Source: an uncultured Opitutia bacterium | GTDB taxonomy: Bacteria; Verrucomicrobiota; Verrucomicrobiia; Opitutales; Opitutaceae | Assembly (NCBI GenBank): GCA_903839035.1 | Contig: CAIMAQ010000126.1 | Location: 1-61,477, forward strand | DNA: 61,477 nt | Direction: 5' to 3' | Part shown: piece by piece, positions 1-61,477 of the stretch | Numbering within the stretch: position 1 is the first letter of the stretch | Layout of the letters: every line of letters begins with the position of its first letter | Made by a program: the position numbers and the translations under genes | Notes under the pieces: generated by a model | The model's input: only the letters and a program-made list of their open reading frames with translations | Database searches by the model: none | Told to the model about the DNA's origin: nothing

Positions 1-20
1 AATTCGCGTCCATTCGCGGT
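1..20. repeat. Partial arm of the element-G family at the window start
   Basis: Bases 1-20 match the right-arm sequence of element G with about two changes, so an element copy is probably cut by the window edge. Confidence 0.6.
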
Positions 21-1563
21 TACCCCGTCTGATTCCTCCACGCCGGCGCTGGAGTTGCGCGGCATCGACAAGCGGTTCGGGGCCGTGCGGGCAAACCGCG
101 CGATCTCGTGCGCCATCGCTGTCGGCAGCATCCACGGACTCATCGGCGAAAACGGCGCGGGCAAGTCCACGCTGATGAACATCGTCTACGGATTTCACCG
201 CGCCGACGCCGGGGAAATCCGCGTGGCGGGGCGGGTGGTGGAGATCGGCTCCCCGCAGGATGCGATCGCGGCCGGCATCGGCATGGTCCACCAGCACTTC
301 ATGCTCGTGGAGAATTTCACGGTGCTGGAAAACGTCGTCCTCGGCGCCGAGGGCGGACGCCGGCTCGCGGGCGGGCTGGCGGCGGCGCGGGCCGGGTTGG
401 AACAGCTCGCGCGGGATTACGGGCTCGATGTGCCGCTCGACGCGGTCGTGTCGGAACTGCCGGTCGGGCTGCAGCAGCGCGTGGAGATCCTGAAGGCGCT
501 GTACCGCGGCGCGGACATCCTGATCCTCGACGAGCCGACCGCGGTGCTGACGCCGCAGGAGGCGGACCAGCTGTTCAAGATGCTCGCCCGCCTGCGGGCG
601 CAGGGCAAAACCGTCATCCTCGTCACGCACAAGCTGCGCGAGATCATGGCCGTGACCGACCGCGTCACTGTCATGCGGCAGGGCGCAATCGTCGGGGAGG
701 TTGAGACCAAATCCACCTCGCCGCGGGAGCTCGCCGAAAAGATGGTCGGCCGCGCGGTGCTGCTCCACGTGGACAAAACCCCGGCGCAGCCCGGCGCGAC
801 CCTGCTGGCCGTGCGGAACCTCGAGGTGCGCGACCGGCTCGGCGTGCCGCGGGTGAAGAACGTCAGTTTCAACCTGCAGGCCGGGGAGATTGTCGGCATC
901 GCCGGCGTCGCCGGCAACGGCCAGTCGGAGCTGCTGGAGGCCCTCGCGGGCATCCGGGCGCCAAGCCGCGGGGAGGTTGTGCTCGAGGGCCGCGACCTGG
1001 TGCGCGAGGGTCTGGACGCCCGCGCGCGCCGCCGGCTCGGCCTCGCGCACGTACCGGAGGACCGGCTGCGGATGGGAGTCGTCGCGGGTTTTTCCGCGGA
1101 GGACAACGCCATCCTCGGGTACCACGATCTCCCGGTTTACCAGCGCGGCCTCTTGCTGAACCGCGCCGCGATCCACGGCGGCTGCGCGCAAAAGATGGCC
1201 GCCTACGACGTGCGTCCGCCGGACCCGGGGCTGCGCCTCGCGTCCTTTTCCGGCGGGAACCAGCAGAAGCTGGTGCTGGCGCGCGAAATTGATTCCGACC
1301 CGCGCGTGCTGCTGATCGGCCAGCCGACGCGCGGCGTGGATATCGGAGCGATCGAGTTTATCCACAAGAAGCTCGTGGCCCTGCGCGACGCCGGGAAGGC
1401 GCTGTTGCTGGTCTCAGTCGAGCTGGACGAGATCCTCGGCCTGGCTGACCGGATCCTCGTGATGAACGCCGGTGAAATCGTCGGCGAGATCGCGCGCGCC
1501 GACGCCACCGAGGAAAAAATCGGGCTCATGATGGCTGGCGTGAAAGGGGAGGGGCGGACATGA
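1..1563 (+). CDS. ABC transporter ATP-binding protein, CUT2/nucleoside type (5' end outside window)
   Basis: This is the duplicated ATPase of a CUT2-type importer, of the NupB/YufO-like family that takes up nucleosides or sugars. It has two nucleotide-binding domains. Numbered from the TTG at 55, the first Walker A (GENGAGKST) is near residue 31 and Walker B (ILILDEPT) near 154. The second, degenerate P-loop (GVAGNGQSE) is near 284 and the signature SGGNQQKL near 400, a pattern typical of this family. The frame is open to base 1. Starting at the TTG would remove the first beta strand (ALEL before RGIDKRFG), so the true start is probably upstream of the window. The stop overlaps the next permease gene by 4 bp. 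No substrate-binding lipoprotein is visible and it may lie upstream. The exact substrate is inferred. Confidence 0.9.
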   Translation, partial: NSRPFAVTPSDSSTPALELRGIDKRFGAVRANRAISCAIAVGSIHGLIGENGAGKSTLMNIVYGFHRADAGEIRVAGRVVEIGSPQDAIAAGIGMVHQHFMLVENFTVLENVVLGAEGGRRLAGGLAAARAGLEQLARDYGLDVPLDAVVSELPVGLQQRVEILKALYRGADILILDEPTAVLTPQEADQLFKMLARLRAQGKTVILVTHKLREIMAVTDRVTVMRQGAIVGEVETKSTSPRELAEKMVGRAVLLHVDKTPAQPGATLLAVRNLEVRDRLGVPRVKNVSFNLQAGEIVGIAGVAGNGQSELLEALAGIRAPSRGEVVLEGRDLVREGLDARARRRLGLAHVPEDRLRMGVVAGFSAEDNAILGYHDLPVYQRGLLLNRAAIHGGCAQKMAAYDVRPPDPGLRLASFSGGNQQKLVLAREIDSDPRVLLIGQPTRGVDIGAIEFIHKKLVALRDAGKALLLVSVELDEILGLADRILVMNAGEIVGEIARADATEEKIGLMMAGVKGEGRT

Positions 1564-2669
1564 GTCCTCCGGCCAAACTCCCCCGCTGGGCCGAGCTGGG
1601 GCTCCTGCCAGCGATCAACCTGCTCGCGGCGCTGCTGCTCTCGGGCGTCATCATCAACCTCATCGGGGAGAGTCCGTGGGCAGCGCTGAAGCTCATGGCG
1701 GACGGCGCGTTCGGCTCACAGGAGTCGGTGGGGTACACGCTCTACTATGCCACCAACTTCATCTTCACCGGGCTCGCCGTCTCGGTGGCGTACCATGCGG
1801 GGCTCTTCAACATTGGCGGCGACGGCCAGGCCTACATCGGCGGGCTGGGCACCGGACTCGTGTGCCTGTGGCTCGGGGCGTGGCCGTTCTGGGCCGTGCT
1901 GCCGCTGGCGGTCTTGGCCGGCGCGGTGTTCGGCGCGGCCTGGGCGTTCATCCCGGCCTACCTCCAGGCGCGGCGCGGCAGCCACATCGTCATCACGACG
2001 ATCATGTTCAACTTCATCGCCTCGGCCCTGATGACCTGGCTGCTGGTGAATATCCTGATCAAGCCCGGCCAGCAGTCACCGGAATCACGCGAGTTCGCCC
2101 CCAACGCCACGCTGCCCGGCCTGCACACGCTGCTGGGCAAGATCGGCATCCCGTTCACCAGCACACCGCTCAATCTTGCGTTTCTCTTTGCCCTGGCCGC
2201 CGGCGCCCTCGTCTGGGTGCTGGTCTGGCGCACGCGCTGGGGCTACGCGCTGCGCGTGGCCGGCCAGAATTCCGCCGCCGCGGTCTACGCGGGCATCCGG
2301 CCGTCGCGTATCACGATTCAGGCGATGCTGCTCTCGGGCGCGCTCGCCGGCCTGCTGGGGCTCAACGAGCTGATGGGCTCGCAGCACCGCATCCTGCTGG
2401 ATTTTCCCGCGGGCGCGGGGTTTGTCGGCATCGCGGTCGCGCTGATGGGGCGCAACCACCCTGTCGGGATCTTCTTCGCGGCCGTGCTGTTCGGCGCGCT
2501 GATGCAAGGCGGCTCGCAGCTCTCGTTCGACATGCCGCGCGTCAACCGCGACATGGTCGTGGTCATCCAGGGCCTCGTGATCCTGTTCTGCGGTGCGCTG
2601 GAAAACGTCTTTCGCGGCCCGCTCGCCACGCTGCTGGCCCGGTTCGGTGACCGGAAGGACGCACCGTAA
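1560..2669 (+). CDS. ABC transporter permease, nucleoside/sugar type (YufP/NupC-like)
   Basis: This 369-residue integral membrane permease belongs to the BPD_transp_2 (CUT2) family. About ten hydrophobic segments run from residue 15 to the end, starting LLPAINLLAALLLSG. The family-typical stretch with RRGSHIVITTIMFNFIA lies near residue 138, and a conserved glycine-rich region with MGRNHPVGIFFAA lies near 300. It overlaps the ATPase stop by 4 bp (ATGA), so the two are translationally coupled. It pairs with the second permease that follows to form the membrane channel of one importer. Nucleoside transport is inferred from similarity to the NupABC/YufNOPQ arrangement; a sugar substrate is the alternative. 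Confidence 0.9.
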   Translation: MSPPAKLPRWAELGLLPAINLLAALLLSGVIINLIGESPWAALKLMADGAFGSQESVGYTLYYATNFIFTGLAVSVAYHAGLFNIGGDGQAYIGGLGTGLVCLWLGAWPFWAVLPLAVLAGAVFGAAWAFIPAYLQARRGSHIVITTIMFNFIASALMTWLLVNILIKPGQQSPESREFAPNATLPGLHTLLGKIGIPFTSTPLNLAFLFALAAGALVWVLVWRTRWGYALRVAGQNSAAAVYAGIRPSRITIQAMLLSGALAGLLGLNELMGSQHRILLDFPAGAGFVGIAVALMGRNHPVGIFFAAVLFGALMQGGSQLSFDMPRVNRDMVVVIQGLVILFCGALENVFRGPLATLLARFGDRKDAP

Positions 2670-2670
2670 T

Positions 2671-3645
2671 ATGGAGACCTACACGCTCATCGTCCTGCTG
2701 CTGGCCGCCACGATCCGCGTGGCGACGCCGCTGCTGCTGGCGGCGATCGCGGGCCTGTTTTCGGAACGCTCGGGCGTGATCGCGCTCGGCCTGGAGGGCA
2801 TGATGCTGGGCGCGGCCTTTACCTCGGCCGCGGTCGCGGCGGTGAGCGGCTCGGCCTGGCTCGGACTGGTCGCGGGCATCGTCACGGCCGTGGCGCTGGC
2901 GCTGCTGCTGGCGTTTGCCTGCGTGACGCACCGCGGCAACCAGGTCGTCGCCGGCATGGCGGTGAACATCATGGTCGCGGGCCTTGGGCCCTCGCTCGCG
3001 CTCGCCTGGTTCAATCTCGGCGGCCAGACGCCCCAGTTGGAGGGCGTGGGTCAGCGTTTCCTGGCCCTGCACTGGCCGGGGGCGGAAGCAGCGCGGTCGG
3101 TGCCACTTCCGGGGCTGCTCTACGCCGAGCTGTTGAGCGGACACAATCTCTTGGTCTATTTCGCGGCGGCGCTGGTGCCGATCAGCGCATGGGTGCTGTT
3201 TCGCACGCGCTTTGGCCTGCGGTTGCGGGCGGTGGGGGAAAACCCGTCGGCGGTGGATACGGCGGGTATTTCCGTGACGCGGCTACGCTACCAGGCGGTG
3301 CTTATTTCCGGCGCGCTGTGCGGCGTGGCGGGCACGTACCTGTCCACGGCGGCGAGCTCGGGCTTCGTGCGCGACATGACGGCGGGCAAAGGCTACCTCG
3401 CGCTGGCCGCGCTGATCTTTGGCAAATGGAAGCCTTACCCCACGCTGGGCGCGTGCCTGCTTTTTGCCTTCACCGACGCGCTCGCCACCCGGCTGCAGGG
3501 CGTGGCGCTACCGCTGGTCGGCGTGATCCCGGTGCAGTTCATCCTCGCCCTGCCCTACGTGCTCACAGTGCTGCTGCTGGCCGGATTTGTCGGAACGGCA
3601 GTGGCACCGAAGGCCATCGGCGTGCCGTATGCGAAGGAGAAGTGA
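2671..3645 (+). CDS. ABC transporter permease, nucleoside/sugar type (YufQ/NupA-like)
   Basis: This is the second permease of the importer, 324 residues, with eight to ten predicted membrane helices. The chosen ATG begins one base after the TAA of the preceding gene. The N-terminus METYTLIVLLLAATIRVATPLLL is typical for the family, as is the motif ALGLEGMMLGAAF near residue 35 (the E-G-M-M helix of the BPD_transp_2 fold). Residues from about 180 on carry the conserved GLRLRAVGENPSAVDTAGI loop and then a GKGYLALAALIFGKWKP segment. It is the last gene of the operon. The region just downstream holds a palindromic repeat (3653-3755) and no other gene until 3815. Confidence 0.9.
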   Translation: METYTLIVLLLAATIRVATPLLLAAIAGLFSERSGVIALGLEGMMLGAAFTSAAVAAVSGSAWLGLVAGIVTAVALALLLAFACVTHRGNQVVAGMAVNIMVAGLGPSLALAWFNLGGQTPQLEGVGQRFLALHWPGAEAARSVPLPGLLYAELLSGHNLLVYFAAALVPISAWVLFRTRFGLRLRAVGENPSAVDTAGISVTRLRYQAVLISGALCGVAGTYLSTAASSGFVRDMTAGKGYLALAALIFGKWKPYPTLGACLLFAFTDALATRLQGVALPLVGVIPVQFILALPYVLTVLLLAGFVGTAVAPKAIGVPYAKEK

Positions 3646-3652
3646 AGGCTAT

Positions 3653-3755
3653 TTGCCCACGGAACACACGGAATTGTAAAATCCAGCGGCGAGAATTGCC
3701 GGTCTTCGCCATGATCCTTCGGTTTTTCCGTGTCATCCGTGTGTTCCGTGGGCAA
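3653..3755. repeat. Intergenic palindromic element A (9-nt unit)
   Basis: Two perfectly complementary 20-nt arms lie at 3653-3672 and 3736-3755 with a 63-nt spacer. The right side reads as a degenerate 9-mer array (TCCGTGTCA, TCCGTGTGT, TCCGTGGGC); the left arm is its complement. Read through in frame it gives the PRNTRN...FRVFRG-type peptide often seen in spurious open frames of verrucomicrobial genomes. It fills most of the gap between the permease and the next gene. It could act as a transcript-end hairpin, but there is no T-tract. Confidence 0.85.
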
Positions 3756-3814
3756 TCGCTACTCTGTGCTGAAGGGTTCTTGTGCTTCTGGCGCGTTTTT
3801 GCGGCAATCCCCGC

Positions 3815-4345
3815 ATGGCCATCAAAGACCAGCTCGCCCGACATTTTTCCCAGACGCCCGATATCGCCGGGGCGCTGTTCATCGCGGCGAACGCCACGGT
3901 CAACGGCGATGTGGTGCTGGGACCGCAGACGAGCGTGTTTTACGGCGCGGTGCTGCGGGGCGACATCCACGAGATCCGGGTGGGCGAGGGGACCAACATC
4001 CAGGACAACGCGATCGTCCACCTCGCCGACGACTATGGCGCCTACATTGGCAAGTGGTGCACGATCGGCCACGCAGCGATCGTCCACGCATGCACGATTG
4101 GCGATGAGTGCCTCATTGGCATGGGTGCGACCATCCTCGATGGCGCGAAGATTGGCGCGCAGAGCATTGTCGGGGCGAACTCCCTCGTGCCGCAGCATTT
4201 TGTATGTCCGCCGGGCTCGATGGTCTATGGCTCGCCGGCCAAGGTGATCCGCCCGCTCCGGCCCGAGGAAATCGCGACCTTGAAGCCTTGGGCGGAGAAA
4301 TACGTCGAGACCGCGAAGGCGCATGCGGCGGCGCAGCGGAGATAG
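3815..4345 (+). CDS. Gamma-class carbonic anhydrase family protein
   Basis: This 176-residue left-handed beta-helix (LbH) protein of the gamma-carbonic anhydrase/YrdA/PaaY type is a trimer in the family, with the metal at subunit interfaces. Hexapeptide repeats run from about residue 25 to 145 (NATVNGDVVLGPQTSVFYGAV onwards). The three expected metal-ligand histidines are visible: one in NAIVH and two in IGHAAIVH. The acidic and glutamine residues of the active site (RGDIHEIRVGEGTNIQDN) are also there. The ATG at 3815 (MAIKDQLARHF) was preferred to a GTG 33 nt upstream because the extra residues do not resemble the family. Whether it hydrates CO2 or is a ferripyochelin-binding-like homologue cannot be told. 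Confidence 0.88.
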   Translation: MAIKDQLARHFSQTPDIAGALFIAANATVNGDVVLGPQTSVFYGAVLRGDIHEIRVGEGTNIQDNAIVHLADDYGAYIGKWCTIGHAAIVHACTIGDECLIGMGATILDGAKIGAQSIVGANSLVPQHFVCPPGSMVYGSPAKVIRPLRPEEIATLKPWAEKYVETAKAHAAAQRR

Positions 4346-4350
4346 AACCT

Positions 4351-4509
4351 GTTTTTTTAACCGCGAATGAACGCGAAGTTCGATCTCCGAAATTTATCGC
4401 GGAAGCGCGGAGGGGCGGAAACGCGGAGTTCTGACTTTGGGGTGTTTCCCGGTATTTCCGCTTCTCTGCGGTTCCGCGATAAAAGGCCTAGGCTTCGTGG
4501 TTAAAAACT
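4351..4509. repeat. Nested palindromic element B (8-nt unit inside a 10-nt-unit arm pair)
   Basis: This element fills the gap between the carbonic anhydrase and folA. The inner arms are 4393-4425 and 4453-4484. Both read as an 8-mer array; the left arm has units ATCGCGGA, AGCGCGGA, GGGGCGGA, AACGCGGA, and the right arm is an imperfect reverse complement with the same period. The outer arms, 4351-4368 and 4493-4509, share TTTTTAACC followed by CGCGAA or its near copy. The stretch 4361-4377 is the complement of a motif also seen at 1-20 and 55238-55254. The inner left arm is nearly identical to that at 7561-7592. The folA stop codon lies in its right edge. Confidence 0.85.
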
Positions 4510-5002
4510 ACGGACGCTCGAGCGTGTAGAACGTGTAGCGGAAGTTGGCGTCCGCGCTCTCGCGCCGGCTGGTCTCGCGCCAGGCGAGGTGGCGCCACTC
4601 GGGGAAATAAGTATCCCCGGGCACGTCGGCGTGCACGAGCGTCAGGTGCAGCCGCATGGGCCGGTTGAGCGCGAGGGTTTCCCCGTAGATGCGCTCGCCG
4701 CCGCAAAGGTGGATTTCGCCCGGCAGCTTTTCCGCGATCGCGAGGGCGGCGGTGAGCGAGCCGGCCACGCGGACCTGGTCAGTGGCGAGCGCGGTGTTCC
4801 GCGTGATGACGACGGGTTGGCGGCCGTCGAGCAGGACGCGCGGCCAGGTCTCGAAGCACACCCGGCCGAGCACGACGGTCTGGCCGGCGGTCTGGTCATG
4901 GAAGAACTGCAGGTCCTCCGGAATCCGCCACGGCAGCCGGCCCTCGCGCCCGATCACGCGGTTCTCGGCGCAGGCGACCTGGAGATGGAGGAGCTTGGGC
5001 AT
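4508..5002 (-). CDS. folA: Dihydrofolate reductase
   Basis: This 164-residue type I DHFR makes tetrahydrofolate from dihydrofolate with NADPH in the cytosol. Visible family features are the N-terminal strand LLHLQVACAENRVIG, the Met20-type loop GREGRLPW, and the catalytic acidic residue in IPEDLQFF near residue 31. The NADPH-binding stretch VVLGRVCFETWP (near 43) and the late motif CGGERIYGETL (near 99) are also present. Length is normal. No thymidylate synthase gene adjoins it in this window. Its 3' end abuts palindromic element B, and it is divergent from the TPR-protein gene with about 100 bp between them. Confidence 0.95.
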   Translation of the reverse strand: MPKLLHLQVACAENRVIGREGRLPWRIPEDLQFFHDQTAGQTVVLGRVCFETWPRVLLDGRQPVVITRNTALATDQVRVAGSLTAALAIAEKLPGEIHLCGGERIYGETLALNRPMRLHLTLVHADVPGDTYFPEWRHLAWRETSRRESADANFRYTFYTLERP

Positions 5003-5022
5003 GGGGAAAGGTCATGACGTAG

Positions 5023-5058
5023 CCTCCGCGTGCGTCGGAGGGCAAACCTCGTTTTGCC
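5023..5058. repeat. Two small adjacent inverted repeats between folA and the TPR gene
   Basis: CCTCCG at 5023-5028 pairs with CGGAGG at 5036-5041, and GGCAAA at 5041-5046 pairs with TTTGCC at 5053-5058. Both lie in the shared divergent promoter region of folA and the downstream gene. They could be a degenerate repeat relic or regulatory hairpins; nothing in the sequence decides between these. Confidence 0.4.
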
Positions 5059-5105
5059 GCACCCGCCAAAAAACGTGAAGGCTTGCCCTGACAGGCGTGA
5101 ATTGA

Positions 5106-6926
5106 ATGCTTGGCCCCATGGCTCGCGGTTGTCGTGCGGTGTACATCCTGGTCATTGGCCTCTGGCTGGGACTGGTGATTCCGGCGGGGGCCAAAGAACA
5201 CTGGACGCGGATCGAATCGCCCTTTTTTACGCTCTACGCCCAGAGCGACCTGAGCGATGCACGGGAATGGGCCGTGAACTTTGAACAGTTCCGGCGCTTT
5301 GTGAGCGAAGTGATCCGGGTCCCGCCCACGCAGCTGCAGCCGCTGACCATCGTGATGTTCAACAGCTTTCAGGGCCTGGCTCCCTACCTGCCCAACAAGG
5401 ATGGCAAGCTGTCAAACGGGTTGAACTCCAAGACGATGGTTCTGCCCACGGGAACGATCGTCATCACGTATCGCAACTGGGACGACACTATCACCCGGCA
5501 GTCCTTTTATGAGGCCGGGACCTATTGGTTTTTGAGCGGCTTCAAATACAGCGGTCCCGACTGGTTCAAAGCGGGGCTGGCGGGCACGTTCAAGACCTTC
5601 CTCGTGACGCACCACGAGGTCCGCGTGGGCCTCTCGCCCCAGGCGGAACTCCATTACCTGAACACGCATGACCTCATCCCGCTGCCCCAGCTGTTTGGCA
5701 CCGAGATGAAGGACCTCGCGTTTCAGGGGGACGACCGGACGAAGCTGTTCTTTTGCGAGTCCTGGGCGCTGGTGCATTATTTTGTCTTTGGCCGGGAACA
5801 TGCGCTGAGCCCCGGCACGCGGTCACCCCAGCTGGCGGATTTCATGGAGGCGTTGCAAAAGGGCGAGGAAGCGGAGCCGGCCTTCCAGCGGGTGTTTGGC
5901 ACCGACTACAACGGCATGCTCCAGCGCTTGTCCGACTATGTTTCGCGGGGAAATTATTCCATCATCAGCAGCAAGTTCGACCCTGTGGAGACCTCGACCG
6001 CTTTCAAGGGCGAGTTGGAAACCGACGGGGGCACGGAACTGATCCATGGTTACGCGGCGCTTGCCGCGGAACAGCATGATGAAGCCCGGCGGCGGTTTCT
6101 CACCGCCAAGACCCGGGGGGCGGACGAGCTGAGGGCGGAGGAAGGCCTCGGGGATGCCGCCATCGCGGTCGGTGATCCCACGGAGGCGAAGCTGCATTAC
6201 ACCCGGGCCGTCGAGTTGGGTTCGCGTAATTACCGGCCCTATTATTTCCTCGGTGAGCTGTTGGAGCGCGGTGCGATTGACGAGTCGACCCACCAGCTGC
6301 AACTCGGGCCAGCCCTGGCCCGGGAGGCGGCGAGCCGGTTCGAGCACGCGATCAACCTCTACCCCCGCTACATCCCGAGCTATGAGGCATTGGCACTCCT
6401 CATGCCGTGCCTGAAGACGTTTTCCGAGAGCGACCGTCAATTTCTCCAACTGGGGACCCAGGTTGCGCCCGACAACGATGTGATCGCGGCGGGTCTGGGC
6501 CTCTGGGAGATTAAGAACCAGCAGGTGGAAAAAGGACAGGAACGCCTGCGCGGATTGGTCGCCGCCGGGCATCCGCCCTCGCGCTGGGTTCAAACCGTCG
6601 TGCGGGATATGGACCAGGCGAGCGCCAACGGGCGGGGCCTCGCGGCGGCGCGCCAACTACTGGCCGAAGGAAAGACCGACGAGGCGGGAGCGTTGGTGGA
6701 AAAATTACTGCAGGTCTCCCCCGAAGAGGCGCAACGCGCGAGTCTTGCGGCCCTGCAAGGTGAAATTGGTCTGCTCGATCTCGTGCTGCAGGCGGAGAAG
6801 CTCGCCGACGGGCAGCAATGGGAGGCTGCCGGGTCGATCGCGCTGAACGTCCTCGAGCTCAAACCGCCGGCGGCCCTGGTCCAGCGGGCCAATGCCGTGC
6901 TGGCCCGGGTGCAGGCAAAAAAATAG
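5106..6926 (+). CDS. Secreted TPR protein with a degenerate gluzincin-like N-terminal domain
   Basis: This 606-residue protein has a hydrophobic signal segment (residues 10-28, ending near AGAKEHW), so it is probably exported. Residues 33-300 resemble the family in which a peptidase-like region (normally HE-x-x-H plus an N-E-G-x-A-E motif) precedes TPR repeats. Here the equivalent positions read EAGTY (136-140) and KAGLAG (155-160), so the expected metal ligands are missing. The conserved late segment FFCESWALVHYFVFG near 217 is kept. From about 310 to the end the helical repeats look like TPRs (for example AKLHYTRAVELGSRNYRPYYFLGELLERG). The start could be 5106 or the ATG at 5118. Function is unknown; a binding or scaffold role is inferred. 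Confidence 0.75.
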   Translation: MLGPMARGCRAVYILVIGLWLGLVIPAGAKEHWTRIESPFFTLYAQSDLSDAREWAVNFEQFRRFVSEVIRVPPTQLQPLTIVMFNSFQGLAPYLPNKDGKLSNGLNSKTMVLPTGTIVITYRNWDDTITRQSFYEAGTYWFLSGFKYSGPDWFKAGLAGTFKTFLVTHHEVRVGLSPQAELHYLNTHDLIPLPQLFGTEMKDLAFQGDDRTKLFFCESWALVHYFVFGREHALSPGTRSPQLADFMEALQKGEEAEPAFQRVFGTDYNGMLQRLSDYVSRGNYSIISSKFDPVETSTAFKGELETDGGTELIHGYAALAAEQHDEARRRFLTAKTRGADELRAEEGLGDAAIAVGDPTEAKLHYTRAVELGSRNYRPYYFLGELLERGAIDESTHQLQLGPALAREAASRFEHAINLYPRYIPSYEALALLMPCLKTFSESDRQFLQLGTQVAPDNDVIAAGLGLWEIKNQQVEKGQERLRGLVAAGHPPSRWVQTVVRDMDQASANGRGLAAARQLLAEGKTDEAGALVEKLLQVSPEEAQRASLAALQGEIGLLDLVLQAEKLADGQQWEAAGSIALNVLELKPPAALVQRANAVLARVQAKK

Positions 6927-6949
6927 CGGCTGGGGATTAGCCCAGCCGC
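6917..6949 (-). terminator. Rho-independent terminator for the cyclophilin gene
   Basis: A perfect 9-bp stem (6926-6934 with 6941-6949) has a 6-nt loop. Read on the minus strand it is followed by a run of seven T residues (complement of the A-run 6917-6923). It lies immediately beyond the minus-strand stop at 6974 and overlaps the end of the convergent TPR gene, so the hairpin may serve both directions. Confidence 0.8.
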
Positions 6950-6973
6950 CAGTGGCAGATTCAGAACCCCGCC

Positions 6974-7492
6974 TTACTTGGCCGGGACGATCGTGATGCT
7001 GGTGACCTCGACGCGCTCGATGGGCGTGCTCTTCTCGCCGCCGCCGCCGGAGCTCGTCGGCATGGTCGCGATGCGCTCGAGGACAGCGTCACCGGACACC
7101 AGCTCGCCGAACGCCGTGTACTGGCGGTCGAGGAACTTGGCCTCGCCGTGGCAGATGAAGAACTGGCTGCCGGCGGAGTCGGGGTGGGCCGAGCGCGCCA
7201 TCGAGATGACGCCGCGGACGTGGGACTTGGAATTGAACTCGGCCTTGAGCTTGAAGCCGGGGCCGCCGGTGCCGGGCATGCCGGACTCGCCCTTCTTGGT
7301 GTTGGGGCAGCCGCCCTGGATCATGAAGCCCTTGATGACGCGGTGGAACGCGGTGCCATCGTAGAACTTCTCGCTGGCGAGCTTCTTGAAATTCTCGACC
7401 GTCTTCGGGGCGACATCGGGCCAGAAGGCGATCGTCATGTCACCGTAGGTGGTCTTGATCAGGGCGTGTTCGGCAGAGGTGGGAGTGGTCAT
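6974..7492 (-). CDS. Peptidyl-prolyl cis-trans isomerase, cyclophilin type
   Basis: This 172-residue single-domain cyclophilin catalyses proline isomerisation. The active-site landmarks are present: FHRVIKGFMIQGG (Arg and Phe of the catalytic face) near residue 53, FKLKAEFNSKSHVRGVISMAR, SAGSQFFIC (Gln-Phe-Phe) near 108, and FLDRQYTAFGELVSG near 121. The ATG at 7492 (MTTPTSAEHALIK) was chosen. An upstream extension to 7606 reads through repeat element C and encodes a non-family proline-rich tail. No signal peptide is seen, so a cytosolic location is likely. Confidence 0.92.
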   Translation of the reverse strand: MTTPTSAEHALIKTTYGDMTIAFWPDVAPKTVENFKKLASEKFYDGTAFHRVIKGFMIQGGCPNTKKGESGMPGTGGPGFKLKAEFNSKSHVRGVISMARSAHPDSAGSQFFICHGEAKFLDRQYTAFGELVSGDAVLERIATMPTSSGGGGEKSTPIERVEVTSITIVPAK

Positions 7493-7560
7493 AGGAAGGC
7501 GCAGCGAACCGGACCGAGCGGGCTGCGGCAAGAAGCAAAAAACACCGGCCCTGACTGGGA

Positions 7561-7640
7561 AATTTATCGCGGAAACGCGGAAGGGCGGAAACACCGGGAA
7601 ATCCAATCCGGGCCCGGAATTTCGCGCTTCCGCGATAGGC
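7561..7640. repeat. Palindromic element C, same family as inner element B (8-nt unit)
   Basis: The left arm starting at 7561 reads as an 8-mer array (ATCGCGGA, AACGCGGA, AGGGCGGA, AACACCGG). It matches the left arm of element B at 4391 onward with only a few substitutions. The right arm, about 7619-7638, is the shorter imperfect complement (TTCGCGCTTCCGCGATAG). It lies between the cyclophilin gene and the S9 homologue, just past the latter's stop at 7658. Confidence 0.85.
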
Positions 7641-7657
7641 TCAGGCCGGAACGGTGA

Positions 7658-9568
7658 CTATTTCAGGGTCTTGGCCAGGAAATCGGCGATCTTGGTGTAG
7701 GTTTCAGCCTCATAAGCGGAGGTCTTCACCTTGTCGGCGGCATGATAGTCGACTTCCGACCACTCGTAGGACTTGTGATGCTTTTCGAAGCTGTTGCGAA
7801 TGAGCGCGGCCTCGCGGGCCGAAAAGGTAAAGCCGTACCAGCTGGTATAGATGAGCATCGCCGGCGCTGACAGCTTCGCCATGAAGGACTCGGGCTCAAA
7901 CTGGTGGACCAGATCGTAGGCCGCCTGGGTCCCGCCGGCCTGCTTGATGATCGTCGGGGTCTCCGCAATCGAACTGCTTTGCCAGCTGATGGCCGAGGCC
8001 GTCAGGTCGCACTGGGTATTGTAGGCCACCACCGCCTGGAAAGTCGGAGAAACCGCCGCCGTGCGCAGGGCAAACAAGCCGCCGAGCCCGTAACCCATGA
8101 GGGCAACACGGTGCGGATCGATCAGGCCGTCGCGGGCCAGCTGGGCCACGCCATCCTCAAAATCCTGGACGATTTTCCCGGCGAGCTGAAAGTCGCCCGC
8201 CTGTTTGAATTTGTGCCCGAAGCCGGCGCTGCCCCGGACGGCGAAGTGCGCCACCGCGATGCCCCGGCTGGCGAAATACTGGTCCCGGGCGCTGAAATAC
8301 TTGGCGGTGGCGGCGTGTTCGCCGACGTATTGCATGCCCATTACCAGAACCGGGACGGGTTTGGCGTCCGGACTTGGCCGGGGCATCACCACATAGCCGG
8401 TCTCAGCGAGGCCGTCGCGGGTCTGGAAGGAAAAGTAGCGGACATTGCCCAGGGTGCCGGGCGCAATGTCGGGCCGCTGTTCGCCCAGCAGGGACAGGCG
8501 GTGCTGGGCGGCATCAAACAGATAATAGCGCGAGGGATAACCGGGTGGCCAGGCTTCGATGATGCGCACCATCCCGTCCTTGGACGAGCTGGTCACGCGA
8601 TGGATCATGCCCGGCAGCGAGTTGTCGAGGACGGCGGAAAAACGCTGCGCCTCGGCCGTGAAGAAGGTCGAGTCCTCGGAGCCGTTGCTGTAAAAGGTCG
8701 CGCCGGCCGCGGCAAATTGCGGGGCCATCCAAACCAGTCCCAGCGCGTCGCGATCCGGCCGCCGGGCGAGGAGCGTCCGCTGATCGGTCTCGGGGTCGAG
8801 AAGCATGACCGCCTCGGTGTCACTCGTGTCCCGGGAATAGACGAGGATATGGCGGTCGTCGTCGGCGATCCCCGCGGGCACGAAGGTGGGGAAATCCTCG
8901 TTGCTGCACTCCAGCGTGTGCCAGGCCTGGCCGGCCCGCGCCCGCCAGGCGAGGTGCCACTGGCCGCGGTCCTGCCAGAGCTTGGCGCGCAATTCGCCGC
9001 TGGCGGAAACGACGGTGTAGTCGAAGAGGGAGATGAAGCTTTCCAGCTTGGTGGAGTGGCCGGTATTGAGGTTGATCCGGGAAAGGTACTCTTCCCGCCA
9101 GAAATTCAGCGCGACCACGTGCTCGGTATCGTTGGGCATCACCGTGATCCAGTTGGTGGGCACCCCCTTCAGGATCGGAATCGGTCGCGGCGGGGTGTTC
9201 GTCAGTTCCTGGACGAAATATTCCGTATTTTCCATGCCGAAGCCCTGCACCAACACGCGCTGGTTCCCGATCCACCAAAAGGCCCCCACATCACCTTCCC
9301 CGGCACTGAACAGGCCCTGGATTTGCCCGGTGAGGCGGTCGATCTTGAAGAGGCAGGAGTGACCGTTGGATTGAGCGATGAAGCCGATGCTGCGTCCATC
9401 TGGCGAAATCGCCGGTGCGTCGAATTCTGGGAGCTTGAAATAGACCTCGGCGGCGGAAGGCGCGGCCGGAGTGGCGCTGCGGACGGCGGGCAGGACCGGA
9501 GCCGACAGGGCGGCGAGGATCAACAAGGCGATTCCGGGTCGTTTTAACTGAAGGGTGGGATAGTCCAT
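7658..9568 (-). CDS. S9 (prolyl oligopeptidase-like) homologue, probable pseudoenzyme
   Basis: This 636-residue exported protein has a signal-like segment at residues 11-31, a beta-propeller-like N-terminal region with WD40/PD40-type strands (for example DAPAISPDGRSIGFIAQ), and a C-terminal alpha/beta-hydrolase domain from about 370. The domain keeps the family stretch SRGIAVAHFAVRGSAGFG. The nucleophile elbow, normally G-x-S-x-G-G, reads GYGLGG (492-497) with Gly494 in place of Ser. The usual N-D-P-R-V acid loop reads SWYGFTFSAREA. A histidine at 609 may be retained. Compare the intact paralogue at 45245-47254. Loss of peptidase activity is inferred; a binding role is possible. Confidence 0.82.
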   Translation of the reverse strand: MDYPTLQLKRPGIALLILAALSAPVLPAVRSATPAAPSAAEVYFKLPEFDAPAISPDGRSIGFIAQSNGHSCLFKIDRLTGQIQGLFSAGEGDVGAFWWIGNQRVLVQGFGMENTEYFVQELTNTPPRPIPILKGVPTNWITVMPNDTEHVVALNFWREEYLSRINLNTGHSTKLESFISLFDYTVVSASGELRAKLWQDRGQWHLAWRARAGQAWHTLECSNEDFPTFVPAGIADDDRHILVYSRDTSDTEAVMLLDPETDQRTLLARRPDRDALGLVWMAPQFAAAGATFYSNGSEDSTFFTAEAQRFSAVLDNSLPGMIHRVTSSSKDGMVRIIEAWPPGYPSRYYLFDAAQHRLSLLGEQRPDIAPGTLGNVRYFSFQTRDGLAETGYVVMPRPSPDAKPVPVLVMGMQYVGEHAATAKYFSARDQYFASRGIAVAHFAVRGSAGFGHKFKQAGDFQLAGKIVQDFEDGVAQLARDGLIDPHRVALMGYGLGGLFALRTAAVSPTFQAVVAYNTQCDLTASAISWQSSSIAETPTIIKQAGGTQAAYDLVHQFEPESFMAKLSAPAMLIYTSWYGFTFSAREAALIRNSFEKHHKSYEWSEVDYHAADKVKTSAYEAETYTKIADFLAKTLK

Positions 9569-9586
9569 CGCAGTAAAACACGGTTG

Positions 9587-9606
9587 GCGGCGTGGTTGGA
9601 CGCCGC
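9587..9606 (-). terminator. Hairpin between gmhA and the S9 homologue, possible weak terminator
   Basis: A perfect 7-bp stem (9587-9593 with 9600-9606) has a 6-nt loop in the 54-nt gap after the gmhA stop. On the minus strand it is followed by a weak mixed T-rich stretch, not a clean U-tract. Confidence 0.4.
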
Positions 9607-9622
9607 TGAGGGTTGGGGTGGC

Positions 9623-10183
9623 TCAGGCTGGAAACGCTGCGTCCACCAATTCGCAGAAGTGGTGGATGAGAAAGAGGTGGGCTTCCTGGGCGGCGGCGCC
9701 GCTCTGGCCCGGCATGATCAGCTCGCAGGTGGCGTGGCCCTTCGCCTTGCCGCCGCCGCGGCCGAGGAAGGCGAGACTCTCGAGCCCGAGTTGCTTCGCC
9801 TCGGCGAGCGCGGCCAGGATGTTGGCGGAGTTGCCGCTGGAGGTGAGCACGACCACGAGGTCGCCGGGCTTCGCGAGGCCGGCCACCTGGCGGGAGAAAA
9901 TCTGGTCGAAGCCGTAGTCGTTGCCGATGCAGGTAATCAGCGAGCCGTCGGAGGACAGGGCGATGGCGGGCAGGGCGCGGCGGCTTTTCTGGTAGCGGCC
10001 GACGAGCTCAGTGGCGAAGTGCGCGGCCTCGGCGGCGCTGCCGCCGTTGCCGGCGATGAGCAGTTTTCCGCCGCGCTGCAGCGTCGCGAGGATCATCTGC
10101 CCGGCGCGATCAATGGCCGGGCGCAGGGCGGGGAGCGCCTGCAGGGTTTTGACGGATTCGGCGAGCGAGGCTTCGAAGGTCAT
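9623..10183 (-). CDS. gmhA: Phosphoheptose isomerase (SIS domain)
   Basis: This 186-residue SIS-domain protein of the GmhA type converts sedoheptulose 7-phosphate to D-glycero-manno-heptose 7-phosphate for LPS core synthesis. The SIS phosphate-binding signatures are clear: LLIAGNGGSAAEAAHFATELVGRY near residue 42 and VVVLTSSGNSANILAALAEA near 112. The metal-binding type histidines in AAHF and LIHHFCELV are present. The ATG at 10183 (MTFEASLAESV) was chosen because upstream residues of the open frame are unrelated. It is divergent from recF across about 190 bp. DiaA-type SIS proteins are the main alternative; length and motifs favour GmhA. Confidence 0.88.
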   Translation of the reverse strand: MTFEASLAESVKTLQALPALRPAIDRAGQMILATLQRGGKLLIAGNGGSAAEAAHFATELVGRYQKSRRALPAIALSSDGSLITCIGNDYGFDQIFSRQVAGLAKPGDLVVVLTSSGNSANILAALAEAKQLGLESLAFLGRGGGKAKGHATCELIMPGQSGAAAQEAHLFLIHHFCELVDAAFPA

Positions 10184-10373
10184 GCAACCACAAGAGTAGC
10201 CGAGAGAACGGGCGAGGGGAAGAATTTGTTGTGGCCGGGGACGGCCACGAAAACCCCGACTACCTTCGAGCCGATCGCACTGCGATAAACTGCCCGGATC
10301 CAGTAAGGTCATCCCCGGCGCTGATATTTTCGTGCCTTTTGGCGGCCAACCCTGCCTGAATCAGCGCACGGTC

Positions 10374-11462
10374 ATGCGCCTGAAAAAAATCACCCTGCGG
10401 CATTTTCGAAACGTGGGCTTTGCCGCGCTCGAGTTTTCCGGCCGGCAGCAGTTTCTCGTCGGCGCGAACGGGCAGGGGAAGACCAACCTGCTCGAGGCGG
10501 CGGGCTTCATCACGGCGCTGCGGTCATTCCGCGCGACGGACAACAAGCTCCTCATCGGCCACGGCCAGCACGGCGCGGCCATCGCCGCCGAGTTGGAGCA
10601 CGAAAAGCAGGGTGACACGAATGTGACGATCAAGCTGCGGCATGACGGCAAGGAACTGTGGTGCGATCAGGCGCGGGTCACGCGGCTGGCGGATCATCTG
10701 GGCCGGTTTCCGACGGTGGTTTTTTCCGCCCAGGACCTGCAGCTGGTGCGGGGCGCGCCGGCGCTGCGGCGGCGCTGGCTGGACCTGACGCTGGCGGCGA
10801 TGGACGCCGGTTACCTGCGGGTGCTGCAAACCTACGGCCGGGCGCTGGCCGAGCGGAACAGCCTGCTCAAGCGCGGCGGGGCGGGGGAGTCGGAGCTGGC
10901 GGCCTTCGAGCAAATCCTCGCGCCTGCGGCCGCGGAGCTCATTGCCCGGCGCGAGACCGGGCTGCGGGAAATCGGCGCCGGCCTGAAGCAGGCCTATGCG
11001 CAACTGAGCGACGGGGCGGAGCCGGCGGGGCTGGGTTACGAGCCGGATTTTGCGGAGGCTTCGGCCGAGGTGCTGCTGGCGCGGCTCGAGTCGGGCCGGG
11101 CCCGGGACCAGCAGTTTCGCACCACGCTGACCGGGCCGCATCGCGATGATTTCCATTTCTCGGTGCATGGCACCGCGGCGAAGGATTTTGCGTCGGAGGG
11201 CCAGCAGCGCGCGCTCGTCCTCGCCCTGCGGCTGGCGCAGGCGGCCTGGTGTCGCGAAAAAAGCGGGGTGCGCCCGGTGCTGCTGGCGGACGACGTCCTG
11301 GGCGAGCTCGATCCGGCGCGCCGGCAGCGGTTCTGGTCGGGGATCGACCCGGAGTCGCAGGTCATCGCCACCGGCACGACCCCGCCGGATGCGGGGCTGG
11401 GCCCGTGGCAGTTGTTTGTCGTCGCCGACGGCACCTTTACCGAGAAACCTGCCGGCACATGA
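10374..11462 (+). CDS. recF: DNA replication and repair protein RecF
   Basis: This 362-residue SMC-like ATPase promotes RecA loading at gaps together with RecO and RecR. The Walker A is [14 protein letters not shown] near residue 30. The family stretch [25 protein letters not shown] lies near 113-138, the ABC-type signature [17 protein letters not shown] near 270, and Walker [17 protein letters not shown] near 300. The ATG at 10374 ([13 protein letters not shown]) gives the usual N-terminus; an upstream GTG at 10332 would add 14 unrelated residues. The stop overlaps the next gene by 4 bp (ATGA). The gene is not next to dnaA, dnaN or gyrB here. Confidence 0.95.
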
Positions 11463-12196
11463 ATCTTGAACCGTGGCAATGGGTCCTCGCCGTCGTGGCG
11501 GCGCTGGTGATCGGCCTCGCGAAAACCGGCATCAGCGGGATGGGCCTGCTGGCCGTGGTCATCTTCGCGAACCTGATGCCGGCGCGGCAGGCGAGCGGCT
11601 TCGTGCTGCCGATGCTGGTGTTCGCCGACGTCGTGGCGGTCGTTTCGTACCGGCGGCATGCGCAATGGAGTTACTTGTGGAAGCTGTTTCCGTGGACGGC
11701 GCTCGGGGTGGTGGCGGGTTATTTTGCCCTCGGCCGGATTGATGACCGGCAGGCGAAGGTGCTGATCGGCATCATCGTGCTCACGCTGCTGGCGGTGCAC
11801 CTCGTGCGCCGGTCGCGTCCGGCGGCGGAGGAAAGGGCCGAGTACGGCTGGTGGTATGCGCCGGTGATCGGGATCCTCGCGGGGTTCACGACGCTGGTGG
11901 CGAATGCCGCCGGTTCCCTGATGATCATCTATCTCCTCTCGATGCGGCTGCCGAAGATGGAATTCATGGGCACGGGGGCGTATTATTTCCTGCTGATGAA
12001 CCTGTTCAAGGTGCCCTTCATGATGAACCTCGGGCTGATTGATGCCCACAGTTTCAAGGGCAACCTGCTGCTGCTGCCGGCGGTGATCGTGGGTGCGCTG
12101 GCGGGGCGGGTGATTTTGAAGAAGCTTGACCAGAAACTGTTTGAAAACCTTGCGCTTGGACTCTCGGCCGTGGCCGGGGTAAAGCTTTTGTTCTGA
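11459..12196 (+). CDS. TSUP-family (TauE/SafE-like) membrane permease
   Basis: This 245-residue integral membrane protein has about eight hydrophobic helices. The family motif [22 protein letters not shown] lies in the first repeat, and [35 protein letters not shown] in the second. Members export or import sulfite, sulfoacetate or other small organosulfur anions; nothing here fixes the substrate. Its ATG overlaps the recF stop and its TGA precedes ruvC by one base, so it is embedded in a recF-TSUP-ruvC transcription unit. The grouping looks positional rather than functional. Confidence 0.88.
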
Positions 12197-12197
12197 C

Positions 12198-12776
12198 ATG
12201 GCGCGCATGACGGTCAGGGAAATGTGGAAGGCGAAGCTCGAGGGACGATCCGTCCCGGCGAGCGGCCCGGTCGTGGTTTCACTGCAGCGGCCGCCGTTCC
12301 ACGGCTGCGTGCTTGGCATCGATCCCTCGCTACGCGGTACGGGGCTGGCATTGGTGGAATTTGCGCCGGGCCGGCAGCCGGTGCTGCTGCGGTGCCAGAC
12401 GGTGCGCGTGGCGGCGAAGCACCCGATGGCGTTCGCGCTGGGGGAGATCCACCGGGCGGTGACGGCGTTTTTGACCGGCGTTGAGGTGAAGCATGTCGCG
12501 CTGGAGCAGACGATTTACGTGCAGAATTTCCAGACTGCGCAGATCCTGGGGGCGGCGCGCGGCGCGGCGATTGCCGCGGTGGCGCTGCACGCGCGGCCGG
12601 TTTTCGAATATGCGCCCTTGCGCGTGAAGCAGGCGGTGGTGGGCGCGGGGCGGGCGAGCAAGGAGCAGATGGCGCGCACGGTGATGGCGATGCTCGGCCA
12701 CGGCCGGCCGCTGGCACCCGACGAGGCCGATGCCGCGGGCGTCGCGCTGTGCCACGCCTTCACCTGGCGGGAGTGA
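12198..12776 (+). CDS. ruvC: Crossover junction endodeoxyribonuclease RuvC
   Basis: This 192-residue RNase H-fold resolvase cleaves Holliday junctions. The acidic active site is visible: CVLGIDPSLRGTGLALVEF (first Asp, near residue 40), VALEQTIYVQNFQTA (Glu, near 98) and the closing pair in APDEADAAGVALCHA near 174. An N-terminal extension of about 33 residues (MARMTVREMWKAKLEG...) precedes the catalytic strand and is longer than in typical RuvC. The GVLGIDP strand could begin at a later start, but no better in-frame start was identified. No ruvA or ruvB lies nearby. It follows the TSUP gene directly. Confidence 0.9.
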   Translation: MARMTVREMWKAKLEGRSVPASGPVVVSLQRPPFHGCVLGIDPSLRGTGLALVEFAPGRQPVLLRCQTVRVAAKHPMAFALGEIHRAVTAFLTGVEVKHVALEQTIYVQNFQTAQILGAARGAAIAAVALHARPVFEYAPLRVKQAVVGAGRASKEQMARTVMAMLGHGRPLAPDEADAAGVALCHAFTWRE

Positions 12777-12878
12777 GGGTTCGTCGGGCGCGGCTACTGG
12801 TGGGGTGAAGACCTGCTCCTGATTGCGGGCGCCGGCTTGCAGGGGAGGTTCCGGCCGGCCAGTCTTGCCGGCAGGACC

Positions 12879-14585
12879 ATGAGTGACCCCCTGCGAAGCT
12901 ATTTTTCCTTCCGGCCGAAACTCATCGAATGCCTCCGCGACTACACGCGGGCCAAGTTTGTCGCGGATGTGCTGGCGGGCCTGACTGTCGGCATTGTCGC
13001 GCTGCCGCTGGCGATCGGCCTGGGCATCGCGTCCGGCGTCTCCCCGGGCACGGGTCTCTACACGGCGATCATCGGCGGCTTCCTGGTCTCGGCCTTCGGC
13101 GGCTCCCGGGTGCAAATCGGCGGACCGGCGGGCGCGTTCGTGGGCCTCGTGTATGCGATCATCGTGCGCTACGGGCTGCCCAACCTGCTCGTCTGCACGG
13201 CGATGTCCGGGGTGTTCCTGTTCGCCCTGGGGGCGGCCCGGCTGGGGACGCTGATCAAGTTCATCCCGCACCCGGTGACCACGGGCTTCACCTGCGGCAT
13301 CGCGATCACGATCATGCTGACGCAGGTGAAGGATTTCCTCGGGCTGAAAATCGCGGAGGTGCCGGCGGAGTTTTTCGCCAAGCTCGAGGTGTTCGGGCAG
13401 GGGCTGCCCACCTTGAGCGGGTCGACCCTCGCCATTGGGCTGGGGTCGGTGGCCATCATCACCTTCTGGCCGAAACCGTGGGGCCGCTTTGTCCCGGGTT
13501 CAATTGTCGCGGTGATCTTGGGCACGTTGGTGGTGGAGTTTTTCCACCTGCCGGTGGCCACGATTGCGAGTCGGTTCGGCGCGGGCGCGTTTCCGGACGG
13601 GCTGCCGGTGCCGCACGCCCTCGTCTTTGACTGGCAACACCTGGGCAGCCTCCTCGCGCCGGCAGTGGCCATCACCATGATGGGCTCGATCGAGTCGCTG
13701 CTCTCGGCGGTGGTGGCCGACGGCATGATCGACGACCGGCATGACTCCAACCAGGAGCTGATGGCGCAGGGCATTGCGAATTTCACCGTGCCGTTTTTCG
13801 GGGGCATCCCGGTGACGGGAGTGCTGGCGCGCACGGCCACCAATGTGCGCAACGGCGCGAATTCGCCGGTCGCGGGCCTGGTCCACGCGCTGACGCTGCT
13901 CCTCGTCGTGCTGCTGGCGGCGCCGCTGGCGAAACTGATCCCGCTGACCGTGTTGGGGGCGGTGCTCCTCGTGGTTGCGGTGCGCATGGGCGAATGGGAC
14001 GAGTTTCTCCTGCTCGGGCGCCAGGCGAAGAGCGACGCCGCGGTGTTTCTCGTGACCTTCATCCTGACGACCTGCTTTGACCTGACGGTCGCGGTGAAGT
14101 GGGGATTGATCCTGGCGGGGGCGCTGTTCGTCAAGCGCATCGCGGACACGACCCACGTGTTTGAGCACGACGACGACGCGTCCCTCACGCAGGGCCATGA
14201 GGCGGTCGCCGACCTGCCGAAGGGCGTGCTGGTATTCCGCGTGTTTGGCGCGCTGATGTTTGGGGCGGCGGACAAGCTCGACAGCGTCATGCGCCGGGCC
14301 GGGGCCGACACGCGGGTGGTGATCCTGCACCTGGCGGCGGTGACCGCGCTGGACGCCACCGCGCTCAACGCCCTCGAGAATCTCTACGAAAAATTGCACC
14401 GCCACGGCAAACGCTTGGTGCTGAGCGGGCCGCACACGCAGCCCTATTTCCTGATGGAGAAGGCGGGGTTCCTGGCCCGCGTGGGGCCGGAGAACATCAC
14501 GGGCGACCTCGCGGCGGCGGTGGTGCGCGCGCGGGCGCTGGTGGAGGAGCTGAAGCCGAAACGGGCTAGCCGAGCACCGTTTTGA
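12879..14585 (+). CDS. SulP-family anion transporter with C-terminal STAS domain
   Basis: This 568-residue SLC26/SulP transporter starts with the cytoplasmic segment FRPKLIECLRDY and then about 12-14 membrane helices. The first carries the conserved VADVLAGLTVGIVALPLAIGLGIASG region. The STAS domain spans about residues 455-560 (KGVLVFRVFGALMFGAADKL... VVILHLAAVTALDATALNALENLYEKLHRHGKRLVLSGPH). Family substrates include sulfate, bicarbonate and dicarboxylates; a specific one is not evident. The ATG at 12879 follows ruvC by about 100 bp. Its last 20 bp overlap the convergent histidine-kinase gene. Confidence 0.92.
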   Translation: MSDPLRSYFSFRPKLIECLRDYTRAKFVADVLAGLTVGIVALPLAIGLGIASGVSPGTGLYTAIIGGFLVSAFGGSRVQIGGPAGAFVGLVYAIIVRYGLPNLLVCTAMSGVFLFALGAARLGTLIKFIPHPVTTGFTCGIAITIMLTQVKDFLGLKIAEVPAEFFAKLEVFGQGLPTLSGSTLAIGLGSVAIITFWPKPWGRFVPGSIVAVILGTLVVEFFHLPVATIASRFGAGAFPDGLPVPHALVFDWQHLGSLLAPAVAITMMGSIESLLSAVVADGMIDDRHDSNQELMAQGIANFTVPFFGGIPVTGVLARTATNVRNGANSPVAGLVHALTLLLVVLLAAPLAKLIPLTVLGAVLLVVAVRMGEWDEFLLLGRQAKSDAAVFLVTFILTTCFDLTVAVKWGLILAGALFVKRIADTTHVFEHDDDASLTQGHEAVADLPKGVLVFRVFGALMFGAADKLDSVMRRAGADTRVVILHLAAVTALDATALNALENLYEKLHRHGKRLVLSGPHTQPYFLMEKAGFLARVGPENITGDLAAAVVRARALVEELKPKRASRAPF

Positions 14586-17250
14586 GCAGCTTGCCCAGGT
14601 CGGCCACGCGGTAGGGCTTCGTGAGGTGGCCGCAGAAGCCGGCGTCGAGGAACTTGCGGACCATGTCCTCGTTGTCGTAGCCGCTGGAGATGATGGCGCG
14701 GACGTCGGGATCGAGCTTTTTCAGCTCAGCGAAGGTTTCCTCCGCGCCCATGCCGCCGATGACATTGATGTCCATGATGACGGCGTCGTAGGGGCGGCCG
14801 ATGTTGAGGTAGCGCTTGTAGAGGACGAGGGTTTCCTCGCCGCCCTTGGCGAGGTCGAACTTGTAATCGAGGCTCTTCAGCATCGTGGAGGTGAGCGACG
14901 TGATGGAGGCGTCGTCGTCCATGAACAGCACGCGGCCCGTGCCGAAGCGGAGCGAGGGCGCGCGGCGGGCCTGCACCTCGGGCGGGCGGCCGGCGGGCGG
15001 CAGGTAGACGGTGAAGGCGGTGCCGTCACCGACGGTGGTGTCGAGGGTGATCTGGCCGCCGTGTTTGCGGACGATGGTGAGGACGGTGGCGAGGCCGAGG
15101 CCGGTGCCGTGCTTCTTGGTGGTGAAAAACGGGTCGAAGATTTTGGCGAGGTGCTCGGGCGGGATGCCGCTGGCATTGTCGCGGACCTCGAACTCCACGT
15201 AATCCCCGGCGGCGAGCGCGGGCACCTGGCCGTCGGTCAGGGTGACGTTGCCGGCGCGGAGCTGGAGCTTGGCGCGGTGGGGCGGGGGCGGCATGGCCTG
15301 CAGGGCGTTGACGACAAGGTTCTGGAACACCTGCAGGATCTGCGCGCGGTCCACCTGGACCGGAGCGGTGCGGTCGGCGACCTCGGTGGTGATCTCTGCC
15401 GTGGAGCCCGCCGCGGCGATCTTGACGGCGTCGGCGAGGATCTCCGAGGCGGGGACGACGGCCTGCGTGCTGGCGCCGCCCTTGGCGAACGACAGCAGCT
15501 GCTTCGTGAGGCCCTTGGCGATCATGCAGGCCTTCTCGCTGTCCTCGAGGGACGAGTAGTCGCGGATGTCCTTGGCCAGTGAGATGCCGCCGAGAATGGT
15601 GGTGAGCAGGTTGTTGAAATCGTGCGCAATGCCGCCGGCGAGGAGGCCGAGGGTCTCGAAGCGGTTGGCCTTCACGAGCTCCTCGGGCGTGAGGTTCATT
15701 TCCGCCGGGTCGCGGAAGGCGATCGCGACGCCGAGGGGCTTGCTGTCGGGGTCAAAGACCGCCCGGGCCGTCCAGACGATGGGCGTGGCCGCAGCGCTCT
15801 CGACGGCCGGGGCCAGGGCGTCCTGGCTGATCAGCGGGAGGGTCTGGTCGGCGGTGAGCGCCCGGTCGAACGCGGGATCGGAGGCGCGGCCGCTCTCCTG
15901 GCTGACGAGCCGGAAGATCTCGTTGACCGGCTGGCCCGACACGGCTTCAGCGGGGCGCTGGAGCAGGCGGATCGCCGCGGCGTTGGCAAAGACGATTTTT
16001 CCATGGCCGTCGGCCACGAGGACGCCCTCGGCGACGGTCCCGAGGGCCTGGTGCGCGAGAACGGACGGCAGGCCGCCGCCCGTGGACAGGGACTGGCCGG
16101 CCGGGATGGCGCAGATGAAGCCCGTCACGCGCGCGAGTTCCTTCTTGCGCGTGAATTGGCGGTGCGCGCCGAGCAGCACGGTCACGCGGCGGCCGGCCTT
16201 GTCGATCAACTCCACGGGCCCCAAGAACGACGGCTGGCCGGGGGCGAGGGCGAGCAGCCAGGCCTCGACGCCCGCTGCGGCGACCTCGCGGGGCAGGGCG
16301 GCGCCGAAGGTCTCGAGTTCCGCGGCGCGTTCCTCCTCGGACCAGCCGAGGGTTTTTTCCCACGCGGGGGAAAACCAGAAGACCTTGCCGGTGAAATCGA
16401 GCTCGAACGCGCCGAGCGGGCCGAGGCTGCTGAGCTCCTGCATGCGCGTGTCGTTGGCGATGCTGCTTTCCTCGAGCTCCTTGCGCTCGGTGATGTCGAG
16501 GTGGAGGCCGATGATCCGTTCCAGCTCGCCAGTCGCGCCGGGCACCTGCAGGCCGAGGCATTGGATCCACACCCAGTGGCCCTGCTGATGCTTCATCCGG
16601 TACTCGACGCTGAACGGCCGGGGACTGGTGGCCAGTTTCTTGCCAAGCTGGTCGGGAGCTGCGGCCGAATCGTCGGGATGGATGAGTTCACGCCACTGCT
16701 CGATCGTGTCGGGCAGCTCGGCCTCGAGGTAGCCGAGGATTTTTTTCCAGGCGGCGGAGTAATGCGCGCGGCCGGTCTTGAGGTTCAGGTCGAAGAAGCC
16801 GGCGACGCCCTTTTCAGTCAGGAGGCGGAAGCTGGCGACATCACCGACGGCGGGCACCGCCAGGGCCTGCAGCGTCTGAAGGGTGGCAATGTAGCCGGGC
16901 GTGGCGCCGAGGTGGGTTTCCAGACGCACCATCACCGGGCGGGAGGCGCCGATCACCGGCTTGGTGATGAGAAGCGTGTTCTGGTCGAGCGTGGCGTTGA
17001 GCAGCACCTTCCACTGGGCGACGATCCAGCCGGGTTCGTCGGAAACGAGGTCGAACTGGATCAGGTTGGCAAAATGTCCGCCGACCGGATCACGGTTGCT
17101 GGTTTGCCAGAGCGTCCGGGCTGAATGGTTGGCGGCCGTGACGCGCCCCTCGGCGTCGAGGATCAAGACTGCACTGAGCTCAGGCGCGGCCGACGACGAA
17201 GACTGGCTCGAAAAGGCGAAGGGCGGCCGAGATAGAGTGGGCTGGTCCAC
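14566..17250 (-). CDS. Hybrid PAS sensor histidine kinase with C-terminal receiver domain
   Basis: This 894-residue soluble-looking hybrid kinase has no membrane segment. Three to four PAS-like regions occupy roughly residues 20-515; one contains the PAC-type stretch RPFSVEYRMKHQQGHWVWIQCLG. The H-box GGIAHDFNNLL places the phosphoaccepting His near 543. The N-box QNLVVNALQAM is near 643 and the G-boxes DNASGIPP and GTGLGLATV near 691-723. The receiver domain fills 773-894, with the Asp pair in FMDDDAS and phospho-acceptor Asp near 827 in AVIMDINV, and Lys in LTKPYR. Its stop overlaps the convergent SulP gene by 20 bp. No cognate regulator adjoins it, so its output is unknown. Confidence 0.92.
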   Translation of the reverse strand: MDQPTLSRPPFAFSSQSSSSAAPELSAVLILDAEGRVTAANHSARTLWQTSNRDPVGGHFANLIQFDLVSDEPGWIVAQWKVLLNATLDQNTLLITKPVIGASRPVMVRLETHLGATPGYIATLQTLQALAVPAVGDVASFRLLTEKGVAGFFDLNLKTGRAHYSAAWKKILGYLEAELPDTIEQWRELIHPDDSAAAPDQLGKKLATSPRPFSVEYRMKHQQGHWVWIQCLGLQVPGATGELERIIGLHLDITERKELEESSIANDTRMQELSSLGPLGAFELDFTGKVFWFSPAWEKTLGWSEEERAAELETFGAALPREVAAAGVEAWLLALAPGQPSFLGPVELIDKAGRRVTVLLGAHRQFTRKKELARVTGFICAIPAGQSLSTGGGLPSVLAHQALGTVAEGVLVADGHGKIVFANAAAIRLLQRPAEAVSGQPVNEIFRLVSQESGRASDPAFDRALTADQTLPLISQDALAPAVESAAATPIVWTARAVFDPDSKPLGVAIAFRDPAEMNLTPEELVKANRFETLGLLAGGIAHDFNNLLTTILGGISLAKDIRDYSSLEDSEKACMIAKGLTKQLLSFAKGGASTQAVVPASEILADAVKIAAAGSTAEITTEVADRTAPVQVDRAQILQVFQNLVVNALQAMPPPPHRAKLQLRAGNVTLTDGQVPALAAGDYVEFEVRDNASGIPPEHLAKIFDPFFTTKKHGTGLGLATVLTIVRKHGGQITLDTTVGDGTAFTVYLPPAGRPPEVQARRAPSLRFGTGRVLFMDDDASITSLTSTMLKSLDYKFDLAKGGEETLVLYKRYLNIGRPYDAVIMDINVIGGMGAEETFAELKKLDPDVRAIISSGYDNEDMVRKFLDAGFCGHLTKPYRVADLGKLLKTVLG

Positions 17251-17252
17251 GA

Positions 17253-18281
17253 TTAGGCATCAGCCAGCCAGCGCTGGGTCCGTTTGGCGAGAAAATCGAT
17301 GAACGCCGGGTGCTGGTTCAGGCAGGGGATCTGCCGGAAAGTGACGCCGCCCGCGGCGGTGAATTCCTCGCGCCCGCGCCCGGAGATTTCCTCCAGGGTC
17401 TCCAGGCAGTCGGTCACGAAGGCGGGGCAGATCACGAGGAGATTTTTCACCCCGACCTTGGGCAGGCGGGCGAATTCCACGTCCGTGAACGGCTCCAGCC
17501 AGGGCTCGCCGGCCAGGCGGGATTGAAACGAGACCGAATGCCGCGCGGGATCGAGGCCGGCGCGCGCCGCGAGCGCCCGCGTGGTGGCGAGGCATTGCGC
17601 GCGATAGCAGGTGGCGTGGACGGGCGAGCAGGTCAGGCAGCAGTCGGCGACCGTCATGCAGTGCGCGCGCGAGGAGTCGGCCTTGCGCATGTGCCGCACG
17701 GGCAGCCCGTGGTAGCTGAACAGCAGGTGGTCGTAGCTTTCAGCCAGATACGGGGCGGCGACCGCGTGGAGGGCGTTGATGTAGTCGGCGTCGGCGTAGA
17801 ACGGCTGCACCGTGGTCACGCGGATGCCGGGCGCCTGTTTTGCGATCTCCTCCATGACGCGGACGACGACCGTCTCCCACGAGGACATGGCATAGTGGGG
17901 GTACTGGGGAAACAGGAGCAGTTCCTTCACGCCGTCGGCGGCGAGCTGGGCGATGACGCTCGCGATCGAGGGATTGCCATAACGCATGGCGAGGTAGACC
18001 GGGGTGTCGGGTCCGAGGGCGGCGGCGAGGGCGGCCTGCACCTGGCGGGAGGTCGCGATGAGGGGCGAGCCTTCCTTGGTCCAGACCGTGGCGTAGGCCT
18101 CGGCGGATTTTTTCGGCCGGGTGCGCAGGATGATGCCCTCGAGCAGGAGCCAGCGCGCCGCGGCGGGCAGGTCGAGGACGCGTTCGTCGCCGAGAAATTC
18201 CTGCAAATAACGGCGTACATCGGGCACCGAGGGTGAATCGGGCGAGCCGAGATTGACGAGAAGGACTGCACGTTGGGCCAT
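17253..18281 (-). CDS. hemH: Ferrochelatase
   Basis: This 342-residue ferrochelatase inserts ferrous iron into a porphyrin (protoporphyrin IX or, in some lineages, coproporphyrin III). The family N-terminus AVLLVNLGSPDSPSVPDVRRYLQEFLGDERV is followed by YLAMRYGNPSIASVIAQL near 106. The conserved active-site His is in LLFSYHGLPVRHMRKADSS near 193. SFQSRLAGEPWLEPFT (near 258) and ICPAFVTDCLETLEEI (near 288) are also typical. A cysteine-rich stretch near 208-225 (CMTVADCCLTCSPVHATC) is notable and could relate to the Fe-S cluster seen in some homologues. It ends 2 bp before the kinase gene in the same direction. HemB is also in this window but in a separate unit. Confidence 0.95.
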   Translation of the reverse strand: MAQRAVLLVNLGSPDSPSVPDVRRYLQEFLGDERVLDLPAAARWLLLEGIILRTRPKKSAEAYATVWTKEGSPLIATSRQVQAALAAALGPDTPVYLAMRYGNPSIASVIAQLAADGVKELLLFPQYPHYAMSSWETVVVRVMEEIAKQAPGIRVTTVQPFYADADYINALHAVAAPYLAESYDHLLFSYHGLPVRHMRKADSSRAHCMTVADCCLTCSPVHATCYRAQCLATTRALAARAGLDPARHSVSFQSRLAGEPWLEPFTDVEFARLPKVGVKNLLVICPAFVTDCLETLEEISGRGREEFTAAGGVTFRQIPCLNQHPAFIDFLAKRTQRWLADA

Positions 18282-18356
18282 GGCGGGCAAATTCGTCAGC
18301 GCATCGCGAAGTGTTGTCAAACGCCGTGAAGCGCGTTTGTTACGCCTTGATCCTCC

Positions 18357-19943
18357 ATGGCCACGACCCGCACCCCCGTCCTCCTCGTCATCCGTGATGG
18401 CTGGGGCAAGAATCCCGATCCGGCCCAGAACCCGGTCAATGCCATTTTCCTGGCGAAAAAGGCCTGCGACGACGCCCTGCAGGCCCGGTACCCGCACACG
18501 CTGATCGCAGCCAGCGGGCTCGACGTCGGCCTGCCGGACGGCGTGATGGGCAACAGCGAGGTCGGCCATGAGAACATCGGCGCGGGCCGCATCGTGGATC
18601 AGGAACTCGTCCGCCTGAACAAGCTGTTTTCCGAAAAACGCCTCGCCACCAACCCCGTCTGGCGCGGGCTGGTGGACCGGGTGAAGACGCGTTCCTCGCG
18701 CCTGCACCTCATGGGCATCGTCTCCGACGCCGGCGTGCACGGCATGCTGGAGCACCTTTACGGCATCCTGCGGCAGGCGAAGGAGGATGGTATCCAGGAG
18801 GTGTTCATCCACGCCTTCACCGACGGCCGCGACACGCCGCCCCAGAGCGGGCTTGGCTACGTGCAGCAGGTGGACGCCGAGTGCAAAAAGATCGGCGTCG
18901 GCCGGATCGCCACGGTCTGCGGACGCTTCTGGGCGATGGACCGCGACAACCGCTGGGAACGCGTGCAAAAGGCCTATGACCTCCTGACCGGCCGCAAGGC
19001 CGTCGCGACGGCGCCGAGCGCGGCGGCGGCGGTGCAGCAGTATTACAATGCGCCGCTGACGGAGACGCAGAAAGGCGACGAGTTTGTCGCCCCGACCGCC
19101 GTGCTTGGCGCCACGGGTCAACCGGTGGCGGTGATCGCGAACGGCGACGCGGTGCTGTTCTACAATTATCGCGGCGACCGTCCGCGCGAGATCACCAAGG
19201 CGTTTGTCCTCGACGATTTCAAGGGCTTCGACCGCGGCCCCAAGCTCGACCTCTATTATGCGACGATGACGGAATACGAGACGGGCCTGCCGGTGCACGT
19301 CGTGGCCATGAAGCCGCCGCCGTTGAAAAACATCCTCGGGCAGGTCGTGAGCGACGCCGGCCTCGCGCAGTTCCGCTGCGCGGAGACGGAGAAGAACCCG
19401 CACGTGACGTTTTTCTTCAACAATTACCGCAGCGCGCCGTTTCCCGGCGAGGAGCGGGCGTGTCCGCCGAGCCCGAAGGTCGCGACCTACGACCTGCAGC
19501 CCGAGATGTCGGCCGCAGCGGTGACGGAGCTCGCGAAGGCGGCGATCCTTTCCGGCAAGTACGGTTTCCTCGTCGTGAACTACGCCAATCCCGACATGGT
19601 TGGCCACACCGGTTCGCTGCCGGCGGCGATCAAGGCAGTGGAGACGACCGACCGCGGAGTGGGGGAACTGCTGGCCGCGCTTGCGAGCGTGGGCGGCAAG
19701 GCCCTCATCTGCGCGGACCACGGCAACGCCGAGCAGATGTGGGATTTCGCGCACAACGCGCCGCACACCTCGCACACGCTGAACCTCGTGGAGGTCTTTG
19801 TGGTGGGCGACGGCCTCGTGGTCGGGAAAACCAGGCTGCGCCCGGGCGGCCGGTTGGCGGACATCGCGCCGACCCTGCTCGCGCTGATGGGTCTGCCGAA
19901 GCCGGCGGAAATGACCGGCGAGAACCTGGTGCTGCCGACCTGA
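18357..19943 (+). CDS. gpmI: 2,3-bisphosphoglycerate-independent phosphoglycerate mutase
   Basis: This 528-residue alkaline-phosphatase-superfamily enzyme interconverts 3- and 2-phosphoglycerate in glycolysis using two Mn ions. The metal-binding start VLLVIRDGWG lies near residue 9 and the phospho-serine motif MGNSEVGHENIGAGR near 64. The transferase insert includes FIHAFTDGRDTPPQSG near 150. The later metal site NYANPDMVGHTGSLPAAIKAVE is near 407, and ALICADHGNAEQMWD near 450. The gene is divergent from hemH across 75 bp, which must hold both promoters. It is followed after 7 bp by a small secreted-protein gene. Confidence 0.96.
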   Translation: MATTRTPVLLVIRDGWGKNPDPAQNPVNAIFLAKKACDDALQARYPHTLIAASGLDVGLPDGVMGNSEVGHENIGAGRIVDQELVRLNKLFSEKRLATNPVWRGLVDRVKTRSSRLHLMGIVSDAGVHGMLEHLYGILRQAKEDGIQEVFIHAFTDGRDTPPQSGLGYVQQVDAECKKIGVGRIATVCGRFWAMDRDNRWERVQKAYDLLTGRKAVATAPSAAAAVQQYYNAPLTETQKGDEFVAPTAVLGATGQPVAVIANGDAVLFYNYRGDRPREITKAFVLDDFKGFDRGPKLDLYYATMTEYETGLPVHVVAMKPPPLKNILGQVVSDAGLAQFRCAETEKNPHVTFFFNNYRSAPFPGEERACPPSPKVATYDLQPEMSAAAVTELAKAAILSGKYGFLVVNYANPDMVGHTGSLPAAIKAVETTDRGVGELLAALASVGGKALICADHGNAEQMWDFAHNAPHTSHTLNLVEVFVVGDGLVVGKTRLRPGGRLADIAPTLLALMGLPKPAEMTGENLVLPT

Positions 19944-19950
19944 CGCCAAG

Positions 19951-20448
19951 GTGAAGCCCGGATATCGCATTCTCCTCGGTCTGTTGTGCGGCCTGATGGC
20001 GGGTTCACTGCACGCCCAGTCCCTCTGGCCGGGCACCGGTGCAGGCATGCCGCTGGAGGAAGTACGGAAGCTTTTCCCCGAGGCGCATGAGGCGGACCCG
20101 GCGGCCGAGCTGCCCGCCGGGCGGGGCACGGAGCTGCTGGAGCTCGACCAGACGGTCATCGCGGGCCACCGGTTCACGGTGAAGTTCTTTTTCAAGCACG
20201 AGCAGCTGGTGGCGGTGGCGCTGACGGAAACCGGGGAGATCCTGATGAAGGACTTCGAGATGTTTCGCGACCTGCTGCGCCGGAAGTACGGCCTGGAGTA
20301 TTCCACCACGAGTTCGGAGTCCATTGAGCTCACCTGGAAGGCGGTCCAGACCGTCATCCTGCTGAAATGGAAACCGCTGCGTCCGGGCAACGCCACCCTC
20401 AGCATCACTTACGAAGCCCCGATTCCCAAGGAGACCGACCGACTATGA
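19951..20448 (+). CDS. Hypothetical exported protein
   Basis: This 165-residue protein starts with GTG. Its N-terminal signal segment (MKPGYRILLGLLCGLMAGSLHA) has a plausible cleavage before QSLWPGTG. The mature part has a motif resembling small periplasmic proteins that compare a first half (GMPLEEVRKLFPEA) with a later beta-rich part (RFTVKFFFKHEQLVAVALTETGE). No function is recognised. It begins 7 bp after gpmI and its TGA overlaps the next small ORF by 4 bp, so the three genes look co-transcribed. The length and signal argue for a real gene, not a shadow. Confidence 0.7.
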   Translation: MKPGYRILLGLLCGLMAGSLHAQSLWPGTGAGMPLEEVRKLFPEAHEADPAAELPAGRGTELLELDQTVIAGHRFTVKFFFKHEQLVAVALTETGEILMKDFEMFRDLLRRKYGLEYSTTSSESIELTWKAVQTVILLKWKPLRPGNATLSITYEAPIPKETDRL

Positions 20449-20609
20449 ACTCACCCGATGCGGAAGATTTGACCCTCGAAATGGACCAGGCGAACGGCGT
20501 GATCCGGCTCAAGGCTGCCGCGACGTTTGGCGAGCCGGTGGAGTTGTCGGCGGACGCCGCGCGGGAACTCGCGCAGCAGTTGATCCGGCTGGCCGACGAG
20601 CTCGAATAA
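20445..20609 (+). CDS. Small acidic hypothetical protein (54 aa)
   Basis: This very short gene is translationally coupled by an ATGA overlap to the exported protein upstream. The product is acidic, with a pattern of a short beta-rich N-terminal half (DLTLEMDQANGVIRLKAAATFG) and a C-terminal amphipathic helix (ADAARELAQQLIRLADELE). That helix suggests a structured mini-protein rather than noise. No family is recognised. About 100 bp separate it from aspS. Confidence 0.6.
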   Translation: MNSPDAEDLTLEMDQANGVIRLKAAATFGEPVELSADAARELAQQLIRLADELE

Positions 20610-20708
20610 TCCGCGCCGCCGGTCCCGTCCCGGCCGCCTGTGTCATAGCACCCCAAATTCTGGTTGCTCCGGGGCGGGGCGGTCGGCTTATCTGGCCCCT
20701 CCGTGCCC

Positions 20709-22891
<2,183 letters not shown>

Positions 22892-22912
22892 GCGCATCTT
22901 CCGGATTATTTT

Positions 22913-22949
22913 GGGCCGGCTCCTGCGAGGGGGCCGGCCCTTTGTTTTT
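22913..22949 (+). terminator. Rho-independent terminator after PII copy 1
   Basis: An 8-bp GC stem (22913-22920 with 22933-22940, GGGCCGGC and its complement) is followed by a T-rich run 22941-22949. It separates PII copy 1 from the amt promoter region. Confidence 0.85.
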
Positions 22950-22977
22950 GGGGTAATGACACGACGGCCGGGGCGGG

Positions 22978-22993
22978 TGGCATGGGTGCTGCT
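22978..22993 (+). promoter_or_regulatory. Candidate sigma-54 promoter for amt
   Basis: The stretch has GG at 22979-22980 and GC at 22991-22992 with exactly 10 bases between them, the spacing required by sigma-54 RNA polymerase. It is close to the consensus (TGGCAYG-N4-YTGCW). The predicted start of transcription is near 23004, only about 5 bases before the amt ATG at 23009. This would give a nearly leaderless transcript. Nitrogen-regulated expression via an NtrC-type activator is an inference. Confidence 0.6.
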
Positions 22994-23008
22994 TAAAGGC
23001 CGCTGACC

Positions 23009-24469
23009 ATGCATACTCCCCAGCGTCTGCTTCGCACTGCCTTGTTCGCGTGTCTGGCCTGTTATCTCAGCCTGACCGCCGTAGCACAGACCCCAGCTCC
23101 GGCTGCTCCTGCTGCTCCCACCTCGGATGAACGCATTGCGGCCCTCGAGGCCTACGTGAACAACACCGATCCCGGCAAAAGCCTGACCGGCGTCGCCGGC
23201 CCCGGCCACAACGCCTGGATGATGACGAGCGCCGCGCTCGTCCTCTTCATGACGCTGCCCGGCCTCGCGCTGTTCTACGGCGGCCTCGTCCGTAAAAAGA
23301 ACGTGCTGTCCGTGCTCGCCCAATGCCTGGGCATCACCGGCCTCGTCACGATCCTCTGGTGGGCCTTCGGCTACAGCCTCGTGTTCGGCTCCAACTTCAA
23401 CAGCCCGTACCTGGGGGGCACGGAATACTTCTTCCTCAAGGACGTCACCTCGGCGCCCAACACCAACTACGCGTACTGGGTCTCGCAGAACGTCTTCTCG
23501 ATGTACCAGCTGATGTTCGCGATCATCACGCCCGCCCTGATCGTGGGCGCCATCGCCGAGCGCATGAAATTCTCGGCCATCCTGGCCTTCGTCACGGTCT
23601 GGATGTTCGTGGTCTACTTCCCGCTCGCCCACATGGTCTGGGGCTCCAGCGGCTTCATGAACGGCGTCTGGAACGGTGACGCCAAGATCCCCGCGATCGA
23701 CTTCGCCGGCGGCACCGTGGTGCACATGAGCTCCGGCTGGTCCGCGCTCCTCCTCTGCATCATCCTCGGGCCGCGCGTCGGCTTCGGGAAGGACAAGATG
23801 GCCCCGCACAGCATGGTGCTCTGCATGGTCGGCACCGGCATGCTCTGGGTCGGCTGGTACGGCTTCAACGCCGGCTCTGCGGTCGCCGCCGACGGCGTCG
23901 CCGCCAACGCGTTCACCACCACCACGCTCGCCACCGCCGTGGCCGCCTTCACCTGGGGCGCGATTGAGCGGATCTTCCGCGGTCACGCCTCCATCCTCGG
24001 CTTCTGCTCCGGCGCCGTCGCCGGCCTCGTGGTCATCACGCCCGCCTGCGGCTTCGTGAACAGCACCGGCGCCGTCATCATCGGCGTCCTGGCCGCGGCC
24101 GTGCCCTACCTGGCCTGCACCAAGCTCAAGGCGAAGTTCGGCTACGATGACGCCCTCGACACCTTCGGCGTCCACGCCGTCGGCGGCACGCTCGGCGCCT
24201 TCATCACCGGCGTCCTCGCGACCGCCTCGGTCAATTCCAACCTCACCGGCGCGCCGGCCGTCAAGAACGGCCTCGCGAAACTGGTCACCGACGGCGGTCT
24301 CTGGACCGCCCAGTTGAAGGCCATCGGTGTCACGCTGGTGCTCGCGCTCGTCGCGACCCTGGCCATCGCCTACCTCGTCAAGGTCACCATCGGCCTCCGT
24401 CCGACCGAAGAGGTCGAGCGCCAGGGTCTCGACATCAACGAACACGGCGAAGAGGGCTACGCCAGCTAA
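23009..24469 (+). CDS. amt: Ammonium transporter Amt
   Basis: This 486-residue ammonium channel has a signal-like N-terminus (residues 1-26, ending AVAQ) and an Ala-Pro-rich linker. About eleven membrane helices then begin at GHNAWMMTSAALVLFMTLPGLALFYGGLVRKKNVLSV. The selectivity and pore residues typical of the family are seen in IIGVLAAAVPYLA-like and GAIAERMKFS-like stretches. The conserved pore histidine pair should lie in FAGGTVVHMSSGW (near 232) and in DTFGVHAVGGTLGAF (near 385). PII genes flank it, the usual regulatory partners. The leader gene order PII-amt-PII is discussed in the findings. Confidence 0.96.
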   Translation: MHTPQRLLRTALFACLACYLSLTAVAQTPAPAAPAAPTSDERIAALEAYVNNTDPGKSLTGVAGPGHNAWMMTSAALVLFMTLPGLALFYGGLVRKKNVLSVLAQCLGITGLVTILWWAFGYSLVFGSNFNSPYLGGTEYFFLKDVTSAPNTNYAYWVSQNVFSMYQLMFAIITPALIVGAIAERMKFSAILAFVTVWMFVVYFPLAHMVWGSSGFMNGVWNGDAKIPAIDFAGGTVVHMSSGWSALLLCIILGPRVGFGKDKMAPHSMVLCMVGTGMLWVGWYGFNAGSAVAADGVAANAFTTTTLATAVAAFTWGAIERIFRGHASILGFCSGAVAGLVVITPACGFVNSTGAVIIGVLAAAVPYLACTKLKAKFGYDDALDTFGVHAVGGTLGAFITGVLATASVNSNLTGAPAVKNGLAKLVTDGGLWTAQLKAIGVTLVLALVATLAIAYLVKVTIGLRPTEEVERQGLDINEHGEEGYAS

Positions 24470-24826
<357 letters not shown>

Positions 24827-24853
24827 GCCAGCGGCTCGACCGTAAAGTTACCA

Positions 24854-24888
24854 GGCCGGCTCCGTGCAAACGGAGCCGGCCTTTTTTT
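24854..24888 (+). terminator. Rho-independent terminator after amt-glnK
   Basis: A 12-bp stem (24854-24865 with 24870-24881) has a GCAA loop and is followed by seven T residues (24882-24888). It cleanly closes the amt-glnK transcript before the hydroxyproline genes. Confidence 0.92.
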
Positions 24889-24958
24889 GGCCGGGGCGGA
24901 CCACCCGCCATCGCGACCCCAACGTTGCTTTTTGCCCCGCCGCCGATGCAATTTCCCC

Positions 24959-25918
24959 ATGCCCGTTCCCCAGCGCCTCCGCCTCATCGACTCCCACACC
25001 GGGGGTGAGCCGACGCGGCTGGTCCTGGAGGGCGGTCCCGACCTCGGGGCGGGCCCGCTGAGCGGGCGGGTGGGGCGCTTCCGCGAAAAATTCGATGCGT
25101 GGCGTACCGCCATCGTGTGTGAACCGCGAGGCTCCGACCCGGTGGTGGGCGCGCTGCTGGTGCCGCCCCAGGCGGCGGGCTGCGCCTTCGGCGTCATCTA
25201 TTTCAACAACGCCGGCTATCTCGGCATGTGCGGCCACGGCACCATCGGGCTGGTCGCCTCACTGGCGCATCTCGGCCAAATCACCCCGGGCGTGGTGAAA
25301 ATCGACACGCCTGTGGGCGTCATCACCGCCGAATTGCACGCCACGGGCGAAGTCTCCGTCAATAACGTCGCCAGCTACCGCAAGGCCAAGGCCGTGGCCA
25401 TCAACGTCCCCGGCCTCGGCGAGGTTCGCGGCGATGTGGCCTGGGGTGGCAACTGGTTTTTCCTCGTCGCGGACCACGGGTTGAATCTCACGCTCGCGAG
25501 TCTGCCGCAGCTCATGGATTACACCGTGCGCGTGCTCCAGGCGGTCAACGCACAGGGGTTTCCCGAAGTGGACCACGTGGAGCTGTTTGCCGCGTCGGTC
25601 CAGCCGGGCGTGCACAGCCGGAATTTTGTCCTCTGCCCGGGCCTGGCCTACGACCGCTCGCCCTGCGGCACTGGCACCAGCGCCAAGCTCGCCTGCCTCG
25701 CCACCGACGGCAAACTCGCCGAGGGCGCCGCCTGGGTGCAGGAGAGCGTGATCGGCAGCAGGTTTACGGCCCGCTACCGCTGGCTCGACCGTGCGAAGGG
25801 TGAGGTCGCCCCGACGATCACGGGCACGGCCTTTGTCACCGCGGAAACAACCCTGCTGCTCGACCCGCGCGACCCGTTTTGCTGGGGGATTGGCGCGCCG
25901 CAGTTAAAAGTTGAGTGA
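24959..25918 (+). CDS. 4-hydroxyproline 2-epimerase
   Basis: This 319-residue member of the proline racemase family probably converts trans-4-hydroxy-L-proline to cis-4-hydroxy-D-proline. The two catalytic cysteines are seen: the first in GYLGMCGHGTIG and the second in DRSPCGTGTSAKLACLA near 240. The ATG at 24959 gives MPVPQRLRLIDSHTGGEPTRLV, the normal N-terminus; an earlier start would add 24 unrelated residues. The gene heads a four-gene pathway cluster that fits hydroxyproline rather than proline racemase or the dehydratase members. Its last codons (LKVE, stop) lie in the left arm of element D. Confidence 0.9.
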   Translation: MPVPQRLRLIDSHTGGEPTRLVLEGGPDLGAGPLSGRVGRFREKFDAWRTAIVCEPRGSDPVVGALLVPPQAAGCAFGVIYFNNAGYLGMCGHGTIGLVASLAHLGQITPGVVKIDTPVGVITAELHATGEVSVNNVASYRKAKAVAINVPGLGEVRGDVAWGGNWFFLVADHGLNLTLASLPQLMDYTVRVLQAVNAQGFPEVDHVELFAASVQPGVHSRNFVLCPGLAYDRSPCGTGTSAKLACLATDGKLAEGAAWVQESVIGSRFTARYRWLDRAKGEVAPTITGTAFVTAETTLLLDPRDPFCWGIGAPQLKVE

Positions 25919-25994
25919 TGAAGGTTGAAAGCCGTACCCGGGGGCTGACTGCAATTGGTCCTGCCTTTCAACTTTCAACCTTCCACATTCAACT
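25909..25994. repeat. Palindromic element D (7-nt unit), overlapping the epimerase stop
   Basis: The arms 25909-25931 and 25972-25994 match at 20 of 23 pairs with a 40-nt spacer. Both show 7-nt periodicity; the right arm is TTTCAAC, TTTCAAC, CTTCCAC, ATTCAAC. The left arm includes the last three codons of the epimerase gene. It lies between the epimerase and the dehydrogenase gene and resembles the LQPSTFN-type repeat seen in other genomes. Confidence 0.85.
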
Positions 25995-26009
25995 CCAGAT
26001 TGGGTCCGA

Positions 26010-27272
26010 ATGGCTTCCTCGAAATCTGTAATCATCTGCGGTGGCGGCATTGTGGGGCTCAGTTGCGCCTACTACCTCGCCCGGGACGGCTGGAGCGTGA
26101 CCGTCGTCGAGCGCAACGCCGAGGGAGCGGATTCCTGCGCCCAGGGCAGTGCGGGTTACATTTCACCCAGCCACGTGGTGCCGCTGGCGGCGCCGGGTAT
26201 GGTGTGGAAGGGCCTGAAGTGGATGATGAGCTCAAAGAGCCCATTCTACATCAAGCCGCGGCTCAACGCCGACCTGATGCGCTGGGGCTGGCTGTTCGCG
26301 CGCGCCTGCACGCCCGAGCATACCGTCCGCGCCGCGCCCGTGCTGCGCGACCTCTCCATGGGCGGACGGAAGCTCTTCGTCGAGCTGGCCGACCTCACGG
26401 GCAATGCCTTTGAGCTCAAAAAAGAGGGTCTGCTCAACCTCTGCAAAACCCAGGAGTGTCTCGACCACGAGTCCCACGGGCTCGCCCGTCTCGCCAACGA
26501 ACTCGGCATCGAGGCGCAGGTGCTCGACGCGAAGCAGACCGCCGCGCTGGAACCCGGCGCGCGGATGGACGTCGCCGGGTCGGTCTATTTTCCCATCGAT
26601 GCCCACCTCTCGCCCCGGAAATTCATCCCGGCGCTGATCGGCCTGCTCAAACAGATGGGCGTGACCTTCCGGTGGAACACGAGGGTCGATGGCTGGCGCA
26701 CCGAGGGTGGACGTGTTGCGACCGTGCACACGACGGCGGGAGAGCTGACCGCGGATGAGTTCGTCCTCGCTGCAGGGTCGTGGTCCCCGGACATGGTCAA
26801 GGGACTCGAGATTCGGCTGCCGTTGCAGGCGGGCAAAGGCTACAGTCTCACCATCGAAAAACCGCGTTTCCAGCTGACGAAGTCACTTATCCTCACCGAG
26901 CGCCGGGTGGCCGCCACCCCCATGGGTGATACGCTGCGCTTCGGCGGCACGATGGAAATCAGCGGCATCAACGACCGGATCCGGTCCGAGCGCGTGCAGC
27001 AGATCATTGATGCCGTGCCGCATTACTTCCCGGATTTCACCGCCGAGGACTTTGCCGGGATCAAGCCATGGTATGGCCTGCGTCCCGTCACGCCCGACGG
27101 CCTGCCCTACATCGGCCGCTTCGGCCGGCACCCGAACCTCACCGCCGCCTGCGGCCACGCGATGCTCGGCGTAACCATGGCCCCCAGCACAGGTCTGCTG
27201 GTCGCCGAGGTGCTCGGCGACCGGAAGCCTTCCCTCTCCCTCGCCATGCTCAGTCCCGACCGTTACGCCTGA
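26010..27272 (+). CDS. FAD-dependent D-hydroxyproline dehydrogenase (DadA-like)
   Basis: This 420-residue DAO/DadA-family flavoprotein is expected to oxidise cis-4-hydroxy-D-proline to a pyrroline-4-hydroxy-2-carboxylate. The dinucleotide-binding start SVIICGGGIVGLSCAYYLARDGWSVTVVERN is at residues 6-36. The second FAD-contact region is near 247, and the C-terminal closing motif GHAMLGVTMAPSTGLLVAEVL is near 390. It starts 92 bp after the epimerase, with element D between, and ends 12 bp before the deaminase gene. The family also includes D-amino acid dehydrogenase; the neighbours favour hydroxyproline. Confidence 0.88.
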   Translation: MASSKSVIICGGGIVGLSCAYYLARDGWSVTVVERNAEGADSCAQGSAGYISPSHVVPLAAPGMVWKGLKWMMSSKSPFYIKPRLNADLMRWGWLFARACTPEHTVRAAPVLRDLSMGGRKLFVELADLTGNAFELKKEGLLNLCKTQECLDHESHGLARLANELGIEAQVLDAKQTAALEPGARMDVAGSVYFPIDAHLSPRKFIPALIGLLKQMGVTFRWNTRVDGWRTEGGRVATVHTTAGELTADEFVLAAGSWSPDMVKGLEIRLPLQAGKGYSLTIEKPRFQLTKSLILTERRVAATPMGDTLRFGGTMEISGINDRIRSERVQQIIDAVPHYFPDFTAEDFAGIKPWYGLRPVTPDGLPYIGRFGRHPNLTAACGHAMLGVTMAPSTGLLVAEVLGDRKPSLSLAMLSPDRYA

Positions 27273-27284
27273 AGAATCCCCGCC

Positions 27285-28178
27285 ATGAACTGGAAAGGTG
27301 TCATCCCCGCCATCACGACCAATCTCCGCGCCAACGGCGCGGTCGACCATGCGGCGCTCGCCAAACATTGCCGCTGGATGATCGACAGCGGCTGCACTGG
27401 CATCGTGTGCTGCGGCTCGCTGGGCGAGGCCGCGACGCTGTCCTTCGCCGAGAAAATCGCCGTGGCGAAGACGTGCGTGAAAGCTGTCGGAGACCGGGCC
27501 CCGGTCGTGCTGGGCATCGCCTCGCTTTCGACCACGGAGGCCGTGGCCCTCGCCAAGGCGGCTGCGCGGGCCGGCTGCGAGGGGCTGATGGTGCTCCCGC
27601 CGTATGTTTACAGTACCGATTGGCGCGAGATGAAGGCGCATGTCAGCGCCGTGATTGCCGCCACGAAGCTGTCCTGCCTGCTCTACAACAATCCGCCGGC
27701 GTACAAGACCGACTTCCTGCCCTGGCAGATCGCCGAACTTGCGGCGGATCATCCGAATCTGGAGGCAGTGAAGGAATCCAGCGGCGATACGCGGCGTGTG
27801 ACCGCCATCCGCATCGCCTGCGGGCGGCGGCTGGACATCCTGATCGGCATGGATGACGCGATCGTCGAAGGCATCTACGCCGGCGCCGTCGGCTGGATCG
27901 CCGGGCTGGTGAATGCGTTTCCCGAAGAATCCGTGGCGCTGTTCGACTATGCAAGCCGCGGCGACAAGGTGCGCGCGGCGGCGTTGTATGCCTGGTTCCT
28001 GCCGCTGCTGCAGCTCGATACGGTGCCGAAGTTCGTGCAAATCATCAAATGGGTGCAGGCCGAGATCGGTCGCGGCTCAGCCACGGTGCGGGAGCCGCGG
28101 CTGGCGCTGACGGGTGGGGATTTGGCACACGCCAAGGCGGTGCTGGCCAAGGCACTGAAGACGCCACCAAAACTTTAA
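27285..28178 (+). CDS. DHDPS-family 1-pyrroline-4-hydroxy-2-carboxylate deaminase
   Basis: This 297-residue class I aldolase-fold protein of the DapA family probably deaminates 1-pyrroline-4-hydroxy-2-carboxylate to alpha-ketoglutaric semialdehyde. The Schiff-base Lys is seen in LEAVKESSGDTRRV near residue 165. The active-site Tyr is in LLYNNPPAYKTD near 138, and the carboxylate-binding GIVCCGSLGEAATLS near 42. It sits between the dehydrogenase and the semialdehyde dehydrogenase with tight spacing. Dihydrodipicolinate synthase or N-acetylneuraminate lyase are alternatives, less likely because of the cluster. Confidence 0.86.
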   Translation: MNWKGVIPAITTNLRANGAVDHAALAKHCRWMIDSGCTGIVCCGSLGEAATLSFAEKIAVAKTCVKAVGDRAPVVLGIASLSTTEAVALAKAAARAGCEGLMVLPPYVYSTDWREMKAHVSAVIAATKLSCLLYNNPPAYKTDFLPWQIAELAADHPNLEAVKESSGDTRRVTAIRIACGRRLDILIGMDDAIVEGIYAGAVGWIAGLVNAFPEESVALFDYASRGDKVRAAALYAWFLPLLQLDTVPKFVQIIKWVQAEIGRGSATVREPRLALTGGDLAHAKAVLAKALKTPPKL

Positions 28179-28179
28179 T

Positions 28180-29538
28180 ATGAAACCTGCTGGGACCTCC
28201 TTCATTGGCTTTGGCCGCGGCACGGCGGGCGGCGCGACGTTCCGCGCGTTTGACCCGGCGGCGGTCCGGGAGCTGGAGCCGGTTTTCCACTCGGTGTCCG
28301 CGCTCGAATGCGAGCGCGCGGTGCAACTCGCCGCGGGTGCAGCGCCGGCCTGGGCCGAACTGTCTGGCGCGGAGCGTAACCGTTTCCTGCGGCTGATTGC
28401 CGACAAGCTGGACGCCAAGGCCGCAATCCTCGCCGAGCGGGCGGTGCAGGAGACGGGTTTGCCGCTGGCCCGTTGCACGGGCGAGGTGGCCCGCACCTCC
28501 GGCCAGTTGCGGCTTTGCGGCGAGACGGCGGGGCGGGGCGACTGGCGCGATGCGCGCATCGAAACCGCGCTGCCCGACCGCAAGCCGCTGCCCAAGCCCG
28601 ACCATCGCTCGATGCTCCGGCCGCTCGGCCCGGTGGTGGTGTTTGGCTCGAGCAACTTTCCCTTCGCGTACTCGGTCGCCGGCGGTGACACCGCCTCGGC
28701 GTTCGCCGCGGGCTGCCCGGTGATCGTCAAGGCGCATCCCGCCCATCCCGGCACGGGTGAACTCGTCGGCCAGCTCATCGTCGACGCGGTGAAGGAATGC
28801 GGTCTGCCCGAGGGCACCTTTTCCCTGCTGTTTGATGCCGGTTTCGAACTGGGGCAGGCGCTGGTGAAGCATCCGTTGGTGAAGGCCGTGGGCTTTACGG
28901 GTTCGCTCAAGGGCGGCCGGGCGCTGGCGGACCTCGCCGCCGCGCGCCCCGAGCCGATCCCGGTCTACGCCGAGATGGGCAGCATTAACCCGCTGTTCAT
29001 CCTGCCCGGGGCGCTGGCCGAGCGGTCGGCCGCCATCGTGGACGGTCTCCACGCCTCATCGACCGTGGGCGTCGGGCAATTTTGCACCAACCCCGGCCTG
29101 ATCGTGCTGCAGCGCTCGGCGGCCGCGGAACAGTTCGGGCAGGCCTTGGCGGCGAAACTCACGGCCACGCCGGAGAGTGCCATGCTCACGCCGGGCATCA
29201 GGCAGAATTTCGCCACCCACACCGCGGCCCGGGCGAAACAGGCGGGGGTGACGGTGATCACCGAGGCGAAGGCGGAAAAACCCGGTGGCGCGGCGCCAGT
29301 GTGGTTCGAGACTGAGGCTGCGACCTTCCTCAGCAATCACCGCTTGTCGGAGGAAATCTTCGGGCCGAGTTCGCTGGTGGTCTGGTGCCGGGACGAGGCG
29401 GAAATGCACGCAGTTGCCCGCCACCTTGAAGGCAGCCTGACGGCAACCCTGCACGCGGGCGCGGCCGAAGCGGCCGGGCAGGGCGCGTTGGTCGCGCTGC
29501 TCGCCGCGAACGCCGGTCGCGTGATTCTCAACAGCTAG
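28180..29538 (+). CDS. Alpha-ketoglutaric semialdehyde dehydrogenase, truncated by an in-frame TAG
   Basis: This aldehyde dehydrogenase starts one base after the deaminase gene and would oxidise alpha-ketoglutaric semialdehyde to 2-oxoglutarate, closing the hydroxyproline route. Cys302 (VGVGQFCTNPGL) and Glu265 (AEMGSINP) are kept, as are FGSSNFPFAY near 155 and SEEIFGPSSLV near 390. The open frame ends after 452 codons with TAG (29536-29538) in place of an aromatic-like residue of a conserved N-x-[FWY]-P-T-G motif. The normal C-terminus then continues in the same frame to 29764-29766 (see next entry). Unless the base is an error or is read through, the product lacks the last oligomerisation region. 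Confidence 0.8.
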   Translation: MKPAGTSFIGFGRGTAGGATFRAFDPAAVRELEPVFHSVSALECERAVQLAAGAAPAWAELSGAERNRFLRLIADKLDAKAAILAERAVQETGLPLARCTGEVARTSGQLRLCGETAGRGDWRDARIETALPDRKPLPKPDHRSMLRPLGPVVVFGSSNFPFAYSVAGGDTASAFAAGCPVIVKAHPAHPGTGELVGQLIVDAVKECGLPEGTFSLLFDAGFELGQALVKHPLVKAVGFTGSLKGGRALADLAAARPEPIPVYAEMGSINPLFILPGALAERSAAIVDGLHASSTVGVGQFCTNPGLIVLQRSAAAEQFGQALAAKLTATPESAMLTPGIRQNFATHTAARAKQAGVTVITEAKAEKPGGAAPVWFETEAATFLSNHRLSEEIFGPSSLVVWCRDEAEMHAVARHLEGSLTATLHAGAAEAAGQGALVALLAANAGRVILNS

Positions 29539-29766
29539 CCGACGGGCCTCGAGGTCAGTCCGGCCATCGTCCACGGCGGGCCGTATCCCTCCGCGAGTGA
29601 CGGTGGCCGCAGCACGTCCGTGGGCACGCGCGCGCTGAACCGCTGGGTGCGCCTGGTGTGCTATCAAAATTTCTCCGACGGTTTGCTTCCGCCGGAGTTG
29701 AAGAATGCCAATCCGCTCGGACTGCTGCGCCAGGTGAACGGGGAATTCACCCGGGCGGGGATTTAG
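29539..29766 (+). pseudogene. Severed C-terminal region of the semialdehyde dehydrogenase
   Basis: In frame with the gene upstream, 75 sense codons follow the TAG and then a natural TAG stop at 29764. They encode PTGLEVSPAIVHGGPYPSAS followed by an ending with TSVGTRALNRWV, VCYQNF, PLGLLRQVNGEF. This is the normal C-terminal end of the family and includes conserved HGGPYP. Read-through would give 528 residues, the usual length. No start codon with a ribosome site is seen just before it, so it is not a separate gene. Confidence 0.85.
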
Positions 29767-29775
29767 TCCGAACCG

Positions 29776-29855
29776 GTGTCACGTCGAGGCGCTGAGAACG
29801 CGAAGCAGTGCGTCAGAACAGGCCGGCTTCGCGCCTCTGCGACTCTGCGTGAAAC
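29776..29855. repeat. Palindromic element E (8-nt unit)
   Basis: The left arm 29776-29805 and right arm 29827-29855 are imperfectly complementary. The right arm complement shows an 8-nt unit (CGCAGAGT, CGCAGAGG, CGCGAAGC), and the left arm keeps the same period (CGTCGAGG, CGCTGAGA, ACGCGAAG). It fills the gap between the dehydrogenase remnant and thrS and ends exactly at the thrS stop codon (29856). In frame it gives the SRRGAEN-type peptide familiar from spurious open frames. Confidence 0.82.
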
Positions 29856-31769
29856 TCAGGCTTTTCTCTTTTCTGGCAGGGCGCGGGTCGTGACCTCGGT
29901 CTTCAGTTTCGCGACGAAGGCGTCGGCGGGCATGACGCCCTCGTCGCCGCGGGCGCGGCTGCGGACGGAGACGCTGTTCGCCTCGGCCTCTTTCTGGCCG
30001 ATCACGAGGGTGTAGGGCACCTTGTCGAGTTCCGCGCGGCGGATCTTCGCGCCCAGCTTGTCGCTGTGCCCGTCGAGCGTGGCGCGCAGGCCCTCGGCCT
30101 TGAGCTTCGCGAACAGACCGGCGGCGTAATCGTTGAGCTTGTCGCTGATGGGCACGAGGCGCACCTGCTCAGGCGCGAGCCAGGCGGGGAAATCACCGCC
30201 GAAGTGCTCGATCAGTACCCCGCAGAAGCGCTCCATCGAGCCGAACGGCGCGCGGTGGATCATCACGGGGCGGTGCGGCTGGTTGTCGGCGCCGATGTAC
30301 GACAGGTCGAAGCGCACCGGCAGGTTGTAGTCCACCTGCACGGTGCCGAGCTGCCATTCGCGGCCGATCACGTCCTTGATGACGAAGTCGATCTTCGGGC
30401 CGTAAAACGCGGCCTCGCCGGGTTCCTCGGTGAACGGCACGCCGAGCGTCTGGGCGGCGGCGCGGCAGGCGGCCTCGGCCTTGTCCCAGTTGGCGGCGTC
30501 ACCAGTGTATTTCTTCGAATCCGGGTCGCGCAGGCCGACGCGAACGCGGTAGTCGCTCATGCCCAGCGTGGTGAGGACGATTTTGACGAGGGCAAGGCAG
30601 CCGATGAGTTCGGCCGGGACCTGGTCCTCGGTGCAGAAGAGATGGGCGTCGTCCTGCGTGAAGCCGCGGACGCGCGTCATGCCGGTGAGCTCACCCGACT
30701 GTTCCCAGCGGTAGACGGTGCCGAATTCCGCGAGGCGCACGGGCAGATCGCGGTAAGAGTGGGGCTGCGAGGCGAAGATCTTGATGTGATGCGGGCAGTT
30801 CATCGGCTTCAGCATGAAACCGTCGAGCAGCTGGTCGTTGGGCTTCACGCGGTCGGCCGTGATGGTTTCCTTGCCGGTGCGGGCGTTGACCTGCGCGGCG
30901 AGGTGCGCGGAGACGGCATCGAGGCGGGCGTAGACCTCGGCGCACGAGCAGCCCTCGGAAATGACCTTCGCGAGCGATTCGTTTTCGATGACCGGGGAGA
31001 ACTGCGATTCCTTGTAATAGGGGAAGTGGCCGGAAGTCTTGTAGAGCTCGAGCTTGCCGATGTGCGGCGTGAACACCTGCGAGTAGCCCTGCTTGTGCAG
31101 CTCGCCGCCGATGAAATTCTGGAGCTCCTGGCGGATGATGGACCCGTTGGGGGTCCAGAGGATGAGGCCCTGACCGACGTCCTCGTCGATGACAAAGAGC
31201 TTCAGGTCCCGGCCGAGTTTCCGGTGGTCGCGGGCCTTGGCCTGCTCCTGCTGCTCGAGGTAGGCGGCCAGCTCGTCCTTCGTCGGGAAGGCGGTGCCGT
31301 AGATGCGCTGGAGCTGCTGGTTCTTCTCGTCGCCGCGGTGATACGCGCCGGCGATGGAAAGCAGCTTGAACGCCTTCAGCTTCGAGGAATAGCGCACGTG
31401 CGAGCCGGCGCAGAGGTCGGTGAACTCGCCGTTGGAGTAGAACGAGATCTTCTCGTCGGCGGGGATGTCGGCGAGCCGGCCCAGCTTGTAACGCTCCTGG
31501 CCGCGGGACTTGATGATCTCGACGGCCTCCTCGCGGGAGACTTCCTTGCGGAGGAACGGCTGGTTCTCGTCCGCGATCTTCTTCATCTCGGCCTCGATTT
31601 TGACGAGGTCGTCGGCGGTGAATTTATGGTCGAGATCGATGTCGTAGTAAAACCCGGTGTCCGTCGGCGGTCCGATGTCGAGTTTGGCCTCGGGGAAGAG
31701 GCGGAGAATGGCCGTCGCCATGATGTGCGAGGCCGAGTGGCGGAGTTCTTCGAGCGGGGACATGGACAT
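29856..31769 (-). CDS. thrS: Threonine--tRNA ligase lacking a TGS domain
   Basis: This 637-residue class II synthetase charges tRNA-Thr. The N-terminus begins directly with the editing (SAD) domain: HxxxH in RHSASHIMA (residues 11 and 15) and Cys120-His124 (LCAGSH). There is no TGS domain of about 60 residues before it, and an in-frame TAG lies 24 nt upstream of the ATG, so no longer start exists. The catalytic core keeps the zinc Cys in MNCPHH (near 325), motif 2 around YRWEQSGELTGMTRVRGFTQDD, and motif 3 HRAPFGSMERFCGVLIEHFGG. An extra segment of roughly 55-60 residues (about 259-317) sits between motif 1 and motif 2. The anticodon domain is C-terminal. Confidence 0.94.
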   Translation of the reverse strand: MSMSPLEELRHSASHIMATAILRLFPEAKLDIGPPTDTGFYYDIDLDHKFTADDLVKIEAEMKKIADENQPFLRKEVSREEAVEIIKSRGQERYKLGRLADIPADEKISFYSNGEFTDLCAGSHVRYSSKLKAFKLLSIAGAYHRGDEKNQQLQRIYGTAFPTKDELAAYLEQQEQAKARDHRKLGRDLKLFVIDEDVGQGLILWTPNGSIIRQELQNFIGGELHKQGYSQVFTPHIGKLELYKTSGHFPYYKESQFSPVIENESLAKVISEGCSCAEVYARLDAVSAHLAAQVNARTGKETITADRVKPNDQLLDGFMLKPMNCPHHIKIFASQPHSYRDLPVRLAEFGTVYRWEQSGELTGMTRVRGFTQDDAHLFCTEDQVPAELIGCLALVKIVLTTLGMSDYRVRVGLRDPDSKKYTGDAANWDKAEAACRAAAQTLGVPFTEEPGEAAFYGPKIDFVIKDVIGREWQLGTVQVDYNLPVRFDLSYIGADNQPHRPVMIHRAPFGSMERFCGVLIEHFGGDFPAWLAPEQVRLVPISDKLNDYAAGLFAKLKAEGLRATLDGHSDKLGAKIRRAELDKVPYTLVIGQKEAEANSVSVRSRARGDEGVMPADAFVAKLKTEVTTRALPEKRKA

Positions 31770-31828
31770 GATGTTATTTGGTTTGGGCCCTGCCTACGAT
31801 GCAGCGCCGAAAGGGAAAAATAGAGGAT

Positions 31829-33193
<1,365 letters not shown>

Positions 33194-33405
33194 GGAAGGA
33201 AAAGGGTCGGGTGAAGGTTACTACCTGAAATTCCGCCGCAGCGGAATGCGATTTTGCCGGATACGGCGCACGGCGGCGCCGGCGGTTGTCGGACTTAACA
33301 ACCGCAACGCGTGGTTCGCGACGTCGAGGGACGGCGCGAAACGGTGCAAAATCGTGTGGCGAACCGGGGCATGGCGTGCTCTGCTGAAGGGCCAGAAACG
33401 CCAAT

Positions 33406-34419
33406 ATGCCCGCCAACTTCAAGCTCGATTTAACCCAACGCCCGCGGCGCCTCCGCCGCTCCGCCAACCTGCGCGCGCTCGTCGAGGAGACGGTGCTGCG
33501 CCCGGTGGACTTCATCGCGCCGCTCTTCGTCGTCGAGGGCAAGGCCCGGCCGGACGAGATCAAGTCCATGCCCGGAGTTTTCCGGCTGAACCTCACGGAC
33601 CTCGTCAAGGAATGCCGGGCGCTCCACCAACTGGGCGTGCCGGCAGTGGCGCTGTTTCCGAAGCTCGACCCGAAGCTCAAGGACCATGAGGGGACGCAGG
33701 CCCTGAACGAGGAGTCGCTGATTCTCCGGGCGGTCCGGGCGGTGAAAAAGGCGGTTCCCGAGCTGGTGATTTTGACGGACGTCGCGCTCGATCCCTATAC
33801 GACGCACGGCCATGACGGCGTGCTGACCCCGGCGATGGACGACGTCGAGAACGACCGCACGGTTGGCATCCTGACCAAGATGGCGGTCCTGCAGGCGCGG
33901 GCGGGCGTGGATCTCGTGGCGCCGTCGGACATGATGGACGGGCGCGTCGGTGCGATCCGGCGGGCGCTGGATGGCGCGGGCTATTCGGGCACGGGCATCA
34001 TGGCCTACTCGGCGAAGTTCAATTCCGGCTATTACGGGCCGTTCCGCGATGCGGTCGGCAGTTCGCAGGCCGCCGGCACGCGGCTGCTCAGCAAGGCGAC
34101 CTACCAGTTGAATCCCGCGAACCGCCGCGAGGCGATCGCCGAGGCGCTGCTCGATGAGGCCGAGGGCGCGGACATCATCATGGTGAAACCGGCCGGGCTG
34201 TACCTCGACATCATCCGTGATGTGCGCGAGGTGACACGGAAGCCGGTCGCCGCCTACCAGATCTCGGGCGAATACGCGCAGATCCACGCCGCGGCGCGGC
34301 TGGGCTGGCTCGACTATGCGCGCTGCCGCCACGAATCGCTGCTGGCGATCAAGCGCGCGGGCGCGGACATGATCCTGACGTATTTCGCCAAGGAGATGGC
34401 GAAGGAGCTGGGTCGCTAA
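33406..34419 (+). CDS. hemB: Porphobilinogen synthase (delta-aminolevulinate dehydratase)
   Basis: This 337-residue enzyme joins two 5-aminolevulinate molecules to porphobilinogen in haem synthesis. The metal-site stretch reads DVALDPYTTHGHDGV near residue 126, which has the acidic rather than triple-Cys pattern, so a magnesium-dependent type is likely. The Schiff-base Lys pair lies in YSAKFNSGYYGPFRDA (near 202) and IIMVKPAGLYLDII (near 262). The MPANFKLDLTQRPRRLR start is typical. The stop lies in a perfect hairpin (34410-34429) facing a convergent gene. The ferrochelatase gene lies elsewhere in the window, so this is not a haem operon. Confidence 0.96.
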   Translation: MPANFKLDLTQRPRRLRRSANLRALVEETVLRPVDFIAPLFVVEGKARPDEIKSMPGVFRLNLTDLVKECRALHQLGVPAVALFPKLDPKLKDHEGTQALNEESLILRAVRAVKKAVPELVILTDVALDPYTTHGHDGVLTPAMDDVENDRTVGILTKMAVLQARAGVDLVAPSDMMDGRVGAIRRALDGAGYSGTGIMAYSAKFNSGYYGPFRDAVGSSQAAGTRLLSKATYQLNPANRREAIAEALLDEAEGADIIMVKPAGLYLDIIRDVREVTRKPVAAYQISGEYAQIHAAARLGWLDYARCRHESLLAIKRAGADMILTYFAKEMAKELGR

Positions 34420-34429
34420 ACAGCGACCC
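34410..34429. terminator. Hairpin at the hemB stop, between convergent genes
   Basis: A perfect 8-bp stem (34410-34417 with 34422-34429) has loop AAAC; it includes the hemB TAA at 34417-34419. No T-tract follows on either strand. It could limit transcription from both sides, but this is only suggested by position. Confidence 0.45.
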
Positions 34430-34443
34430 GCTGAAAGCTTGGC

Positions 34444-35028
34444 TCAGAACGGCGACCGCGGCACCTGCACGGAGTCGCCGGGCATGAGCTGGACGTCCCG
34501 GGCGGGGTCTTTTTGCGCGAGGGTGATGTTGATTTCGTAGGACTTCTGGTCGCGCACGAGGTTCACCTTGGTTTCCTTCGCGTAGAGCGTGAAGCCGCCC
34601 GCGGCCTGCACGGCCTTCGAGACGGTCAGATCCGGCGTCCAGATGATGCGGCCCGGGCGGGTTACCTCGCCGCCCACGTAAACGTAGCGCTCGGTCACGC
34701 TCACGGAGACCTCCAGCGTGATGTAGAATTTTTTCGCGATGTAGGTCGCGCGGATGCGTTGGGCGAGCTGGTCGGTCGTGGCGTTGGCCGTCGAGATCGT
34801 GCCGATGTAGGGCAGGCTGATCGTCTCATTGTCGCTGATCTGCACCTGGTTGTTGCTCGGGTCGGGCACGCCCTGGAGGGCGACGACCAGGCTGTCCCCC
34901 GGACGTACCTGCACGATCCGGCTGGCCGGGGGAACCTGCGGATCAGCGGCAGCGGCGGTGCTCGCCACCAGCAGCAGGGCGAGACTGACACAGCGCAGCA
35001 CCGCGCGAGAGATGAGTTCCATGGGCAT
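34444..35028 (-). CDS. Periplasmic polysaccharide export / SLBB-type protein
   Basis: This 194-residue protein has a signal segment (LRCVSLALLLVASTAAA) and then the polysaccharide-export (Wza N-terminal) domain: VQVRPGDSLVVALQGVPDPSNN and IQISDNETISLPYIGTI-type strands. An SLBB-like beta-grasp unit follows (VYVGGEVTRPGRIIWTPDLTVSKAVQAAGGF) with KTVNLVRDQ... The C-terminus ends PGDSVQVPRSPF. In the family such proteins form or line the outer-membrane pore for exopolysaccharide. No glycosyltransferase or Wzc-type kinase is next to it here, so it is an isolated gene. The start could be 35028 or 35022. Confidence 0.82.
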   Translation of the reverse strand: MPMELISRAVLRCVSLALLLVASTAAAADPQVPPASRIVQVRPGDSLVVALQGVPDPSNNQVQISDNETISLPYIGTISTANATTDQLAQRIRATYIAKKFYITLEVSVSVTERYVYVGGEVTRPGRIIWTPDLTVSKAVQAAGGFTLYAKETKVNLVRDQKSYEINITLAQKDPARDVQLMPGDSVQVPRSPF

Positions 35029-35061
35029 GGCTGATTAGGCCAAACCGGGACCAACGCAATC

Positions 35062-35847
35062 TTACCGTTTGCCGCGGGTCTTGCGCCGGGGCTTTTCGTC
35101 TTCGTCCTCGGACTTGGCCGGCTTGTCGTCGTCGCCGTCCTCCTTTTCCCCGTCATCGTCCTTGGACTTTTTCTCGCCGTCCTCGTCGCTTTCCTCGTCG
35201 TCATCCCACTTGAGCGACTCGTCGTTCTTGAGTTTTTCCTCCTCGGCCTCGTCGAGCTCGGGCAGGTCGTCGTCCTCCTCGGTGCTCTTGGCGGGCTTCT
35301 CGTCGTCGGACTCGTAGCCGGCGGGCATGAAGTCGAGGATGGCGGTGATCTCCTCGAACGAGTGGACCGCGCGGCCCTCGATAAAATGGCTGTTCTGTGC
35401 CTCGCGGAGCTCGTCCTCGACCTCGTCGACGGTGAGCTTGGATTCGAAGTCGAAAAGGTCGTTGAGCATCTTCACGCGGCAGCGCGTGAGCAGGTCGAGC
35501 AGGTCGGCGTACGGGCCGTTCTCCTCGTCCAGCACGTCGGGCAGCACGAAAAGCTTTTCCTCGGACTCAAACAGCGACTCCTTGGTGCGCTTGAGGCGCA
35601 CCTTGCCGGCGCCGAGATCCTTCTCGATGCGGAAGAGGATGAAGGCGCGCTCCATCAAATCCTGGTCAAAGCCGTAGTCGCGCAGCGGGTCCACCAACTC
35701 GATGAGGTGGGAGAGCTGGCGCGGATCAATGATGCTCAGGCCGTCGACGTCCCAGCGCACCGGATCACTGGTTTCGTTGACCCACCAGTTATGATCATCA
35801 CCGAGACGGACGATGCACCATTCGAGAGTAGAAGTAGCTTTGGCCAT
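35062..35847 (-). CDS. Conserved hypothetical protein with a charged D/E/K-rich tail
   Basis: This 261-residue protein with ATG at 35847 has a folded N-terminal part (about 1-165) containing LEWCIVRLGDDHNWWVNETSDPVRWDVDGLSIIDPRQLSHLIE and a helical section LLDLLTRCRVKMLNDLFDFESKLTVDEVEDELREA. The last 90 residues are almost only D, E and K (repeated EEDDD, DDGEKEDGDDD) and end with the basic patch PRRKTRGKR. The frame upstream of 35847 is open, but its extension does not look like protein. Function unknown; the acidic tail resembles those of nucleic-acid- or histone-like-binding proteins only in composition. It is divergent from pyrD by about 185 bp. Confidence 0.65.
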   Translation of the reverse strand: MAKATSTLEWCIVRLGDDHNWWVNETSDPVRWDVDGLSIIDPRQLSHLIELVDPLRDYGFDQDLMERAFILFRIEKDLGAGKVRLKRTKESLFESEEKLFVLPDVLDEENGPYADLLDLLTRCRVKMLNDLFDFESKLTVDEVEDELREAQNSHFIEGRAVHSFEEITAILDFMPAGYESDDEKPAKSTEEDDDLPELDEAEEEKLKNDESLKWDDDEESDEDGEKKSKDDDGEKEDGDDDKPAKSEDEDEKPRRKTRGKR

Positions 35848-36032
35848 GAGTTGGGAGGGCGGGTGTGATTTTTGGCGCAGCGTGCGAGGGGAGGGTGAAA
35901 AAACAAGCACAAAAAACTTCGCGGGTGTCCGGGCCAAAAAAACACCGTGAATCCTGCGAAAATCCTTTGCGGTGGGGCGTTTACCCGCGTGGGTACTTGC
36001 CTTTTGCCACCGCGATTTCACTGTCCGCCTCC

Positions 36033-37097
36033 ATGGGGTTGATTTACGAGAAACTGGTCCGCCGAGCCCTCTTCACGCTGGACGCCGAGCATGCGCACGA
36101 GCTGGGCATCGATGCGCTGACGGTGCTCGCCGCACTGCCGCCATTGTGCCGGCTGATGGAGCGATGGAACGGCCTACCGGCGGCGTCCTCTCGGCCGGTG
36201 GAGGCCTTCGGGCTGAAATTTCCCAACGCCGTCGGGCTTGCGGCGGGGTTCGACAAGAACGCCACCGCCTGGCCCGCCGCGGCGGCGCTGGGTTTCGGCC
36301 ATGTCGAGATCGGCACCGTGACCGCGCTGCGGCAGCCGGGCAACGACCGGCCGCGGGCGTTTCGCTATCCCGCGTCGGAGGCGGTGATCAACCGCATGGG
36401 CTTCAACAACCACGGCGCCGAAGCCGTGGCCAGGCGGCTGGCCCGCCGGGCCGGTCCCGGGCACCGGCGCATCCCGCTCGGGATCAACCTCGGCAAGTCG
36501 AAGGTCGCCCCACTGGACCAGGCTGTCGCGGATTACCTCGCGAGTTTCAACCTGCTGGCCGGCCATGCCGACTATCTGGTGCTCAATGTCAGCAGCCCGA
36601 ACACGCCGGGCCTGCGGCAACTGCAGGATGGGGACCGGCTGCGCGATCTGCTCGGCGCGGTGACCGCCGCCAACCGCGCGCGCGCCACGACCCCCGGCCA
36701 GAGCCGCAAGCCACTGCTGCTGAAAATCGCGCCGGACCTGAATTTCCGGCAGATTGACGCCGTACTCGAAACGATCGCCGAGTTCAGCCTCGACGGTATC
36801 ATTGCCACCAACACCACGCTGGCCCGGCCCGGCCCGTTTGCGGCAGTCAACGAGGCGGGCGGTTTAAGCGGGGCGCCGCTGCGTTCGCGCTCGACCGAGA
36901 TCATCAGCTACATTTCCCGCGCGACGCACGGCCGGCTGCCGATCATCGGCGTCGGCGGCATCATGGATGCGGCGGGGGCTGGCGAGAAACTCGATGCCGG
37001 GGCCATGCTCGTACAGATATATACCGGGCTGGTGTATCGCGGGCCGTTTTTCGCGGCGGAGGTCGCGCAGGCGCTGGCGGACCGGCAGCGGACGTAG
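36033..37097 (+). CDS. pyrD: Dihydroorotate dehydrogenase (quinone type)
   Basis: This 354-residue class 2, membrane-associated DHODH oxidises dihydroorotate to orotate with quinone. The N-terminal helix YEKLVRRALFTLDAEHAHEL is the class 2 membrane-binding extension. FMN contacts are seen in GLAAGFDKNATAW (near 69), INLGKSKVAPLD (near 150), NVSSPNTPGLRQLQ (near 187) with the catalytic Ser, and IIATNTTLARPG (near 251). PIIGVGGIMDAAGA lies near 303. The ATG at 36033 was chosen; upstream open-frame residues do not fit the family. The rest of the pyrimidine genes lie in another operon from 42.3 to 45.2 kb. Confidence 0.95.
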   Translation: MGLIYEKLVRRALFTLDAEHAHELGIDALTVLAALPPLCRLMERWNGLPAASSRPVEAFGLKFPNAVGLAAGFDKNATAWPAAAALGFGHVEIGTVTALRQPGNDRPRAFRYPASEAVINRMGFNNHGAEAVARRLARRAGPGHRRIPLGINLGKSKVAPLDQAVADYLASFNLLAGHADYLVLNVSSPNTPGLRQLQDGDRLRDLLGAVTAANRARATTPGQSRKPLLLKIAPDLNFRQIDAVLETIAEFSLDGIIATNTTLARPGPFAAVNEAGGLSGAPLRSRSTEIISYISRATHGRLPIIGVGGIMDAAGAGEKLDAGAMLVQIYTGLVYRGPFFAAEVAQALADRQRT

Positions 37098-37288
37098 GGT
37101 CTGCTTCTGCCGAGCAGGCGGCGGGGCCACGGTACGTTCCATCCGTGATGGCTTGGGCCGAAATGGCTCCGCGGCGCCACCGCCGCGGGCGTGCCGGAAC
37201 GCGGCGAAGGCGCTGCGACCCCAAGAAACAAACGCCTTTACAAGCCGCGCGCGATTCCTCTTAGTCCGCCTTCCCCTGTTTTTTCGAT

Positions 37289-37373
37289 GCTCGGGTGGTG
37301 GAATTGGTAGACACACACGTTTGAGGGGCGTGTGCCGTAAGGCGTGCAGGTTCGAGTCCTGTCCCGAGCACCA
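37289..37373 (+). tRNA. tRNA-Leu (anticodon GAG)
   Basis: This is an 85-nt tRNA with CCA encoded at 37371-37373. The acceptor stem is GCTCGGG (37289-37295) with CCCGAGC (37363-37369) and discriminator A at 37370. The anticodon loop TTGAGGG (37321-37327) puts GAG in the anticodon position with G37 after it. The stem is closed by a G-T pair. The long variable arm expected of a class II leucine tRNA lies between 37333 and 37350. The T-loop TTCGAGT is normal. It would read CUC and CUU. Confidence 0.97.
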
Positions 37374-37398
37374 TTTTTGAGGCGGGGCCTCAAAAATG
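37372..37398 (+). terminator. Perfect hairpin fused to the tRNA-Leu 3' end
   Basis: A 12-bp perfect stem (37372-37383 with 37387-37398, about 3-nt loop) begins inside the CCA of the tRNA. Position right after a tRNA suggests a terminator or processing signal, although no T-tract follows the right arm. The rest of 37399-37616 has no recognised feature beyond the presumed promoter of the next gene. Confidence 0.6.
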
Positions 37399-37616
37399 CC
37401 CTTCGAAGCCCGCCGGGCGAAGTCGGGTAGGCGAATCCAGGTCTCCATGTCGCGTCCTTTTCGTCTCCGCGCTATAGTTCCTTCGCGGCGCTAATTTCTC
37501 CTCTGGGAAATCGCTTGCCTCACCCCCGGGAGCGTGGACACTCCCTGCCGACTATCACCGGCGCATTGTGCGCCCCAGCAAACCACCGCGGGCCCGTGCC
37601 CGCTTGCCTCGACTAC

Positions 37617-39584
37617 ATGGACGACCAGCCCGCCAAGGAAAATCCTCCCAAGGATTTCAATAAACTCGATCTGAGCCAGCTTCAGGGATTCAGCTTCGGC
37701 ACCCAGTGGGCCCAAGACAAAACCGGCGCGTCCGACCGACGCGAGTCCGGTGACCGTCCGCCCCGCGAGGGTGGCGACCGCCGGGATGCCCCGCGCGACC
37801 GCCGCGCGTTCCGCAAGCCCGCCGGGCCCATGTCCGGGAACGAGCCCTCCCGTCCGGCCGAAGGTGCGGGCGCCCCGTCCGCCCGCCGCAATTACGGCGG
37901 CGACCGGCCCCAGGGTGGGGAGCGCCGCGAGGGATCGAATTATCCGTCCGACGGCCGCCGGGATGGCCCGGGTGGCGGACGCTATGGCGGCCGCAACGAG
38001 CCCATCGAGCGCGGCCCGTACGAGAGCCCGCACTTCAGCGCGACATTCTACCCCGAGGACACGAGCTTCAATGCGCTCGCAAAGACCATCCGCTCCTCCT
38101 GCCGGACCATCGAGCTGTTCGAGATTGCGCGCACCGTCATCGACAAGCTCGACCGCTTTGTCGTCGTGCTCACGCGCAAGCCCGCCGCGGCCGACACCCG
38201 GCCCGCGCCGATCTCCATCGCCGTGCCGGACGGCCTGCCGTTCGAGAATGATGACGCGGCCATCGCCCACGTGCTCAGCCAGCACCTCGACAAATTCTTC
38301 GACAAGAGCGACGTGGAGATCGACCCGCCGAAGGGCAATTTCCTGGTGATCAACAAGTGCACGATCACAGGCGAGCTGCTTGGGCCGCCGAATTACCACC
38401 GGTACAACCAGATGGTGCAGCAGCATTTCGCGGCCAAGATTCGCGGCATGTCGCTCGAGGCCTACCGCAACCGCATCGAGACCATCCGCGACCCCGAGGT
38501 CGTGGCGCAATGGCTTGAGAAGATGAAGAAGACCACGCGCTACACGTGGAAGGTTTCCACCAAACCGGCCAAGCCCGCCTCCGCCGAGCCTACGGCGGAC
38601 AGGCCCGCCGCCGCGACGGTAGCTACGACGGACACTGCCCCGGCCGCCCCCGCAGCCGAAGTGACCACGCCTGCGCCGGAATCGGCCAGCCCCGCGCCGG
38701 AAGCGCCCGTGACTGACGCGCCCGTGGCGGAAGCCCCGGCCGCATCCGCAGCGGCCGAGCCTTCCGCCGTCGCTGAAGCTACGGCGGACAAGCCCGCCGC
38801 CCCGGCGTTCGACAATTTCGAGGATGCGCGCACGTACCTCCTGACCCAGGCCCGCGACAAGATCGTGCGCCAGTCCGACTCCGCGCGCTTCCACGGCAAG
38901 ATTGCCGAGTCGCTGCCCGACGGCGAAATCCGCCGCGCCATCGAGGGCGCGCTGGAGCGCCAGCGCCGCTTCCCGCTTGACACCGCCAACGCCCTCCGCG
39001 GCCGCCTGCGCCGCGAGCACTTCACGATCTTCAAGAAGGGCTCGAAGGGCGTCTCCTATGTTTGCGCGGTGAAGCGCAAGTTCCGCGTGCCCGGCCAGAC
39101 GTTTGCCGACAGCATCGGCGCGCTCATCTCGTTCATCGAGGCGCACCCGATGATCAAGGCGAGCGAGCTCGCGACGAAATTCCTCGGCATCAAGGTGCCG
39201 GCGAAGCCCCCGGCCGCCCCGGCATCCGTGGCCGAGTCCACCGCGCCCGCGGTCGAAGCGGCTGCCGCCGAGCCCACCCTCACGATCGAAGAGCGCACGA
39301 AGCTCTCCCGGATGCAGGGTGACCTGCGCTGGCTTGTGACCGAGGGCTATGTGACCGAGTTCATCGACGGCCGCGTGTTTGCGTCGCCGCCGATTGCCGA
39401 GGCCCGCAAGAAAGAGGCGGAGACCGAGGAGAACGACCCGGAGAACTTCCCTGAGGTCCCCACGGCCTCCACGGCGCCGTTTGAAGCCAAGCCGGCCGAG
39501 GCTGCACCCGCGCCCCAGGCTTCGGAAACTCCGAGTCCGGCTCCTGCGCCCGCCGCGGAACCGACACCCCCGGCCACGAATTGA
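37617..39584 (+). CDS. Low-complexity conserved protein of unknown function
   Basis: This 655-residue protein has a disordered Arg/Gly/Asp-rich part (about 30-135). A folded region at 138-320 includes the conserved stretches SATFYPEDTSFNALAKTIRSSC and NKCTITGELLGPPNYHRYNQMVQQHFAAKIRG. An Ala-Pro-rich linker (about 320-400) precedes a helical region (400-540) with KIVRQSDSARFHGKIAESLPDGEIRRAIEGALERQRRFP, and a second Ala-Pro tail ends the protein. No family was recognised. The ATG at 37617 (MDDQPAKENPPKD) was preferred. Two copies of a short palindromic motif lie in the linker (see repeats). It ends 14 bp before the thioesterase start. Confidence 0.7.
   Translation: MDDQPAKENPPKDFNKLDLSQLQGFSFGTQWAQDKTGASDRRESGDRPPREGGDRRDAPRDRRAFRKPAGPMSGNEPSRPAEGAGAPSARRNYGGDRPQGGERREGSNYPSDGRRDGPGGGRYGGRNEPIERGPYESPHFSATFYPEDTSFNALAKTIRSSCRTIELFEIARTVIDKLDRFVVVLTRKPAAADTRPAPISIAVPDGLPFENDDAAIAHVLSQHLDKFFDKSDVEIDPPKGNFLVINKCTITGELLGPPNYHRYNQMVQQHFAAKIRGMSLEAYRNRIETIRDPEVVAQWLEKMKKTTRYTWKVSTKPAKPASAEPTADRPAAATVATTDTAPAAPAAEVTTPAPESASPAPEAPVTDAPVAEAPAASAAAEPSAVAEATADKPAAPAFDNFEDARTYLLTQARDKIVRQSDSARFHGKIAESLPDGEIRRAIEGALERQRRFPLDTANALRGRLRREHFTIFKKGSKGVSYVCAVKRKFRVPGQTFADSIGALISFIEAHPMIKASELATKFLGIKVPAKPPAAPASVAESTAPAVEAAAAEPTLTIEERTKLSRMQGDLRWLVTEGYVTEFIDGRVFASPPIAEARKKEAETEENDPENFPEVPTASTAPFEAKPAEAAPAPQASETPSPAPAPAAEPTPPATN
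38580..38599 (+). repeat. Short palindrome copy 1 in the linker of the 37617 gene
   Basis: TCCGCCG (38580-38586) pairs with CGGCGGA (38593-38599) with a 6-nt loop. It looks like a shortened copy of the motif at 38763-38788 and codes SAEPTADRPA within the Ala-Pro linker. Confidence 0.55.
38761..38792 (+). repeat. Short palindrome copy 2 in the linker of the 37617 gene
   Basis: TCCGCCGT (38763-38770) pairs with ACGGCGGA (38781-38788) around a 10-nt loop. Similar 30-nt palindromes occur widely in other bacterial genomes as dispersed repeats; here it is in frame and codes PSAVAEATADK. Confidence 0.6.
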
Positions 39585-39598
39585 ACCGGGCGCCACTC

Positions 39599-40051
39599 AT
39601 GCGTCCGATTCCCTCCCTAGCGGAAATTGAGGCCTACCTGCACAAGCACATCCCGCTGTCCGCGGGCATGGGCATCAGCGTGGTGGCGTGTGATGCGTCC
39701 GGCGTGACGTTGCGCGCCCCGCTGGCGCCCAACATCAACCATCATTCCACCGTGTTTGGGGGCAGTACGTCGGCGGTGGGTATTTTGTCGGCGTGGACCT
39801 GGCTGCACTTTGCGCTGCGCTCGGCCGGGCACACCTCGCGGCTCGTTATCCAGCGCAACACCGTGGATTACCTCGCGCCGATCAAGCGGGATTTTGAGGC
39901 GCGCTGCACCGGGATGGCGGCGGCGCAATTCGAGGAATTTCTCCGCACGCTTGGCCGCTACGGCAAGGCCCGGGCATCGCTCACCGCAGTGCTCACCTGC
40001 GAGGGTGAAAAAGTCGCCGTGTTTGCGGGCGACTACGTGGCGGCGCGCTAA
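39599..40051 (+). CDS. Thioesterase-domain protein (YiiD C-terminal-like hotdog)
   Basis: This 150-residue hotdog-fold protein resembles the C-terminal putative thioesterase domain of YiiD. Family features are IPLSAGMGISVVACDASGVTLRAPLAPNINHHSTVFGGSTSAVGILSAWTWLHF (near 15-70) and TVDYLAPIKRDFEARC. The conserved N-H-H-x-T-x-F-G-G stretch would form the active pocket. Start choice: the ATG at 39599 (MRPIPSLAEIEAY) was preferred to a TTG at 39581. Substrate unknown. It follows the low-complexity protein by 14 bp and faces tsaE across about 30 bp. Confidence 0.85.
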   Translation: MRPIPSLAEIEAYLHKHIPLSAGMGISVVACDASGVTLRAPLAPNINHHSTVFGGSTSAVGILSAWTWLHFALRSAGHTSRLVIQRNTVDYLAPIKRDFEARCTGMAAAQFEEFLRTLGRYGKARASLTAVLTCEGEKVAVFAGDYVAAR

Positions 40052-40084
40052 AGACCGCGGTCGGGCCACAAAGCCCGCGCTGGA

Positions 40085-40534
40085 TCACCGCAATCTCAGC
40101 GTGTGCCGTTCGTCCGCGGCGATGCCGAGGTCGAGCTGCAGGGCGCCAGGAGGCAGCCAGCCGGAAATTTTCTCCGGCCACTCGACGGCGAGACACCAGG
40201 GCGACACGAGAAAGTCCTCGAGCAGCAGATCCTCGACCTGCTTCGGGTGGTCGAGCCGGTAGGCGTCGAGATGGATCAAGGTGCGCCCACCCGCATCGCG
40301 GGCGTGATGCACCGTGTAGATGTTGAACGTGGGACTGGTAACGGGCTCGGTGATGCCGAAGCCGCGCGCCAGTCCTTGCACGAAGGTGGTCTTGCCGACG
40401 CCCAGGTTGCCATGCAGCGCGAGCGTGGTGTCGGGCGGCAGTGCCGCGGCGAGTTGGGCCGCGAATGCCTGGGTCTCGGCGGCGGACGCCGTCGTCACGC
40501 CGGCCCGGAGTTTAGCGAAGATGCTCGTAGCCAC
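40085..40534 (-). CDS. tsaE: tRNA threonylcarbamoyladenosine biosynthesis protein TsaE
   Basis: This 149-residue P-loop ATPase supports the TsaB-TsaD complex in making t6A37 in tRNA. Walker A is LHGNLGVGKTTFVQGLARGFG near residue 41; the family stretch VTSPTFNIYTVHH follows, then IHLDAYRLDHPKQVEDLLLEDFL near 94 and CLAVEWPEKISGWLPPGAL near 120. The GTG at 40534 (VATSIFAKLRAG) was chosen; it overlaps the thiL 3' end by 23 bp in another frame and gives a normal length. It is the last gene of the pyrR-tsaE run. Confidence 0.93.
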   Translation of the reverse strand: MATSIFAKLRAGVTTASAAETQAFAAQLAAALPPDTTLALHGNLGVGKTTFVQGLARGFGITEPVTSPTFNIYTVHHARDAGGRTLIHLDAYRLDHPKQVEDLLLEDFLVSPWCLAVEWPEKISGWLPPGALQLDLGIAADERHTLRLR

Positions 40535-41441
40535 GGTAGTCGTCGAGGTTGAGCGATCCGGCGGGCAACGCATTTGTCCGCACAAAGCGCCCGAGGCAGG
40601 AGAGCCGCGTGCGCGGGAAGACCCTCCGCCATGCCCGTTCGAAGGCCCGGCGATCACGGCCTGCGCCCAGCGCGAATACGAGTTCGTAGTCCTCCCCGTC
40701 GCTCAGGGCCGCGGCGACGGTGCTGCCGGGGCGACAGGGCAGGGTGGTGGGATCAAGGCCGGGCACGGCGCCACGGGGCGTCAACGCGTGCAGGTCCTTC
40801 GCAAGGCCGTCGCTCACGTCCATCATGGCGTGAACACCCGCCTGCCGCGCGAGCCAGGCACCCTCGGCGAGGCGCGGGGTGAATTGGTAGTGATGCCGGC
40901 TGCGGAGACTGCCGCCGAGCGTGCCCGTGACGTAAATCCAGTCGCCCACGCGTGAGCCGGTGCGGGTGACGACCCGCGGACCGGCGGCCTGGCCCAGCAG
41001 GGTGAGGCTGGCCGCGACGATTCCATCGGCCTGGGCGAGGTCGCCGCCGACGATGGGCACGCGGTAGCGGCGGGCACTGGCGGCGAGTCCGCGGTAGAAT
41101 TGCTCGAGCCATTTCCGACTCACGCGGGCGTCCAGCGTCAGCGCGAGCACGGCGGCGGTGGGCCGGCCACCCATGGCGGCGAGGTCGCTGAGGTTGCGCT
41201 TGAGCAGTTTCGCGCCGACGGCGCGGGGCGGCACGGCGTCGTTGAAATGCCGGCCGTAGATGACGGGATCCACTGTGATAAGCTGCCGGCCGCGCGTCGC
41301 GGGCAGCACGGCGCAGTCGTCACCGATGCCGAACGGCGAGCGCGGCGACGCGGTCCCAAGCCAGCGGCGGATGGCGGCGAGGAGCTTTTCCTCACCCCAG
41401 GCCGAGACGGAATCCGCGTAATTCTTGGTGAAGGGATGCAC
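40512..41441 (-). CDS. thiL: Thiamine-monophosphate kinase
   Basis: This 309-residue ThiL phosphorylates thiamine monophosphate to the diphosphate. The metal-nucleotide site GIGDDCAVLPATRGRQLITVDPV lies near residue 38, and LLKRNLSDLAAMGGRPTAAVLAL near 77. VPIVGGDLAQADGIVAASLTLLG is near 132 and MMDVSDGLAKDLHALT near 208. The long arm near 255 contains LSDGEDYELVFALG. It lies in the pyrimidine run between the CPBP protease gene and tsaE. In other bacteria thiL often neighbours tsaE, which supports co-transcription. Confidence 0.94.
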   Translation of the reverse strand: MHPFTKNYADSVSAWGEEKLLAAIRRWLGTASPRSPFGIGDDCAVLPATRGRQLITVDPVIYGRHFNDAVPPRAVGAKLLKRNLSDLAAMGGRPTAAVLALTLDARVSRKWLEQFYRGLAASARRYRVPIVGGDLAQADGIVAASLTLLGQAAGPRVVTRTGSRVGDWIYVTGTLGGSLRSRHHYQFTPRLAEGAWLARQAGVHAMMDVSDGLAKDLHALTPRGAVPGLDPTTLPCRPGSTVAAALSDGEDYELVFALGAGRDRRAFERAWRRVFPRTRLSCLGRFVRTNALPAGSLNLDDYRGYEHLR

Positions 41442-41448
41442 CGCTAGT

Positions 41449-42255
41449 TCACGAATCCACGCCGGCGAGCACGAGCAGGGCGGCGTTCAGGTTGAACAAG
41501 GCGTGGGCGACCATGGTGGTGCCGATGTTGCCGGTCCGCTCGTAGGCGAGGGAGAAAACCACGGCGAGGGTCACGAGCGGCACGAAGCTGCCCACGTCGA
41601 GGTGGAGCATCGCGAACAACACGGCCGGCAGCAGCAGGGCGATCCAGCGTTTGGACCGGGTCCGCAGGTAGCGGAAGAAACCCGCCCGGAAGATCAATTC
41701 CTCGCTGAGGGGGGCGACCAGGATGGCGACGGACACCAGGGTGACCTTCAGGCCGAGGGAGTCGGTGTGGCGTAGCAGCTCGATCGAATCCTGAGGTTTG
41801 ATCGGGTAGTGGACGACCTTGAGCAGGAGCTGCCACACGAGGCTGACCGCGGTGAGAACCGGCAGGGAAATCAGGAACGTCGCCACGCCGGAAGCCAGCG
41901 CCCCAGGCAGGGTGAGCACTAGGCGCGCCTGCGCCCGGGCGAAGGCAAACCGGTAGACCACCATGCCGAGGAGCATGCCGCCATGCAGCCCCGCGGTGCC
42001 GAGAATGAGCTGATGCGCCGTGTCACTCGGGTGATATTTGAGGTACAGGCCGACGCTGTATTCGCCCACCAGCCCGCCGAGGATGACGAGCCAGATAAAC
42101 AGGAAGAAGTCGCTCAGGGAAACGTCCCAGGCGGGCAGCAGCGCGGGTTTCGTGCGGGCGACCGGGCCCAGTCCCTGGCGCCACAGCAGCACCAAGCCGC
42201 CAAGGAGCAGCACGAATTCAATCGCGAGGACAGTGGACGTGGCGGACAAAGGCAT
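41449..42255 (-). CDS. CPBP family intramembrane metalloprotease
   Basis: This 268-residue integral membrane protein with about seven helices carries the CAAX/bacteriocin-processing (CPBP, ABI) motifs. VAPLSEELIFRAGFFRYLRTRS holds the paired Glu motif (EExxxR), FAMLHLD the second (FxxxH), and MVAHALFNLNAA the third. Members cleave or modify prenylated or bacteriocin-like peptides; the substrate here is unknown. The ATG at 42255 (MPLSATSTVLAIEFVL) was chosen; a TTG at 42312 would start only 10 bp after pyrC. It sits between pyrC and thiL. Confidence 0.88.
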   Translation of the reverse strand: MPLSATSTVLAIEFVLLLGGLVLLWRQGLGPVARTKPALLPAWDVSLSDFFLFIWLVILGGLVGEYSVGLYLKYHPSDTAHQLILGTAGLHGGMLLGMVVYRFAFARAQARLVLTLPGALASGVATFLISLPVLTAVSLVWQLLLKVVHYPIKPQDSIELLRHTDSLGLKVTLVSVAILVAPLSEELIFRAGFFRYLRTRSKRWIALLLPAVLFAMLHLDVGSFVPLVTLAVVFSLAYERTGNIGTTMVAHALFNLNAALLVLAGVDS

Positions 42256-42321
42256 CCCGATGAGTGCGGAGGAAAACCGCGGGGCGCGCAACGCCAACCC
42301 CGCGATGGGCAACCCTTCGGG

Positions 42322-43614
42322 TTAAACCGTGATTTGCCCGTTCGCGAAGACCACCCGGCCGTCCACGATCGTGGTCTTGACCCGGCCGGTGAGCTTCTGG
42401 CCGTGCCAGGGGGAGTTGCTGGACTTGCTGAAGCCGGTCTTGGCGTCGTAGGTCCACGTCTCGTTCGGGTCAAAGAGGCAGACATCGGCGGCGGCGCCGG
42501 CGGCGAGCGTGCCGGCGGGCAGGCCGAGGATGCGGGCGCCCCGATGGGTCAGGAGGTCGATGACCTGGCTGAGCTGGAACTTGCTGCGGCGCACGAGCAC
42601 ATCGAGCGACACGGCGAGGGACGTCTCGAGGCCGAGGATGCCGTTGGGGGCGTAGTCGAACTCCTTGTCCTTCTCGTAGTCGGTGTGCGGCGCGTGGTCG
42701 GTCGAGATGCAGTCGAGGGTGCCGTCGCGGAGGCCGGCGATGAGTGCGCGGCGGTCGGCCTCGGTGCGCAGCGGCGGGTTCATCTTGAAGTTCGTGTCGT
42801 AGGTCGCGAGCGACTCCTCGGTAAGCGCGAGATGGTGCGGCGTGGCCTCGGCGGTGATCTTCACGCCGCGGGACTTGGCGCGGCGGATGATGCCGACGGA
42901 GTAGCGCGACGAGATGTGCTGCAGGTGGATGTGCGCACCGGTGTATTCCGAGAGGATGACGTTGCGGGCGACGATGATGTCCTCGGCGGCGTGCGGCCAG
43001 CCGCGCAGGCCCAGGCGGGTGGAGACGGTGCCCTCGTTCATCACGGAGCCCTGCGTGAGGGCGGCGTCCTGGCAGTGGTCCATGATCGGCAGGTTGAACA
43101 TCTTGGCGTACTCGCAGGCGCGGCGCATGAGCTCGTTGCTCTGCACGCAGTCGCCGTCGTCGGTGAGGGCGACGATGCCGGCGCGCTTGAGCGAGCCGAA
43201 GGGCGCGAGGTGGGTGCCCTTCATGCCGACGGTGATGCAGCCGGTGGGGAGGACCTTGATGACGGCGTCGCGGCGGGCGGCGTCGTTGATGAACTGGATG
43301 GTGCCGGCGTTGTCCGCGACAGGCGCGGTGTTGGGCATGCAGACGACGGTGGTGAAACCTCCGGCGGCGGCGGCGCGGGAGCCGGTGCCGATGGTTTCCT
43401 TGTGCGTCTGGCCGGGTTCGCGGAAATGGACGTGGATGTCGACGAGGCCGGGGCAGGCAACGAGACCCTTGGCGTCGATGACGGTCGCCGCCTTTTTCGC
43501 CGCGGCGGAGAGGGAGGGGACCAGCCGGCCGTCGGTGATGAAGAGGTCACCCACGCCATTGCGCTTGGCGGCGGGGTCGATGACGCGGGCGGAGCGGATC
43601 CAGAGGGAGGGCAT
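42322..43614 (-). CDS. pyrC: Dihydroorotase (class I)
   Basis: This 430-residue dihydroorotase hydrolyses dihydroorotate ring formation steps in pyrimidine synthesis. The metal-binding motif DIHVHFREPGQTHKETI lies near residue 60. The carboxylated-Lys region, NLPIMDHCQDAAL, is near 175; IHLQHISSRYSVGIIR near 231; and ISTDHAPHTDYEKD near 303. The ATG at 43614 (MPSLWIRSARVID) is the family start; the frame upstream is an extension without family similarity. It lies 11 bp after pyrB, within the pyrR-pyrB-pyrC order typical of regulated pyrimidine operons. Confidence 0.95.
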   Translation of the reverse strand: MPSLWIRSARVIDPAAKRNGVGDLFITDGRLVPSLSAAAKKAATVIDAKGLVACPGLVDIHVHFREPGQTHKETIGTGSRAAAAGGFTTVVCMPNTAPVADNAGTIQFINDAARRDAVIKVLPTGCITVGMKGTHLAPFGSLKRAGIVALTDDGDCVQSNELMRRACEYAKMFNLPIMDHCQDAALTQGSVMNEGTVSTRLGLRGWPHAAEDIIVARNVILSEYTGAHIHLQHISSRYSVGIIRRAKSRGVKITAEATPHHLALTEESLATYDTNFKMNPPLRTEADRRALIAGLRDGTLDCISTDHAPHTDYEKDKEFDYAPNGILGLETSLAVSLDVLVRRSKFQLSQVIDLLTHRGARILGLPAGTLAAGAAADVCLFDPNETWTYDAKTGFSKSSNSPWHGQKLTGRVKTTIVDGRVVFANGQITV

Positions 43615-43625
43615 CGGGAAGGGGA

Positions 43626-44579
43626 TTAGCGCGGGTCGGCGCCGGAGTAGACGTTTTCGGGCTGGCCGCCGGAGCAGAGGTAGAGCACGGCCATGCGGAT
43701 CGCGATGCCGTTGGTCACCTGCTCGAGGATCACGCTGCGCTCGCCGTCGGCGAGCTCGCTGTCGATCTCGACGCCGCGGTTGATCGGGCCGGGGTGCATG
43801 ATGATGGCCTTGGGGTTGAGCCACGAGGCGCGGGTCTTGTTGAGGCCGAACATGCTGGTGTATTCGCCCAGCGAGGGGAAATGCCCGCTGGCCTGGCGCT
43901 CGTGCTGGATGCGGAGCAGCATCACGACCTCGGCGTCGGCGAGGGCGGACTTGAGGTCGTGGGACACCTTTACGCCGAGGTCGGTGAACCAGTGCGGCAC
44001 GAGGGTGGACGGGCCAACAAGGGTGACGGCGGCGCCCATCTTGGTGAGGGCATGAATGTTGGAGCGGGCGACGCGGCTGAAGAGGATGTCGCCGAGGATG
44101 ACGACCTTGCGGCCCTTCAGTTTCCCGAGGTGCTCCTTCATCGTGAACGTGTCGAGGAGGCCCTGCGTGGGATGCTCGTGCGCACCGTCGCCGGCGTTGA
44201 TGACCGGGATGTGGAGGATTTTGGAGAGGTAAAGCGGCGAGCCGGCGGCGGCGTGGCGGATGACAATCATGTCGGCCTGCAGCGCCTGGATGTTCTGCAC
44301 GGTGTCGCGGAGGGTCTCCCCCTTGGTCGTGCTGGAGGACGAGCCGTCGAGCGAGATGACGTCCGCGCTGAGGCGCTTGGCGGCCATGTCGAAGGCCATG
44401 CGGGTGCGGGTGCTGGGCTCGAGGAAGAGGTTGACGATGGTCTTGCCGCGGAGGGCGGGGACTTTTTTCACGCTGCGCCCGAGCGTGCGTTTGAAGGCGA
44501 CGGCGGTGGCGTGGATCTGTTCGATCTCGGCGAGGGAGAGTTCCTCCAGGGTGAGCAGGTGCTGGCGCGTCCAGGGCAT
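43626..44579 (-). CDS. pyrB: Aspartate carbamoyltransferase, catalytic subunit
   Basis: This 317-residue ATCase makes carbamoyl-aspartate. The carbamoyl-phosphate site VNLFLEPSTRTRMAFDMAAKRL (near residue 49), with the S-T-R-T-R motif, is clear, as are SSSSTTKGETLRDTVQNIQ (near 79), INAGDGAHEHPTQGLLD (near 128) and IMHPGPINRGVEID (near 264). No regulatory chain (PyrI) gene is beside it; regulation may be via PyrR instead. It lies 16 bp after pyrR, with part of a heptamer array in between. Confidence 0.96.
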   Translation of the reverse strand: MPWTRQHLLTLEELSLAEIEQIHATAVAFKRTLGRSVKKVPALRGKTIVNLFLEPSTRTRMAFDMAAKRLSADVISLDGSSSSTTKGETLRDTVQNIQALQADMIVIRHAAAGSPLYLSKILHIPVINAGDGAHEHPTQGLLDTFTMKEHLGKLKGRKVVILGDILFSRVARSNIHALTKMGAAVTLVGPSTLVPHWFTDLGVKVSHDLKSALADAEVVMLLRIQHERQASGHFPSLGEYTSMFGLNKTRASWLNPKAIIMHPGPINRGVEIDSELADGERSVILEQVTNGIAIRMAVLYLCSGGQPENVYSGADPR

Positions 44580-44581
44580 TG

Positions 44582-44619
44582 GGGGATTTGCGATTTTAAA
44601 ATTTCGATTTTCGATTGGG
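44582..44619. repeat. Single-arm heptamer array forming the pyrR 3' end
   Basis: Four phased heptamers (44589-44616: TGCGATT, TTAAAAT, TTCGATT, TTCGATT) are flanked by G-runs. They lie between pyrB and pyrR and run into pyrR, whose last residues NRKSKF and stop codon (44596-44598) are encoded by the array. No matching opposite arm is visible nearby. Confidence 0.7.
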
Positions 44620-45150
44620 CAGCACGTTCACAGCGTCTTGCTTCGGGTTCTTGGGATCAAGCGTGACGACGACCTTTTCATCCGGGCCCGCCTTCACGGT
44701 CAGGCCGGTGTAGTCGGCGGCCACGGGCAGGAGCCGGCCGCCGCGGTCCACGAGGACGGCGAGCTCGACCTTGGTGGGCCGGCCGTGGTCGAAGAGCTCG
44801 TCGAGGGCGGCCTTCACGGTGCGGCCGGAGAACAGGACGTCATCCACGAGGATGACCATCGCGCCGTGGACATCGGCGGGGATATGGGTGGGGGCGAACT
44901 CCTTCGGGATGGGGTGGCGGCCGATGTCGTCGCGGTGGAAGGAGATATCGAGCGTGCCGCAGACGGCACGCGGGCCATGGGCGCTGGGTGAGAGGCGATC
45001 GGCCAGGCGCCGGGCCAGGGCGACGCCGCCGTTGGCGATACCGAGGAGCAGAAGGTTTTTTTCACCCGCGTGGCGGGCGGAAATGGCCGCGGCCAGCCGC
45101 TCAATCGCAGCGTGGATTTCCCCGGAACCAATGGTCTTTGGCGTGGCCAC
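44596..45150 (-). CDS. pyrR: Bifunctional pyr operon regulator / uracil phosphoribosyltransferase PyrR
   Basis: This 184-residue PyrR-type phosphoribosyltransferase has the PRPP-binding motif MVILVDDVLFSGRTVKAALDEL near residue 105 and the family stretch LLLLGIANGGVALARRLADRL near 30. DISFHRDDIGRHPI lies between them. The GTG at 45150 (VATPKTIGSGEIHAAI) gives the usual length; earlier codons are not conserved. It heads the pyrB-pyrC run as in operons where PyrR controls transcription by RNA binding. No attenuator was found in the short leader, so such control here is unproven. Its C-terminal residues come from the heptamer array. Confidence 0.93.
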   Translation of the reverse strand: MATPKTIGSGEIHAAIERLAAAISARHAGEKNLLLLGIANGGVALARRLADRLSPSAHGPRAVCGTLDISFHRDDIGRHPIPKEFAPTHIPADVHGAMVILVDDVLFSGRTVKAALDELFDHGRPTKVELAVLVDRGGRLLPVAADYTGLTVKAGPDEKVVVTLDPKNPKQDAVNVLPNRKSKF

Positions 45151-45191
45151 GAGAACCGGTTCTGAAGCGGAGGAAGGCAAAGGGGAAGGGT

Positions 45192-45223
45192 AAAAAAAAG
45201 ACCGCCCCAAAAATGGGGCGGTC
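45192..45223 (-). terminator. Rho-independent terminator for the S9 peptidase gene
   Basis: A perfect 10-bp GC-rich stem (45200-45209 with 45214-45223) has loop AAAA. On the minus strand it is followed by eight T residues (complement of 45192-45199). It lies 22 bp past the stop of the peptidase gene and just upstream of pyrR. Confidence 0.92.
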
Positions 45224-45244
45224 AGGCAGTGAAGCCGGCCGGGC

Positions 45245-47254
45245 TCAGTTCGTGCCCTTGGCCGGGAGGTCGATGACCTCGCTGGGGCCGACATTGACCT
45301 TGCCGTTGCGGGTGAGGTTGCGGGCGAGGAAGTCCTCGACCTGGCGGTAGAAGCGCACGCGGGCGTTCTCGTTGCCGAAACCGTGGCCCTCGTTGCCCTC
45401 GCGGACGAATTCGTAGGGCTTGTTGTACCGGTCGAGCTCGGCCTTCAGGCGCTTCCAGTGGTCAATGTCCACGCGCGGGTCGTTTTCGCCGTAGGCGTGC
45501 AGCGTGGGCACGCGGATGTTCTGGACGAAGTTGACCGGCGAACGGTCGTGCAGGTACGTGGAGTCGTCCCCGATCCAGTTTTTCTGGAAGAGGCGCTCAC
45601 TGCCGGCGACGCGGGCGTGGCTGGTGATGATGGTGAGGTCGGAGACGCCGACATAGTTGACGCCGCAGCAATACAGCTCGGGGGTGAAGGTGACGCCGGC
45701 CAGTGCGGCATAGCCGCCGTAGCTGGCGCCCACGATGGCGACGCGCGCGGGATCCGCGTAACCCTGCGCGATGGCCCACTTCACGCCATCGGACAGGTCG
45801 TCCTGCATCTTGCCGCCCCATTCCCGGCGGCCGGCGAGGAGGAATTCCGTGCCGTAGCCGCCCGAGCCGCGGTAGTTGGGCTGCAGCACGGCATAACCGC
45901 GGTTGGCGTAGAGCTGAACCTCGGGATCAAAGCCCCAGACATCGCGGATGCCGTAGGGACCGCCGTGTGGGTGGACGATGAGCGGGACGCGCTTGCCCTC
46001 GGCGCCCGCGGGGAGGGTGAGATAGCCGTGGATGGTCAGGCCGTCGCGGGCCTGGTAGCTGATCGGCATCTGCGGCCGCAGGTCCTCGGCGTGCAGATTG
46101 GGATTCGCGGAGCCCAGCATCATGATCGCGGGGCGGCCCTTGGCGGGATTCAGCAGGTTGAGGATGTAGTAAACGGGAGTCTGGCGGTCGGACGTGCTGA
46201 CGAGCACGTGCACCTGGTCATCCGCGGAGGAGCTGGCGATGAAGTTGACGGTGCCGGGCAGGGCGCCGTCGATCTTCGCCTGCAGCGCGGCCCGGCCGGC
46301 GTCGAACCAGTGGACATTCCGCTTTTCGGTCGTGGTGTAAACGCCCAGCAGCTTGGAGCGATCCCACGACATCACGAGGCTGTCGAATTCACCCTCGAGC
46401 GGGTAATCGAGCCCGGGGAGAAACGACCGGTTCGCCACGTCGTAGGCGCGCAGCCGGTCGGTCTGGCCCAGCTCGCGCGTGATGACATAAAGGGTCTGGT
46501 TGTCCGCGCCGAAGAGGATGGGCTGCCAGGTCGGGGCCTCGATGGCCGTGTCGGCGGGCGACGAGGCGACCTTGGTGAAGTCCGACTTGAGGTTGGTCCG
46601 GATGTAATGGTTGACGTTCTTTTCCTGGAGACGATCGAGGCAGCGGATGAGGCCGGTGTTGTCGGCCATCAGGCCGAAGGCCCCCTCGACATCGGCGCCC
46701 GGCGCCTTGGCGCGGTCGCCGTATTGGACATCGAGCAGGTACACGCCGCCGGTCCACGTGCCGACGCCCTTGCGGCCGATGATGAGCACGTGCTGGTTGT
46801 CGAACTTCAGGTTGTCCAGGATGCTGGCGGTATCGGCGTTGTCATCGATGTTGGCCTGGTGGGAGTTGGCCAGCTCGATGGCCTTGCGCTTGGAGAGGGT
46901 GATGGCCCGGAGGGCATTGGACTCGTTGCCGCCCAGGTCGCCACCGTAGACGATGCGGTCGTTGCCCTTCCAGACGTAGAACTTGATGTTCTCGTCCTTG
47001 GCGGCGACGAGCGGCTCGATCTTGCCGGACTGGAGGTCCATCAGCGCGATGCCGATCTTGCCGGTGCCAAGGGTGGTCAGGAAAGCCAGGTGCGAGCCGT
47101 CGGGGGACAGCTGGACGGAGCGCATCTGCGAATCGGCGAACAGCACCTCCAGCGGAATCAGGGGCGGCGGGGCGGCGCGCAGGGCCAGCGGAGCGAGGGT
47201 GAGGAGCGCGGTGGCGAGCAACGCGCGGAACGGGGTGGATCGGTGCGTAATCAT
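45245..47254 (-). CDS. S9 prolyl oligopeptidase family protein, intact catalytic triad
   Basis: This 669-residue exported S9C-like serine peptidase has a signal segment (LLATALLTLAPLALRAAPPP), then a beta-propeller-like region, then an alpha/beta-hydrolase domain from about 430. The triad is visible: Ser511 in VGASYGGYAALAG, Asp592 in GENDPRVDIDHWK, His624 in NEGHGFGNEN. HPHGGPYGIRD and NYRGSGGYG are typical. The ATG at 47254 was preferred, because 32 upstream residues in the same frame lack a signal-like character. It is divergent from the GntR regulator across 139 bp, with its terminator at 45192-45223. Compare the degenerate homologue at 7658-9568. Confidence 0.92.
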   Translation of the reverse strand: MITHRSTPFRALLATALLTLAPLALRAAPPPLIPLEVLFADSQMRSVQLSPDGSHLAFLTTLGTGKIGIALMDLQSGKIEPLVAAKDENIKFYVWKGNDRIVYGGDLGGNESNALRAITLSKRKAIELANSHQANIDDNADTASILDNLKFDNQHVLIIGRKGVGTWTGGVYLLDVQYGDRAKAPGADVEGAFGLMADNTGLIRCLDRLQEKNVNHYIRTNLKSDFTKVASSPADTAIEAPTWQPILFGADNQTLYVITRELGQTDRLRAYDVANRSFLPGLDYPLEGEFDSLVMSWDRSKLLGVYTTTEKRNVHWFDAGRAALQAKIDGALPGTVNFIASSSADDQVHVLVSTSDRQTPVYYILNLLNPAKGRPAIMMLGSANPNLHAEDLRPQMPISYQARDGLTIHGYLTLPAGAEGKRVPLIVHPHGGPYGIRDVWGFDPEVQLYANRGYAVLQPNYRGSGGYGTEFLLAGRREWGGKMQDDLSDGVKWAIAQGYADPARVAIVGASYGGYAALAGVTFTPELYCCGVNYVGVSDLTIITSHARVAGSERLFQKNWIGDDSTYLHDRSPVNFVQNIRVPTLHAYGENDPRVDIDHWKRLKAELDRYNKPYEFVREGNEGHGFGNENARVRFYRQVEDFLARNLTRNGKVNVGPSEVIDLPAKGTN

Positions 47255-47357
47255 GTGTGGTAGTGAAAGCGTGGGGAGGTTTGCGCCCGAGCAAAAGGAA
47301 AAAGCCCCGGTCTCACCCTCCGCTGGTCCCGCGGGAACCCCGCCGGACAAAAAAAGC

Positions 47358-47392
47358 TTGCCGTACTAACCGTACTAGTTCAAATAGTACAG
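47358..47392 (+). promoter_or_regulatory. GntR promoter with overlapping palindromic operator candidate
   Basis: GTACTA (47372-47377) and TAGTAC (47385-47390) form an inverted repeat with a 7-nt centre, preceded by a direct repeat CCGTACTA at 47361 and 47370. A possible -35 TTGCCG (47358-47363) and -10 CAAATA (47381-47386) bracket it at 17-nt spacing. Transcription would start near the GTG at 47394. Autoregulation by the GntR protein is inferred from position. Confidence 0.5.
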
Positions 47393-47393
47393 T

Positions 47394-47777
47394 GTGCTGC
47401 CCTTCTCCATCGAACTCAAGGCCGGTCTCCCCGTGGCGGAGCAGATCCTGTTTGCGGTGAAAAAAGCCGTCGTGGCCGGTCAGCTGCGGTCGGGGGACAA
47501 GTTTCCGTCGGTGCGGGTGCTGAGTCAGGAACTGAAGGTGAACCCGAACACGGCGCACAGGGTCGTGGCGGCGCTGGTCGCGGAGGGCGTGCTGGTGACG
47601 ACGCCCGCGGTCGGCAGCATCGTGGCCGAGCGCGCCACGGGCGGACGCAAGGAGCGCGCGGAGCTGCTGGGCGCGGATTTGGAACGGCTGGTCGTCGAGG
47701 CCCGGAAGCTCGGCCTCGAGCTGGATGACGTGTCGGTGGCGCTCGCCGCGCACTGGAAGAAATTGGGCGGCAAATAG
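47394..47777 (+). CDS. GntR-family transcriptional regulator (YtrA type)
   Basis: This 127-residue regulator has a winged helix-turn-helix of the GntR type (about 10-80): QILFAVKKAVVAGQLRSGDKFPSVRVLSQELKVNPNTAHRVVAALVAEGVLVTTPAVG. The C-terminal part (residues 85-127) is a short helix pair, as in the YtrA subfamily, which lacks a large effector domain. The GTG start at 47394 has almost no leader. YtrA members repress adjacent ABC exporter genes and are induced by cell-envelope stress; the ABC genes start 19 bp downstream. Confidence 0.9.
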   Translation: MLPFSIELKAGLPVAEQILFAVKKAVVAGQLRSGDKFPSVRVLSQELKVNPNTAHRVVAALVAEGVLVTTPAVGSIVAERATGGRKERAELLGADLERLVVEARKLGLELDDVSVALAAHWKKLGGK

Positions 47778-47796
47778 GTTTTTTCACGATTTCCCC

Positions 47797-48711
47797 ATGA
47801 ACATCATCGAAACCCACAATCTGACCCGGCGGTTCGGGCGCACCGAGGCGGTGCACGGGCTGGACCTCGCGGTGCCGGAGGGCAGCGTGTTTGCCCTGCT
47901 CGGGCCCAACGGCGCGGGCAAGTCCACCACGATCAAGATGCTCATGAACCTGATCGCGCCGACGGTGGGCGAGGCGCGAGTGCTGGGCGTGGACTCGCGT
48001 CAGCTGAGTCCGCGTGAGCGGGAGCAGATCGGGTACGTGTCGGAGAACCAACCGCTGCCACTCTGGATGACGGTGCGGCAGTATCTCGACTACTGCCGGC
48101 CGTTTTACTCGGCGTGGGATGGCGAATTGGAAAAAACCCTGCTGGCCAAGTTCGAGCTGCCGGGGGACCGGAAGTTGCAGCATCTCTCGCGGGGCATGCT
48201 GATGAAGGCGGCGCTGCTTTCCTCGCTGGCCTACCGGCCGAAGCTGCTCGTGCTGGACGAGCCGTTCAGCGGACTCGATCCGCTCGTCCGCGATGAATTT
48301 GTGCGCGGCATCCTGGAGGTGTCGGAGCTGGGCGGTTGGACGGTGCTGGTTTCGTCCCACGACATCGAGGAGGTGGAGCGCCTGTGCGACCGGATCGCCC
48401 TGATGGACGAAGGCCGCCTGCAATTCGCCGAGTCGACGGAAAGCCTGCTCGGGCGTTTCCGCCGCGTGGAAGTGACGCTGCAAGGCGGGACGGCCGACCT
48501 AGCCTCGCCGCCGCCGGACTGGCTGGAACTGGAGCGCACGGGTGAACTGGTTCGATTCACCACGACCCGCCATGAGCGCGAGGTGACGGAGCAGGCCTGC
48601 CGGCAGCGCTTTCCCGGGGCGGCCGTCGCGGTCAACCCGATGACGCTGCGCGATATTTTCATCGTCCTGACCCGTGCGGGTCGCACGGCGAAGAAAGGAG
48701 CGGCCGCATGA
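47797..48711 (+). CDS. ABC transporter ATP-binding protein
   Basis: This 304-residue ATPase of a drug/lantibiotic-type (CcmA-like) exporter has Walker A LLGPNGAGKSTTIKML near residue 36, signature LSRGMLMKAALLSSL near 130 (degenerate LSGGQ), Walker B LLVLDEPFSGLDP near 153 and the switch His in VSSHDIEEVERLCD near 192. The ATG at 47797 (MNIIETHNLTRRFG) was chosen; the open frame upstream is not protein-like. It overlaps the next gene by 4 bp. Together with the GntR regulator and the membrane protein it forms a typical YtrA-type unit. Confidence 0.93.
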   Translation: MNIIETHNLTRRFGRTEAVHGLDLAVPEGSVFALLGPNGAGKSTTIKMLMNLIAPTVGEARVLGVDSRQLSPREREQIGYVSENQPLPLWMTVRQYLDYCRPFYSAWDGELEKTLLAKFELPGDRKLQHLSRGMLMKAALLSSLAYRPKLLVLDEPFSGLDPLVRDEFVRGILEVSELGGWTVLVSSHDIEEVERLCDRIALMDEGRLQFAESTESLLGRFRRVEVTLQGGTADLASPPPDWLELERTGELVRFTTTRHEREVTEQACRQRFPGAAVAVNPMTLRDIFIVLTRAGRTAKKGAAA

Positions 48712-50375
48712 ACCTCACCTGGTATATACTCAAAAAGGATTTCGTCCGGCTCCGTCTGCCGCTGGCGCTTTGGGTCATCCTGATGGTGGGACGCTTTTTG
48801 GTGGGTGACCGGATTCTCCGCGTGGAGAACAGCGACCTGGACGCGCTCCAAGTCACCCTCGGCACGCTGGGTGCGATGCACAACGTGCTGTTTGGATTGC
48901 AGCTGATTCTCTGCTGCGTGCTCGTTGCCGCCCTGATTCATGAGGATTCGGTGGTCGGAGAGAATGCCTGGTGGGTCACGCGGCCGATTTCGGGGGCCCG
49001 GTTGCTGGGGGCGAAGCTCGTCGGGCTGGTCCTGTTCTTCTGGGTGCTGCCCCAGGTGGTGTCGCTGCCCTGGTGGCTCTATTCGGGTTTTGATCGCCGG
49101 GCCATCGGCGGGGCCGTGATCCAACTGGCGTATACTCAAGCGGCATTGAGCCTGTTGGTGTTGGTGGTGGCGGTGCTTACGGCGAACGCGGCGCGTTTCG
49201 TGGCGATGGTGCTCTTGCTGGTGTTCGCCTGGATGTGCGGTTTCATCACTTTCCTGGCGCACTCGCCGGATGTCCCGCTGGGCGTGACGCAAACCCGGGC
49301 GCTGGCCGGCGTGGTGCTGTCCCTTGCGGTCATCGCGCTGGTGGTGGGGCATCAATTTCTGACCCGGCGGCGGGGTCGCTCCTGGGTGATGTTTTCCGTG
49401 GGTTTTGTCCTGATGCTCCTGCTGGCGAACTTCTGGCCTTGGGATTGGTCGCGCTGGGCCCTCTGGCGGGGCAGTGAACCGCCAGCCCTGGCGCGCGTGA
49501 CCGTCGCACCGACCGGCGAGGTGGCTTTCACCAAGGTGGGTTCCAACCTGGATCCGTCCCTGGTCCGGATGGAAATGGGTTTTCGCTACGTGAATCTGCC
49601 CGGAGACTATTCCCTGAATTTCGGCAGCGTCACCGGCACCTTGCGCTGGCCGGACGGCACGATGCAAAAACGGACGGGCTGGATTCAATCCTATCCCATG
49701 GCGATCAGCTGGCACATCATGGGCCTAAGGGCGCCGGCGGGGGTCAGTCCGGAAGAGTGGCGGAACAGTGCGCAACGCCGGGGGGACGCCGCCATAATTT
49801 TTATTCCCGGCTCGTATGCGGCGAAGCTTCGTCAGCAGGCGCCGGCGTGGACGGGCGAACTCGAGCTCGCGGCCTATCACGGGGAACTCGTGGCCGAGGT
49901 CCCGTTCCGGGAGGGAGCAGCCGACGGCCGGGCCGGGCACAAGGTCCGCGTCATGCGGATTGAACACCTGGAGAGTGGCAGCTTGGTCGTGAATTTGGCC
50001 GAGTCAGTACCCATCCCGGCCGGCGAAGACCTGCCTATCCCGCTGGATATCGCGACCCGCCGGCGCCCCCCGGCGTGCTATGTTTTAAGCAGCCGGGACC
50101 GGACCAAGTTTGTCCTGCTGCGGCCTTACGCGGAAAGCGGGACGTTCGTGAACTCGGTGGTGGTCCTGCGCAGCACCTTCAGCGTGAATGTCGGGCAGTT
50201 GGAGAATCCGGCGGATCCCCACTGGCTCGATCAGGCGGAAGTGTTGAAAGTCGCCTATTGGTCGGTGGGATCGCTGGTCCGGCCGGCTCACAGCGACGGA
50301 CTGCATGAAACCCAATTCAGGAATGGCCACCGGGTGGAGCCGGCCACCGCGCCCAAGCCAGCTCCCGGAACCTAG
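48708..50375 (+). CDS. ABC-2 type membrane protein with a large extracytoplasmic part
   Basis: This 555-residue protein has about six hydrophobic helices in the first 245 residues (WYILKKDFVRLRLPLALWVILMVGRF; LFGLQLILCCVLVAALIHEDSV and others). A soluble beta-rich region follows (about 260-540) without transmembrane spans. The N-terminal half looks like an ABC-2 permease. The C-terminal half was not recognised and could be an extracytoplasmic substrate or sensor domain. Its start overlaps the ATPase stop by 4 bp. Its TAG lies in a CTAG tetramer that also forms the stop of the convergent helicase gene. Confidence 0.78.
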   Translation: MNLTWYILKKDFVRLRLPLALWVILMVGRFLVGDRILRVENSDLDALQVTLGTLGAMHNVLFGLQLILCCVLVAALIHEDSVVGENAWWVTRPISGARLLGAKLVGLVLFFWVLPQVVSLPWWLYSGFDRRAIGGAVIQLAYTQAALSLLVLVVAVLTANAARFVAMVLLLVFAWMCGFITFLAHSPDVPLGVTQTRALAGVVLSLAVIALVVGHQFLTRRRGRSWVMFSVGFVLMLLLANFWPWDWSRWALWRGSEPPALARVTVAPTGEVAFTKVGSNLDPSLVRMEMGFRYVNLPGDYSLNFGSVTGTLRWPDGTMQKRTGWIQSYPMAISWHIMGLRAPAGVSPEEWRNSAQRRGDAAIIFIPGSYAAKLRQQAPAWTGELELAAYHGELVAEVPFREGAADGRAGHKVRVMRIEHLESGSLVVNLAESVPIPAGEDLPIPLDIATRRRPPACYVLSSRDRTKFVLLRPYAESGTFVNSVVVLRSTFSVNVGQLENPADPHWLDQAEVLKVAYWSVGSLVRPAHSDGLHETQFRNGHRVEPATAPKPAPGT

Positions 50376-52936
50376 TTTGAGCCCCGCAGCCACGCGGCGA
50401 GGTCGGCGTCGGTGAGGACGTTGGCGCCGAACTGGTAGTCAGGGGCGAGGAGGCTCGCGTAGGCGGGTTCGAGGAAGCGGCGGCAGTGCAGGATCACGCG
50501 GGCGCGCTGGCCGGGCGCGCGCACGAGGCGGCCAAGGGCCTGGTTCACCTTGGTCATGCCGGGAATCTGGTACACGCGGCGGAACGCGGCCTCGCGGCCG
50601 AGCGGCGAGAATTCCGCCAGCCGGGCGCGCTGGATGGCGTTTACCTCGGGCAGCGCGGGGCCGACGACCATCGCATGGGTCACGCGGCCGCCCAGCGCAT
50701 CAATGCTCTCGGCGAAACTCGAGCCGAGTACGAGGAAGAGCGCGTCGGTGAACGCGAGTGACTGCTCGACCCACGCGGTCTGCGCGGCGAGCTCGCGGAG
50801 GCGGGGCTGCACCGCTACCTTCACGGGCGCGAGCCGCTCGAGTTCCTGTGCAACGGACTCGGCGTAGGCATAGGAGGGGAAAAAAACGGCGACGGGACCA
50901 TTCGCCGCGGCTTGCAGTGCGGCAATCGTGGCGGCGGTGGTCGCGAAGTAACTCGCGCGCTGCTGAAAGGTCGTGTCCACGCGCGCGTCCACCGCCACAT
51001 CGTAGGCGCCGTCGCGCCAGGGCGTTTGCGCAGTCACCTGCGCAAACGCGGAGATGGGAGAGGGAAGATGGGAGATGGGGGCGGAGCTTGGAGAGGTCAG
51101 GTTGGATCGACTTCCATCTCCCATCTCCCATCTGCCATCTCCGGCGGCGAAGCCGCACGATTCGGCGAACTCGGCCTGCGGGGTGAGCGTCGCGCTGGCG
51201 AGGACCACGCCGCCGTACTCGCGGAGGGTGGCGCCGATGGCGTCGGCGGCGTCAATGCAGGTGAAGGCAAGTTCGCCGGGACGCGGACACCAGAGGAGTT
51301 TTTTCAGGCGCGAATCGGCGAGCCATTCGCCGAGCTGCTGGGTTTGCCAGAGCTGGTCACTGAACTGCGGGCCGAGCGCGGCGTAGTCGAGCGGGAGGTC
51401 GCCGAGGAATTCGGCGATCTTGGCGAGCGTGTCGGTGACGTCGGCCTCGAGGGCGGGATCGAGGGCGTCCACGGGCTGCAGGGCGAGGAGGAGCTGGGTC
51501 CAGCTTTCCCACGCGCGCACGAGCGGCGCGGCGGCGTTGACGTGATCAAGCTCGGCGAGCAGGGCCGAGGCGTCGTTCGCGCGGGCGGTGTGCGAGTGGG
51601 CGTCGGCGACGCGCGAGGGCAGGTTATGGGCCTCGTCGAGGAGGAGAAGCGTGCGGGCGGGATCGAAGCCGGGCTGGTTATAGAACAGCGGGCGGTTGCG
51701 CGGGGCGAAGACGTAATTGTAGTCGCCGATCCACACGTCGTTGAAGGCGAGGGCGGCACGGGTGATCTCGTAGGGGCAGATCCGGGTGTCGCGGCCGGCA
51801 GTGCGCAGCGTCTCAAGGTCGCGCGCGTGGTTTTCGAAGCGGTAAAAGCGGGTTAGACCGCTGGCGGGCCAGCGTTCCTCGAGGCGGTCGAGATAGCTGC
51901 AGGATTCGCGCACGCAGTGGAAGACGGCGTTGATGCAGTGCTCGCTCTTGTTGCGGACATGCCAGACCGCGACTGGAGTCGCGGTGGGTGATGGGTTATT
52001 GGTGATGGGTGATGGGCTGGAGGCTTCAGAACCTATGACCGATGACCCATCACCCATGACCTGCAGCGTCCTCACCACCTGCAGCTGCCCGGTGGATTTG
52101 CTCGTCAGATAGAGGGCGCGGTCGAAGTGGCCGGCGCGGAGCTGGCCAAGGGCAAACTCGAGGAGGACGCCGGTTTTGCCGAAGCCGGTGGGCGCCTCGA
52201 AGAGCACGAGCGGGTGCTGTTCGAACGCCGTGGTCAGCTCGACCTGGGTCGTCTCCTGACCGGGGCGCAGGACGGCGAAGGGCGAGTGAAAGTGGAGGTC
52301 GCGCAGGCGCTCGCGGGCGCGCAGGCGGAGGTTGAGAAATTCGGCGACCCGCTCGAGCTGGACCTGGAAGATCGATTCGTCGGCGGGCGTGAGCGGGACG
52401 GTCTGGGCGAGTCCGCTGGAGGTTTCGACGAACACCAATTCCGCGCGGAGCGTGGAGCGGGTGATGGGCGCTGGGTGATGGGCAATGGGTGCGATTTCCG
52501 CGCTGGCTGGGGCATGGGGAGCTGATGGCTGATCGCGGACGGCTGACAGCCGCCACAGCGTGAGGTAACTCGCGAGCTGGACGAAATAGCCGGGGTAATC
52601 GGCGCGGAGGGCGGCCTCGTCGGTGGGGAGGGGGCGGGTGACGGTCTTGATTTCGCGCAGCGTGACGGTGCCGGGGTCGCGGAGGAGCTGGTCGATCCGG
52701 CCGGTGAGGGTGATCGTCCAGCCGCCGTGAAAAATACTGCCCGCGATCACGAGTTCGAACTCGGCGGTGGGCGTCTCGGCGGCGGCGCGGGCGCGGAGTT
52801 CGTTGTGCCAGTGCGTGCCGAGCTGGGCGCGCCAGAGGCCCGCGTGGCCGCTGCCGGCGTCATGCGGGCCGGTGGTGAAGTCGGCGAACTCGCCGACACT
52901 CAGACTGGCGGTGCGCTGGTCGAGGTTGAATTCCAT
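50372..52936 (-). CDS. PD-(D/E)XK-like nuclease fused to an XPD/DinG-type Fe-S helicase
   Basis: In this 854-residue protein residues 60-130 read TGRIDQLLRD...TLREIKTVT (D82, E95-x-K97) and then YPGYFVQLASYLTLW. This is the core of a PD-(D/E)XK nuclease fold of the RecB/Cas4 kind. A superfamily 2 helicase follows, with Walker A EAPTGFGKTG (249-255), four cysteines C334, C341, C346 and C387 fitting an Fe-S cluster, DEAH at 434-437, LASATLTPQ, and NQALGRLVRAPGQRAR near the end. Activity on DNA ends or branched DNA is an inference. Three in-frame low-complexity inserts (about 150-159, 294-317, 599-629) are encoded by heptamer repeats (see findings). Neighbours on the same strand include a RecO-like gene. 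Confidence 0.82.
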   Translation of the reverse strand: MEFNLDQRTASLSVGEFADFTTGPHDAGSGHAGLWRAQLGTHWHNELRARAAAETPTAEFELVIAGSIFHGGWTITLTGRIDQLLRDPGTVTLREIKTVTRPLPTDEAALRADYPGYFVQLASYLTLWRLSAVRDQPSAPHAPASAEIAPIAHHPAPITRSTLRAELVFVETSSGLAQTVPLTPADESIFQVQLERVAEFLNLRLRARERLRDLHFHSPFAVLRPGQETTQVELTTAFEQHPLVLFEAPTGFGKTGVLLEFALGQLRAGHFDRALYLTSKSTGQLQVVRTLQVMGDGSSVIGSEASSPSPITNNPSPTATPVAVWHVRNKSEHCINAVFHCVRESCSYLDRLEERWPASGLTRFYRFENHARDLETLRTAGRDTRICPYEITRAALAFNDVWIGDYNYVFAPRNRPLFYNQPGFDPARTLLLLDEAHNLPSRVADAHSHTARANDASALLAELDHVNAAAPLVRAWESWTQLLLALQPVDALDPALEADVTDTLAKIAEFLGDLPLDYAALGPQFSDQLWQTQQLGEWLADSRLKKLLWCPRPGELAFTCIDAADAIGATLREYGGVVLASATLTPQAEFAESCGFAAGDGRWEMGDGSRSNLTSPSSAPISHLPSPISAFAQVTAQTPWRDGAYDVAVDARVDTTFQQRASYFATTAATIAALQAAANGPVAVFFPSYAYAESVAQELERLAPVKVAVQPRLRELAAQTAWVEQSLAFTDALFLVLGSSFAESIDALGGRVTHAMVVGPALPEVNAIQRARLAEFSPLGREAAFRRVYQIPGMTKVNQALGRLVRAPGQRARVILHCRRFLEPAYASLLAPDYQFGANVLTDADLAAWLRGSN
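51022..51049. repeat. Perfect 12-bp hairpin beside heptamer insert H1
   Basis: GCGTTTGCGCAG (51022-51033) and its exact complement CTGCGCAAACGC (51038-51049) flank a 4-nt loop within the helicase coding sequence. It touches the start of heptamer array H1 at 51050. Confidence 0.85.
51050..51142. repeat. In-gene palindromic heptamer array H1 (GGGAGAT-like)
   Basis: The left arm 51050-51078 and right arm 51114-51142 match at 26 of 29 pairs. Units of GGGAGAT-like sequence recur. The coding strand is the opposite one, giving residues about 599-629 of the helicase (SHLPSPIS-like). The plus strand has four or more G3 tracts with short loops, a G-quadruplex motif. Confidence 0.88.
51983..52055. repeat. 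In-gene palindromic heptamer array H2 (GGGTGAT-like)
   Basis: The left arm is 51986-52010 and the right arm 52031-52055, 21 of 25 pairs. The left side 51983-52016 is built from GGGTGAT-type heptamers and is 29 of 34 identical to the ybeY copy at 54987-55020. It encodes helicase residues about 294-317, between the Walker A region and the Fe-S cluster. Confidence 0.88.
52459..52489. repeat. In-gene heptamer array H3, single arm (GGGTGAT-like)
   Basis: Five G3 tracts with exact 4-nt loops (GGG TGAT GGG CGCT GGG TGAT GGG CAAT GGG) lie in the helicase gene. They code for residues about 150-159 (HHPAPIT-like). It resembles H2 at 24 of 30 positions but has no clear opposite arm. Confidence 0.85.
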
Positions 52937-53011
52937 TAAGTCACCACGAGGGTACGGTTGCTTTGACTACGGATTTCACGCCAGGACACGGATCAAAAAT
53001 TCGATCTGATA

Positions 53012-53075
53012 TTACAGGAGGTAACGGAGAGAACGGAGAGGTCATCTCTCAGTTGTCTCCGTTATCTCCTGTGAA
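53012..53075. repeat. Intergenic palindromic element F (9-nt unit)
   Basis: The left arm 53012-53040 and right arm 53046-53075 are imperfectly complementary with a 5-nt loop. The left arm is a 9-mer array (TAACGGAGA, GAACGGAGA); the right has its complement. It lies between the helicase and RecO-like genes, preceded by a fragment of another dispersed motif (52965-52995). Confidence 0.85.
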
Positions 53076-53105
53076 AGTAAGTTTTGGGAATTCATTGCGG
53101 GACGA

Positions 53106-53735
53106 TCAATCCAGCAGGATCTCGGTGTGGCCGGTGAGGTATTCCTCGAGGCGTTTTTGCAGGCGGGCGACGACGGCGAGGGTGGCGGTTTGCTCGGCGA
53201 GCGGGCGGTTGAGCAGGGTGGCAACCGCCTCGCGGTCGGCGACGGGCAGGGTGGGGAACCACTGCTGCTTCACGGGGTAGCCCTCGTCGCGGGCGAAGCA
53301 GTAGAGGCTCTTGAACCACACGAAGTCCGGCCGCGCGCCTGCGGCGAACGAGGCGAAGGCCTGCCGGAGAAGGGCGGCGACCTGCTGGCGGCCGTCCTCG
53401 TGCACGGGATTGCGCGCGACGAGGGCGGCGAGGGCGGAGGCGTGGCGGAGGGTTTCGTAGCTGCGGCCGAGGTCGGCATGGCGGGTAACGAGGCGCGTCT
53501 CTTGCACGAACCAGGTCTGGCCCTGGTTGGAACTCTCCAGCCGGAGCGAAACCTCGTCGAACAGGTCGAGCGCAACGGTGGTGGACCCGGTCTTGCCCGT
53601 GGTGCGCTTGGGCAGCCGCTGGTGAACGAGCAGCGCGCCGTGCTCGGCGGAGAAAACGTTGAAGCCCTGGAACGAGTCGGAGGGCGGACGCTTCAGCAGC
53701 ACGAAGGCGTCGGTCTGGAGCGGGAGGCCGGGCAC
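53106..53735 (-). CDS. recO: RecO-like DNA repair protein
   Basis: This 209-residue protein is like RecO. An N-terminal OB-fold-like part (FQGFNVFSAEHGALLVHQRLPKR) contains strands ALDLFDEVSLRLE and SNQGQTWFVQETRLV. A helical C-terminal region includes YETLRHASALAALVARNPV and WFKSLYCFARDEGYPVKQQWF. The usual zinc cysteines of RecO are not seen. RecO cooperates with RecF, present at 10.4 kb, at single-strand gaps. The match is by fold pattern and by the neighbourhood, so the assignment is moderate. It starts 4 bp after the DUF502 gene in the same direction. Confidence 0.6.
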   Translation of the reverse strand: MPGLPLQTDAFVLLKRPPSDSFQGFNVFSAEHGALLVHQRLPKRTTGKTGSTTVALDLFDEVSLRLESSNQGQTWFVQETRLVTRHADLGRSYETLRHASALAALVARNPVHEDGRQQVAALLRQAFASFAAGARPDFVWFKSLYCFARDEGYPVKQQWFPTLPVADREAVATLLNRPLAEQTATLAVVARLQKRLEEYLTGHTEILLD

Positions 53736-53739
53736 ACGC

Positions 53740-54405
53740 TTAGGCCGGGTCGGCTGGTTTCCTGGCGGACTCGGCCCGGTGGGGCGGGACCACGGCGCCG
53801 CCGGAAATGACCATCTTCATGCCGTCACCGACGGACATATCGAGCTCGGTGATCTCGGTGGGCGGGAAAAACAGGACGAAGCCGCTGGTGGGGTTGGGCG
53901 AGGTGGGCACGAAGACCGCCCAGAGCTCCCGGCCGGCGCGGGCCTGGGCCTCCGCCTGCGTCTTGCTGGTGAGAAAGCCGAGCGTCCAGACGCCAGGGCG
54001 GGGGTATTGGACGAGGACGACGCGGCTGAAGAGGTTGCGGTTTTGGGAGCCGAAGGTCGCGACGACTTGCTTGACCGAGCCGTAGACCGTGCTGACGCCC
54101 GGGATGCCGGTGATGACGCGCTCGCCGAGGTCGAGGAGGTACTTGCCGAACAGGTAGTGGGAGATGAAGCCAAAGAGCGTGATCAGGATGCAGACCACGA
54201 GGGTGACGGCGACGTCCCAGACGAAGGGAATGCTCTGGAGCCGGAGGGGCAGGACGAGGTCGAACAGCGGCCGGAAACTCCCGCCCACGACCCCGATGAT
54301 CCAGATGAAGCCATAGATGGTGACGGCGAGCGGCGCGAGCAGCAGGATGCCCGAGAAAAACGCGGTGCGGACGGTGACGATGTGCTGGGTCGAGCGGATG
54401 GTCAT
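53740..54405 (-). CDS. DUF502 family membrane protein
   Basis: This 221-residue protein has two hydrophobic helices near the start (FFSGILLLAPLAVTIYGFIWIIG and WDVAVTLVVCILITLFGFI). The conserved signature GERVITGIPGVSTVYGSVKQVVATF lies near residue 95, and VVLVQYPRPGVWTLGFLTSK near 125. ITELDMSVGDGMKMVISGGAVVP is near 190. These are typical of DUF502, which has no settled role. The end is rich in Pro/Ala. No partner gene suggests a task. Confidence 0.85.
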   Translation of the reverse strand: MTIRSTQHIVTVRTAFFSGILLLAPLAVTIYGFIWIIGVVGGSFRPLFDLVLPLRLQSIPFVWDVAVTLVVCILITLFGFISHYLFGKYLLDLGERVITGIPGVSTVYGSVKQVVATFGSQNRNLFSRVVLVQYPRPGVWTLGFLTSKTQAEAQARAGRELWAVFVPTSPNPTSGFVLFFPPTEITELDMSVGDGMKMVISGGAVVPPHRAESARKPADPA

Positions 54406-54473
54406 GGGTCGCGCCTAGGGTCGGTGAATCCCGCCCCGACGCAAAGTTTTTTGCGCGCCTTAAAGGTGCCGGG

Positions 54474-54502
54474 GTCGTTTTCACTTATTAAGTGAAACCG
54501 AC
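54474..54502. repeat. 14-bp near-perfect palindrome in the DUF502-ybeY gap
   Basis: The arms 54474-54487 and 54489-54502 match in 13 of 14 pairs around a single-base centre. The gap 54406-54641 has no gene; it also holds two perfect 7-bp hairpins (54578-54584/54589-54595 and 54617-54623/54629-54635). It may be an operator for the DUF502 transcript or a transcript-end structure for ybeY. Confidence 0.55.
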
Positions 54503-54641
54503 ATGGGAGGAGGGCGGGCGGATTAAATGGTCAGCCGAGGGAGGAATGTTCCGCCTGACCCCGGATCGGTTCTCCCCACCGGTCTGAGGACCGGTTCTTG
54601 CGATCGCCTGGGCCAACCCAAGGATCGGCCTTGGGCCGGCG

Positions 54642-55160
54642 CTAGCGGAGCGAAGAAAACACCGGGAGGGCCCCCGCGGAGCTCAAAAGCTTCATGGCCC
54701 GGGCCTCGGCGCGGCGCATCTGGCGCTTTTTGGCGGGATGGAGGTCGTCGTAGCCGGCGAGGTGGAGCCAGCCGTGGACAAGGTAGAGGGTGAGTTCGGC
54801 GGAAAAATCTCGGCGAGGGCCGACTTCGCGGATGGCGGCGTCGGCGGAGACGCAGATTTCACCGGCGGTGCCTTGGGTGGGATCGCCTTCGAAGGTGATG
54901 ACGTCGGTGGGCGTCGGGTCGGCCAGGAAGTCGGCGTGGAGTTGGGCGAGGGCGGGGTCGGTCAGGAACACCACCGACAGTTCGGTGGTGGGCGATAGGT
55001 TATGGGCGATGGGCGATGGGTTCTTTTTCGGCGAGGCGGCGATTCGATTCGGGCGAAAAGCCGCCAAGTTCGCGTCCAGGGTGTGGATCACGCGGGCCAC
55101 GGCGCGGCGGTTGAGGCGCAGGCGGGGATGGCGGTTGGCGATCAGGATTACGCGGGGCAT
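54642..55160 (-). CDS. ybeY: Endoribonuclease YbeY (rRNA maturation)
   Basis: This 172-residue metal-dependent RNase is needed for 16S rRNA 3' end maturation. The zinc motif HGWLHLAGYDDLHPAKKRQM lies near residue 139, and DVITFEGD near 87. The ATG at 55160 (MPRVILIANRHPRL) was preferred. An insert at about 44-59, encoded by heptamer array 54987-55020, lies between the first helix and the LSVVFLTD strand; most family members lack it. It is the last gene of the phoH-pgpH-ybeY order. Confidence 0.94.
   Translation of the reverse strand: MPRVILIANRHPRLRLNRRAVARVIHTLDANLAAFRPNRIAASPKKNPSPIAHNLSPTTELSVVFLTDPALAQLHADFLADPTPTDVITFEGDPTQGTAGEICVSADAAIREVGPRRDFSAELTLYLVHGWLHLAGYDDLHPAKKRQMRRAEARAMKLLSSAGALPVFSSLR
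54987..55020. repeat. In-gene heptamer array in ybeY (GGGCGAT-like)
   Basis: Heptamers GGGCGAT, AGGTTAT, GGGCGAT, GGGCGAT and GGG match the H2 left side (51983-52016) at 29 of 34 bases. It codes residues about 47-58 of YbeY (PSPIAHNLSPT). G3 tracts are separated by short loops. Confidence 0.85.
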
Positions 55161-55173
55161 TGAAGGCGGATAT

Positions 55174-55267
55174 GTGGCCCGCGAATCACGCAAAATGACG
55201 CGAAACAACAGAAGACGTCGGAGTGACCGTTTCAGAATTCGCGTTCATTCGCGTGTTTCGCGGCCAC
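55174..55267. repeat. Intergenic palindromic element G (9- to 10-nt unit)
   Basis: The left arm 55174-55204 and right arm 55238-55267 are imperfectly complementary (GTGGCC-CGCGAA type at both ends). The right arm contains the stretch 55238-55254 that also occurs, slightly changed, at 1-20 and, as complement, at 4361-4377. It lies between ybeY and the HD phosphodiesterase gene. Confidence 0.85.
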
Positions 55268-55278
55268 ATCAATCGGGC

Positions 55279-57642
55279 TTAGGCCTTGGCTTCGGTCGTG
55301 GGCGACTGCTCCGCGGCGGGATAGGCGACGCGGGCGTGGAGCATGTTGAGCAGCGTGAACTGGAAGCTGTTCTTCACCTTGTTCAGTTCCTCGAAGGTGA
55401 GCGGGGCCTCGTCCAGTTGGCCGGCGGCGATGCGGTCGCCGACGATGCGGTCGATGAGCGGGACGAGCTGGCCGGCGCTGACGGAGCGGAGCGAGCGCGT
55501 CGCGGCCTCGACGCCGTCGGCGAGCGAGATGATGGCGCTCTCCTTGAACTGCGGTTTCGGACCGTCGTAGCGGTAGGCCGCTTCCACCGGGGGCGCGAGC
55601 AGCGGGATCGGGTGCGGGAGGTTCTTGACCGGGAACGGCACCCGGGACTGCTCGACGGCGCGCAGGTAAAACGAGCGCACGAGGGTGGTGCCGTGGTGCT
55701 GCTGGATGACGTCTATTGCGGCGCGGGGCAGGCGGTGCCGGTTGGCGAGTTCCACGCCGTCGGTCACGTGCGCCTTGATGATCTGCGCAGAGGCCATGGG
55801 CGTGAGACCATCGTGCGGGTTAACGCTTTCGCGCTGGTTCTCGGTGAAATAGGCGGCATGGGGCGTCTTGCCGATGTCATGGAACAGCGCGCAGACGCGG
55901 GCGAGCAGCGGGTTGGCGCCGATGGCGTTGGCGGCGTTCTCGGCGAGTTGGGCGACGACGAGCGAGTGGTGGTAGGTGCCGGGCGCCTCGAGCTGCTGCT
56001 GGCGGAGCAGCGGGTGGTTGTAGTCGGTGAGCTCGAGCAGGGTGATGTCGGTGGTGCGCTTGAAGAGCGACTCCAGCACGGGCAGCACGCCGACGACGGC
56101 CATGCCGGTGAGCAGCCCGGTGGCAACGGCGGCGGTCATCTGGCGGGCGAGCGTGGCGAACGGCACCTGGTCGGCGAAACCGATGGGCAGGGCGAAGAGC
56201 GCGAGCGTGAGCCCGCCGGCGGCGGCGGCGCGGACGACGCGCCCGCGCTTGTGCACGACGCGGCAGCCGAAGATGGCGACGAGTGAGGCGAGGAAGGTAA
56301 GCACCACGAGGTCGAGCCGGTTGCCGTAGATAACGCCGGTGAAGATCGAGATGAGCAGCGCCATGAAGATGGCGGACCCGGCGTCGATCAGGATCGCGAC
56401 GATGAGCGGGGCGAGGGCGGTGGGAGCGACGTACGGCAGGGTCGAGGCCCAGGAGCCGTCGTGGATGAAGAAATCGAGACCGCCGATGGAGTAGACCAGC
56501 CGCACGAGCGCGAGATTGAAGATCGTAACGAGCGCGAGGAGGCCCAGCCGGCCGTTGCGCTGGAGGGTTTCGGCGTCCTCGAGCCGGATGTAGAGGACGC
56601 TGGCGATGACCATCGCGAGCACAAGGAGGATGCGGCCAAAGAGGGTGAGGCCCTCGTCAAACGCCGTGTCGGTGTGCTCGCGCAGGAAGCGGCGGTAGGC
56701 CATGAGCATCTCGAACTGCCCGGGCGAGACGCGTTCACCGGGCTCGATGATCGTCTGGCCGCGGGCGATGCTGACGAGCACGGGCTTCACCTGGCGGCGG
56801 GCTTCGGTTTCGCGGGCCTGCGTGGCGTCACGGTCGAAGGCCAGGTTGGCCGTCAGGCCGGCGCGAAAGAAGCGGAAGAGCGCCAGCGCGGTCGGGCGCG
56901 GCACGCCCTCGACGGCAAGGCTGACGCGCAGAAAGGTCATGGCCTCCTCCAGCGATTGAACGGGTCGGAGCGCGATCTCGCCGGTCGGTCGCACGACTTG
57001 GAAAACGGTGACATTGCCCGGGGCGAAGCCGCCGAGATTGTCGTCATGCACGCCTTCGGCGGCGATGTCGCGGAGGGCGGCGAGGCCGGTGTCGAAGAGG
57101 GCGGCGCGCGCCTTGCCATCACCGGCGGCGAGCACGGCGGCGACATCCTCCGCGTTGGCGTGATAGGGTCCCCGGGTATTGAACGCCTCCACCAAGGTGG
57201 CGAATTCGGCCCGGGGATCATTGAGCAGGAGGGCGTTGGCCGGATGGGTGCGTTCGAACCCCTCCAACTGCACGAGCAGTGCCCGGGCATTGGCGTCGAA
57301 GCGTCGGGACGGCTCCAAGTCGAGCCGGTAAACCGGCGGCAGGCGGTTGACGACCTGCTCGCCCGCGGCGGTGGTCTGTTCGAGACTCTGGTAGGTGAAT
57401 GGCGTCGCCGCGACGACCCGGACGGTGGCGAGCTGGTTGGGCAGGACGGGGACGTTGAGGGTGGTGAGGCCGGCCGAGCTGATGAGCACGATGGCGGCGA
57501 CCGTGGCGACGAAGATGAGCATCGCGACCAGGCGGCTCCGGTCGAAGAATTCGCGCGTGGCGGAGTGGGCCGGCGGGGTGCGACCGGCGCGGCGCGCGCT
57601 GAGGCCGCCGACGAGAAGCTTAAGTTGGTTGCGGACGGACAT
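55279..57642 (-). CDS. pgpH: HD-domain membrane protein, PgpH-like cyclic-di-AMP phosphodiesterase
   Basis: This 787-residue protein of the 7TMR-HD family has one N-terminal helix (SRLVAMLIFVATVAAIVLISSAG), a large extracytoplasmic domain (about 60-320), about seven helices (325-510) and a cytoplasmic HD domain (about 545-720). The HD core is ALFHDIGKTPHAAYF (588-592) with HHSLVVAQLAENAA upstream. Family members degrade cyclic di-AMP. A short insert (SRVPFPVKNLPHPIPLLAPPVE) follows the conserved HGTTLVRSFYLRAVEQ. Its place between phoH and ybeY is the widely conserved order. Confidence 0.92.
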   Translation of the reverse strand: MSVRNQLKLLVGGLSARRAGRTPPAHSATREFFDRSRLVAMLIFVATVAAIVLISSAGLTTLNVPVLPNQLATVRVVAATPFTYQSLEQTTAAGEQVVNRLPPVYRLDLEPSRRFDANARALLVQLEGFERTHPANALLLNDPRAEFATLVEAFNTRGPYHANAEDVAAVLAAGDGKARAALFDTGLAALRDIAAEGVHDDNLGGFAPGNVTVFQVVRPTGEIALRPVQSLEEAMTFLRVSLAVEGVPRPTALALFRFFRAGLTANLAFDRDATQARETEARRQVKPVLVSIARGQTIIEPGERVSPGQFEMLMAYRRFLREHTDTAFDEGLTLFGRILLVLAMVIASVLYIRLEDAETLQRNGRLGLLALVTIFNLALVRLVYSIGGLDFFIHDGSWASTLPYVAPTALAPLIVAILIDAGSAIFMALLISIFTGVIYGNRLDLVVLTFLASLVAIFGCRVVHKRGRVVRAAAAGGLTLALFALPIGFADQVPFATLARQMTAAVATGLLTGMAVVGVLPVLESLFKRTTDITLLELTDYNHPLLRQQQLEAPGTYHHSLVVAQLAENAANAIGANPLLARVCALFHDIGKTPHAAYFTENQRESVNPHDGLTPMASAQIIKAHVTDGVELANRHRLPRAAIDVIQQHHGTTLVRSFYLRAVEQSRVPFPVKNLPHPIPLLAPPVEAAYRYDGPKPQFKESAIISLADGVEAATRSLRSVSAGQLVPLIDRIVGDRIAAGQLDEAPLTFEELNKVKNSFQFTLLNMLHARVAYPAAEQSPTTEAKA

Positions 57643-57686
57643 GAGGTAAATTTTCGATTCCCGGACGCGGTAGAAGGGGGGGCGGA

Positions 57687-58697
57687 TCAGGATTTGCCGG
57701 CGGCACCGGTGTCCGGGTTCATCGGGTTCCGGTACTGGTCGTAGGCCTCGATGATCTTCTGGACGAGCGGGTGGCGGACGACGTCGGCGCCGCTGAAGGT
57801 GTGGAAGTCGATGCCGGGGATGTCGGTGAGGATATGGCGGACCTCGAGGAGGCCGCTGGCCTTGGAGCGCGGGAGGTCGATCTGCGTGATGTCGCCGGTC
57901 ACGACCATCCGCGAGTCCTCGCCGAGACGGGTGAGGAACATCATCATCTGCTCAGCGGTGGCGTTCTGCGCCTCATCAAGGATGATGAACGAATGGGAGA
58001 GGGTGCGGCCGCGCATGTAGGCGAGCGGGGCGATCTCGATGACGCCCTTTTCGGTGAGCCGGGCGGTGTCCTCGGGGTCGAGCATGTCGCCGAGCGCGTC
58101 ATAGAGCGGCCGGAGGTAGGGCAGGATTTTTTCGCGCAGGTCGCCGGGGAGGAAGCCGAGGGTTTCGCCGGCCTCGACGGCGGGGCGGGTGAGGATGATG
58201 CGTTCGACCTCGTTGCGCAGGAGGGCGGAGACGGCGGCGGCCATGGCGAGGTAGGTCTTGCCGGTGCCGGCGGGGCCGATGCCAAAGACGACCGGGTGGG
58301 CGAGCATCGACTGGAGATAGAGTTTCTGGCCGAGGGTTTTCGGGACGATGCTCTTACGGTTGGTGGCGATGACCAGCGGCTCGTCGATGAGGGCGCGCAT
58401 CTGCTCGCCCTCGCCGCGGGCGAATCCGTCGGCGATGCGGTGGAAGTCGGGCGTGCGGATGGTCATGCCCTGGCCGCGGGCCTCGTTGAGGAAGTTGAAC
58501 AGGGCCTCGGTACGGGCGATGGGGCCGGCAGCCTCGGTGGCGGACACGCCGTGGGCGGGCTCGATCTTCAGCCAGCCCTCCCGCGTGATCAGCTTCACGC
58601 CGAGGGTGCGCTCGGCGTGGGCGAGGTTTTCCTCGCGACCGGCATAGAGCGCGGACAGGTGGCGGGGACTGGGAAAATGGAGGGTCTTGGCGGGCAC
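57687..58697 (-). CDS. PhoH-like ATPase
   Basis: This 336-residue protein has a KH-like N-terminal domain and a P-loop ATPase. Walker A is FGIGPAGTGKTYLAMAAAV near residue 138. The RNA-helicase-like strand RIILTRPAVEAGETLGFLPG follows at 167, AYMRGRTLSHSFIILDEAQNA (Walker B) near 225, and VVTGDITQIDLPRSKASGL near 268. PhoH proteins often occur with YbeY and may act in RNA handling. It heads the minus-strand run phoH-pgpH-ybeY. Confidence 0.94.
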   Translation of the reverse strand: MPAKTLHFPSPRHLSALYAGREENLAHAERTLGVKLITREGWLKIEPAHGVSATEAAGPIARTEALFNFLNEARGQGMTIRTPDFHRIADGFARGEGEQMRALIDEPLVIATNRKSIVPKTLGQKLYLQSMLAHPVVFGIGPAGTGKTYLAMAAAVSALLRNEVERIILTRPAVEAGETLGFLPGDLREKILPYLRPLYDALGDMLDPEDTARLTEKGVIEIAPLAYMRGRTLSHSFIILDEAQNATAEQMMMFLTRLGEDSRMVVTGDITQIDLPRSKASGLLEVRHILTDIPGIDFHTFSGADVVRHPLVQKIIEAYDQYRNPMNPDTGAAGKS

Positions 58698-58700
58698 CGC

Positions 58701-58735
58701 AGAAAGTAAGAATTAAGAAGGAAGAATTAAGAGGT
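58701..58735. repeat. Single-arm heptamer array between phoH and the HIT gene
   Basis: Five phased heptamers (AGAAAGT, AAGAATT, AAGAAGG, AAGAATT, AAGAGGT) fill most of the 64-nt gap upstream of phoH. No opposite arm is visible. Confidence 0.7.
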
Positions 58736-58761
58736 CAGACCCGGAGCAACGGGCGCAGCGC

Positions 58762-59277
58762 TCATTTGCGCCTGGACCGTTTTGCTGGCTTAAGTTTCGC
58801 GGCGGCGGCGGAGAGTTTTTCCCAGGCGCGCTCGAGGGATTCGGGGAGGACGCGGGTCTGGCCGAGGACGGGCATGAAGTTGTTGTCGCCGTTCCAGCGC
58901 GGGACGATGTGGCCGTGGAGATGGGCGATGCTGCCGCCGGCGGCGGAGCCGAGATTGAAGCCGAGATTAAAGCCGTCGGGTTTGAGCGTGGCGCCGAGCA
59001 GGCGCTTGGCGAAGGTCATCGTCTCCATCAGGTCGGCGCGTCCGGCCGGGGTGAGCTGATCCAGATCGGACACCTCGCGAAACGGGACCGCGAGCAGATG
59101 GCCCGGGTTGTAGGGATAGCGGTTGAGAACGAGGTAGGACAGGCGGCTCCGGTAAACGATGAGCGCGGCCCGGTCGTCGCCCATGGCGGGCAAGTCGGTG
59201 AAAGGGCGCTTGAGCGCAGCGGGATAACGCGGCGCCTGAATGTAGTCCATGCGCCAATAGGCGTGCAGCTGCTGCAT
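58762..59277 (-). CDS. HIT family hydrolase (AP4A phosphorylase-like)
   Basis: This 171-residue HIT protein has the histidine triad AHLHGHIVPRW near residue 115, and RLSYLVLNRYPYNPGHLLAVPFREV near 44-70. The start MQQLHAYWRMDYIQAP resembles the N-terminus of AP4A phosphorylase-like HIT proteins. It was chosen (59277) over an ATG at 59361 that adds 28 less family-like residues. Members cleave dinucleotide or nucleotide-linked substrates. No partner gene is visible. The gap 59278-59564 contains only a degenerate 9-mer stretch at 59405-59429 and the TetR control region. Confidence 0.88.
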   Translation of the reverse strand: MQQLHAYWRMDYIQAPRYPAALKRPFTDLPAMGDDRAALIVYRSRLSYLVLNRYPYNPGHLLAVPFREVSDLDQLTPAGRADLMETMTFAKRLLGATLKPDGFNLGFNLGSAAGGSIAHLHGHIVPRWNGDNNFMPVLGQTRVLPESLERAWEKLSAAAAKLKPAKRSRRK

Positions 59278-59404
59278 TTTCAAAGGGCGGCGAGCAAAAC
59301 GAGCGGTGCCGGCAAAGTCAAAGAAAGGTCGGCTGGGAGGGGAATTGGGCATGAGGGACATCTGACGGCGCGAGGGAGACTTGGACGGTGGGGTGGGGTC
59401 GGAC

Positions 59405-59429
59405 CATAGGACGTAAAGGTCTTATAAGG
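59405..59429. repeat. Degenerate 9-mer stretch upstream of the HIT gene
   Basis: ATAGGACGT and AAAGGTCTT, then ATAAGG, form a loose 9-nt array in a comparatively AT-rich intergenic stretch. It may be a relic of another dispersed family. The evidence is weak. Confidence 0.35.
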
Positions 59430-59525
59430 CACACAGGAAGAATGGTTAAGGAATTATATGAGGTGGGCCTAAGTGGCTGGTTGGGCGTGATCTCTATGCT
59501 GGCCGACCTAATTCACGACTAGTGC

Positions 59526-59555
59526 TTGCCATTTGGTATGACGCTCGTCATTTAA
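59526..59555 (+). promoter_or_regulatory. TetR promoter with operator palindrome
   Basis: ATGACG-CT-CGTCAT (59538-59551) is a 6-bp-arm palindrome of the kind bound by TetR regulators. It sits between a plausible -35 (TTGCCA, 59526-59531) and a weak -10 (CATTTA, 59549-59554). The regulator ATG follows at 59565, so the transcript is nearly leaderless. Autorepression is inferred. Confidence 0.55.
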
Positions 59556-59564
59556 CCGCCTCCG

Positions 59565-60155
59565 ATGCGCTATCCCCCCTCCCACAAGCATGCCACGCGT
59601 CGCCGCATCGTCGCGGCGGCGAGTGCGGCGTTTCGCGAGCGCGGGGTGGAGGGCGTTGGCGTGGACGAGGTCATGCGGAGGGCGGGACTGACGCATGGCG
59701 GGTTTTATGCGCATTTCCGGGACAAGACCGAGCTGGTCGCGGAGGCCTGCGCCGAGGCGTTTGACGAGGCGGTGGTGAATCTGGACCGCATCGCGGCCCA
59801 GCCTACGGCGGCCAGTCGCGCGCGGCTTCTGATCGACAGTTATCTTTCCACCCACCACCGCGACAACCGCGGCTCGGGCTGCCTCGTGGTCGCAGTCGGC
59901 GCCGACATGGCGCGGCTCAGCGGCCCGGCGCGCGGGGACTATGCGCGGGGCTTTGTGCGGCACATCGACCGCCTGTGCGAGGCGTTGCGCCTCGCGCGCG
60001 ACCCCGGCGAAAACCGCGACCGCGTCACTTACCTGATGAGTTCGCTCGTCGGCGCTCTGATTTTTGCCCGGGCCACGGACGACCCGGCGCGCAGCGATGC
60101 GCTGCTGTCGTCCTCCCGGCGCATGCTCCGCAAAACCTTCGCTTTCGTCCCATGA
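59565..60155 (+). CDS. TetR/AcrR-family transcriptional regulator
   Basis: This 196-residue regulator has a helix-turn-helix at about 10-58: TRRRIVAAASAAFRERGVEGVGVDEVMRRAGLTHGGFYAHFRDKTELVAEA. This places it in the branch with THGGFYAHF (NemR/AcuR-like effector responders). The remaining helices form the ligand-binding and dimer domain, with one Cys in SGCLVVAVGADMARLSG. Its TGA overlaps the ketosynthase ATG by 4 bp, so both are coupled. The promoter palindrome at 59538 is its likely own operator. Confidence 0.9.
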   Translation: MRYPPSHKHATRRRIVAAASAAFRERGVEGVGVDEVMRRAGLTHGGFYAHFRDKTELVAEACAEAFDEAVVNLDRIAAQPTAASRARLLIDSYLSTHHRDNRGSGCLVVAVGADMARLSGPARGDYARGFVRHIDRLCEALRLARDPGENRDRVTYLMSSLVGALIFARATDDPARSDALLSSSRRMLRKTFAFVP

Positions 60156-61474
60156 ATCCTGCCTCCACTCCCGCCCGCCGCGTGGTCATCACCGGTATCG
60201 GCGCCGTCACTCCCTGCGGCAACTCCGCCCCCGAAACCTGGGCCGCGCTCATCGCCGGCCGCAGCGGCATCGCGCGGATCACGCGCTTTGATCCCACCGG
60301 CTGCACCGCGCACATCGCGGGCGAGGTGAAAAACTTCGATCCCGCACGGCCGCTGCCGGCGCCGCTGCACCCGCGCGGTCCCGGCTCCGACCCGATGACG
60401 CAGGCGATCACGCCGAAGGATGTGAAGAAATTCGGCCGCTTCACGCATCTCGGCGCGGCGGCGGCGGTCGAGGCGTACGCCGACTCCGGGCTCGATGCGC
60501 ACCGGGCCACGCTCGATCCCGAACGGATGGGCGTGAACCTCGGCGTCGGCCTCGGCGGCCTGCCCGAGATGGAGGCGATGCACGACACGTGGAAGGCGGG
60601 CGGCTTCCGGAAAATCTCCCCGTTCTTCATCATCCAGATCGCCCCCAACCTCCTGGCGGGCCAGGTGAGCCTGCTGCTCGACTGCCGCGGGCCGAACATG
60701 AGCGTCGCCTCGGCGTGCGCCACGAGCGGCCACGCGCTGGGCGAGGCGGCGGCGGCGATCGTGCGCGGCGATGCCGATGTGATGATCGCGGGCGGCGCTG
60801 AATCGACGGTGACGCCGCTGGGTATCGGCGCGTTTGCGCAGATGCGCGCGCTCTCGACGCGTAACGAAGCGCCAGAGCAGGCCTCGCGGCCGTACGAGAA
60901 GGACCGCGATGGCTTTGTGCTGTCGGAGGGCAGCGCGGTTTTTGTGCTCGAGGAATACGGCCAGGCCGTGAAGCGCGGCGCGAAGATCTACGCCGAGCTG
61001 CGCGGCTATGGCGCGACCGCGGATGCCTACCACCTGTCTTCGCTCGCGCCCGGCGCCGAGGGCTCGGCCCGGGCGATGCGGCTCGCGTTGAAGCGCGCCG
61101 GTATGGCGCCGACGGAGATCGACTATGTCTCGGCCCACGCGACCTCGACCCCGGGCGGCGACGGCGAGGAAGCCGCGGCGATCGCGACGGTGTTTGCCGA
61201 CAACAAGGCGAACCTGCACGTGAGCGGCGTGAAATCCATGATCGGCCACCTGCTGGGTGGCGCGGGCGCGATGGGCGCGTTTGCCGCGGTGCTGGCGATC
61301 CGCGACGGCATCGTGCCGCCGACGATCAACCTCACGAACCTGGATCCCGAGTGCGCGGCGACCGGCCTGAACTTCACGCCCAACACGGCGGTGCGGAAGC
61401 CGGTGCGCGCCGCGCTGGCGAACAGCTTCGGTTTCGGCGGGACGAACGCCTCGCTGGTGTTCAGCAAGGTGTGA
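60152..61474 (+). CDS. fabF: Beta-ketoacyl-ACP synthase II
   Basis: This 440-residue condensing enzyme of KAS II type has the thiolase-fold start RRVVITGIGAVTPCGNSAPETWAALIAGRSGI and the active-site Cys in NMSVASACATSGHALGEA near residue 190. The first His is in VSAHATSTPGGDGEEAAAI near 330 and the second in IGHLLGGAGAMGAF near 367; the end has NSFGFGGTNASLVF. It elongates acyl-ACP in fatty acid synthesis. A Pro-rich insert of about 25 residues (near 62-88) lies before TPKDVKKFGRF and is longer than in typical FabF. A second acyl carrier or ACP gene is not visible. It is co-expressed with the TetR gene. Confidence 0.93.
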   Translation: MNPASTPARRVVITGIGAVTPCGNSAPETWAALIAGRSGIARITRFDPTGCTAHIAGEVKNFDPARPLPAPLHPRGPGSDPMTQAITPKDVKKFGRFTHLGAAAAVEAYADSGLDAHRATLDPERMGVNLGVGLGGLPEMEAMHDTWKAGGFRKISPFFIIQIAPNLLAGQVSLLLDCRGPNMSVASACATSGHALGEAAAAIVRGDADVMIAGGAESTVTPLGIGAFAQMRALSTRNEAPEQASRPYEKDRDGFVLSEGSAVFVLEEYGQAVKRGAKIYAELRGYGATADAYHLSSLAPGAEGSARAMRLALKRAGMAPTEIDYVSAHATSTPGGDGEEAAAIATVFADNKANLHVSGVKSMIGHLLGGAGAMGAFAAVLAIRDGIVPPTINLTNLDPECAATGLNFTPNTAVRKPVRAALANSFGFGGTNASLVFSKV

Positions 61475-61477
61475 GGA

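What the first reader, a model, noticed from the sequence alone, without database searches (positions are those of the whole stretch)
50372..55160. A heptamer repeat invades coding sequence in frame four times: three in one helicase gene and one in ybeY
Arrays H1 (51050-51142), H2 (51983-52055), H3 (52459-52489) and the ybeY copy (54987-55020) are built from GGG-N-GAT-like heptamers. H2 and ybeY copies agree at 29 of 34 bases; H2 and H3 at 24 of 30. All lie in frame and add Pro/Ser/Thr-rich segments to loop positions without breaking the protein. This resembles the protein-invading palindromic elements of Rickettsia and the heptamer repeats of cyanobacteria, but with a different sequence.
Basis: partly seen in the sequence, partly recalled or inferred. 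Interest (0 to 1): 0.8.

Follow-up and report, generated by a model that had tools for sequence, protein, structure and literature searches.

The report
Seven-base repeats invading bacterial protein loops
In this bacterium, DNA stretches made of a repeated seven-letter word sit in frame inside a DNA-helicase gene, the ybeY gene and other predicted genes, and related species carry different seven-letter words, or none, at the same places in the protein, so these repeats likely spread as small mobile DNA, often predicted to fold as hairpins, that proteins seem to tolerate as new flexible linkers.

Summary
H1 (51049-51143) and H2 (51985-52056) are predicted hairpins with arms of tandem heptamers. 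H3 is a GATGGG array beside a second, GCTGAT array; ybeY carries one array. All are read in frame. They belong to a genome-wide class: in 0.83 Mb of this genome period 7 gave 41 arrays (Markov controls 1 and 0), periods 5, 10, 11 and 13 gave 0, period 8 gave 3. Of 59 listed elements 14 lie inside predicted genes, including a topoisomerase A subunit and an HrpA-like helicase.

The strongest result is comparative. The three helicase loops hold 24 of 34 period-7 segments in 29 other family members, in 8.5% of the bases, but the word differs: GATGGG, TTGAAAG, ATCCGNN, GGACAGA, in one close relative a REP pair, in others nothing. The ybeY loop holds GAAAATC or GATGGG within one genus. A structure model gives all three helicase loops low confidence.

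Tandem heptamers, REPs inside genes and Rickettsia RPEs are known; changing words with a constant period at one protein loop I did not find in ten searches. Best reading: REP-like non-autonomous repeats, mover unknown. New variant of a known kind.

The parts
50372..52936 (-). gene of a helicase of the DinG/XPD kind with an N-terminal PD-(D/E)XK domain, 854 aa, carrying three in-frame repeat segments
   Evidence: PDDEXK_1, DEAD_2, Helicase_C_2; Foldseek best 9kqh, DinG, E 2e-39
51049..51143 (.). H1: two inverted heptamer arrays (word GGGAGAT), predicted hairpin, arms 51049-51078 and 51114-51143, 35 nt between; protein residues about 598-630
   Evidence: z -7.5; residues 599-628 pLDDT < 50
51985..52056 (.). 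H2: two inverted heptamer arrays (word GGGTGAT), predicted hairpin, arms 51985-52010 and 52031-52056, 20 nt between; protein residues about 294-318
   Evidence: z -4.6; 298-318 pLDDT < 50
52459..52491 (.). H3: single heptamer array (GGGTGAT/GGGCAAT), no predicted hairpin on its own
   Evidence: z 0.3
   Evidence: sequence; (136-157 pLDDT < 50 lies between and across the two arrays)
54642..55160 (-). ybeY, rRNA maturation RNase, 172 aa
   Evidence: YbeY, TIGR00043
54987..55022 (.). ybeY array (GGGCGAT), translated ...NPSPIAHNLSPTT, in the stretch before the conserved ELSVVFLTD

Best explanation
These are REP-like, likely mobile and non-autonomous repeats built of tandem seven-base words, about half of them paired with an inverted array and so predicted to fold as hairpins, that lie mostly between genes, in short spacers away from promoters, and in some genes in frame in likely disordered linkers. 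How it works, step by step. (1) Shown: dispersed copies of a few words in one genome, 31 of 59 listed elements with an inverted partner. (2) Inferred: copies reach new sites through a single-stranded, hairpin-stabilised intermediate during replication; the enzyme is not identified. (3) Inferred from placement: selection removes most landings in divergent (promoter) spacers and in folded protein, leaving codirectional and convergent spacers and linkers. (4) Arithmetic plus observation: because 7 and 3 share no factor, an array runs through all three frames every 21 bases and encodes the same seven-residue peptide in any frame, so a word without stop codons on the coding strand cannot add a stop; only total length modulo 3 is left to chance. 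(5) Shown: occupants of one loop differ between close species; inferred: they are lost and replaced often.
For: Period: lag-7 stretches 41 against 1 Markov-3 control in 834,637 bases (0 in a second control). Dispersal: 120 GATGGG-type matches (17 reversed) and 67 GAAAATC-type matches in 3.39 Mb (0 reversed). Hairpins: 31 hairpins and 28 single stretches from 70 segments; arms share locus-specific deviations, 47 of 120 against about 10 expected, an inflated contrast because hairpins were picked for pairing. Placement, by my own gene caller: of 59 elements 33 intergenic, 12 overlapping gene ends, 14 inside genes, in sequence called 91% coding. Of the 45 not inside genes 2 lay at edges; of the other 43, 33 lie between codirectional genes, 8 convergent, 2 divergent (background 239, 49, 100 of 388; Fisher p 0.001). 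In genes: stop-free translations in an AMP-binding enzyme, a VWA/YfbK protein, two E2 acyltransferases, MeaB, exosortase, topoisomerase A subunit, HrpA; one HrpA insert meets a short loop of solved HrpA 9ggr. Loops: 30 of 40 lag-7 segments and 15 of 28 inverted repeats fall in the three helicase loops (8.6% of bases); since the loops were set by the window's own inserts, without it 24 of 34 in 8.5%, and 15 of 30 genomes have at least one. Replacement: H1 holds a heptamer hairpin here, a REP pair in G005 (92% identical helicase) and degenerate GATGGGC in G002 and G009; one arm of the G005 pair equals, 25 of 25 bases, a repeat beside the RAYT gene of the window's genome. Fewest changes on a tree built without the loops: H1 8 (14 of 26 rows labelled), H2 7 (15), ybeY 5 (18).
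Against: No movement was caught: a search for empty sites over 92 elements gave 3 cases, all in the helicase, flanks 69-84% identical, no target-site duplication readable. No shared loop sequence was seen among hairpins (by eye), unlike a typical MITE. No mover: the two PF01797 genes of the genome lie kilobases from the nearest listed heptamer array, and two genomes without PF01797 hits still hold 25 and 12 TTGAAAG-type matches (that pattern has no valid control). Closeness to stop codons is weak evidence: 28 of 33 elements between codirectional genes lie within 35 nt of the upstream stop, but 21 of the 33 also lie within 35 nt of the downstream start, so they mostly fill short spacers; four lie 221-381 nt from the stop. 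28 of 59 elements have no inverted partner found. The word labels on the tree were set by eye, and 12, 11 and 8 of 26 rows (H1, H2, ybeY) were left unlabelled.
Confidence: 0.5

Rival explanations
1. Local birth: arrays arise in place by polymerase slippage with a seven-base step and by template switching that makes the inverted arm; loops and spacers are simply where such noise survives. No element moves.
For: Arrays of many words exist: 105 further heptamer arrays of 74 words in 46 of 80 loci from many phyla. The literature reports heptanucleotides as the commonest long simple repeats in most genomes and proposes polymerase slippage (PMC4679880, section 3 read, citing Mrazek 2007). Arms carry locus-specific deviations.
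Against: Slippage alone does not put one word at dozens of sites: ACCCATC heads 10 and AAAATCG 9 of 70 segments in the sample, and 25 of 61 family genomes hold 10 or more GAAAATC-type matches, one of them (G441) no more than reversed matches.
Confidence: 0.3
2. REP of the usual kind: a variant REP/REPIN population moved by a RAYT (Y1/HUH) transposase.
For: Hairpin form, avoidance of divergent spacers, and a real RAYT-associated REP at the same helicase loop in G005. 53 of 61 family genomes have PF01797 hits; three genomes without hits showed no lag-7 stretch in 200, 100 and 100 kb.
Against: GTAG or CGTC at the stem foot in 2 of 31 heptamer hairpins, against 19% at random ends. RAYT number against word counts: rho 0.25, p 0.048; genomes with none against some p 0.21. 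The RAYT in L008 is flanked by other repeats, not heptamers.
Confidence: 0.12
3. Selected linkers: the peptides have a function and the DNA repeat is a by-product.
For: No frame break was seen in the loops of the 30 helicase genes aligned; in the H1 loop seven relatives share a conserved non-repeat peptide.
Against: Words and lengths change between species of one genus and some have no insert; most copies are not inside genes (45 of 59).
Confidence: 0.05

Closest known systems
Intragenic GTAG/CGTC REPs, highest for GTAG in O. terrae (PMC3733652; passages and section 15 read; genus name Opitutus recalled)
   Same: short palindromic repeats, mostly intergenic, in frame inside genes, many of them DNA-repair genes, in a member of the same phylum; different REPs in recB of two Xanthomonas at about the same site
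   Different: REP stems are not tandem heptamers; the GTAG/CGTC tag is absent here (2 of 31)
Rickettsia palindromic elements, RPE (PMC3767692; abstract and passages read)
   Same: palindromic DNA in open frames without breaking them; orthologues hold inserts at the same sites, sometimes of different RPE type
   Different: RPEs are 100-150 bp elements; here the units are seven-base words and the word changes at one site. No RPE sequence was compared.
Heptanucleotide long simple repeats, cyanobacterial STRR and TAACTGA arrays (PMC4679880, passages and section 3; STRR detail recalled)
   Same: seven-base tandem units, mainly intergenic; the exact GAAAATC array also occurs in Microcoleus, Tychonema and Nostoc records
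   Different: TAACTGA sets are direct repeats with one inverted case of 170, 10 inside ORFs; here 31 of 59 elements have an inverted partner and 14 lie inside predicted genes
GGGAATC heptamers of Xanthomonas and GGGGA(C/T)T of Nostoc (PMC4692102; passages and section 10 read)
   Same: dispersed heptamers, 70 and 75 convergent pairs in two genomes, 11% and 7% intragenic in two Xanthomonas
   Different: one G-rich word there, reported to form G-quadruplexes in vitro; here 8 of 59 elements have a G4-like motif and AT-rich words occur too

Membership tests
GTAG/CGTC REP | GTAG or CGTC tag at one end of the stem | tested here: not met
   2 of 31 heptamer hairpins; random ends 19%
GTAG/CGTC REP | RAYT gene flanked by copies of the repeat | tested here: not met
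   both PF01797 genes of the genome read with flanks; nearest listed arrays are kilobases away on the same contigs
GTAG/CGTC REP | intergenic copies mainly between codirectional and convergent genes, few divergent | tested here: met
   33, 8 and 2 of 43; placement right after stop codons could not be told from filling short spacers
Rickettsia palindromic element | palindrome inserted in open frames without breaking them | tested here: met
   5 hairpins inside predicted genes in the sample, H1 and H2 among them; the other 9 intragenic elements are single arrays
Rickettsia palindromic element | sequence of a known RPE family | not tested
   no RPE sequence was fetched
Heptanucleotide long simple repeats / STRR | tandem unit of 7 bases well above chance | tested here: met
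   41 against 1 control; lags 4, 5, 8, 10, 11 and 13 give 0-3
Heptanucleotide long simple repeats / STRR | several different words in one genome | tested here: met
Xanthomonas GGGAATC heptamers | unit (GGGANTN)n | tested here: not met
   the commonest words differ
non-autonomous mobile element | target-site duplication or precise empty site | tested here: inconclusive
   3 cases, all coding, flanks too diverged

The most novel reading that the evidence does not exclude
Across bacterial phyla there is one class of repeat whose inherited property is its period, seven bases, and not its sequence: an unidentified copying activity with a seven-base step writes and rewrites arrays at permissive sites, so that orthologous protein loops keep the period and change the word, and proteins keep gaining new seven-residue repeat linkers whose frame does not matter.
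Probability: 0.15. Interest if true: 0.85.

Novelty: new variant of a known kind. Interest (0 to 1): 0.62.

Why it matters
It shows repeat DNA supplying protein sequence at the same loops again and again, in genes as conserved as ybeY, a topoisomerase A subunit and hrpA, with different words in close species: a natural record of which loops tolerate new sequence. It also gives a simple reason why a unit of seven can be safer inside genes than its length suggests, since it reads the same in every frame; the literature cited found units that are multiples of three most often there (PMC4679880, citing Mrazek 2007). And it makes an old question testable: why are heptamers so common among bacterial tandem repeats?

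Tried and rejected
RAYT as the mover: suggested by three genomes without PF01797 hits that had no lag-7 stretch in the sampled 400 kb, but two of them hold TTGAAAG-type matches elsewhere and the correlation is weak. Not adopted.

Reversed-pattern control for TTGAAAG is void: the reversed word is a rotation of itself, so those counts have no control.

Perfect heptamer doublets as a measure: swamped by GC-rich chance doublets (101 against 119 in the control); replaced by lag scanning.

Placement right behind stop codons: 28 of 33, but 21 of 33 are equally close to the next start codon, so I keep only the avoidance of divergent spacers.

Stop-free words: 13 of 14 words tried are stop-free on one strand and 7 on both, much as random heptamers (87% and 50%), so there is no sign that words were chosen for it.

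G-quadruplex as the general cause: 8 of 59 elements. Known RNA: Rfam over 49000-57700 gave four microRNA models far below their cut-offs. Clean intergenic empty sites: none found (elements with under 27% A+T were dropped before that count).

YbeY loop words in 120 of 4422 homologues (the best listed): text patterns give GAAAATC 36 and GATGGG 8, and with wider patterns GAAAATC 47, GATGGG 17, TCCGCAC 16, none 10, other 29 of 119 (fragment P0076 dropped). The 43 and 20 changes on that short-protein tree are not used as evidence.

Only period-7 strong hairpins lay inside genes (4 of 13; 0 of 13 with period 8-10; 0 of 27 others); small numbers, and a REP pair does lie in a gene in G005, so not used as proof of frame tolerance. 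One search aligned two unrelated proteins and was not used.

The claim that the pattern is not in print rests, an open-access library only.

Full report
What is there. The window is contig C126 of a 3.39 Mb genome in 126 contigs, 97% complete. The helicase gene (50372-52936, minus) joins a PD-(D/E)XK domain to a DinG/XPD-like helicase. H1 and H2 are predicted hairpins whose arms are tandem heptamers; H3 is one array next to another with a different word; ybeY has one array.

More than chance. In 834,637 bases of the genome the criterion of 19 matches in 24 gives 41 stretches at lag 7 and 1 in an order-3 Markov control; lags 5, 10, 11 and 13 give 0, lag 4 gives 2, lag 8 gives 3; lags 6, 9, 12 and 15 give 6, 6, 7 and 5, as codon periodicity would, and lag 14 gives 7. 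A looser criterion (16 in 21) gives 70 against 4. From these 70, 31 hairpins and 28 single stretches were listed. Strong inverted repeats: 53 (one N-run set aside of 54) in the sample, 0 in 241 kb of simulated sequence; they include a separate REP-like class and units of 8, 9 and 10 bases.

Where the elements lie. By a codon-usage gene caller that I wrote (789 genes, 91% coding), 33 of 59 elements are intergenic, 12 overlap gene ends and 14 are inside genes; H3 fell under the threshold and is not among them. Outside genes they avoid divergent spacers (2 of 43, background 100 of 388). Between codirectional genes 28 of 33 lie within 35 nt of the upstream stop and 21 of 33 within 35 nt of the downstream start: they fill short spacers. 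Genes with inserts besides the two of the finding: an AMP-binding enzyme, a VWA/YfbK protein, two E2 acyltransferases, a MeaB protein, an exosortase, a topoisomerase IV/gyrase A subunit and an HrpA-like helicase. The HrpA alignment to 9ggr shows one insert at a loop where the solved protein has a few residues.

The loops in relatives. The helicase was found in 47 of 57 genomes and YbeY in 54 of 57; 30 loci of each were taken, all of one family. In 30 helicase genes (two of them partial) the three loops make up 6,465 of 75,384 bases and hold 30 of 40 lag-7 segments and 15 of 28 inverted repeats; other lags tried give at most 2 in the loops. The loops were defined by the window's own inserts; without it the count is 24 of 34 in 8.5% of the bases, and 15 of 30 genomes have at least one segment in a loop. 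What fills them differs. H1: GGGAGAT hairpin here; in G005, whose helicase is 92% identical, a pair GTGGGTCGGGGTTTATCCCCGACA / TGTCGGGCGTAAAGCCCGACCCACA, of which the first arm with one more base matches 25 of 25 a repeat beside the RAYT gene in the window's own genome; degenerate GATGGGC in G002 and G009; ATCCGNN words in G004, G006, G007 and G008; a GGACAGA array (lag-7 segment of 93 bases) in G032; other palindromes in G012, G027 and G034; short loops in G011, G030 and G035. H2: GATGGG in G000 and G002 and a GATGGGCGAGAGGC hairpin with 33-base arms in G005; TTGAAAG in G008, G009, G014 and G027; 8-9 residues in G011, G031 and G035. ybeY: GATGGG in G000 and G005, GAAAATC in G002, G004, G008, G009, G011, G015, G035 and, short, G031; a 63-base stretch without repeat in G016, G025, G027, G028, G030, G032 and G033. 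On a tree from 794 columns without the loops (10 of 23 inner branches well supported) the fewest changes are 8, 7 and 5, from 14, 15 and 18 labelled rows of 26; the shuffled means are 9.4, 8.0 and 7.5 and 23, 82 and 8 of 300 shuffles do as well or better, so H1 and H2 words hardly follow the tree while ybeY words do in part. Labels are by eye; GCTCAAC and CTCAACC were counted as two words, and G001, whose H2 stretch is 21 residues without repeat, as none. Results against a pure insert picture: in seven relatives the H1 loop holds a conserved non-repeat peptide, and many loops hold long sequence that is no recognisable repeat.

Structure. The AlphaFold model (26 rows, mean pLDDT 77.7, pTM 0.76) is below 50 at 136-157, 298-318 and 599-628, the three inserts, each between a helix and a strand. 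Low confidence also covers 23-36 and parts of 328-397, so low pLDDT alone does not single out inserts.

Why seven may be tolerated. An array of period 7 passes through all three frames every 21 bases and gives the same seven-residue peptide whatever the frame. Among 14 words tried, 13 are free of stops on at least one strand and 7 on both; random heptamers do about as well (87% and 50%). So frame at entry does not matter for such words; the total length still must be a multiple of three, which selection must sort out. This is inference from arithmetic; no rate was measured.

Beyond the family. In 387 genomes of the phylum GATGGGNGATGGGNGATGG occurs in 19, up to 59 times in one (G331); the reversed pattern occurs in 8 by my reading of the table, up to 5 times. 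GAAAATC-type arrays number 10 or more in 25 of 61 family genomes, one of them no better than its control. An exact 21-base GAAAATC array is in at least 118 stretches of other genomes (scan stopped at its limit), among the 80 listed Nitrospira, Planctomycetota, Acidobacteria, Cyanobacteria, Chloroflexi, Bacteroidetes and Deltaproteobacteria; 24 of the 80 have an inverted partner nearby. After masking the matched arrays, those 80 loci still hold 105 lag-7 stretches of 74 words in 46 loci, against 17 at lag 8, 0-2 at lags 4, 5, 10, 11 and 13, 3-8 at lags 6, 9, 12 and 15, and 61 at lag 14, the double of 7. The loci were selected for one heptamer array, so this shows company, not a census.

Known and new. 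REPs in genes of O. terrae and in repair genes (PMC3733652, section 15), RPEs in Rickettsia (PMC3767692, passages), heptamer arrays with inverted pairs in Xanthomonas (PMC4692102, section 10 and passages) and the general abundance of heptanucleotide repeats (PMC4679880, section 3) are in print. The combination seen here, one period, many words, inverted pairing, and different words at the same protein loop in close species, I did not find in ten searches of an open-access library. The mover, if any, is unknown; confidence in dispersal rather than purely local birth is moderate.

Noticed in passing
window 53014-53072: Strong intergenic hairpin with nine-base units (GGAGAGAAC) between the helicase gene and the next gene; DNA fold z -9.7. 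A sister class with another period.
   Followed up: partly
window 4393-4483, 7565-7637, 3653-3755, 25909-25994: Further inverted repeats with units of 8 (CGCGGAAG), 9 (CACGGAACA) and 7 (TTGAAAG) bases.
   Followed up: partly
window 55168-55273: Inverted repeat with about ten-base units (GCGAATGAAC) just upstream of ybeY, nearly the same at this site in G002 and G005, while the ybeY array differs in word between G002 and the window.
   Followed up: partly
L008 1381-2000 (G000:C57): A short RAYT-like gene (PF01797) flanked by a 12-base unit GTGGGTGGGGCT and by a palindrome one arm of which matches the REP in the G005 helicase loop 25 of 25.
   Followed up: partly
helicase H1 loop in L097, L098, L099, L100, L103, L105, L106: A conserved non-repeat peptide ERLGxLNKRxTKKL...LTSAAxLLRxEEAR fills the loop in seven other genera and was not seen in the window's genus.
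   Followed up: no
window 50372-52936: The helicase is a fusion of a PD-(D/E)XK domain with a DinG/XPD-like helicase, below the cut-off of every NCBIfam model it matched.
   Followed up: no
G331 (same phylum): 59 exact GATGGG triple-array matches in one 6.7 Mb genome, the most of 387.
   Followed up: no
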